A stretch of DNA of 34,871 bases. It comes from Bacteroidota bacterium. GTDB taxonomy: Bacteria > Bacteroidota > Ignavibacteria > Palsa-1295. The stretch is from assembly GCA_021324685.1 (NCBI GenBank), contig JAJPIQ010000014.1, forward strand, positions 1 through 34,871, read 5' to 3'. Positions within the stretch are counted from its first letter, which is position 1; the number at the start of each line of letters is the position of its first letter. Shown piece after piece: positions 1 to 34,871 of the stretch. The notes below the pieces were generated by a model. That model was not told the DNA's origin. It saw only the letters and a program-made list of their open reading frames with translations, and ran no database searches. The position numbers and the translations under genes were made by a program.

Positions 1-807
1 AATGAAGCGATCCGTCTCGATCCCGGCTATGCCGAAGCCTACCTGAGCAAAGCAACCGCGCTCATCGCTCTTTACCGGGGATACGACCATAATCCGGAAT
101 TTCTCAACGAGGCGGAATCGCTGTGCCGGCTAGCGCTTCAACTCAAACCCGGGCTTTCTTCGGTGTATGAGGCGTTCTCGTCGATAGCGATGCTCCGCGG
201 CAACCTGGAAGAAGCAGAGGAAATTGCGAAAGAATTGGTCCGCAAATATCCCGAGGATTACAATAGTCATACGGCGCTTGGATTCTTCTATATGGAGACG
301 TTCCAGCGGGACAAGGCCATCGCTCCGTACGAGGCAGCGGTGCGGCTGAATCCGAATCGGCTCGTGACCTTGTGGAATCTTGTCATAAATTGTGACGCCG
401 CCGGTGAAATGGAAAAACGCGCTAAATGGTCTGCGGTCGCGCTTCCGCTCATCGAACGACACCTTCGGCTTCATCCCGACGATGAGCATAATCGCGTGGT
501 CCATGCCGCTTTGCTGCTCTTTACCGGCAGAACGGAGGAGGCCCTCACCGAGACGAATGAACTTGCGAATCTGAAGGACGGCCATTCACTCTACGATACG
601 GCATGCCTGTTTCAAAATCTCGGCGACTCGATGCAGGCGATGCGAGTGCTACAAAAAGCCCTCGACGCGGGATTCAGGGGTATCCCTGGTCTCTGGATCT
701 TTTTAGATGGCGACCTCGCGCCGTTCGCCGGCACGCCGGAGTATGAAGCGCTGAAAGCAAATGTGAAAAGAATTGAAGCCGAGGAAGCGGCCAAAGTCCG
801 TGGCTGA
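1..807 (+). CDS. TPR-repeat protein, 3' part only
   Basis: The reading frame is open from the first base, so the gene starts before the window and about 268 C-terminal residues are visible. The sequence is made of helical TPR-type units: the first visible residues, NEAIRLDPGYAEAYLSKA, are a classic TPR second helix running into the next repeat, and 'EAAVRLNPNRLVTLWNL' repeats the pattern near residue 110. Such repeats form protein-binding scaffolds and are often the C-terminal part of larger signalling proteins such as kinases, cyclases or O-GlcNAc-transferase-like proteins. The missing N-terminus means the output domain, if any, cannot be identified. The tail is charged (RIEAEEAAKVRG) with no sorting domain or membrane segment. 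A 98-bp gap separates it from trmO. TPR call is firm, specific role unknown. Confidence 0.8.
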   Translation, partial: NEAIRLDPGYAEAYLSKATALIALYRGYDHNPEFLNEAESLCRLALQLKPGLSSVYEAFSSIAMLRGNLEEAEEIAKELVRKYPEDYNSHTALGFFYMETFQRDKAIAPYEAAVRLNPNRLVTLWNLVINCDAAGEMEKRAKWSAVALPLIERHLRLHPDDEHNRVVHAALLLFTGRTEEALTETNELANLKDGHSLYDTACLFQNLGDSMQAMRVLQKALDAGFRGIPGLWIFLDGDLAPFAGTPEYEALKANVKRIEAEEAAKVRG

Positions 808-905
808 TATTTTCATCTCTACGTTCGCAAGGATTCCGCGCCCGCGCCGGCCGAGCGGCGTAACGGATCGGCGAATTCTGTCGTGACGAAGAAGATTATT
901 CGAGA

Positions 906-1685
906 ATGATCCCAAGCCTCACCCTCACCCCCATTGGCTATATCTCCACACCGTTCACGAGCAAAGCCGAGGCGCCGCATCAGCCGGAGGGGGGAGCGGA
1001 GGGAACGATTAAGCTCCTCGAAGGACAGAATTTCGAGCAGGCGCTGGAAGATCTGGTGGGGATGGAAAAGATCTGGCTGCTCTATTGGTTCGACCGGAAC
1101 CCGAACTGGAAACCGAAAGTACTTGTGCCGCGCGGTCCGAGGCAGAAGCGCGGAGTCTTTGCAACGCGTTCGCCGCACAGGCCGAATCCCATTGGGCTTT
1201 CGCTCGTCGATCTTGTCAAAGTGCACGGACTCACACTCCGCGTTCGCAATGTCGATCTGCTCGATGGAACTCCGATTTTAGATATCAAGCCATATCTTCC
1301 GAATGTCGAAGCGCATGCCGATGCGTTTGCAGGATGGATCGAGGAAGCCGCAAAATCGGGAGCATACACGGTGAACTACTCACCGCTTGCGAAGGAGCAA
1401 CTTGCATTTCTTCGCAAGCACGGCGTTAATCTCGCGGAGCGGATCGAGCGCGTTCTTCGCCGCGATCCGTTCCCACATCCCTATAAGCGGATCGAAGAAT
1501 GTGATGGACGGTTGGTACAAGCTATTCGAGGTTGGAGGATCGTTTTTTGCGTCGAAGGTTACATGGTCACGGTCGAAGAGATCCAAAGCGGCTACAGTAA
1601 AGAAGCCTTGAGCGATTTTAATTCTGTATCGGATGCCGAGGCACAGTCCGCGTTCCTGTTATCGTATCGGAATCGGGAAGTTTGA
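906..1685 (+). CDS. trmO: tRNA (adenine(37)-N6)-methyltransferase TrmO
   Basis: The 259-aa product matches the TrmO/TsaA (YaeB) family, which uses S-adenosylmethionine to methylate the N6 of t6A37 in tRNA-Thr, giving m6t6A. The N-terminal half is the beta-barrel TsaA domain. It opens with 'LTPIGYISTPF' and holds the family hallmarks 'RSPHRPNPIGLS' near residues 91-102 and 'DGTPILDIKPYLP' near 121-133. The C-terminal third, with 'RRDPFPHP' and 'GWRIVFCVEGYMVTVEEI', is the small alpha/beta domain normally found in YaeB-type members, so the length is normal. The ATG at 906 directly begins the conserved barrel. Its stop lies about 40 bp before the start chosen for the next gene. Two tRNA-Thr genes, the likely substrates, occur about 30 kb away in the same window. 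Confidence 0.9.
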   Translation: MIPSLTLTPIGYISTPFTSKAEAPHQPEGGAEGTIKLLEGQNFEQALEDLVGMEKIWLLYWFDRNPNWKPKVLVPRGPRQKRGVFATRSPHRPNPIGLSLVDLVKVHGLTLRVRNVDLLDGTPILDIKPYLPNVEAHADAFAGWIEEAAKSGAYTVNYSPLAKEQLAFLRKHGVNLAERIERVLRRDPFPHPYKRIEECDGRLVQAIRGWRIVFCVEGYMVTVEEIQSGYSKEALSDFNSVSDAEAQSAFLLSYRNREV

Positions 1686-1723
1686 ATGTCGTGATTCTTC
1701 TTCCGTCGAAGTGTTCAGAGTGT

Positions 1724-4609
1724 ATGAAATTCCGAGTCGTAACTTCGCTTTTATTTTCTATATTTCTTGTAACTCCTGCCTTTGCCCAGGTTACGGTCTC
1801 TGTTGACAGCGCGGTCCACTACCAGACCATCGATGGCTGGGGACAGGGCGGGGGAGTTTTTAGCGCCCTGAATTTCAGTCTCAATCAAACCTCGGGGCAG
1901 GCCCTGCAGGACACCCTCGATTACCAATATCTCCGCGACATGGCGCTCGATCTGGGCCTCACCGGTTCCCGAATGTGGGAGGTCGGTCCACGTGCGGATG
2001 GGACGGGCATCGATCTCAACGGCAATTGCGATTCGCTCGATTGGACAAAGTTCCAGGCCGCCGCTCCGTATGCTACGGTCGCGCCGTATGCGGTTTATTT
2101 TAAACAGTTAGTCGAAGGACAGGGACTCAAAACGAATTTTTACTCGAGCCCCACCTATCCCTCCTTTGCGACAATGGCCAAGCCGTGGGTGCAATACGAT
2201 CCGGGCGAACGCGCACTGCAGATCTGGGCAGACGCGCTTTGGTGGAAGGAGCAGGGGATCGATATTAACTATGCGGTGATCCAGAATGAGCCGCAATTCG
2301 GAAGTTCGTGGAATACGCAAGTCCTTTCCGACGATGTTGCCGCAGTCGGCCCGCGATTGATCGCGCATGGGCTTGGAACGAAAGTTCAGTGGGCGGAAGG
2401 CGTCGATCCGCATACGACGTGGATGTACGATACCAATACGCACCGTGACAACACATGGTGGTCGTATGTCGGCAGGCTTTCGTATCATCGCTATGGAACG
2501 GACGATCCTTACCGAAGCTATCTGGCGGACTCCGCTCGCGTGCATGGAATAACGACGGCACAGACGGAAATGGGTAATCCTGGCGTTGAGGACATCGTGA
2601 GCGACCTTGTGCTGGGTAATGTAACGTATTGGGAGGTCGGTTACACCGGTGCAGTATCTGCGACTCCTGGTGGGACGAACTGGCTGCCCGGTGGGACCTA
2701 TTATCGCATGCGGCAGCTCCTGCATTACGTTCGGCCCGGAGACATGCGGATCGCTGCCACGTCGAACGATTCTATGGTCCAGACGGTCGCGTTCAAAGGC
2801 AAGAACGGGATCACGACGGTAGTGATAAGCCACAGGACTAATGAATCGGTAACGATCACCGGGTTGCGCCCCGGCGAATATGGACTTTCGGAGTCGCCCA
2901 ATGGCGCGACCGCATATCAGGAGTATGGAATTAAAACGGTTGGGAGCGACGGCACGATATCCTTTACGGTCGGCGCGAGCAATGGGCAAACAGCTACGGC
3001 GACGCTGTATCCGTATGTGGGACCGAATCATCCCCCTTCGATCGAATGGGCAAAGTCCGACTCCGGTTATCTTATTACGCCGCTGACCTCGGTGAATCTG
3101 AGCGCGGCGGTCGCCGATGCGGAACTCGATCCGCTGACGTATCAGTGGTCGATTTTCGCACAACCTACCGGGGCGAATGCCAGCTTCACATCTCCTGCAT
3201 CTCTCAATACAAAGGTCACGGACCTCACAATTGCCGGGATGTATATTTTCATGCTCTCGGTATCGGATGGCATGAATACGACTACACGCAAGGTCTTTCT
3301 CCAGGTGTACGACTCGAATCCGCCGCCATGGCTTTGGCAATCGGGCTTTCGATTTGGCCAACCCTATGGGCTGGTCTTTGCCGATCCACAGGATACCACT
3401 CATGCGAACGTTGAATTGCCGACGTCATCGTGTACGCTGCAGGTCGGTATCAGCGATCTGGCGAATTCGAATTTCACGGGCCGAGGCAAGTGGCGCCTCA
3501 TAAGCGAACCGGCGGGAGCACATGCCGTCGTCGATTCAACAATCTACATTTTTATCAGCATTCGAGCCAACGTTACGGGCATGACGGTTCCCGGCGATTA
3601 TGTTTTCCAGTGTAACGTAACGGTTCCCGGTAAGCCGGACCTGGTCGATCGCGTGATCTGTACGGTCCATCCAGCAAGTTCCGGACCCACCATCAAATCG
3701 GTCATTGCAACGCCTGGAGCGATCGATCTTCCACAGGATACTTTACAACTCGCTGCGAATGTGAGCGATACCTCGGGTCAACTGCTTCGATATTGGTGGG
3801 AAGTGAAGTCCGCACCGCCCGGTTCGAATCCGGTATTCGATCATCAGGGATTGGCACAGACCACGGTGAGAGGGCTGGACGTCCCGGGGCCGTACACTTT
3901 TACCTTACGCGCCTTTGACGATCTGCACATGGCGACGAAAGATGTGGGCTTCTCGGTAAGTGTGGGCGGAGGCAAAGCCAAACTCGCGCTCGAACCGGCC
4001 ACTATCATCGACTTTGGAACGGTCGATACCGGAAAGTTTTCGGAAGCTTTGGCGACCATCCTGAACGTGGGGACCGGCCCGATCACCGTGAATGCGATCT
4101 CTGTAAGTGCGTCGGCGGCAGGACCTCCCTTTTCGGTGCGACCGCAGCCGGCTCCGCCTTTTGTTGTGGCGGCAGGGGATTCGATCCATCTTGTGGTCTC
4201 ATTTACACCGCATGTGGCGGGCGTGCAAACGGGAACCCTTACCGTGACGCTCGCCGATGGAGCGTTGGATTCCGTTTCGTTGATCGGCAATGGAACGGCT
4301 CCTGCGAGTGAAGTATGGGGAATGCCAAACCGTTCGAGCGCGCTTAGTATAATTCCCAACCCGGTGAACGCCGAGGCCGAGTGCCAACTGACCCTTCCAA
4401 ATTCTGGCAGTATCGCTATCGCTGTTTTTTCGGCGGATGGAAGGGAAGTTATGCAGGGGCCGGCGCGCTTTGTTCCAGCCGGCCGATCCACGATCCCACT
4501 GGACCTCGGTTCATTAGCTTCCGGCCATTATTTTCTGCGAGTACACGTAGACCCACAACAGGAGAAGGGAAGTGAGGAGATCGTCCTGCCTTTTGTTGTG
4601 GAGCATTGA
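1724..4609 (+). CDS. Secreted GH30-like glycoside hydrolase with PKD-like domains and T9SS sorting domain
   Basis: The ATG at 1724 is preferred over an upstream in-frame start at 1682 because it gives a clean signal peptide, MKFRVVTSLLFSIFLVTPAFA, followed by Q. The mature protein opens with 'YQTIDGWGQGGG', typical of the clan GH-A/GH30 barrel. The likely acid/base is Glu189 in 'VIQNEP' and the likely nucleophile is Glu282 in 'AQTEMGN'. A beta-rich domain follows the barrel, then PKD/Ig-like segments beginning around 'LDPLTYQWSIF' and 'GQLLRYWWEV', then a choice-of-anchor-D-like segment ('TIIDFGTVDTG', 'VVSFTPHVAGVQTGTLTV'). The last roughly 80 residues ('LSIIPNPVNAEAECQL', 'SGHYFLRV') form a type A Por/T9SS C-terminal sorting domain. 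I infer a cell-surface or released polysaccharide-degrading enzyme; the substrate (glucan, xylan or other) cannot be told. It is convergent with the ABC transporter genes, 31 bp away. Confidence 0.72.
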   Translation: MKFRVVTSLLFSIFLVTPAFAQVTVSVDSAVHYQTIDGWGQGGGVFSALNFSLNQTSGQALQDTLDYQYLRDMALDLGLTGSRMWEVGPRADGTGIDLNGNCDSLDWTKFQAAAPYATVAPYAVYFKQLVEGQGLKTNFYSSPTYPSFATMAKPWVQYDPGERALQIWADALWWKEQGIDINYAVIQNEPQFGSSWNTQVLSDDVAAVGPRLIAHGLGTKVQWAEGVDPHTTWMYDTNTHRDNTWWSYVGRLSYHRYGTDDPYRSYLADSARVHGITTAQTEMGNPGVEDIVSDLVLGNVTYWEVGYTGAVSATPGGTNWLPGGTYYRMRQLLHYVRPGDMRIAATSNDSMVQTVAFKGKNGITTVVISHRTNESVTITGLRPGEYGLSESPNGATAYQEYGIKTVGSDGTISFTVGASNGQTATATLYPYVGPNHPPSIEWAKSDSGYLITPLTSVNLSAAVADAELDPLTYQWSIFAQPTGANASFTSPASLNTKVTDLTIAGMYIFMLSVSDGMNTTTRKVFLQVYDSNPPPWLWQSGFRFGQPYGLVFADPQDTTHANVELPTSSCTLQVGISDLANSNFTGRGKWRLISEPAGAHAVVDSTIYIFISIRANVTGMTVPGDYVFQCNVTVPGKPDLVDRVICTVHPASSGPTIKSVIATPGAIDLPQDTLQLAANVSDTSGQLLRYWWEVKSAPPGSNPVFDHQGLAQTTVRGLDVPGPYTFTLRAFDDLHMATKDVGFSVSVGGGKAKLALEPATIIDFGTVDTGKFSEALATILNVGTGPITVNAISVSASAAGPPFSVRPQPAPPFVVAAGDSIHLVVSFTPHVAGVQTGTLTVTLADGALDSVSLIGNGTAPASEVWGMPNRSSALSIIPNPVNAEAECQLTLPNSGSIAIAVFSADGREVMQGPARFVPAGRSTIPLDLGSLASGHYFLRVHVDPQQEKGSEEIVLPFVVEH

Positions 4610-4640
4610 GCGGCTGCCACCAAAAATCAAGATGGAACGA

Positions 4641-5366
4641 TCATCGACGAACGTTCCGAACTTCATCGGTAATTTTATCCTGCAATAATTGCTTGAGCGC
4701 CGGAAGTTTTTGTTGATTCAGGTCTTCAAGAATTTCTTCTTTCAATGAATGGACGTTTGCCGGCGTGTAGGACTGTTCAATGTGACCATGGTGTAGCCAG
4801 TGTATCTCCTCGCAGATGGATGTGAGCGATTCGAGGATATGTGACGTGACTAATATGGTCTTTCCTGAACCGGCAAAAGCCAGGAGGATTTGCGAGAGAA
4901 GAAGATTTGTCTCGATGTCTAACCCATTAAAAGGCTCATCGAGCATGACAAAAGGCCGGTCAAGAGCAAAAATTGCCAATAAGGCTAATTTCTTTTTCAT
5001 GCCGGTCGAGTATGTGCTGATGAAATCTCGTAATGGCAATTCAAAGAGTTCATTCCATCGATGGTAATCGAACAAAGGGTTTTTCGATGTGAATATCTTC
5101 AAGTATTCCCGGCCTGTGATCATGGGGTAAAAATAAAGCTCGGTCTCAAGATAAGCAACATCTTCCGTCCTCAATGGTCGTGCATTCCATTCGATCGAAC
5201 CGGCTTGCGGAAGGACGGTTCCATAGATCGAATTAAGAAGCGTTGTTTTGCCTTCGCCATTCCGCCCGACCAATCCGTGAATACGCTGCGGCGCAAGGGA
5301 AAGAGATAGTTCGTTGAGCACCGGTTCTTCGCCGTAATCGACGGTCAGGTCCTTAATCTCAAGCAT
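4641..5366 (-). CDS. ABC transporter ATP-binding protein
   Basis: The 241-aa ATPase subunit has Walker A GRNGEGKT at residues 34-41, a degenerate signature YSTGMKKK near 119-126 instead of LSGGQ, and Walker B FVMLDEP near 139-145, followed by the D-loop-like 'NGLD' and the H-loop 'VTSH'. The 'STGMKKKL' form of the signature is usual in ABC-2-type exporters. The start codon overlaps the 3' end of the membrane-protein gene by 8 bp, showing translational coupling, and the pair should form one exporter. No substrate-binding protein is present, which favours export. The substrate is unknown. Confidence 0.9.
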   Translation of the reverse strand: MLEIKDLTVDYGEEPVLNELSLSLAPQRIHGLVGRNGEGKTTLLNSIYGTVLPQAGSIEWNARPLRTEDVAYLETELYFYPMITGREYLKIFTSKNPLFDYHRWNELFELPLRDFISTYSTGMKKKLALLAIFALDRPFVMLDEPFNGLDIETNLLLSQILLAFAGSGKTILVTSHILESLTSICEEIHWLHHGHIEQSYTPANVHSLKEEILEDLNQQKLPALKQLLQDKITDEVRNVRR

Positions 5367-6318
5367 GTGAGTAATTCCGATGAGAATACATGGGGAGGTG
5401 GAGCTTTATTTTGCGATACAAGCGCCATTCGTACGCCAACGTCACAGGAACGAATGCAATCGAAGCCGTGAGTAGGATCAAACGCACATCGTTTTGAGCC
5501 GACTGATTTTTGCCTTCTTCAAAGTGCGCGTACTTTATTAGCAGGGATCCTACCACGATTATCATACAAATACATAAAACTACAGCGATGACCCACCAAT
5601 GTTCGAATCGCATTTTGAGCAGGGTAAGAATGATAAGGGGGGCCGCAAAACACAGGAATAGGCTGACGGATTGTTTAAGTTTTCGTCCCAAAAAACTGTT
5701 TGTCGAAGCGAACCCGTCTATCATGAGATAGGATTCGCACGGCCCATAAAAGGAAGCAACATTGTACGCAAGAAATAAGACTGACAATAGTGAAAGTGAA
5801 GCGTTCAGGACGCCGAGCGAACCGATGGCATAAATAACAATAAAGTTGATAACGCGTTGGCGGATGCCTGCCTGCCATTCAAAAGCGCCATCTGGCAAAA
5901 AACCTCCAATCCGAATTCCTACGGAGCGAATCGGTTTCCATTCAATAAAACCGGCAAATATTGCAATAAGGACGGAAGAGATCACCAAAACCCAGTTTTT
6001 ATACGCTACGAGAATGAGTGCGAATGGGAGTACGATCAATAAATTCTCGAATACTAAAAATTTACGATAATCGTCTATTGCTACGCGAAGAAATTTTTTA
6101 TCTTTCCGATATATCTGCAGAACGAATGCAAGCACGCAATACGCACTAAAAGCCACCTGCGGAAACGATTGCTCGACATTATTTGCCCCAAGGATATCGA
6201 TCCCCTCTGCAACAATAATAAGTGCAGCGATTTCTTTATGGAGTCGTTTTAAGTATCGGAAAGCGATCCGAATGTGAAGCCGGAAAAGATAAACAAAAGT
6301 AGGATTTTGAAATGGCAT
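5359..6318 (-). CDS. ABC transporter permease-like membrane protein
   Basis: The 319-aa protein is strongly hydrophobic with about seven or eight membrane segments. Examples are 'FSAYCVLAFVLQIY', 'LLIVLPFALILVAY', 'WVLVISSVLIAIFAGFI', 'VINFIVIYAIGSLGVL', 'SLLSVLFLAYNVASFY', 'FAAPLIILTLL' and 'WWVIAVVLCICMIIVVG'. It has no recognisable soluble domain. The 8-bp overlap with the ATPase gene, and its place upstream of it in the same operon, identify it as the partner permease, though I do not recognise its exact family by sequence. The N-terminus is cytoplasmic-looking (FRYLKRLHKE). It is probably an inner-membrane exporter subunit. Confidence 0.72.
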   Translation of the reverse strand: MPFQNPTFVYLFRLHIRIAFRYLKRLHKEIAALIIVAEGIDILGANNVEQSFPQVAFSAYCVLAFVLQIYRKDKKFLRVAIDDYRKFLVFENLLIVLPFALILVAYKNWVLVISSVLIAIFAGFIEWKPIRSVGIRIGGFLPDGAFEWQAGIRQRVINFIVIYAIGSLGVLNASLSLLSVLFLAYNVASFYGPCESYLMIDGFASTNSFLGRKLKQSVSLFLCFAAPLIILTLLKMRFEHWWVIAVVLCICMIIVVGSLLIKYAHFEEGKNQSAQNDVRLILLTASIAFVPVTLAYEWRLYRKIKLHLPMYSHRNYSHA

Positions 6319-6390
6319 TGTCGGAACCGGCTACGGTGCTTTCGAGATCATTGTTCCGATCATGTGGAAATAAAGAGAGCTAAACGGACA

Positions 6391-6867
6391 TTATTTTATT
6401 TCCACCCATACTTCCATGACGGCATCGGACGGATTGAGCGCCCGTTCGTCGTAGAATTCCAGATCGGCGAGATACGCGCGTTCACCGCCTAATTCGTCCG
6501 CGGGCATGGACCAAATGCGCTGCCATAATCTTGGGACGACTTCATACAGGGGGCCTCGATCGGAAGTGAAAACCGCGTATCGTGCGGCACCGATGGTCTT
6601 GGCTATCATTCCTTCCGGAACAACATCCGAACTCACGACTTTTGGACCGATGAAAAATGTATAGTCGCCCTTCGCATCCGATTCATAATCGGTATACATC
6701 GCTAAGACATTTGTATCGGCTCGGTTCGGAATTTTGTCCAGGAGATTTCCGGAAACGATGCGGTCCCACATGGGCCCGATGATTCCTTCGGGCGACATTT
6801 CCCTTGCATTGTTCGTCCTCTGGGCGATGCCGATGACCGTAAAAGCAGGAAGGTGCCTGATCGTCAT
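6391..6867 (-). CDS. GyrI-like / AraC effector-binding domain protein
   Basis: This 158-aa protein lacks a DNA-binding domain and consists only of the ligand-binding fold seen in GyrI/SbmC, Rob and BmrR C-terminal domains. Visible hallmarks are the opening strand 'RHLPAFTVIGIAQRTNN', the central 'ADTNVLAMYTDYESDAKGDYTFFIGPKV', 'GARYAVFTSDRG' followed by 'VPRLWQRIWSMPADELG', and the closing 'VMEVWVEIK'. Stand-alone members bind hydrophobic or cationic small molecules; some hydrolyse or sequester toxins, and GyrI itself shields DNA gyrase. No specific ligand can be assigned. It lies 24 bp downstream of prfB on the same strand and could be co-transcribed with it. Confidence 0.8.
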   Translation of the reverse strand: MTIRHLPAFTVIGIAQRTNNAREMSPEGIIGPMWDRIVSGNLLDKIPNRADTNVLAMYTDYESDAKGDYTFFIGPKVVSSDVVPEGMIAKTIGAARYAVFTSDRGPLYEVVPRLWQRIWSMPADELGGERAYLADLEFYDERALNPSDAVMEVWVEIK

Positions 6868-6891
6868 TTTCGTATCGAAGAAATTCCGGCT

Positions 6892-8047
6892 TTACAGATC
6901 TTCGTCTGCGGTGTCGGTCACTTTTAGCTTGCCGCCCTCGAAGAGAAGGTAGGACTTCATAAATTCGGTGATATCTCCGTCCATCACTGCCTGGACGTCG
7001 GTCTTGGCGACTTTCGTCCGATGGTCTTTTACCATCGTGTAGGGCTGGAAGACATACGAACGGATCTGGGAGCCCCAGGTGATCTTTTTCTTGGAGCCTT
7101 CGATCGCGGCCAGCCGTGCTTCTTCGATCTCGCGGTTGATCGCAGCAATGCGAGACTTGAGCATCTTCATGGCCCGTTCGCCATTCTGGAGTTGGGAACG
7201 TTCTTCCTGGCACGCGGCGATCACCGTATGCTGGTTGCCCTCGAGGTCCGTATATTTATACGTGAGCCGGACCGCCGTTTCCACCTTATTTACGTTCTGG
7301 CCGCCCTTGCCACCGGAACGATACGTATCGCGCTGCAAAAAGGCCGGATTGATCACGATCTCTGTATTCTCTTCTTCGATGACAGGATAGGCATAGACGC
7401 TCGCGAAACTGGTGTGGCGGCGGGCATTCGCATCGTAGGGCGAAATGCGGACGAGGCGATGCACTCCGTTCTCGGTCTTGAGATAGCCGAACGCATTTTC
7501 GCCATCGATCTCGAGCGTGGCGGATTTAATTCCCGCCGCTTCGCCGGGCTGCTCATCGAGGAGGCGGACTTTGTAGCCGTTGCGCTCTGCCCAGCGGGTG
7601 TACATGCGCTCCAGCATTTCCGCCCAGTCGCATGCTTCCGTACCACCCTGGCCGGCATTGATCGTCAGGATCGAGTCCTTATAATCGTCCGGCTTATTCA
7701 GCATCACGGCGAGTTCCTGGGAGGCCAGATCGTTCGAAAGTTCCGAAAATTCCTGTGCCACCTGCGGGACGAGCGAATCGTCCTCGCGAGCGAACTCGAG
7801 GAGTTCTTCCGCATCGTCGAGGCGCGAACGGAGTTTCTGGAAATCGTCGCGCTCCTTTTTGAGGCGCGAAAGTTCCTGCATGATCTTCTGGGCTCTTTTC
7901 GGGTCGTCCCAGAATGGGGCCTGGCCGGATTCCTGCTCTAAGGCTTCGATCCGTCGTTCTTTGGGACCTAAGTCAAAGAGAGTCGCCGAGCTCTGCGAGG
8001 CGGGCGCGCAGATCGGCAATTTGGGTGGAGGTAATCTCGTTGGTCAT
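6892..8047 (-). CDS. prfB: Peptide chain release factor 2 (RF2), expressed by +1 programmed frameshift
   Basis: RF2 recognises UGA and UAA and triggers peptide release. The gene is in two frames. Codons 1-24 start at the ATG at 8047 and run to an in-frame TGA at 7975-7973. Skipping one T after CTT gives the second frame from 7974 to the stop at 6892, a product of about 384 aa. The peptidyl-release loop is intact as GGQ (about residues 248-250, in RSGGKGGQNVNK). The anticodon-like tripeptide reads SPY in 'VRISPYDANARRHTSF' where E. coli has SPF. An N-terminal ATG within the second frame (8019) is not the real start, because the 24-codon leader peptide is the conserved RF2 N-terminal helix. The frameshift normally autoregulates RF2: low RF2 favours shifting. 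Confidence 0.93.
7972..7978 (-). other. prfB +1 frameshift site (CTTTGAC)
   Basis: On the reverse strand the bases read CTT TGA C, the universal RF2 recoding heptamer: a Leu codon that slips on U, a UGA stop in the zero frame, and a following C that weakens termination. The upstream bases GAGCTCGGCGACTCT hold no AGGGGG-type internal Shine-Dalgarno stimulator at the usual distance. Confidence 0.92.
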
Positions 8048-8171
8048 AAAAATCAGGGCCGTAAACCGAGGAAATCCGGAATAAGATTCGCGGAATCGCA
8101 AAAAAGAAAACGGGGAAGCCCTTCGAGAAAGACACAGGGCGTTCCGGAATGCTCCTGGCGGAATAAACATC

Positions 8172-8235
8172 GAGCAGCGAGGCTGTAGAGCAGCGAGGCT
8201 GTAGAGCAGCGAGGCTGTAGAGCAGCGAGGCCGTG
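8172..8235. repeat. Four tandem 16-bp repeats
   Basis: The unit GAGCAGCGAGGCTGTA occurs at 8172-8187, 8188-8203 and 8204-8219 without change. A fourth copy at 8220-8235 has two differences (CTGTA becomes CCGTG). The unit length is not a multiple of three, so this is not a coding repeat. The arrays look like slippage products or a clonal marker. Confidence 0.92.
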
Positions 8236-8491
8236 CGATGCCAGTGAATCCACCCGGAGGGAGTGCAGGCATCCCTGACTGCACTCGGTACAAGGGAATA
8301 AAGAACCGTTTATATCCCACGTATCAGCGGGCACCCGCCTTGTGGACCGCTTACTTCCACTGTCCCTTGGCCTGCGGAGCTCCTCATGGGGAGGCCATGC
8401 TTGCGAAGCGCGGCAGTCCCTTCATGAGCGGCTCGGCACGGAGTTCCCATCGGAACCTCCTGAGACCGTCGGAGATCATCACGTGTTCCCA

Positions 8492-8505
8492 CGCAGCATG
8501 CTGCG
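8492..8505. repeat. 14-bp perfect palindrome
   Basis: CGCAGCATGCTGCG is fully self-complementary and sits between the arms of the 21-bp inverted repeat. It could be a protein-binding site or recombination point, or simply part of the repeat element. No nearby gene start depends on it. Confidence 0.6.
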
Positions 8506-8905
8506 AAGGTCCGGTGAAGTGAGGCCTGTAATTGGAATCAAGCGACAAGCGCCCTTTGGCTCACTGTTGGTTCTTTTTTCGTTGTGCTCCGGAAGCGCCT
8601 CTCGAAACTGGTAGAGCAAGACGGTTTATGAGACCTCCGCTCCCCGATGGAAGGATTGCTCATCGAGCCAGCACGGAGATACGTCACGTTACGTGCGATC
8701 GGCCTGCGGCTCGCGATTTCTCCTCCGATGTGAACCGCCATTTTCAGGCGGTTCCTTCCGTGTGTCTTTCTCGAAGGGCTTTCTGACACACCCGTGTGGA
8801 TCGCGTCATGCACCGACACCGGCGTATCATGCACCACGATGGGTGCCCATAAATAACTACAAATTTCGGGGCTGCGGAGTTCTTAATATAATGCAAATAG
8901 GTGAC

Positions 8906-10117
8906 CTATTGCTTGCGAGCTTCGATTGCCATTCGTAGCTCCATTTCTCCGACGGCGCGCTGGTTCGCTTCGCTGAAAAGGATTTCGTGCTGCCGCAGCG
9001 CTTCGTGCAGGTATTCATTGGCTACTTTGTACTCCAGCCGTTTTGCGGCGAGTTCCGAAGCTAAAAGATTCGCTTCGTAGAGCAGTTGCGGACTGGCGAT
9101 CTGCCGCGCGAGCCGAAGCGCATTTGCCACCGGGGCCTCGGCATCCGGGATTTGTCCAAGTTTCAAATATGCTTCGCCAAGGGCCTGCTCGACTTTTTGA
9201 ATGGGAATTGCGTCCTCTGGTTCGTGAAGCAGCGGCCGGGAACGAAGCAAATAAATGAGCGCGCGATCGGGCTCTCCAATTGCCAGTGCGGCTTCGGCAA
9301 GGCTCATCAGAGCATGCGCGTGTAAGTCCTTGAAACGCTCCTGTTCTGAGATCTGAAGCGCTTCTTCGAGATAGCGCCGGGCTTCGCCGGAACGTTTTTC
9401 TGTCGTTGCCGTGTCGCCCAAAAAAATGAGGCAGGAGGCGATGTGACGGCGGTCTTCCAGCTTCCTTCCGAGTCCGAGGCTCTGCTCGAAATGCTCGATC
9501 GCAATGGTGTACTGTCCGGCACGCTGAAAGATCGCACCGACATTCAACAGCACGCTGGACTCTAAGTAGGGATCGGGCGAGCGGGAAAGCGAATCGAGAC
9601 ATTCTTCGAACGTCCGCAGCGCATTCGAATAGTCGCCGGAACGAATATGTACAATGCCCCAGCTATTCAGGACTCGCTGAATAGTGAACTCATCATGGCG
9701 TTCGCGAGCGAGCGGCAGGGCTTTTGTAAACAGTTCGCTGGCGCCGTTCAGATCGCCGGCCGCGCTAAAGACGGTTCCCAGTGCCTGCAGGGCGCGTGGG
9801 AAGTTTTCCGAGTCGCCGGCGGCTTCGTAGAGATCGCGAGCGGCTTCGAACTGCTGTCGCGCTCCACGCAAATCGGCTTTTTGACGTAAGGCGCGGCCCC
9901 ATTCCATTCTGGCCTGTGCCATGAGTGCCGGGTCGCCCTCGGCCTCGGCGATGGAAACGATGTCGCGAGCAATATCGCAGGCGCGATCGGGTTCTGAAAG
10001 ATAGAGCCCGGCCGAATCGCGAAGGAGCTGGCGGGCCCGATCGAGCGGCAAAGCGGCCGGAGAAGAAAAATCGGCGTCCGGCGACCGTTCGGCGCGAGAA
10101 AACGAATCAGTTACCAT
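8906..10117 (-). CDS. TPR-repeat protein, possibly missing its output domain
   Basis: The 403-aa protein is almost entirely TPR helices of the roughly 40-residue type found in front of histidine kinases, GGDEF proteins, cyclases and LuxR regulators ('LNSWGIVHIRSGDYSNALRT', 'LLNVGAIFQRAGQYTIAIEH', 'ALGEAYLKLGQIPDA'). There is no signal peptide or membrane helix, so it is cytoplasmic. Its last residues, 'NQRAVGEMELRMAIEARKQ', look like the coiled-coil linker that joins such TPR blocks to an output domain, yet the protein ends there and no output domain follows. Its start lies 6 bp after the stop of the DUF885 gene, so the two are probably one operon. As it stands it would act as a scaffold; partner unknown. 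Confidence 0.82.
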   Translation of the reverse strand: MVTDSFSRAERSPDADFSSPAALPLDRARQLLRDSAGLYLSEPDRACDIARDIVSIAEAEGDPALMAQARMEWGRALRQKADLRGARQQFEAARDLYEAAGDSENFPRALQALGTVFSAAGDLNGASELFTKALPLARERHDEFTIQRVLNSWGIVHIRSGDYSNALRTFEECLDSLSRSPDPYLESSVLLNVGAIFQRAGQYTIAIEHFEQSLGLGRKLEDRRHIASCLIFLGDTATTEKRSGEARRYLEEALQISEQERFKDLHAHALMSLAEAALAIGEPDRALIYLLRSRPLLHEPEDAIPIQKVEQALGEAYLKLGQIPDAEAPVANALRLARQIASPQLLYEANLLASELAAKRLEYKVANEYLHEALRQHEILFSEANQRAVGEMELRMAIEARKQ

Positions 10118-10123
10118 CCCGGG

Positions 10124-11764
10124 TCAGGCCCCCATGATCTCGGCCACAAGCTTGACGGGCGGCGAACCAAAGGAGAGCAAAGCATTATGAAATTCGTAGA
10201 GTGAAAAATCACTTCCACCTTCGCGTTCGAACCGCGCACGAAGCTCCTTGATTTGGAACTTTCCGTACGTATAAAAAAGATATCCGGGATCGAACACACC
10301 GCGCTCGGCTTCGCGACGCGCCGAGACCGGACGCAAGAGCGCTTTTTCCTCAAAGAGCTGCTGGGCCTCCGAGAGGGTCATCGTCCCGGAGTGAAGCGAT
10401 ATCGCCGAGATGTAGCGAACCACACGCACCAGCGCTTCCTGCAGATAGGCCATTCGAATGCGTGCATCGCCGGAACCCCATCCGGCTTCGAGCATCATTT
10501 CTTCCGTGTAATGCGCCCAGCCTTCGACGAAGGCGTACGACCAGAAACATTTTCCGACCTTGCTCTTGACCTTCTGGATGTGAAGGAAGTGCGTGTAGTG
10601 ACCGGGATAGGCTTCATGGATCGAGACAATTTCGAGCACCGAGCGATTCAGGCCGTGAAGGAACTCTTTTCTCTTGGCGTCGTCCCATTTCGCTTCCGGG
10701 AGTGTAATGTAATAAAAGGCTTCCGTAGCGACCTTTTCGAAGGCACCCGGACTGAACATCGCGGCGGCCGCCCAGCGCATGTGTGCAGGCGTTTCCTGTA
10801 CGGTGCAGCGCACTTCGGAGGGTATCGCGACGAGATTGTGCTTCAGGACAAATGCACGGATGCGCTCGAGCATGCTGGCCGTCTCCGTTAGGATATTTTG
10901 TTCGCTGAAATGCTCACTTTCGACGAACGTATGGAATACTTCTCTTGGGCTTGCCGTGGGATCCAGCTCTTCGCTCGCTTTGAAGAGTTCGACCGTAAGC
11001 CGGTCCATTTCGCGTTTGCCTTTTTCGAGGATCGACTCGAGCGGTTCATCGACGAGTTCGGCGGAATGGATGTACCGTTCGAGCAAGTTGGCTCCCAGAC
11101 GGAACGAATCGTACAGCGCATTCGGAAGGACGACCGTTCGTACGGCTTCGATAAAACTCGAGATCGCAAGCTTTGCACTCTGAACGGCCTCCGAGAGATC
11201 TTCGAGAAGTTTTGTATCTTCGATCTTTTCGAACGCGATCGAAGGGAGTTCCTCGAGATAGTCGAGCCGTCCCTGGAATGAAAGGAGCGCCGTTTCAACG
11301 ATCGTTCGATCTATATGTGCGCTTAAATTTTGACGCGCAACGGCAAGTACTCGAGGATACGCCTGGACACGCAGCAGGACGGAACGCATCCGGTCCGTGA
11401 TCGGGGCGAAATCGCGATCGACGAGGTGAGTAAGTTCGAGTTGATCGTTATAGACAAGCGGGTTCCATTCGAAGTCCCTCAGTTCGGTAAGGCGGAAAAG
11501 CTCGTCGCGAAGTTTCCACTCGATCGCGCGGTATTCGAAGCGGCCCTGTTCCTCGGCAGGAACGGAAAACTCAAGCAGGGCATCGAGCGAACAGGTGAGA
11601 TCGTGGACGTATTGCTCGCGGCGGGCCGCGCTGTAATCTTCGATCAGTCCATCGTATTCGTGAAGCCCCAGCGAGGAGGCAAGCGTCGGATAAAAGCGCA
11701 GATAGACCGAAAGGACGTGATCGCGAAATTCAGGGAAGGTGAAAAACTTGCGGGGCCGTGCCAT
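10124..11764 (-). CDS. DUF885 family protein, putative metal-dependent peptidase
   Basis: The 546-aa protein matches the DUF885 family. The two blocks typical of that family are visible: 'HEAYPGHYTH' beginning at His383, and 'FVEGWAHYTEEMM' some 35 residues later. HExxxxH-like and GWxxYxE elements suggest a zinc-peptidase-like active site related to M2/M3-type folds, but catalysis is unproven for most members. No signal peptide is seen (start MARPRKFFTFPEFRDHV), so it is probably cytoplasmic. It lies 36 bp downstream of the nucleotidyltransferase gene and 6 bp upstream of the TPR gene on the same strand, so all three may be one transcript starting from the promoter near 12830. Confidence 0.82.
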   Translation of the reverse strand: MARPRKFFTFPEFRDHVLSVYLRFYPTLASSLGLHEYDGLIEDYSAARREQYVHDLTCSLDALLEFSVPAEEQGRFEYRAIEWKLRDELFRLTELRDFEWNPLVYNDQLELTHLVDRDFAPITDRMRSVLLRVQAYPRVLAVARQNLSAHIDRTIVETALLSFQGRLDYLEELPSIAFEKIEDTKLLEDLSEAVQSAKLAISSFIEAVRTVVLPNALYDSFRLGANLLERYIHSAELVDEPLESILEKGKREMDRLTVELFKASEELDPTASPREVFHTFVESEHFSEQNILTETASMLERIRAFVLKHNLVAIPSEVRCTVQETPAHMRWAAAAMFSPGAFEKVATEAFYYITLPEAKWDDAKRKEFLHGLNRSVLEIVSIHEAYPGHYTHFLHIQKVKSKVGKCFWSYAFVEGWAHYTEEMMLEAGWGSGDARIRMAYLQEALVRVVRYISAISLHSGTMTLSEAQQLFEEKALLRPVSARREAERGVFDPGYLFYTYGKFQIKELRARFEREGGSDFSLYEFHNALLSFGSPPVKLVAEIMGA

Positions 11765-11800
11765 GAAATCTTAGTTCATCCTAAAAATCTTAATGGGTCC

Positions 11801-12784
11801 TTAACGTAAATCTATTTCAGAAGAATCGCCCGCATTAATGTGGCGGAATTGTCCTATGACGCTCGCATTGTCGCCCAGGATGCTGCCATCAAGCAGGACT
11901 GATTCTACGCGGACCTGATTACCGACAATACTATCGCGCACGATTGCATTTCGGACGATCGATTCCGCGCCGATCGCAGCATAGGGGCCAACGATCGCAT
12001 CTTCAATATCGGCGGTATCGTCAATAAAGACCGGTTCGTGAATGACCGTGCGAGTTCGCGGACGGCTATGCGAACCACGGTCGAGCAGAACGCGGTTCGT
12101 ACTCAACAATGTCTCCGGTTTTCCGCAATCGTACCATCCCTTTAGCGGAAATACGGCAAATTTTTCTCCGCGCTCGATCATCATTTGCAGCGCGTCGGTG
12201 AGTTGATATTCGTTCTTTGTGCGCTTATCATTTGCAACGAGTTCATCGAGGCATTCCCGGAGCAGCCGAGGATTTCGGAAAAAGTATGGTCCGGAGATCA
12301 TGAGATTGCTCTTCGGCTGCTCTGGCTTCTCGACGAGCTTCGTTGCAAATCCATTCTCCGCCTCGACGACTCCAAAGCGGCGCGGATCCTCGACGGTATA
12401 AACGCCGATGGCGCTCGTTTTCCCTTGAAGCATTGCTTTAAGGTCGGCTTCGAAAATCGTATCTCCTAAGGCGATAAGGAAAGGATCTCCGTTCGCTGGG
12501 ATATCCTCGCGTGCGATCCAGATCGCATGGCCCAGGCCCTGAGGTTCCTTTTGCTCTATAAAATGGACGGGAAGATCGGGATACCGTCCGCGCATGAATT
12601 CCTGCACGGCATCGCCTAAATATCCAACGACAATGGTGGCGCTTGTCATGCCGCTCGCAAGGAGGTCGTCCAAAATATGCGCGAGTATCGGTTTACCAGC
12701 GACACTCAACAGCACTTTTGGAATGGTATAAGTGTGCGGCCTCAAGCGCGTTCCGAAACCTGCGACCGGAATAATCGTGTGCAT
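11801..12784 (-). CDS. NDP-sugar pyrophosphorylase (nucleotidyltransferase with left-handed beta-helix tail)
   Basis: The protein (327 aa) transfers a nucleotide to a sugar-1-phosphate. The Rossmann-like domain begins with the signature 'PVAGFGTRLRPHTYTIPKVLL', where G-x-G-T-R-L-R-P and the following K bind NTP. 'IALGDTIFEAD' holds the metal Asp, and 'VVEAENGFATKLVEKPEQPKS' is the sugar-binding segment. After about residue 235 the sequence turns into hexapeptide-type repeats ('PVFIDDTADIEDAIVGPYAAIGAESIVRNAIVRDSIVG'), the left-handed helix typical of GlmU- and RmlA-long-like enzymes. Without an acyltransferase motif it is probably a glucose-1-phosphate thymidylyl- or uridylyltransferase, or a mannose-1-phosphate guanylyltransferase; the sugar is not certain. 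It supplies envelope polysaccharide synthesis. Confidence 0.88.
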   Translation of the reverse strand: MHTIIPVAGFGTRLRPHTYTIPKVLLSVAGKPILAHILDDLLASGMTSATIVVGYLGDAVQEFMRGRYPDLPVHFIEQKEPQGLGHAIWIAREDIPANGDPFLIALGDTIFEADLKAMLQGKTSAIGVYTVEDPRRFGVVEAENGFATKLVEKPEQPKSNLMISGPYFFRNPRLLRECLDELVANDKRTKNEYQLTDALQMMIERGEKFAVFPLKGWYDCGKPETLLSTNRVLLDRGSHSRPRTRTVIHEPVFIDDTADIEDAIVGPYAAIGAESIVRNAIVRDSIVGNQVRVESVLLDGSILGDNASVIGQFRHINAGDSSEIDLR

Positions 12785-12822
12785 ACGTTAGATTGCCGGG
12801 CGCACGAATTGCAACCGGTGTA

Positions 12823-12830
12823 CAAAAATA
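12823..12830 (-). promoter_or_regulatory. Bacteroidota-type -7 box of the nucleotidyltransferase gene
   Basis: On the reverse strand the bases read TATTTTTG, an exact match to TAnnTTTG, preceded by TCG. The same CGTATTTTTG string stands before gnd and before the 25.9-kb T9SS gene. It lies about 40 bp before the start codon at 12784, giving a short leader. The -33 box is weak (ATTG at a spacing of about 22). Confidence 0.55.
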
Positions 12831-12882
12831 CGAAACGATCGGTACCGGGCGGCAATCCGTCGGTTCCTGTGTTAATGATAGT

Positions 12883-13968
12883 ATGAGATCACTCCTCGTT
12901 ACAATTTTTATGTCAGTATGCGCAGTCGCCTTTGCATCGGCAATGCTTGGCGGCTGTTCGTCCACCTCGACATCGACGGTTTCGCAATACGTCGATGACC
13001 TTGCGTGGCTTCCGGATGAGTCGGGGTTACTGGCCTACATCGATAAGGTCACGATTTCCTCACTCGACGGTTCGACGATCGAAGGAGCGAATCTTTACCA
13101 TGTTTCTTCCAGCGGCTCGATCGGGAATTCGATCAATCCGAGCGACGAGCCGATAAACTCGCTGGGGTATCCGCCCATCGTTGTTGTTGCTCCGGACGGT
13201 CATTCGGCGATCACTCCTTTTTCGAACGACATTTATCGCGTCGACCTGACGGGTAGTGGTGGAGTTACCGATATCATTCAGAATGAGGGCCTGATCGGCG
13301 TTTCCCGTGGTTCCCAATATGTGTCGGTTACTTCGGTCGCATCGTCGGACGCCACGAAGCTGGTGACGATGTACCGCCTTACGGGTGGGACCGCCCAGAC
13401 GCCGCTCAACGGGGGACGCCCCTATACGATTGTCGGTGTCAATTCCCAGCGATTTTTATGGCTGGACGATGCACATTTTGCCGCAACGATCTACGATTCG
13501 ACGGGGGCCGGCGGCATTCAATTCAATCATGTAACTATTTTCGATACGGCTGCCAATAAATTACTCGATATTCCGAATGCGGAGGTCTCCCTGCATGCGA
13601 GCGCGTATGCCCCGAAAAGCGGGGACCTGTTTGTACGCAATTATGCCAGTGGGATCGACCGCATCCATCTCGACTGGAACAATCTTTTGGATACGTTGCG
13701 GACTTCGATCGTAACAGGGGATACCGTAGCGAGCTTTGACGTTTCGAGCGATGGAACGTTGCTCGTCTATTCTTCGGAAGCGCTTAGTACGAATGGGAAT
13801 TATCCGGCGTATGCCGTCAATGTGTCCAATGGCCACAGGAGCGCATTGGCTTCAAATGTGATCGCGCCAGTGATCTCACCGAATGCCGATCGTGTCGGAT
13901 ATATCGAAAAGGCCGACGCCTCGGGGGACGAGACCGTCGGAGTGATTGCAGTAACACTGCCGCAATAG
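12883..13968 (+). CDS. Lipoprotein with TolB-like beta-propeller character
   Basis: The ATG at 12883 is chosen because it yields MRSLLVTIFMSVCAVAFA and then the lipobox 'AMLGGCSS', so the protein should be cut before Cys and lipid-anchored in the envelope. An upstream in-frame ATG at 12793 would bury the signal peptide. The 361-aa product has repeated short beta segments of the TolB/WD40-like propeller kind: 'DDLAWLPDESGLLAYID', 'VVVAPDGHSAITPF', 'SFDVSSDGTLLVYSS', 'APVISPNADRVGYIEK'. These 'SxDGxxLxY' turns usually form a protein-interaction surface. No enzyme motif is visible. Its upstream region is shared with the divergent nucleotidyltransferase. It ends only 4 bp from the convergent small gene. 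Confidence 0.78.
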   Translation: MRSLLVTIFMSVCAVAFASAMLGGCSSTSTSTVSQYVDDLAWLPDESGLLAYIDKVTISSLDGSTIEGANLYHVSSSGSIGNSINPSDEPINSLGYPPIVVVAPDGHSAITPFSNDIYRVDLTGSGGVTDIIQNEGLIGVSRGSQYVSVTSVASSDATKLVTMYRLTGGTAQTPLNGGRPYTIVGVNSQRFLWLDDAHFAATIYDSTGAGGIQFNHVTIFDTAANKLLDIPNAEVSLHASAYAPKSGDLFVRNYASGIDRIHLDWNNLLDTLRTSIVTGDTVASFDVSSDGTLLVYSSEALSTNGNYPAYAVNVSNGHRSALASNVIAPVISPNADRVGYIEKADASGDETVGVIAVTLPQ

Positions 13969-13972
13969 CAGC

Positions 13973-14203
13973 TTAACCGTTCATCGCCGTCGTCCTGTGA
14001 GCATGCGCTTTGCAATGGCCGCTCTTGCATTTGGCATGCGAGCAGTTTGCCTTATTGCAGGACTTAGCGGCCGTTGCTTTGGAGCACTGGCAGGTCTTTT
14101 TTCCTTTATGCGACCTTGAAGCAGTTTTGCCGCCATCGCAGGCATTGGCAGACGTAGCACCGAGGAAAAGTCCGAGAGCGAGCAGGAGTGCGAGTTTACG
14201 CAT
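13973..14203 (-). CDS. Small exported Cys/His-rich protein
   Basis: The 76-aa precursor has a clear signal peptide, MRKLALLLALGLFLGATSANA, with predicted cleavage before Cys22. The short mature peptide has seven Cys and five His and is very basic. Four cysteines are spaced exactly five residues apart (Cys49, 54, 59, 64: C-x4-C-x4-C-x4-C), followed by HAH, and an earlier C-Q-C pair lies at 38-40. This regular pattern suggests metal binding (Cu, Zn or Hg) or a disulfide-rich peptide in the periplasm. I do not recognise the family. The gene has its own upstream region, divergent from gnd, and converges on the lipoprotein gene with a 4-bp gap. Real-gene status rests on the signal peptide and composition. 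Confidence 0.72.
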   Translation of the reverse strand: MRKLALLLALGLFLGATSANACDGGKTASRSHKGKKTCQCSKATAAKSCNKANCSHAKCKSGHCKAHAHRTTAMNG

Positions 14204-14259
14204 GGTCGTTACGAGGTTCGTTAAAACGTTCGAAAATAACCGGACCGGAGCAGTATTCG

Positions 14260-14290
14260 TTCGACGCGAAATTTATTTCCCGTATTTTTG
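14260..14290 (+). promoter_or_regulatory. Bacteroidota-type promoter of gnd
   Basis: TTCG at 14260-14263 (consensus TTTG), a 19-bp spacer and TATTTTTG at 14283-14290 fit the -33/-7 pattern of the Bacteroidota housekeeping sigma factor. Transcription should begin a few bases downstream, at or just before the ATG at 14297, so the gnd message would be leaderless or nearly so. Confidence 0.6.
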
Positions 14291-14296
14291 CAGACT

Positions 14297-15202
14297 ATGA
14301 AATTAGCAATGATCGGCCTCGGCCGGATGGGGGCCAATATGGCCGAGCGGCTCGCCCGTGGCGGACATGAGATCGTCGGTTACGATCCGAGCGAAGAAGC
14401 GCGCAAGCGGCTTACGGGACACGGCCTGTTTTCGGTCGCCTCGCTGAGTGCGCTCGTCGGCGCGCTACCGAACCCGAAAATCATCTGGATGATGGTTCCC
14501 GCCGGAACGCCGGTGGACGGTACGATCGCTCAGTTACAACCGCTGCTTGGCAACGGCGACGTCCTTATCGACGGAGGGAACTCGTTTTATAAAGATTCTA
14601 TGCGTCGGGCAACGTTACTCTCCGAGACCGGTATTGCCTACATCGATTGCGGTACCAGTGGTGGCATCTGGGGGCTGGAGGAAGGGTATAGTATGATGAT
14701 CGGCGGCGAGAAATCGGCGGTCGCTTCGCTGCGCCCAATTTTTGAGACGCTGGCGCCGGCCAAAGATAAAGGATGGGGTTATGTCGGCCCCAGTGGCGCC
14801 GGGCACTTTGTGAAAATGATCCATAACGGGATCGAATATGGACTGATGCAGGCCTATGCGGAGGGCCTCTCGATTCTAAAGCACAAAAAAGATTTTTCGC
14901 TCGATACGCATCAGGTGGCCGAAATTTGGCGCTACGGCAGCGTAGTGCGATCCTGGCTGCTGGACCTTGCAGCCGATGCGCTAGGAAAAAATCCCAATTT
15001 AGACGGCATTGCGCCGGTCGTGGCCGATTCGGGCGAAGGCCGGTGGACCGCTTTCGAAGCGATCGACAACGATGTGCCTGCACCGGTGATCACGCTCTCG
15101 CTGCTCGAGCGAATCCGCTCGCGCGATCGCGATTCCTTTGGCGATAAACTGCTGGCGGCACTCCGCAACGAATTCGGCGGCCATGCCATAACGAAGGAAT
15201 AA
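14297..15202 (+). CDS. gnd: 6-phosphogluconate dehydrogenase, short (NAD-type) form
   Basis: The 301-aa enzyme oxidatively decarboxylates 6-phosphogluconate to ribulose-5-phosphate. The start at 14297 places the Rossmann motif at the very N-terminus (MKLAMIGLGRMGANMAERLA, with GxGxxG). It carries the family signature 'DGGNSFYKDSMRR', the substrate loop 'GTSGGIWGLEEGYSMMIGG', and the active-site 'GHFVKMIHNGIEYG' with the catalytic Lys. About 300 residues is the short class (YqeC/GndA-like), often NAD-dependent, rather than the roughly 470-aa dimeric form. The stop is separated by 1 bp from zwf, so the two are translationally coupled and form the oxidative pentose-phosphate pathway with pgl further on. 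Confidence 0.93.
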   Translation: MKLAMIGLGRMGANMAERLARGGHEIVGYDPSEEARKRLTGHGLFSVASLSALVGALPNPKIIWMMVPAGTPVDGTIAQLQPLLGNGDVLIDGGNSFYKDSMRRATLLSETGIAYIDCGTSGGIWGLEEGYSMMIGGEKSAVASLRPIFETLAPAKDKGWGYVGPSGAGHFVKMIHNGIEYGLMQAYAEGLSILKHKKDFSLDTHQVAEIWRYGSVVRSWLLDLAADALGKNPNLDGIAPVVADSGEGRWTAFEAIDNDVPAPVITLSLLERIRSRDRDSFGDKLLAALRNEFGGHAITKE

Positions 15203-15203
15203 G

Positions 15204-16634
15204 ATGGCGAATAAACCTGACCCATGCCTGCTTACGATCTTCGGTGGGACCGGGGACCTCTCCCACCGAAAAATCCTTCCGGCGCTCTATGAAATGTCCG
15301 CCATGGGACAAATGCCATCCGGGACCCTCATCCTGGGGGTCGGTCGCAATGAGAACAAAACGGACGAAATGTTTCGGCGGGATGTCGAAGAATCGATTAC
15401 ACGGGCCGGCCACCAGAATCAGAAAGACATTCAAAAGTGGTGCAACGGTCGCGTTTTTTATCAGGGGATCGGTAAGGGAACGAAGGCAAACTTCGGAACG
15501 CTAAAATCGAAGATCGAAGCGCTGGAAAAAAAGCACCGCGGAACTGGGAACCGGATATTTCACCTGGCGATACCTCCGGAATCGTTCGGCCCGACGGCAA
15601 AATCGCTTGGCGAATCCGGGCTCAATCGTTCGACCGGCTGGACGCGAGTGGTGATCGAAAAACCGTTCGGGCACGATTACAAAACTGCCGTTGCCCTGAA
15701 TGACGTGCTATACCAGTATTTTTCCGAAGACCAGATTTACCGCATCGATCATTATCTTGGCAAGGAGACGGTACAAAACGTATTGGCGTTTCGGTTCGGG
15801 AATTCGATTTTCGAGTCGCTGTGGAACCGGGAGAAGATCGAAAAGGTGGAAATTCTTGTCGCCGAGGAACTGGGGATCGAATCCCGCGCCGATTATTACG
15901 AAAAGTCCGGAGCGCTCCGCGATATGATCCAGAACCACCTGACGCAGCTCCTGACGATGACCGCGATGGAAATCCCGCTCGCTTTCGAAGCGACGGATTT
16001 GCGATTCGAAAAAGTAAAGGTCCTTCGGTCCATCGATCCGATCGAAGAGAAGGACGTGGTCCTGGGACAATATACCGAGGGGGAAGTCGATGGTAACGGC
16101 GTACGCGGATACCGGCAGGAAGCAGACGTCCGGAGAGATTCCAAAACTCCGACCTATGCCTCACTCAAGTTATCGATCAATAACTGGCGCTGGCATGGCG
16201 TGCCGTTTTATCTTACCACAGGCAAACGGCTCAAGGAACATAAATCGGAGATCGTGGTAACGTTCCGGTGCCCCCCGGTTGCATTATTCAAATCGAAAGC
16301 AGGGCGGGGCACTCAGCCGAACGTGCTCGTCATCGCGATCCAGCCGAATGAGGGCTTCCGTATTTCGTTCCAAATCAAGCAACCCGGAACCGAGATGGCG
16401 GTCGAACCCGAATGGATGCATTTTTCCTACTCCGAGGCCTTTGGCCCTATTCCGGAAGCTTACCATACGCTGCTTTTGGATGTCATGCGCGGCGATCAAA
16501 CGCTCTTCGTCTCCGCCGAAGAAACGCTGGAATCGTGGAAACTGTATACGCCGGTCCTGAAGCACCGGCACGAGATCCTTTTTTACCCAGCGGGATCGTG
16601 GGGACCGAAAGAGGCGGAGAAGATTAACCCCTAA
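15204..16634 (+). CDS. zwf: Glucose-6-phosphate 1-dehydrogenase
   Basis: The 476-aa enzyme oxidises glucose-6-phosphate to 6-phosphogluconolactone using NAD(P)+. The N-terminal dinucleotide motif is 'LTIFGGTGDLSHRKILPALY'. 'VIEKPFGHD' supplies the conserved Lys-Pro-Phe-Gly-x-Asp. The active site is 'RIDHYLGKETVQN' with His183 in the expected position. Later family blocks such as 'NHLTQLLTMTAMEIP', 'VPFYLTTGKRL' and 'YHTLLLDVMRGDQTLF' are intact, and the length is normal. It follows gnd at 1 bp. The 119 bp after it contain no hairpin terminator I would trust. Confidence 0.96.
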   Translation: MANKPDPCLLTIFGGTGDLSHRKILPALYEMSAMGQMPSGTLILGVGRNENKTDEMFRRDVEESITRAGHQNQKDIQKWCNGRVFYQGIGKGTKANFGTLKSKIEALEKKHRGTGNRIFHLAIPPESFGPTAKSLGESGLNRSTGWTRVVIEKPFGHDYKTAVALNDVLYQYFSEDQIYRIDHYLGKETVQNVLAFRFGNSIFESLWNREKIEKVEILVAEELGIESRADYYEKSGALRDMIQNHLTQLLTMTAMEIPLAFEATDLRFEKVKVLRSIDPIEEKDVVLGQYTEGEVDGNGVRGYRQEADVRRDSKTPTYASLKLSINNWRWHGVPFYLTTGKRLKEHKSEIVVTFRCPPVALFKSKAGRGTQPNVLVIAIQPNEGFRISFQIKQPGTEMAVEPEWMHFSYSEAFGPIPEAYHTLLLDVMRGDQTLFVSAEETLESWKLYTPVLKHRHEILFYPAGSWGPKEAEKINP

Positions 16635-16753
16635 ACGGAGCGATGTTTAAGCCCACTGATGCGTAAACATAGTAATAATATCGCATTTTGAACCGCCCGT
16701 ACCGTTTTACCGTTTTGCACACCCCTAACCAGATTACCACAAGGACTTACGAG

Positions 16754-17782
16754 ATGAACAAGCAAGAATTATTTTCGAAAAAGGTCGAGCATATCGACAT
16801 TAAGCGGATGAACGCGGTTGCAATGGTCGATGCGATGGGCGCAATGGCGTTCCAGGCTCGGAACCTGAATCGGGCCGCGCAGATCTATAATAGGATGATC
16901 GAAGATGAGGGCTGCGCGATCATTATGTGTCTCGCCGGCTCGCTCATCAGCGCGGGGCTCAAGCAGGTGGTGATCGATCTCATAGAAAATCGAATGATCG
17001 ACGCCATTGTCTCGACCGGGGCAAATATCGTCGATCAGGATTTTTTCGAGGCGCTTGGATTCCGCCATTACCAGGGATCTCAATGGCTTGACGATAACCA
17101 GCTCCGCGATCTTGCGATCGACCGGATTTACGATACGCTCATTGATGAGGACGAACTTCGCGTCTGCGATCATACGATCGGGGAGATCGCCGATTCGCTC
17201 GAACCCCGGCCCTACTCTTCCCGGGAGTTCATCCGCGAGATGGGGAAGTTCCTTGACGAGCGGCACCCGAATGCGAATTCGATCGTGCTGGCATCCTACC
17301 GCAACGATGTGCCGATCTTCGTTCCCGCTTTCAGCGATTGTAGTGCCGGCTTTGGGCTGGTCATGCACCAGACCGCGCAGCCGGACCTGCACGTCTCGAT
17401 CGACTCGGCGAAGGACTTTTTGGAACTTACACAGCTCAAACTTGCGAGTAACGATACCGGACTGCTGATGATCGGCGGCGGAGTCCCCAAGAATTTTGCA
17501 CAGGATATTGTCGTTGCGGCAGAACTCTTAGGCGAAGATGCACCGATGCACAAATATGCCGTGCAGATCACGGTTGCCGATGAGCGCGACGGCGCGCTCT
17601 CGGGTTCCACGCTTCGGGAAGCAAGTTCCTGGGGCAAAGTTTCCACCAGTTACGAGCAGATGGTCTATTGTGAGGCCACCGTCGCTTTGCCATTGCTTGC
17701 GAGCTATGCCTATCACAAGGCGAACTGGAAGAATCGGGAAGCTCGGAAACTGGCGCTGAGATTTGCGGAGGAATTGGCCTAA
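16754..17782 (+). CDS. Deoxyhypusine synthase family protein
   Basis: The ATG at 16754 is preferred (AAGGA lies about 10 bp before it); the product is 342 aa. The sequence follows the deoxyhypusine synthase fold: 'CAIIMCLAGSLISAGLKQVVIDLIENRMIDAIVSTGANIVDQDF' is the NAD-binding block, 'NDVPIFVPAFSDCSAGFG' follows, and 'SSWGKVS' holds Lys295, aligning with the Lys that forms the enzyme-butyl-imine in the eukaryotic enzyme. Bacteria lack eIF5A, so hypusine formation is not expected. Related bacterial proteins transfer the aminobutyl group of spermidine to small amines and can make homospermidine. A polyamine role is therefore my inference. A weak TTTG/TACCGTTTTG promoter-like pair lies at 16687-16717. 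Confidence 0.85.
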   Translation: MNKQELFSKKVEHIDIKRMNAVAMVDAMGAMAFQARNLNRAAQIYNRMIEDEGCAIIMCLAGSLISAGLKQVVIDLIENRMIDAIVSTGANIVDQDFFEALGFRHYQGSQWLDDNQLRDLAIDRIYDTLIDEDELRVCDHTIGEIADSLEPRPYSSREFIREMGKFLDERHPNANSIVLASYRNDVPIFVPAFSDCSAGFGLVMHQTAQPDLHVSIDSAKDFLELTQLKLASNDTGLLMIGGGVPKNFAQDIVVAAELLGEDAPMHKYAVQITVADERDGALSGSTLREASSWGKVSTSYEQMVYCEATVALPLLASYAYHKANWKNREARKLALRFAEELA

Positions 17783-17784
17783 TG

Positions 17785-17802
17785 TTCCCGCGAAAGTGGG
17801 AA
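17785..17802. repeat. REP-like palindrome, copy 1
   Basis: TTCCCGCGAAAGTGGGAA forms a 7-bp stem (one G-T pair) around a GAAA tetraloop, right after the stop of the deoxyhypusine-synthase-like gene. It shares its core TTCCCGC....GTGGGAA with the next palindrome 42 bp on. It resembles the ATTCCCGC/GCGGGAAT repeats (REP, dRS3-like) scattered through many genomes. It could also act as a weak transcription attenuator. Confidence 0.65.
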
Positions 17803-17843
17803 GAGGCGTTACAACGGCAGGTTTCTTTCTATTCAACGACTGC

Positions 17844-17863
17844 ATTCCCGCTCTTGTGGGAAT
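17844..17863. repeat. REP-like palindrome, copy 2
   Basis: ATTCCCGCTCTTGTGGGAAT forms an 8-bp stem (one G-T pair) with a TCTT loop, 9 bp before the hldD start. It is followed by GAC, as is usual for this repeat class. It has the same stem as copy 1 with a different loop, as expected for a mobile short palindrome rather than a gene-specific terminator. Confidence 0.68.
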
Positions 17864-17872
17864 GACAAATAA

Positions 17873-18835
17873 ATGGTAATTCTCACCGGCGGTGCCGGAT
17901 TTATTGGGAGCGTTCTGCTCCGTAAACTGAATGACTCAGGGCACGATGATGTCCTGGTCATCGATCGTCCCGAAATGGAGCGTTCCCAAAACCTCGATGG
18001 CAAAGAATACCGCTTCGAAGAATGCGACCGGTTCATCGACAATCTCGATAAGATAGATGCTTCGAATGTGGAAGCAGTTCTTCACATTGGCGCGATCACT
18101 TCGACGACGGAAACGAATTGGGAATTGCTCGAACGATATAATACCGATTACAGCCGCAAGCTTGCAGCGTGGTCCTTCGAGAACAAGATTCGATTCATTT
18201 ATGCGTCGAGTGCCGCGACGTACGGCGATGGATCTCTTGGGTTCAGCGATGCCAATGAGATGACGGCAACGCTCAAGCCGCTCAATGCCTATGGCGAGTC
18301 GAAACGGCGGTTCGATCAGTGGATCATTGAACATGGTCACGACCTGCGGTGCTGTGGTTTCAAGTTTTTTAATGTGTTCGGTCCGAACGAGTACCACAAG
18401 GGCGATATGGCGAGTTTGGTCTTCAAGGCTTATAACCAGATCCGTGAAACGGGAGCGATCCGCTTGTTTCAATCTGCCGATCCGCGATACAAGGATGGTG
18501 AATTCACGCGAGATTTTATTTATGTCACGGACGCCGTCGATGTTTTAATGTGGGCGTTGAACAATACGAAGGTGAACGGGATCTTTAATCTGGGGACCGG
18601 TAGATCGCGATCCTGGAACGATCTTGCGAATGCCCTTTTTGCGGCGATGCACAAACCTTCGAACATTATTTATATCGAGATGCCGGACAATGTGAAGAAG
18701 CAATACCAGTATTTTACAGAGGCAGACATGTCGAAGCTACGCAAGGCGGGGTATACGAAGTCGTTCCAGCCGCTTGAGGATTCGGTTGCCGATTATGCAA
18801 AGAATTATCTGATGCAGGCTAATCCCTACTATTAA
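17873..18835 (+). CDS. hldD: ADP-L-glycero-D-manno-heptose 6-epimerase
   Basis: The 320-aa short-chain dehydrogenase-type epimerase makes the ADP-L,D-heptose used for the LPS inner core. The NAD(P) motif 'MVILTGGAGFIGSVLLRKL' is at the N-terminus. The HldD-specific blocks are present: 'GAITSTTETNWELLERYN', the catalytic 'SSAATYGDG' with YGESKRRFD (Tyr-x-x-x-Lys), 'FFNVFGPNEYHKGDMASL' and 'YKDGEFTRDFIYV'. Length is as in Escherichia (about 310). It indicates a heptose-containing LPS. Its stop is one base before pgl, so they are coupled. Confidence 0.95.
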   Translation: MVILTGGAGFIGSVLLRKLNDSGHDDVLVIDRPEMERSQNLDGKEYRFEECDRFIDNLDKIDASNVEAVLHIGAITSTTETNWELLERYNTDYSRKLAAWSFENKIRFIYASSAATYGDGSLGFSDANEMTATLKPLNAYGESKRRFDQWIIEHGHDLRCCGFKFFNVFGPNEYHKGDMASLVFKAYNQIRETGAIRLFQSADPRYKDGEFTRDFIYVTDAVDVLMWALNNTKVNGIFNLGTGRSRSWNDLANALFAAMHKPSNIIYIEMPDNVKKQYQYFTEADMSKLRKAGYTKSFQPLEDSVADYAKNYLMQANPYY

Positions 18836-18836
18836 G

Positions 18837-19577
18837 ATGACCATTCGGTCTTTTCCGTCCCTTGCATCCCTTAGTGCAGCGGCTGCCCAGGAAATTTTTG
18901 AATTATCCACCGCAGCCATCGCAAAACGTGGGCGCTTTACCCTCGCACTTTCCGGTGGTAGTACCCCACGGACCCTCTATGAAACACTTGCGAGCGATTA
19001 TGCCAGGACGATGGATTGGCAGCACGTCCATTTCTTTTGGGGCGATGAACGGTATGTCTCGCACGACGACACTGCGAGCAACTACCGCATGGCAAAAGAA
19101 TCGCTTCTTGACAAAATAGATATTACAGAAGGGAATATTCATCCGATTCTCACTTCGTTATCGAATCCCCATGATGTGGCTGCTTCATACGCAACCGAAC
19201 TTACTTCTTTTTTCGGCCAGTCTATTCCGGAATTCGATCTGATCTTACTTGGCCTCGGAGACGATGGCCATACCGCCTCGCTTTTCCCCGGCATGACCGA
19301 GGAAGAGATGTCTCGAGAAATAGCTATTGTAACCAATTCGCCAGTTCCACCGCGGATTCGAATTTCACTGACACTTTCGGCCATTAACAATGCATCTAAG
19401 GTGGCATTTATCGTTGCTGGAGAGGGGAAGAAAATTATCTTACAGTCCGTACTTAACGATAGGAATAATTCTTCGCCAAAATATCCAGCAAGTCGTGTCG
19501 ATCCCAAGGGGGATCTCGTGTGGTTTGTGGATGAAGCGGCTTATGACAATAATTCTTTTCAGAAAAAGGAAAATTAA
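18837..19577 (+). CDS. pgl: 6-phosphogluconolactonase
   Basis: The 246-aa DevB/NagB-type protein hydrolyses 6-phosphogluconolactone. Family blocks are the phosphate loop 'FTLALSGGSTPRTLYETLA', 'VHFFWGDERYVSHDDTASNYRMA' and 'FDLILLGLGDDGHTASLFPG' with the catalytic His and Asp. With zwf and gnd it completes the oxidative pentose-phosphate branch, although hldD and the deoxyhypusine-synthase homologue are interposed. The coding end (19575-19577) overlaps the left arm of the palindromic repeat before dnaE. Confidence 0.93.
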   Translation: MTIRSFPSLASLSAAAAQEIFELSTAAIAKRGRFTLALSGGSTPRTLYETLASDYARTMDWQHVHFFWGDERYVSHDDTASNYRMAKESLLDKIDITEGNIHPILTSLSNPHDVAASYATELTSFFGQSIPEFDLILLGLGDDGHTASLFPGMTEEEMSREIAIVTNSPVPPRIRISLTLSAINNASKVAFIVAGEGKKIILQSVLNDRNNSSPKYPASRVDPKGDLVWFVDEAAYDNNSFQKKEN

Positions 19578-19624
19578 GAATTAACTCGTCGAGATTTACG
19601 GTTCTCCATTCGTAATTCTTAATT
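19572..19624. repeat. 12-bp inverted repeat filling the pgl-dnaE gap
   Basis: AATTAAGAATTA at 19572-19583 and its exact reverse complement at 19613-19624 enclose 29 bp that start with a small CTCG-T-CGAG palindrome. The left arm supplies the pgl stop codon and the right arm ends 8 bp before the dnaE GTG. Without a T-tract after the stem it is not a standard terminator. It may be a short mobile palindrome remnant. Confidence 0.6.
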
Positions 19625-19632
19625 GAACTGCC

Positions 19633-22600
19633 GTGCCGGAATTCGTCCATCTTCATAATCATACCTATTATTCGCTCTTAGACGGCGCCTGCAGCACGGA
19701 GCAGCTCGTCCTTGCCGCAAAAGAGAACGGAATGAAGTCCGTTGCCCTTACGGACCATGGTGTCCTTTTCGGTGCGTTCGAATTTTATAAAAAGGCGAAG
19801 TCCGAAGGCATCAAGCCAATTATTGGATGCGAGGTTTATTATTATCCCGAAGGACTTGCCACGGAACGCGAACGCTTTCAGGACGCGGAGGGCAAGAATA
19901 AAGCGTACAACCATCTCATCCTTCTCGCCAAGAATGAAATAGGTTACCAAAACCTGATGAAGCTCGTTTCGCGCGGGCATACCGAAGGCTTTTATTACAA
20001 GCCGCGCATCGATTTCGAGATGCTCCGCGAGCACCGAGAAGGACTTCTTGCGACGACGGCCTGTGCCGGCGGCATCGTAAGTCCGCACCTCATCACAGGT
20101 GATTACGAGAAAGCGAAGCGCATTGCCAAAAAATTCAAAGACCTATTCGAGGATGATTTTTATATCGAAATTCAGGACCATGGCCTGAACTTCGAGACCA
20201 AAGTGCGCGAACTGGCTCCCAAACTTGCGCAGGAATTAGGGATCAAGCTCGTGGCAACGAATGACTGCCACTATATCGAGCAGAAGCATGCCCTCGCGCA
20301 TAACGTCCTGCTGCACATTCGCGATGCGAATGCCAAAGAGCCGCCGGACGTCAATAAGCTGAAATATGGGACCGACCAGAATTATTTCCGGTCGGCGAAG
20401 GAGATGCACAAACTTTTTTCTTCGTGGCCCGATGCGATCGAATCGACCCTCGAGATCGAAGAAAAATGCAACGTGTCGTTCTCGAAGGATTTTAAAATGC
20501 CGGCCTTCCCAATTCCGGCCGATACCGGTATCACGACTCCGGACGATTACCTGAAGCACCTTACAGAGAAAGGGCTGGAGCGCCGTTTTACTGCGATGAC
20601 GAAAGAGATCGAAGATCGTTCGAATTTCGAGCTTTCGGTCATCAATAAGATGGGGTATGCCGGGTATTTTCTTATCGTGCAGGATTTTATATCCGCGGCA
20701 CGGGACCGTGGCGTGCGTGTCGGACCCGGCCGAGGCTCAGCGGCAGGCTCTCTTGTCGCATACGCCCTCGGAATTACGAATGTCGATCCGATCAAATACA
20801 ATCTGCTTTTCGAGCGCTTTTTAAATCCCGATCGCGTATCGATGCCCGATATCGATATCGACTTTTCGGATGACAAGCGCGAAAAAGTGATCGAATATGT
20901 CCGCGATAAATACGGTCGGGAAGCGGTCGCGCAGATCATTACGTTCTCGACGCTCTCTTCGCGGGCGGTGTTGAAAGATGTGGGCCGCGTTCTGGGCGTG
21001 CCACTTGCTACGATCAACGAGCTGACGAAGAATATTCCTGTGATTATGGGACGTGTGACCCCGCTCAAAGAAGCGGTGGAACTGCCCGAAGTAAAGTCGC
21101 TCCTTGCCAAGGCCGATCCGCTTGTCCATAAGCTGATCGAATACTCCCTGATCCTGGAAGGCTTCGCTCGATCGGCTTCAAAACATGCGGCAGGGGTCGT
21201 GATCGCGCCGAGCGATATTTCGAATTACGTTCCGCTCTATAAAACGCCTTCGCTGGACGACGCCGTCACCCAGTTCAATATGAAGGACGTCGAGGAAGCC
21301 GGTCTGCTCAAGATGGACTTTCTCGGCCTGAGAACGCTTTCGATCATCGATACGGCGCTTGCGCTCATCGAACAGAACCACGGCGTGACGATCGATATCG
21401 ATGCGATTCCGCTCGACGATCCAAAGACGTATGAGTTGTTCGGCCGCGGCGATACCATTGCGGTCTTCCAGTTCGATTCGCCGCCGATGCAGAACTATAT
21501 GCGCGCGCTCAAGCCGGAGAACATGGAAGACCTTTCTTCCATGAATGCGCTGTATCGGCCCGGCCCGATGGAACATATCCCGGAGTTCATCGATCGCAAA
21601 CATGGGCGCAAGAAAGTCGAGTATCTCCATTCGAAACTGGAACCGATTTTAGCTGAGACGTACGGCGTCATCGTTGTGCAGGAGCAGGTGATGCGCATCG
21701 CGCGGGACCTTGCCGGCTTCTCACTCGCTAAAGCCGACGAAATGCGCCGTGCGATGGGGAAGAAAGACCTCGCGAAGATGGAGGCGATGAAATCCACCTT
21801 CATTCAGGGTTGCGTTGCCAACGACATTCCTGAGAAGATTGCGAACGAGCTCTACGAACGGCTTGCAAAATTCGCTTCCTACGGCTTCAATAAATCGCAC
21901 AGCCTCGCCTATTCGCTGATCAGTTACCAAACGGCCTGGCTCAAAGCGAATTACACGGCGGAGTTTCTCGCGGCGAACATGACGCACGAAATGAACGATA
22001 CGGATTATATCGTTCAGCTCATCGACGAAGCGAAAAAATATAATATCCGCACCCTACCGCCGGACGTCAATTTCAGTGGGATTCATTTTAATGCTGCGTC
22101 GGAAGGTATTCGCTTTGGGCTTGCTGGAATTAAAAATGTCGGCGAGAAAGCGGTGGACGAGATCGTGCGGGAGCGGGATAAAAACGGCAGGTTTACTTCG
22201 CTCTTTAACTTCACGTCGAGGCTCGATACACGGCTTGTCAATCGCCGCGCGATCGAAGCATTGGTCGAGGCCGGCGCATTCGATTCCACGAACGACGATA
22301 AGCGCCTGACGCCCGCCTTCCGCTCCGACCTGTTCGAAAACATCGAACGCGCTTTGCAGTATGGTCAAAAAGTCCGCGATGAAGCGCTAAGTCCGCAGGA
22401 CTCACTTTTTGGGGACGGCACTCCGCACACTCCGGAGCCGCCACCCATCGTCGAAGCGCAGCACCGATGGACCGAACTCGAAATGCTTTCGCATGAAAAG
22501 AAGGCGGTCGGTTATTACGTCAGCGGCCATCCGCTCGAGCCATACCGGATCGATGTGACGAGTTTCGTTACCCACAAGGCGATCGATATTAACAATACGA

Positions 22601-23115
22601 AGCAGAACGATGCAGTCCTCATCGGTGGTGTGATCGTAGGAATCGTCCGTAAGCTGGACCGCAATGGCAATGCCTTTGCAATCGTCAAGCTCGAAGATTT
22701 TACCGGCAAGATCGAATGCGTGTTCTGGAGCGATGCCTTCCGGCAGAATCAGCAACTGGTCGTCGATGAAAAACCGCTTTTCATTCGCGGCAAGGTCCGG
22801 CGGAACGGACCGGATGAAGCCCCGACCGTGATCGTCGATGAAGCCTTCGAAATCCCGGGAATGCGAAAGAAAATGACGAGGGGAGTGCTCGTACGTCTCT
22901 TCGAAAGCGAGGAAACGCAGCCCACGATCGAGCAGGTCGAGCGGCTTTGTACCCGTTTCCGAGGCGCTTGCACCACCTTTATTTCCGTTGAAACAGCGGC
23001 CGGGCTTAGCCGTAAGTACCGATTACCGGAAAAGTATCAGCTCGATCCGAGTGACGACCTGGTACAGGAATTCGGGAAGATTTTTGGAACGAACCGATTA
23101 CTTTTTACTCGATAG
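19633..23115 (+). CDS. dnaE: DNA polymerase III subunit alpha
   Basis: The replicative C-family polymerase is 1,160 aa, a normal DnaE1 length. It begins at GTG, which directly precedes the PHP domain ('PEFVHLHNHTYYSLLDGACS', with 'ALTDHGVLFG' following). In the palm domain 'VGPGRGSAAGSL' is the NTP-binding loop, Asp406 and Asp408 in 'PDIDIDFSDDKRE' are two catalytic metal ligands, and Asp562 in 'LLKMDFLGL' is the third. Further on are the fingers ('MNALYRPGPMEHIP', 'YGVIVVQEQVM'), the helix-hairpin-helix region ('FGLAGIKNVGEKAVDEI') and the C-terminal OB fold ('DAVLIGGVIVGIVRKLDRNG'). No intein is present. It is followed at 8 bp by trxA. Confidence 0.97.
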   Translation: MPEFVHLHNHTYYSLLDGACSTEQLVLAAKENGMKSVALTDHGVLFGAFEFYKKAKSEGIKPIIGCEVYYYPEGLATERERFQDAEGKNKAYNHLILLAKNEIGYQNLMKLVSRGHTEGFYYKPRIDFEMLREHREGLLATTACAGGIVSPHLITGDYEKAKRIAKKFKDLFEDDFYIEIQDHGLNFETKVRELAPKLAQELGIKLVATNDCHYIEQKHALAHNVLLHIRDANAKEPPDVNKLKYGTDQNYFRSAKEMHKLFSSWPDAIESTLEIEEKCNVSFSKDFKMPAFPIPADTGITTPDDYLKHLTEKGLERRFTAMTKEIEDRSNFELSVINKMGYAGYFLIVQDFISAARDRGVRVGPGRGSAAGSLVAYALGITNVDPIKYNLLFERFLNPDRVSMPDIDIDFSDDKREKVIEYVRDKYGREAVAQIITFSTLSSRAVLKDVGRVLGVPLATINELTKNIPVIMGRVTPLKEAVELPEVKSLLAKADPLVHKLIEYSLILEGFARSASKHAAGVVIAPSDISNYVPLYKTPSLDDAVTQFNMKDVEEAGLLKMDFLGLRTLSIIDTALALIEQNHGVTIDIDAIPLDDPKTYELFGRGDTIAVFQFDSPPMQNYMRALKPENMEDLSSMNALYRPGPMEHIPEFIDRKHGRKKVEYLHSKLEPILAETYGVIVVQEQVMRIARDLAGFSLAKADEMRRAMGKKDLAKMEAMKSTFIQGCVANDIPEKIANELYERLAKFASYGFNKSHSLAYSLISYQTAWLKANYTAEFLAANMTHEMNDTDYIVQLIDEAKKYNIRTLPPDVNFSGIHFNAASEGIRFGLAGIKNVGEKAVDEIVRERDKNGRFTSLFNFTSRLDTRLVNRRAIEALVEAGAFDSTNDDKRLTPAFRSDLFENIERALQYGQKVRDEALSPQDSLFGDGTPHTPEPPPIVEAQHRWTELEMLSHEKKAVGYYVSGHPLEPYRIDVTSFVTHKAIDINNTKQNDAVLIGGVIVGIVRKLDRNGNAFAIVKLEDFTGKIECVFWSDAFRQNQQLVVDEKPLFIRGKVRRNGPDEAPTVIVDEAFEIPGMRKKMTRGVLVRLFESEETQPTIEQVERLCTRFRGACTTFISVETAAGLSRKYRLPEKYQLDPSDDLVQEFGKIFGTNRLLFTR

Positions 23116-23123
23116 GAACTGCT

Positions 23124-23462
23124 ATGACCACCACAACAGCCGGACCGCTTCACCTGACCGACGCGACCTTCGAAAAGGACGTGATCAACAGCGATAAGCC
23201 GGCGCTCGTCGATTTTACAGCCACCTGGTGCGGTCCCTGCCGCATGATCGCGCCGATTATCGAAGAACTCGCCAGCGAATATCAGGGCAAAGCGACGATC
23301 GGCAAATTAGATGTCGATGAAAACCCCGAGACCTCTATGAATTTCGGTATTCGCTCGGTCCCGACGCTGCTCATTTTCAAGGGCGGCCAGGTCGTCGATC
23401 AGATCATTGGTGCCGTCGGCAAAGAGCGTATTCTCGCGAAGCTCCGGCCGCATCTGGCGTAA
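23124..23462 (+). CDS. trxA: Thioredoxin
   Basis: The 112-aa cytoplasmic disulfide reductase has the active site 'FTATWCGPCRMIAPI' and the cis-proline segment 'GIRSVPTLLIFKGGQ'. 'KLDVDENPETSMNFGI' is the usual central strand-helix. Length and sequence are those of a standard TrxA. AGGA sits about 6 bp before the ATG. It is the last gene of the forward block and is followed by two terminators. Confidence 0.95.
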   Translation: MTTTTAGPLHLTDATFEKDVINSDKPALVDFTATWCGPCRMIAPIIEELASEYQGKATIGKLDVDENPETSMNFGIRSVPTLLIFKGGQVVDQIIGAVGKERILAKLRPHLA

Positions 23463-23486
23463 GCTCGAGCACTCGAATTTTTATAG

Positions 23487-23514
23487 CCGTGGCCCAAAGG
23501 TCACGGCTTTTTTG
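23487..23514 (+). terminator. Intrinsic terminator after trxA
   Basis: A 9-bp stem GCCGTGGCC/GGTCACGGC (one G-T pair) with a CAAA loop is followed by TTTTTT. It lies 24 bp past the trxA stop. Confidence 0.88.
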
Positions 23515-23537
23515 TTATTGAAAAGCTTACGAATTAA

Positions 23538-23565
23538 AAAAGGCGTCCTTTCGAACGCCTTTTTA
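23538..23565. terminator. Bidirectional terminator between trxA and the T9SS gene
   Basis: AAAAGGCGT and ACGCCTTTT flank an 8-base loop, with runs of A on the left and T on the right, so the hairpin has a T-tract on both strands. It can stop readthrough from trxA and also end the convergent T9SS gene transcript. Confidence 0.82.
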
Positions 23566-23599
23566 TTGTGACCAAAGGCCACAACTATACTCTTCAAGG

Positions 23600-25957
23600 T
23601 TATCTTTCGATCGCCACTTTCTTCGTAATTACGTTTCCATTCGCCTCCATGCGAAGGTAATAGGTCCCCGCTGTAAGCGTGCTTGCATCGAGCGTGAAGG
23701 TATGATCGCCGGCGGCCATCGTCCCGTCGTAGATGGAGCGGATGCTGCGGCCGAGCACATCGAGCAGAACCAGATTGACGCGAGCGTAATCGCCTGTTGT
23801 AAGCATGATGCTCGCCATGCCACTCGCCGGATTCGGAACGATCGAAAGCGTGGGAGTGGGAATGGATGTTCCAGCAACCCCACTCAGAGCACAATTTAGA
23901 ATTGTGTCGTAATTCACGCACGTCCGGTTCCCATTGACATCGTACGTGGTGATCTTTACAGGATAATTCCCGGTGGTCGTCGATGGTGCCTGGTAACTAA
24001 CGACGAATCCGCCTTGGGAGCTGGATTCAGGAATTCCCGGTCCGGGAGTCGTTAACGTGGCGTTACCGGACGAATAGCTGGCCGTCCATAACGGGCCGGA
24101 CGCATTCAGTACCGTGAGCCCGTTTTGAGGCTCGATCACGATCTTGTTAATGCCGCCACTATTCGTTCCGCGGCTAAAGAAGGTGAGCGTATCGGTACAC
24201 TCGTTCAGAGCTTGTGAATGGGTAATCGAATCGCAGATGACAGGAGGAACGCAGCCGGCGACATTGTTTATAACGGTGTCGGTAAAGAGGTTGCCGTTCT
24301 TGTCGTAGGTGATCCCTTCAAGCGTCCACGGCGTATTCTGATTTTTCGGAATAATGCAGAAATTGAATGTGCCGGTGGTGCCAGGCTTCAAACCGGTCCC
24401 GCTCCCGGCCGTAGCGAAAAAGCGGAGTGACGAATCGCCGGAACCGAAGCTAAATTGTTGTCCCGTCGATGTACTTGCGGTTCCCTGCTGGAAAATCGTC
24501 CCGTTCTTCGCCAGGAATGCTTCTGCAGAAATTCCGGAAGTCTGATCATTCTTGACAGTGACTTTATAGCAGCAACTGCCTTCGGCAAGAATCGTAAATA
24601 GATCCGGGTTTGCTGGAGGTACCGCACACGTATCGTCGGAAGTACCGGACGTCACGCCAACCAGCGCTCCTGAAGTGTTACTCGAATCGCTCCACTGCAC
24701 GGTAAAGGGGACCTGATTTGGATTGTTGACACTTGCGGGGAACGTCAATGTCGTCCCACCTGGCTCGGCACAAGCCGGGGTGTTTGCTGAGTATAGCAGG
24801 GTTGCACTGTCGAGCAATCGATAACTCCAGCAAAATCCCGTCGAAGGCGGTAGAGATTCATGGCTCCAGGATAGTCCGTTCGTTGTGATTTTTAGCTGCA
24901 ATCTCGATATCTTCGATGTGGTGAGTGCATTTTGACCGGTATGGAAATTCTCGAGGTTGAAATTGAACGAGCAGTCGCCCGTATTTTTGGTCACAAATAA
25001 TGTATCGTAGCTCGGGTCCTGTGAGCAAGGCTTTGGAGTCGCCGCAACGTTCCAAATCGTATCTCGATCGATCAGAGCACCCCCGCTAAAGGCCTGCATC
25101 ACGAACGAAAAGGAGGTTGCTCCAGGATTCGCGCGCATCTGAAAGATAAAGTTACCCAAATTTTGATTTGTTGCAATTTCACCTCCGGAAGTACTCCGGT
25201 AATACGCCGCGGAAGTAGTAACGGAATCGATCGACCATCCCGAAGGAGTGACCATGCCGGCAGGGCGAGTCGTGCCGGTATACGGATTTAAGATTTGAAA
25301 ACTGACGGCATCAATGCCGTCTCGTAAACTATTGCGATTAAAGACTCTGAAATTGAATACAGGATCGCAGCCGGGAGTTGAAGCCGATGCGATAACGGTG
25401 TCAAGGACCGGAAAGTATTGAAAGACGGTCGGAATTACGATAAAACTGCCAGTGGAAATGGTGCTTCGAGTTGCGCAGGAATCTGCCGTGGCCTGATTGG
25501 CGGCCCACGTGATGGTGATCACTGAATCGTAAATATTCGGAGGAACCAGTGCGTTTGGGTTCGGTTCAAGCGTGAAGTCGAACAGCGAATCTTTCGTGTT
25601 ATGCTGAATACCGAAAATTTGATTACAATAGATCGCTTTATCGGCGTTTGGGCTTAAGATCAGGAATCCATTTCCGCCCCAGTTCTGAAGAGTACTCCCG
25701 GCCGGAGTTTCCGGGACAACCCCGTTGTTTTGAAAACGTACGTAAGGGTAAACATCTGTGTCAATTGACAAAATTATTTGATTAACCCCAATAAGACTTG
25801 GTCCGCTATGTTTAAAACTAAATTGCCACGTAAGCGGTGAGGACGGTTCCTGTGAAACGTACAGTGTATCCACTGGCTGGCCCTGGGCATGAACACGAGG
25901 GACGCCAAAGATGAATGCGAGGATGAAGAAGGGGAGGAGGATTCGAATGTGCTTCAT
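23600..25957 (-). CDS. Large secreted protein with T9SS type A sorting domain
   Basis: Of three in-frame starts (25999, 25963, 25957) the last gives the best signal peptide, MKHIRILLPFFILAFIFGVPRVHA followed by Q; the product is 785 aa. The body is Thr/Ser/Asn-rich beta sandwich material with scattered cysteine pairs and no enzyme motif. Similar segments recur ('GCDPVFNFRVFNRNSLRDGI', 'DCSFNFNLENFHTGQNAL', 'SCCYKVTVKNDQTSGISAEA'), suggesting three or more related Ig-like domains that each open with a Cys. The end, 'TPTLSIVPNPASGMASIM' to 'AGTYYLRMEANGNVITKKVAIER', is a type A sorting domain for export by the type IX system and attachment or release at the surface. Role probably adhesive or structural; not identified further. 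A -7 box lies about 100 bp upstream. Confidence 0.8.
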   Translation of the reverse strand: MKHIRILLPFFILAFIFGVPRVHAQGQPVDTLYVSQEPSSPLTWQFSFKHSGPSLIGVNQIILSIDTDVYPYVRFQNNGVVPETPAGSTLQNWGGNGFLILSPNADKAIYCNQIFGIQHNTKDSLFDFTLEPNPNALVPPNIYDSVITITWAANQATADSCATRSTISTGSFIVIPTVFQYFPVLDTVIASASTPGCDPVFNFRVFNRNSLRDGIDAVSFQILNPYTGTTRPAGMVTPSGWSIDSVTTSAAYYRSTSGGEIATNQNLGNFIFQMRANPGATSFSFVMQAFSGGALIDRDTIWNVAATPKPCSQDPSYDTLFVTKNTGDCSFNFNLENFHTGQNALTTSKISRLQLKITTNGLSWSHESLPPSTGFCWSYRLLDSATLLYSANTPACAEPGGTTLTFPASVNNPNQVPFTVQWSDSSNTSGALVGVTSGTSDDTCAVPPANPDLFTILAEGSCCYKVTVKNDQTSGISAEAFLAKNGTIFQQGTASTSTGQQFSFGSGDSSLRFFATAGSGTGLKPGTTGTFNFCIIPKNQNTPWTLEGITYDKNGNLFTDTVINNVAGCVPPVICDSITHSQALNECTDTLTFFSRGTNSGGINKIVIEPQNGLTVLNASGPLWTASYSSGNATLTTPGPGIPESSSQGGFVVSYQAPSTTTGNYPVKITTYDVNGNRTCVNYDTILNCALSGVAGTSIPTPTLSIVPNPASGMASIMLTTGDYARVNLVLLDVLGRSIRSIYDGTMAAGDHTFTLDASTLTAGTYYLRMEANGNVITKKVAIER

Positions 25958-26055
25958 AGTCATACGAAAGTTAAGCAGAAAATAAGCAGAGGCCTTCAAA
26001 AGGAGTAATTCGCAATGCGCGCAATCGTTACACTTACGACCGAGCGCATTGTTCG

Positions 26056-26063
26056 CAAAAATA
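26056..26063 (-). promoter_or_regulatory. -7 box of the 23.6-26 kb T9SS gene
   Basis: The reverse strand reads TCGTATTTTTGC here, an exact TAnnTTTG, matching the boxes before gnd and the nucleotidyltransferase gene. The -33 element is poor (TTAA). The expected leader to the chosen start at 25957 is about 90 nt. Confidence 0.5.
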
Positions 26064-26119
26064 CGAATTCTTTAAGTTTTCGTTAAAGAAACTCCATGAA
26101 TGAAACCGCGCTTCGGCTG

Positions 26120-26149
26120 TTTGAACTCCCTTTCATGAGGCTAAATTTG
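26120..26149 (+). promoter_or_regulatory. Bacteroidota-type promoter before the small ORF
   Basis: TTTG at 26120-26123, an 18-bp spacer and TAAATTTG at 26142-26149 match both consensus boxes exactly, with the spacer one base short of the usual 19-21. It points at the ORF starting 62 bp downstream, with nothing else in that direction before a reverse-strand gene. Confidence 0.45.
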
Positions 26150-26210
26150 GGAATCGTCTTATCGGTCATGGCACACGCCTTGAGCAAGACTATGGAATAT
26201 TCTTCTCATT

Positions 26211-26492
26211 ATGGCAATTCGCAGACGGTTACGGTTATTCAGCATTGCTCTTCCTCACCAGGTAAGCTATATTGTTTCAGCGAGCGGACTTCGTACGGTT
26301 CTGCAGGCACTGCTGCGATATACGTTCTTTGGGGAGCTCTTTGCACGCTTATTTCGCGAGGGAACGGGTTTCGAGCCGATCGAGGAGTTTGTTCATGAGC
26401 CGACAGCTTCCGACGCCAGCAGTGTACCACACGCTTTAGCCACGGCGAACACATTGCCTACTAAGGAATTGCATGTTCCCGCCGGGCGTTAG
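26211..26492 (+). CDS. Hypothetical small protein (uncertain)
   Basis: In the roughly 600 bp between the T9SS gene and the GH57 gene this is the most gene-like frame: 93 aa, beginning MAIRRRLRLFSIALPHQVSY and holding a possible amphipathic helix 'LRTVLQALLRYTFFGELFARLF' followed by an acidic stretch. Support is a promoter-like pair 60-90 bp upstream and a composition that is not odd for the genome. Against it, a different forward frame (26096-26398) is also open, there is no recognisable domain, and no ribosome-binding site is clear. The rest of the interval (26000-26210 and 26493-26600) shows nothing further that I can name. Confidence 0.33.
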   Translation: MAIRRRLRLFSIALPHQVSYIVSASGLRTVLQALLRYTFFGELFARLFREGTGFEPIEEFVHEPTASDASSVPHALATANTLPTKELHVPAGR

Positions 26493-26600
26493 CCGCAACT
26501 ACTAACGCATTGATTCACAACGACTTAGCGATTTTCCCAAAAGGGCTTTGCAGCGCGTGCGCGAATGCAAAAGTCATTATTTCACTGCGCGGAAGTAAGT

Positions 26601-28481
26601 TCACAATGTGCCTGCTTTCTCAACGAGACCCGCATTTTGTAAAATACCCCCACCAGCCGGTCGTTGCATGCTCTGGTTTTGAGCGCCGTCCAGATGGATC
26701 GGAGCAGTCCACCAGCGAAGATCGATTTCCGGAAAAGGACGATCTTTAACGAGCGATTCCTGAAGGATTTCGGCGTCGTCCTCATTCAATCCTTCGCCCG
26801 AATTATATCGCTCGGCCATATCCAGGAGCCGCGAAAGAAAATCGGCGTGTTCGGCAAAGCGCTCTTTCGAGTATTCGGTCGCGCCGCCGGTGGAAATGAC
26901 GAATTCCCAGTCGCTCGCCTCCAGAAGTAGGAGTTCTCGTGCGGCTTGTTCCATGATGGTGCGGAGTGTATCGCTTTCTTCCAGGGCATCGATCGCCTGG
27001 AAGGCATGCAGGACGTTCAGGAACCGTTCCTCCAGTGGGTAGATCGTATCCCACATCCAGGCGACCTCATGATTGGCCCAGACAAAGTGATGGCCGCCTT
27101 CGCCCCAGGAGCCTTCCGGAAGCGAAATCGTGACATGGGGCGCCGTGTAGCGATCGAGTGCTTCCGCACAATCAGTGAGTTTGACATCGCTGGGATCGTG
27201 CCCGAAGCGGCGCAAGACTTTTTCGAGGAATCGCGGGCCCTCGAACCACCAATGCCCGAATAGTTCTGTATCGAATGGTGCAGCAAGGAGGCCCGGCCGG
27301 CCATGCTGCTCCACATGCTCTTCGAGCTCCCGACGTACGAGCGAGACGAAATCGTCCGCATCGAGATCTAGCTGCCATTCCGTATGATAAGGCACATACG
27401 GCTGTTTATCGCCCAAGTCGATGCGAGCACCCGTTACTCGCCAATAGCGCAACCCGGACTTGTGGTGTTTTTTGTGAAAGTCGAGATAAACGCCGGCGCC
27501 CGGAAAACCGAGATCGGCCGCCCATACCCGGGAGGCGCTTTTCGGATCGCGCGAAAAAATGGCAACGGGAGAAGAGCCGGCCGCGATCGGGTGGGGATCA
27601 TAAGAAGTTCCATATTCACGCGGGGCCTGACTTCCGACCCAGTAAATATCGGTCAGCGAGCGGTTGGGATCGAATGTGAACGTCGGCTCCCCGCGCGACC
27701 CGATCTCTTCGAGATATTTTTCGTGAAGTTTCTTGCCGAACGGCCGATAGGCCGGGACGGTCATTCCGCCGCGGGTCAGCGCGCCATCGATCACGAAATA
27801 TTCGAGTCCCGCTTCAGCGACCAATTCTTCGACGCCGGCGCGCTCCTCGCTTCTGGCTCGATATTGTTCCGTTCCAACCGGCGGCGACCAACGGTAACGC
27901 GGGCGATAACCGCACTCCGGAAGCCAGATCCCGCGCGGCCGTTTACCGAAATGACGCTCGTGCGTTTGTACGGCACACCCCAATTGACCGCGAATATTAT
28001 CGTCCTTGAGCAGGAGCGGAAAATATCCATGCGTAGCCCCGCAGGTCATGGCATCGAGAATACCTGCGTCTGAAAGTTCTCGGAACCCGGAGATCACATC
28101 GGAATGGTACCGGTCGAGGAACAGCGATTTCGTTCGAGAATAAAATTCCCTCCAGAACTCGGCGAGCGGCTGTAAATGCGTTTCCCCGTTCTTTCCAAAG
28201 AATTCATAGTCATTCCTGGCAGCAATGATTTTTTCGTCGCAATAGGCAACGAACGTTGCTTCGAAGGCCGAATCGGCAAGCTGTTCGAGATTGATCGGCG
28301 AGAAGTCCATCGAAATGCGCGGAGCCAGGCCCTCATCGCGAAGACCCTCGAGAACCTGAAGAATCGGAATATAGCACTCTGCGACGGCCTCGGAAAGCCA
28401 ATCAGAACCATGCGGCCATTTGCCGTGATGGAGAACGTAGGGCAGATGAGTGTGAAGGATGAATGTAAACGAGCCGAGCAT
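26601..28481 (-). CDS. GH57 family protein, probable 1,4-alpha-glucan branching enzyme
   Basis: The 626-aa protein begins with the GH57 signature 'FTFILHTHLPYVLHHGKWPHG', a (beta/alpha)7 barrel start with the conserved His pair. The probable nucleophile is Glu189 in 'GIWLPECGYRPRY' and the acid/base is Asp404 in 'APFDTELFGHWWFEGP', both in the contexts seen in Thermococcus- and Thermus-type branching enzymes. Downstream, 'ILLLEASDWEFVISTG'-like sequence ('LLLLEASDWEFVIS') and the helical C-terminal domain fit the DUF1957 branch. Length is in the usual 520-630 range. It should introduce alpha-1,6 branches into glycogen in the cytoplasm, although hydrolytic amylase activity cannot be ruled out from sequence. 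Confidence 0.88.
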   Translation of the reverse strand: MLGSFTFILHTHLPYVLHHGKWPHGSDWLSEAVAECYIPILQVLEGLRDEGLAPRISMDFSPINLEQLADSAFEATFVAYCDEKIIAARNDYEFFGKNGETHLQPLAEFWREFYSRTKSLFLDRYHSDVISGFRELSDAGILDAMTCGATHGYFPLLLKDDNIRGQLGCAVQTHERHFGKRPRGIWLPECGYRPRYRWSPPVGTEQYRARSEERAGVEELVAEAGLEYFVIDGALTRGGMTVPAYRPFGKKLHEKYLEEIGSRGEPTFTFDPNRSLTDIYWVGSQAPREYGTSYDPHPIAAGSSPVAIFSRDPKSASRVWAADLGFPGAGVYLDFHKKHHKSGLRYWRVTGARIDLGDKQPYVPYHTEWQLDLDADDFVSLVRRELEEHVEQHGRPGLLAAPFDTELFGHWWFEGPRFLEKVLRRFGHDPSDVKLTDCAEALDRYTAPHVTISLPEGSWGEGGHHFVWANHEVAWMWDTIYPLEERFLNVLHAFQAIDALEESDTLRTIMEQAARELLLLEASDWEFVISTGGATEYSKERFAEHADFLSRLLDMAERYNSGEGLNEDDAEILQESLVKDRPFPEIDLRWWTAPIHLDGAQNQSMQRPAGGGILQNAGLVEKAGTL

Positions 28482-28702
28482 TAAATTGATAAATCAACCG
28501 AATGAAGAAAGTTTTCCGGATGAGCCGAGGAAGAGTCCAATTTCTCTTTGCAAAATTTTGGCCGACGGTCACAACGATTGTTTTCGAAGAATCAATAGCG
28601 AATTCAGATGGGAACTTCGTCTCGAGGTATAATGCCCGGATAAAAGCCTTTGGGCAAACTCTGGAAAGGATTTATAATTGTGGGAAAAAATGTAGAAAGT
28701 TG

Positions 28703-28731
28703 TTGACTTTTGGAATTTTTCATTGTATATT
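28703..28731 (+). promoter_or_regulatory. Promoter of the lytic transglycosylase gene
   Basis: TTGACT at 28703-28708, a 17-bp spacer and TATATT at 28726-28731 (continuing GCG) fit both the general sigma-70 pattern and, one base short, the Bacteroidota TAnnTTTG box. The surrounding sequence is A/T-rich. Confidence 0.65.
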
Positions 28732-28911
28732 GCGCTTTCCAAATGAACCAGTTCCAAAAGCGAATTCTGAGCGGTTTATAATTTGCTAATATTGGAGTTA
28801 GTGCTGTTTGGACTGGACAGCGGGGAATAATCCAAAATACGGTTTACCGTGTTTTCTTATTCACAACATTGTTCGAACCCAGAGCTTTGAAAATCGCGTT
28901 AAAAGTCTGTT

Positions 28912-28918
28912 AGGGAGG
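28912..28918 (+). promoter_or_regulatory. Strong Shine-Dalgarno that selects a TTG start
   Basis: AGGGAGG followed by AAGAAA and TTG. It is the clearest ribosome-binding site in a window where most genes lack one. Its 6-bp spacing favours TTG at 28925 over ATG at 28934 (15 bp). Confidence 0.6.
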
Positions 28919-28924
28919 AAGAAA

Positions 28925-31141
28925 TTGACAAAAATGCCAAAAAACTTACCAAAACACCGAAAACCCGATCGCCGGCTGGCCCTCATGGTGGCTTCGGCGT
29001 TCATTGTAGCCTTCATGGCGGGGTGTGGAACCGCGCCCCAGGCGACGCATAAAGCGACGACTGCCTCGAAAGTAGTAACCAAATCCGATCCGTTCGCGGT
29101 GCTCGACGAAGAAGTCAAGGCCGGCAACATCGACCCGCAGCTCATCCAGGAGCGTGTCGATGCCGCCCGCCAGGAATGGCTTCGCGCGCTCGTAGCACAG
29201 CAGAAGAATCAAAAGGTCGAGGTCGTTAAGTATTTTGAGGGTGCGATCGATATTCTCGACCACCTGATTACGTATCCTGGCGTCGATACGAATTCAGAAT
29301 TCCAGGATGTCTCGAAGAATGTGATCGGCGATTACGAGAAATATGTGGCTCGGATCGATTCGCTTCCTTCCAACGCCTCGGTTTTCGCCTTCCGTGAAAA
29401 ATTCAACGAGGAGATGGCGAAGATGCAGGTCAACAACGTACCGATGCCGCGCGTCGATCTCTCGAAGACACAAATACCTTTGACGATGAACACGGCCGTG
29501 GAGCAAACGATCGCGTACTTCACCGAAGGTAACGGACGGCCCTTCATGGAAAAATGGCTGAGCCGAACAGGGAAGTACTTCCCCATGATGAAGAAGATCA
29601 TGCAACAGCAAGGCGTGCCCGAAGAGATGGTATCGCTGGCGATGATCGAGAGCGGCCTTAGCCCAACGGCTGTTAGCTGGGCAAAAGCGGTCGGCATGTG
29701 GCAATTTATCGATGCGACCGGTTCGCGCTATGGCCTTGAAAATAATTGGTGGTTCGATGAGCGGCGCGATCCGGTTGCTGCCACACGAGCCGCAGCACGG
29801 CACTTGCACGATCTCTATAACGATCTTGGCGACTGGCACCTTGCGCTTGCGGCCTATAATTCCGGGATCAATCGCGTTCGTGAAGCTATGGCCGAAGCCG
29901 GTTCGAATAATTTCTGGGAAATTCGACCGTTCCTTCCACGCGAAACACAGAACTACGTACCGCTCTATATTGCAGCGACGTTGATCTCGATGGACCCGGC
30001 GCGCTATGGATTTACGAACATCAATTATGAGTCGCCACTCAAATTCGATACGGTCCATGTGCACGAAGCGATCGATTTGAATGCATTGGCAAAAGCAGCC
30101 GGCGTCAGCGAACTGGAAGTCAAGGAACTGAATCCGGAATTATTACAGCCCTCCACTCCTCCCGTCGAACTCTGCGGGCCGGATGGCTATTGCTTACGGC
30201 TTCCTCCGGGAACGTCCTCTAATTTTTACGATCGCCTGGCAGCGATCCCTCCGGCCGAACGCAGGCCATGGCTTGTCCATACCGTTTCTCGCGGTGAGAC
30301 GCTTAAGTCCATTGCCCATTTGTATGGTGTTTCGCCGGCAGAACTCGCCCAATATAATGACATGAGTGAAGCGGAGCGTGTTCGCCGCGGCGAGCGACTG
30401 CGCGTGCCGATGACCGTTATGGCGCCACAGACCGGTTCCAGCGAAAGCAACAGCGCACCAACGGAGGCTTCGCCGGTCCGCGATAACGGATCGTCCAACA
30501 GCAATGCTGTCGATAGCAAGGTCCGTCTTATTCGTCATCGTGTGCGCCGTGGAGAAACGCTACGCAGCATTGCTGCGGCCAATGGCGTTTCGGTCGCCTC
30601 GCTTCGCGAGTGGAACGATCTTTCGCGCCGTGCCCACCTTCGTAAAGGGCAGACGATCAAGATTTATAAGCCGCAGTATGCGGCCAAAGCACAACCGGCT
30701 TCGAAAGCCCAGAAGCCGCAATATGCAGCGCAAGTCAAATCGACTGCAAAACCATCTTCGAAACCGAGCTATCATACCGTCCGGCGCGGTGAAACGCTGA
30801 CAAGTATCGCCCGCCAATATGGAACCACGGCCGATCAGATCTCGGAATGGAATGGGGGACTCGATGGCGCCGATCTTCAGGCCGGTTCGAGAATTCGCGT
30901 TTATACAACGACAACGCAAACGGCTCAGGCGGAGACGAACACGGAAACATCAAAGCCGGCGAGGATTTCTACGCCGACACTGGTGCATTCGCAGCACCAA
31001 CTGACGTATCGCGTCAGGCGCGGCGATACACTTTCGACCATCGCCGACAAATTCGGTGTAGCGATCGCCGCATTACGGCATGCGAACCACATTCGCGGTT
31101 CGCTTCTCGCCGCGGGACTTCGCCTTCGTATTCCGCAATAA
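28925..31141 (+). CDS. Membrane-bound lytic transglycosylase with LysM repeats (MltD-like)
   Basis: The TTG at 28925 is preferred because AGGGAGG (28912-28918) lies 6 bp before it; an ATG at 28934 is the alternative and an open frame to 28808 is not needed. The 738-aa lipoprotein has a signal ending in the lipobox 'FMAGCG'. A goose-type lysozyme/SLT domain has catalytic Glu242 in '[15 protein letters not shown]', then '[17 protein letters not shown]' and '[12 protein letters not shown]', the full family set. It cleaves peptidoglycan to 1,6-anhydroMurNAc ends. Four LysM modules follow at about residues 452-495, 537-582, 616-660 and 693-738 ('VRRGETL' or 'VSRGETL' openings), binding glycan. A further degenerate module '[24 protein letters not shown]' precedes them. 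E. coli MltD has fewer LysM repeats. Confidence 0.92.
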
Positions 31142-31165
31142 GCTGTTTCAAAAAATACATTGCAT

Positions 31166-31181
31166 TTCTGGGGAACCAGAA
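31166..31181 (+). other. GGAA-loop hairpin after the lytic transglycosylase gene
   Basis: TTCTGG-GGAA-CCAGAA is a perfect 6-bp stem with a tetraloop 24 bp after the stop, but no T-tract follows. It may be a processing or weak stop signal before the tRNA cluster. Confidence 0.4.
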
Positions 31182-31252
31182 CCGCTCCGGCGGCCTTTGT
31201 TTGCCGCTTGTTCGAAAGAATGAGCGGCTCGTTTATTTCCAGACGCGCCGAT

Positions 31253-31325
31253 GCCGGTGTAGCTCAGTTGGTAGAGCAGCTGATTTGTAATCAGCAGGTC
31301 GTCGGTTCAAGTCCGTCCGCCGGCT
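31253..31325 (+). tRNA. tRNA-Thr (anticodon TGT)
   Basis: The 73-nt cloverleaf has acceptor GCCGGTG/CGCCGGC (one T-G pair), D arm GCTCAGTTGGTAGAGC, anticodon stem GCTGA/TCAGC around TTTGTAA, and T loop TTCAAGT. The T stem GTCGG/CCGTC has a T-T mismatch at position 50-64. CCA is not encoded. First of three tRNAs; reads ACA and, by wobble, other Thr codons. A37 makes it a likely TrmO/TsaD substrate class. Confidence 0.92.
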
Positions 31326-31386
31326 CTTCTTCGTTCTACGTTAAAAGCCTCTGGGACTCACGACTTTTAACTCAGGACTAAAAAAA

Positions 31387-31469
31387 GGGCAGATACTCAA
31401 GTGGCCAACGAGGACAGACTGTAAATCTGTTGACGATAGTCTACGAAGGTTCGAATCCTTCTCTGCCCA
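31387..31469 (+). tRNA. tRNA-Tyr (anticodon GTA)
   Basis: This class II tRNA of 83 nt has acceptor GGGCAGA/TCTGCCC, anticodon stem ACAGA/TCTGT around CTGTAAA, a long variable arm between about 31430 and 31445, and T arm GAAGG-TTCGAAT-CCTTC. CCA is not encoded. It follows the first tRNA-Thr after 61 bp. Confidence 0.95.
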
Positions 31470-31487
31470 CACGGCCACGCGCCGAAG

Positions 31488-31560
<73 letters not shown>

Positions 31561-31582
31561 CTCTTTTCAAGAGTTCCCTCCC

Positions 31583-32080
31583 ATGATGATTGAGACATCG
31601 AGACTCGTACTTCGGGAATATACACTCGCCGATGTCCCCACGCTACACCGGATTTTATCGGACCCATTGACAATGCAGTTCTGGCCGACGCCGTTTATGG
31701 AATCCGACACCGAACGCTGGCTTCGAAGAGCGATGACCTCGTATGAGACGAACGGATTTGGCCGCTGGGCTGTCCTCCTGCGCGGAACGAAAGAACAGAT
31801 TGGCGACGCCGGGCTTATGCGAACGGAAGTGAACGGAAAAACCGAGATCGATTTAGGGTACATTATTCACGCCGACCATTGGCGAAAGGGATATGGGTTC
31901 GAAGCTGCCGAAGCGAGTTTACAATATGGCGCCCGCATCGGCGAAAAGCGAATGGTGGCAAATATGGCGTTCAATAATATCCGTTCACAGCATGTTGCCG
32001 AGCGATTGGGAATGAAAAAAGAACTGGAATTCGAGAATCCTAAAAATCGGGGAATCCGGACGTTTTTATACGTTTATTAA
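31583..32080 (+). CDS. GNAT family N-acetyltransferase (RimJ/RimL type)
   Basis: The 165-aa protein is an Acetyltransf_3-type GNAT. It opens 'ETSRLVLREYTLADVPTLHRIL', the typical RimJ/RimL start. 'EIDLGYIIHADHWRKGYGFEAAEASLQYGA' holds the acetyl-CoA loop (RKGYGFEA, in the Q/RxxGxG/A position). 'NIRSQHVAERLGMKKE' is the closing motif. Members acetylate ribosomal-protein N-termini, small amines or antibiotics; no substrate can be assigned. The ATG at 31583 is followed by a second ATG, and either may serve. It stands only 22 bp after a tRNA gene, so it could be read from the tRNA promoter. Confidence 0.88.
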   Translation: MMIETSRLVLREYTLADVPTLHRILSDPLTMQFWPTPFMESDTERWLRRAMTSYETNGFGRWAVLLRGTKEQIGDAGLMRTEVNGKTEIDLGYIIHADHWRKGYGFEAAEASLQYGARIGEKRMVANMAFNNIRSQHVAERLGMKKELEFENPKNRGIRTFLYVY

Positions 32081-32132
32081 ATGGGACGTTTAGGGGATTC
32101 TCGGTCGGGATTCTTTTTTAGTTTTGGGGCTA

Positions 32133-32363
32133 TTATTTAATTTTCTTTTTCCATGAATCCGGAATGAGGAGTAGGGGTGGCTCTATTTCCAGCGCTTTTG
32201 CAATTTTAAAAATGCTGATAACAGTGAGATTTCGCTTACCCTGTTCAACCTGAGTAATATAAGTCCTATGAAGGCCGGCGATGTCTGCAAGTCTTTCCTG
32301 AGAAATTCCCATAAGTTCGCGATACGCTCTGACATTTTTCCCCACGAGATCCGGTACATTCAT
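32133..32363 (-). CDS. Controller (C)-protein-like HTH regulator, orphan
   Basis: The 76-aa protein is a single Xre/Cro-type HTH domain of the size (about 75-85 aa) and pattern of restriction-modification controller proteins. 'MGISQERLADIAGLHRTYITQVEQGKRNLTVISIFKIAKAL' has the C-protein combination of LxRTYI, then E, then KRNLT, as in C.Esp1396I- and C.AhdI-type proteins. Two C-box-like sites lie 40-66 bp upstream of its ATG, so autoregulation is likely: dimers on the distal site would activate, and filling the proximal site would repress. In controller systems the endonuclease gene usually follows immediately. Here the next gene downstream is convergent (GNAT), and no methylase or nuclease is in the window. 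It may be a relic, or regulate the divergent secreted protein. A general Xre regulator remains possible. Confidence 0.8.
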   Translation of the reverse strand: MNVPDLVGKNVRAYRELMGISQERLADIAGLHRTYITQVEQGKRNLTVISIFKIAKALEIEPPLLLIPDSWKKKIK

Positions 32364-32402
32364 CTGCGGAACTCAAGCTTTTTCTATAATCGTTCAGTTG
32401 CC

Positions 32403-32429
32403 AGACTATAGATCACCAGACTATGGTCT
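32403..32429 (-). promoter_or_regulatory. Two tandem C-box-like operator sites
   Basis: Read on the plus strand, AGACTATAGATC at 32403-32414 and AGACTATGGTCT at 32418-32429 are two imperfect copies of the palindrome AGACTATAGTCT, offset by 15 bp. Each is preceded by CC. The copy farther from the HTH gene differs at one base, the nearer one at three. Known controller operators pair a strong distal and a weak proximal GACT...AGTC box in the same way. A -10-like TATAGA on the reverse strand lies just downstream (32384-32389), so the nearer box would overlap the -35 region. Confidence 0.62.
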
Positions 32430-32508
32430 ACGCACACGTCTTTGTTATTCAGCCTTTTGAACCTTAAAAGCTCGAAGGGAATGTTCCATCTGATCACTTT
32501 CTAGAGTT

Positions 32509-33177
32509 ATGAGTCCTATTTTAAGAAAACCAGCGATTGCATTTTGCTTGATCGTCCTTAGTCTCTCGACATTCTTTATTATCGATGGATATGCACAGTG
32601 TCCAGCTTCTCCTGTTGCACCCTCCAGTCCTCCTTTTTCTGGGCCAGATGAATATTGTTTCTACATCGGCTCAACCGGCTGCCTGGCTTGCCTGAATTTT
32701 TGCACACGCGTATATGCGGACGGTTCTGGTTTTAAGCATCGTGAAATGATCGTGACAGCCCTGGCGTATCAAGATAGTTGCAGTGGGCTTACCCCAGATA
32801 GTGTAATTCAGCAGGCATCCGATTCGCTGCTTGTGTTCGAAGCTAATCTTCAAAATGTGGCTGGTCTTTGCGACAGCCCGAAAACGATCGTAAGTATTTT
32901 TCAATCGTCATGCTGGGAATATGTTTGGACGGAGGTTCCGGGCGATCCAGTTCCGAATGGTTTTCCTAATGTTTGGGCGGGGAATGTTTACACTCCATGC
33001 GATACGACTGCTTATTGCGAACACCAATGCAGCATTTGCAACATCGATGGTGTAATTCAATATCAGAACTGTTTTTACACGTGCCTCGGATACCAGAGCG
33101 GCTGTCAGGACGAACCGCCGCCCGGAACGCCCTGGACCGAAAATGTTTGTTATCAGGTTTCATGCCCATGTCAATAG
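32509..33177 (+). CDS. Secreted cysteine-rich protein
   Basis: The 222-aa precursor has a signal peptide (AIAFCLIVLSLSTFFIIDGYA, cut before Gln30 or Cys31). The mature part carries 18 cysteines, an even number that suggests about nine disulfides. They include close pairs such as 'GCLACLNFC', 'CEHQCSIC', 'NCFYTC' and the end 'SCPCQ'. No domain is recognised. A long Pro/Ser linker follows the first Cys. Its stop overlaps the next start by 10 bp, so the two secreted proteins are translated together. It has no sorting domain of its own. Its upstream region is shared with the controller-like HTH gene, so it could be under that regulator. A/T content is higher than in the pentose-phosphate block. 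Confidence 0.75.
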   Translation: MSPILRKPAIAFCLIVLSLSTFFIIDGYAQCPASPVAPSSPPFSGPDEYCFYIGSTGCLACLNFCTRVYADGSGFKHREMIVTALAYQDSCSGLTPDSVIQQASDSLLVFEANLQNVAGLCDSPKTIVSIFQSSCWEYVWTEVPGDPVPNGFPNVWAGNVYTPCDTTAYCEHQCSICNIDGVIQYQNCFYTCLGYQSGCQDEPPPGTPWTENVCYQVSCPCQ

Positions 33178-34493
33178 TCGTTCGTAGATTTTGGCGGTGT
33201 TTTCTCATTCTGTCGGTTGTGCCTATCGTGGCACGACCGACTTTCGCGCAGATAAATTGGAGTGTGACTCATCCGTGCCAAATCGACGTCAACAAGTACA
33301 CGTTCACCGCATTGGGCGGCTGTGGAAATTGGTTTACCGCTGCGGCTCGAAAAACCCAATATCCTATCGCGCTTCAGTTCATTTTTCTTCGGAGTAACGA
33401 TGGAGGTATGACTTGGACGGAGCAAGATGCCGGTCTTCCGAAATCCAATCAGGCGAATCATGATAAATTCAGTATTCTTAAACAAATTGATTCGCTGAAT
33501 GCAATAGCTGGAAGCGATGCCGGCCTTATTTTACGTACGATGGACGGAGGCAACTCATGGCAAAAGCAGACCGCGGGAGACTCGGTTTATCCAATTGAGG
33601 ATATAGATTTTTCGGATGCTTTAAACGGAATTCTGATTAAAGGCGGCTGGCTCACACAGATTTGGATTACTTCCGATGGTGGTACTCACTGGATGCCTGC
33701 GCCTTTTCAGGAACTTAATTGTGCCCAATGCCATACTTCCGGGCCAGGGCACTATAAAGTTTTTGGATATGCCAGCGGTCCGCTCTACACTACGGATGAC
33801 AATTGGGTTACCGTCGATTCGGCATTTGTTTCCGGCCCGTTGGTCTATCACAATAGGATCCTTGCGTATTGCGATTTTGGAAAGACCGATTTGATGTTTG
33901 CTTACGGTACTTACACGAGTTCATTAGGGGATTATGGACTTGTTGCAAGGACTTCCGATAATGGAAAGACCTGGTCGGATACGACTGTTTCTTTTTTCGA
34001 CAACATTTTATACATGACAGATCCGGACCGTGATACGATCGTCGCGACCGGTTCGACGGTTTCTCACGTTTTGATCAGCTTTGACCATGGCATGACTTGG
34101 AATAACGATACGAGCATCGCCACTGCCGGCGCAGACACAGTTCCTTTGTATGGACTCGATTTCCCGGCCGGCATTTTTTTAACTGCAGCCGATCGCGTTG
34201 TGGCAGCATTTAACGATGATCCTTTAGTGGGCAAAGGCTCTCTGGTAGTTGGAACGTTTGCACAGGCGAGTGTACGAAACAATAGTGTCAAAAATGGGAG
34301 TCTTGTTTATCCCAACCCTACGTCCGGCATTCTTCATATAGAGGGTTTTACAAAAGCAGTCAGGATTAGAGACGCTCTCGGTCGTATTTATTCCCTAACA
34401 GCAATTGGCAATACCTTTAACGTTTCTTCGCTCAGTGCGGGTATTTATTTTATTACGGACGGAATTTCAGAAGCAAGTTTTGTAAAGCAATAA
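33168..34493 (+). CDS. Secreted Asp-box (BNR) repeat protein with T9SS sorting domain
   Basis: The start at 33168 gives the signal peptide 'CFLILSVVPIVARPTFA' and a 441-aa product; the open frame extends upstream inside the previous gene but is not needed. The mature protein has five sialidase-type Asp-box repeats, 'SNDGGMTW', 'TMDGGNSW', 'TSDGGTHW', 'TSDNGKTW' and 'SFDHGMTW', spaced 40-110 residues, implying a beta-propeller of the YCF48/BNR class. The sialidase catalytic Arg triad is not evident, so enzyme activity is doubtful. The C-terminal 'GSLVYPNPTSGILHIEGF' to 'LSAGIYFITDGISEASFVKQ' is a type A sorting domain. It probably acts as a surface or released binding protein together with the Cys-rich neighbour. 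Confidence 0.83.
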   Translation: MSIVVRRFWRCFLILSVVPIVARPTFAQINWSVTHPCQIDVNKYTFTALGGCGNWFTAAARKTQYPIALQFIFLRSNDGGMTWTEQDAGLPKSNQANHDKFSILKQIDSLNAIAGSDAGLILRTMDGGNSWQKQTAGDSVYPIEDIDFSDALNGILIKGGWLTQIWITSDGGTHWMPAPFQELNCAQCHTSGPGHYKVFGYASGPLYTTDDNWVTVDSAFVSGPLVYHNRILAYCDFGKTDLMFAYGTYTSSLGDYGLVARTSDNGKTWSDTTVSFFDNILYMTDPDRDTIVATGSTVSHVLISFDHGMTWNNDTSIATAGADTVPLYGLDFPAGIFLTAADRVVAAFNDDPLVGKGSLVVGTFAQASVRNNSVKNGSLVYPNPTSGILHIEGFTKAVRIRDALGRIYSLTAIGNTFNVSSLSAGIYFITDGISEASFVKQ

Positions 34494-34538
34494 AAAAATT
34501 GTGCTAATTCCCGAATTATTGTCATCCGGAGCTTTTGA

Positions 34539-34871
34539 TTAACCCTCGGCACCTGTGCCGACGGGCAGGACACGTTGGATCATTTCGAAGAGCTGTTCGC
34601 GCTGGAAGGGTTTCGAAAGATAGGCCGTACAGCCGGCGTCGAGCGCTTTGCGACTGTCTTCTTCTTCCATGGCATAGGCGGTCAGCGCGATGATCGGCAG
34701 GCGCTCGTGCTGTTTTTTCGTACGAAGATAACGGGTTACATCGAGTCCCGAAAGTCCGTCGCCGAGATTGATGTCCATCAGCACAAGGTCATACGCCGTT
34801 TCACTGACCATTCCAATTGCCGTCATTCCGTCCTTGGCCCAACTGATCGTGGCATCCGTGCGGAGGAAATG
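34539..34871 (-). CDS. Response-regulator receiver domain, C-terminal part of a truncated gene
   Basis: The frame is open to the window edge, so the 5' end lies outside; 110 residues are visible. It is a REC domain: phospho-acceptor Asp in 'YDLVLMDINLGDGLSG', the switch Thr in 'PIIALTAYAMEEE', and the conserved Lys in 'TAYLSKPFQREQLFEMI'. The acidic pair at the domain start is not visible. Ending directly after the REC fold (LPVGTGAEG) is typical of hybrid histidine kinases, so the missing part is probably a kinase, though a stand-alone regulator is possible. An ATG at 34826 is internal to the fold and not the true start. Confidence 0.88.
   Translation of the reverse strand, partial: HFLRTDATISWAKDGMTAIGMVSETAYDLVLMDINLGDGLSGLDVTRYLRTKKQHERLPIIALTAYAMEEEDSRKALDAGCTAYLSKPFQREQLFEMIQRVLPVGTGAEG

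Follow-up and report, generated by a model that had tools for sequence, protein, structure and literature searches.

6S RNA has been described as a compact molecule of ~160-200 nt (PMC8414754; PMC8876501), a size that fits RNA polymerase. In B. subtilis, 6S-1 cores of 78 and 82 nt, whose arms are short, retain binding (at lower affinity), product-RNA templating and release (PMC8876501). Since such truncated cores run the cycle in vitro, there is room for variation in the outer parts of the arms, and an unusual length does not exclude an RNA from 6S membership. A longer 6S-like RNA, Ms1 of Actinobacteria, has ~300 nt and extra terminal hairpins (PMC9130861). Here we report on a 34,871-nucleotide stretch of DNA from a Bacteroidota bacterium (the window), in which the block at 8048-8905 very probably holds a 6S RNA (SsrS) gene, read on the minus strand from about 8855 to 8100, with enlarged arms and an intact core. 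The 6S core is the known part of this molecule; what is new is a greatly enlarged 6S RNA that is invisible to Rfam.

The block is flanked by a TPR gene and by prfB and lies upstream of the latter. On the minus strand at 7960-8048, prfB appears to begin with ATG 8048 and to contain the usual programmed frameshift CTTTGAC, so that the open reading frame listed at 6892-8019 is the downstream part of prfB. Elsewhere in the window, three tRNA genes (Thr-TGT, Tyr-GTA and Thr-GGT) occupy 31253-31561. The first-pass annotation had proposed BLASTN as a check on copy number, and had named a single genomic copy with no conserved structure as grounds for giving up its reading. The block is indeed a single copy in the 3.47-Mb source genome, and its inverted-repeat arm pair has no other close match there, but conserved structure is present, as described below. 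Against 60 relatives, BLASTN found homologues in seven genomes, all of the same family as the window. No plasmid relatives of the block were found. The neighbour is a TPR gene in the window, where a DUF885 gene comes after it, and also at loci L045 and L047; in sister genera the homologue lies beside coaE.

Models built from the copies, another step that the first-pass annotation had suggested, revealed the homology to 6S RNA. The sequence-only model R1, built from eight family members, represents the 3' half of the core (92 nt). Of 391 class genomes, 97 have a match to it, and each of these has exactly one. When 18 of the R1 loci were scanned against Rfam, 6S RNA was the sole family found, with six loci at 31-41 bits. 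A direct search with RF00013 added two further compact loci (47.1 and 38.3 bits), giving one compact class member at 47.1 bits, against a cut-off of 46.4, and seven at 31-41 bits. The 6S alignments shown for compact members span all 187 positions of RF00013, and the two compact loci tested with Pfam have zapA upstream and rny downstream. The core's 5' half, AAAGAACC ... GGGAGC ... CAGGCCTC, lies outside R1; its elements occur in the expected order at most of the R1 loci examined, which is an independent confirmation. RF00013 passes its cut-off in only one of the 61 genomes searched. R1 detects the RNA much more widely, indicating that 6S annotation is largely missing in the class.

For the structured model R2 we used 15 compact 6S RNAs, all of them from outside the window's family. 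R2 matches the window at 8576-8300 on the minus strand over its full length (model positions 1-170) with 41.5 bits and E = 4.8e-7, which is the only match in 35 kb at E <= 10, and the alignment holds a 117-nt apical stretch where the model has 32 positions. The RNAs of four sister-genus members score 73-77 bits with the same model. Rfam gave no RF00013 match in the window and only chance matches at E <= 10, and the sister-genus relatives had no direct match to RF00013, even at E = 10 or 1. An unfiltered R2 scan of the window returned a partial match only (11.7 bits), the whole-genome R2 pipeline did not recover the window copy, and in the larger relatives from the window's genus R2 matched fragments only; the insertions are probably too long for the span that the search permits. 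A search of 13 family genomes with RF00013 detected no other 6S RNA; the locus is a single-copy gene of its own and the only 6S RNA of its genome. Four family genomes (G001, G002, G011 and G012) yielded no confident 6S RNA by R1, R2 or BLASTN, and in these the RNA has either been lost or diverged further. G001 is nearly complete and still has no confident match.

Several features of the sequence place the RNA on the minus strand. An alignment of eight upstream regions revealed a promoter-like motif at 8857-8884, made up of AAGAACTC (8884-8877) and GAAATTTGTAG (8867-8857), which resembles the TAnnTTTG -7 element of Bacteroidota. In most family homologues AGAACTC, followed by AATTTGTAG at constant spacing, is found upstream of the right arm. 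The G-U pairs of the outer helices exist on the minus strand only, and a T-rich run, TTTTCTTTTTT (8109-8100), lies directly past the closing helix. Neither the promoter motif nor the G-U pairs fit a plus-strand RNA, which was therefore rejected. The predicted primary transcript of this enlarged, ssrS-like gene would start just after the promoter-like motif, at 8855, and end with the T-rich run, at 8100, both ends being read from the sequence only. A sigma-70 scan, which does not cover Bacteroidota-type promoters, found no promoter.

The repeats that had drawn attention to the block are real and all belong to a single RNA gene. The perfect 21-bp inverted repeat joins 8116-8136 with 8761-8781 over an outer span of 666 bp, extends to 24 nt at 96% (8116-8139/8758-8781), and is the outermost closing helix of the RNA. 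Among 500 dinucleotide-shuffled versions of the block, none had a perfect inverted repeat of 20 bp and the longest was 16 bp; blocks of equal size from other parts of the window reached 12 bp, which agrees with the initial impression that this block is more structured than its surroundings. The 16-bp tandem array spans 8172-8231 with 3.8 copies at 100% match; a repeat comparison gave one mismatch in the fourth copy. Also confirmed were the 14-bp palindrome CGCAGCATGCTGCG at 8492-8505 and the 23-nt hairpin GAACCGCC-N7-GGCGGTTC at 8732-8754, both of which form in the minimum-free-energy fold. According to the predicted fold, the tandem repeats, the palindrome and the 23-nt hairpin all sit in side branches.

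The minus-strand RNA can be followed from its closing helix inwards. Fold and covariation agree on helix P1, in which the right inverted-repeat arm is the 5' strand (8761-8781) and the left arm the 3' strand (8116-8136), with pair probabilities of ~1.0 except at the ends. Next to it is a 5' expansion (8613-8754) that differs in length between species and is predicted by the minimum-free-energy fold to form three side hairpins of the closing stem, including the one at 8732-8754. The inner closing helix P1b, which carries compensatory changes, pairs UUCCGGAG (8587-8594) with UUCCGGAA (8142-8149). P2, found class-wide beside the central bubble, pairs AAAGAACC (8569-8576) with GGUUCUUU (8300-8307) at a probability of 0.89-1.0, in accordance with R2. 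Alignment to RF00013 and R2 places the 5' side of the bubble at 8555-8568 and its 3' side, where 6S RNA has its -10-like element, at 8308-8328. On the apical side of the bubble, P3 pairs GGGCGCUUG (8546-8554) with CGGGUGCCC (8329-8337), as given by the R2 alignment and class-wide covariation; in the window's own single-sequence fold it is not favoured (probability ~0.06). The apical expansion (8374-8521), with several predicted hairpins including the palindrome, is bounded by conserved GGCCU (8522-8526) and AGGCC (8369-8373). The 3' expansion of the closing stem (8150-8286) is predicted to fold into a hairpin at 8261-8286 and a long tandem-repeat hairpin (8172-8231), to which each 16-bp unit supplies GCUG/CAGC pairs in the minimum-free-energy fold.

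Comparison between species supports these helices. The R2 structure shows double-sided changes in 12 of 21 pairs, a level that none of 500 shuffles reached, and sliding the partners destroys the signal. Among five species of the window's genus, P1 and P1b have double-sided changes in 9 of 30 pairs (0/500 shuffles), and 97% of the P1/P1b cells are paired compared with ~37-54% when slid. The 756-nt minus-strand transcript folds with z = -7.1 relative to shuffles, and the single-sequence fold gives P1, P1b and P2 at high probability without comparative input, P3 not being recovered. Fold, comparison and class-wide covariation together give a rod with a central bubble between P2 and an apical helix. 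The earlier suggestion of an undescribed structured RNA therefore holds in part: compensatory changes make the RNA a structured one and its enlarged form goes unrecognised by Rfam, but its core is that of 6S RNA.

We took the distance between the closing-helix ends as the size of the RNA. By this measure the sister genera have 379, 401, 403 and 446 nt and the window's genus 548, 579, 605, 650 and 666 nt, the last being the window; compact class members have ~208-250 nt in the Rfam alignments. The window RNA does not match the typical 6S length, which is usual for the family but not defining, and it is most likely a variant of more than three times the usual size that has gained side branches and kept its membership. 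We found no description of a 6S RNA of this size in the openly accessible literature. To the extent that the open literature shows, this is the largest 6S RNA described, and a precedent could exist elsewhere.

The size of the arms raises the question of whether the molecule still serves as 6S RNA, or is a large structured RNA of 6S descent whose enlarged arms outweigh the polymerase-binding core and which has taken on a new job. The arms do make up most of the molecule, and P1 is strongly conserved within the genus in sequence as well as in structure. However, conservation is highest in the bubble core, with BLASTN identity between species peaking at 97% (8518-8593), and no other 6S RNA was seen in these genomes, so that we regard a change of job as improbable. 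A class-wide core also weighs against an accumulation of functionless intergenic repeats. The 16-bp tandem repeats, which are species-specific and absent from the homologues, would fit such an accumulation, but class-wide conservation and compensatory changes refute it for the core and the closing helix; as an account of the whole block it is very unlikely, while the expansions themselves may still be of this nature.

The first-pass annotation had itself considered a non-autonomous mobile element or a dispersed regulatory repeat. A dispersed repeat is contradicted by the single copy per genome. A MITE-like element would be bounded by the inverted repeat, perfect over 21 bp and 666 bp across, yet there is one copy in the source genome and one in every genome with a match, the arms covary as an RNA helix that is kept between species, and the interior is conserved across the class; we give this origin almost no credence. 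Small protein-coding genes were suggested by several overlapping open reading frames of 80-115 aa in the block. Substitutions track base pairs instead, none of the frames stays open through the core in every one of the nine homologues, and the aligned stretches contain stops, in keeping with the original judgement that the block holds no believable gene, and coding is accordingly an extremely remote prospect. Identity with RNase P RNA or tmRNA was ruled out, since both genes lie elsewhere in the genome, and likewise away from this locus in the family genomes, and neither family has a match at the locus. In genomes G000-G006, RNase P RNA has ~425-496 nt (model 367) and tmRNA mostly ~440-500 nt (model 374). 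These larger RNAs in the genus suggest a general tendency to RNA expansion.

With a 6S RNA as the preferred reading, its mode of action can be proposed by homology. The central bubble of the rod would mimic an open promoter and hold the housekeeping RNA polymerase, and the polymerase-holding part would be the bubble (5' side 8568-8555, 3' side 8328-8308) between P2 and P3. The polymerase would copy a short product RNA from the bubble, P2 would unwind and the 6S RNA would be released. The product RNA is predicted to begin at a putative start opposite C8566 (5'-GUUGGUUCUUU...) and to continue into the 5' strand of P2. We infer that the enlarged RNA is expressed, binds polymerase and directs synthesis of a product RNA. 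In the window's genus side hairpins would have been added to the closing and apical arms, in part through tandem duplication, leaving the bubble core intact in an RNA that spans ~550-670 nt between its closing-helix ends. Since the arms can vary in their distal parts, the side hairpins are most simply explained as tolerated growth on parts that would not touch the polymerase. It is conceivable, though rather unlikely, that the expanded arms add a function, such as providing a dock for a protein, for several polymerases or for another RNA. If so, this 6S RNA would carry functional expansion segments, a concept familiar from ribosomal RNA. The tripled size, together with the intermediate sister genera, provides a natural experiment for telling the parts of 6S RNA that the polymerase constrains from those that can expand freely.

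OLE, GOLLD, ROOL and HEARO are large bacterial RNAs of elaborate structure, in a size class like that of the window RNA, and none of them has an Rfam match in the window. Ms1 resembles the window RNA in being 6S-like, longer than typical and equipped with extra hairpins. However, Ms1 binds the polymerase core and not the holoenzyme, whereas the window RNA is about twice as long and tied to true 6S RNA by homology; no sequence link between the two was found. Unlike described 6S RNAs, the window RNA has ~666 nt instead of ~160-200, bears long side hairpins in its closing and apical arms, escapes the Rfam model, and is placed between a TPR gene and prfB instead of zapA and rny. In other class members rny follows the 6S RNA. 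A search of six family genomes (G000, G001, G002, G005, G011 and G012, the window's own included) did not detect the N-terminal domain of RNase Y (rny), suggesting that the zapA-rny home was lost in the family and the gene relocated. With 6S RNA (SsrS, RF00013) the window RNA has in common the rod with a central bubble, the single copy, and the helix beside the bubble, here AAAGAACC/GGUUCUU, aligned to the RF00013 consensus cCuGAgCC/GGuUCaAgg. It also shares the GGG...CCC helix on the apical side and the GGCC and GGAAG motifs of the apical internal loop, and in its compact relatives the gene is adjoined by zapA, as is ssrS in E. coli.
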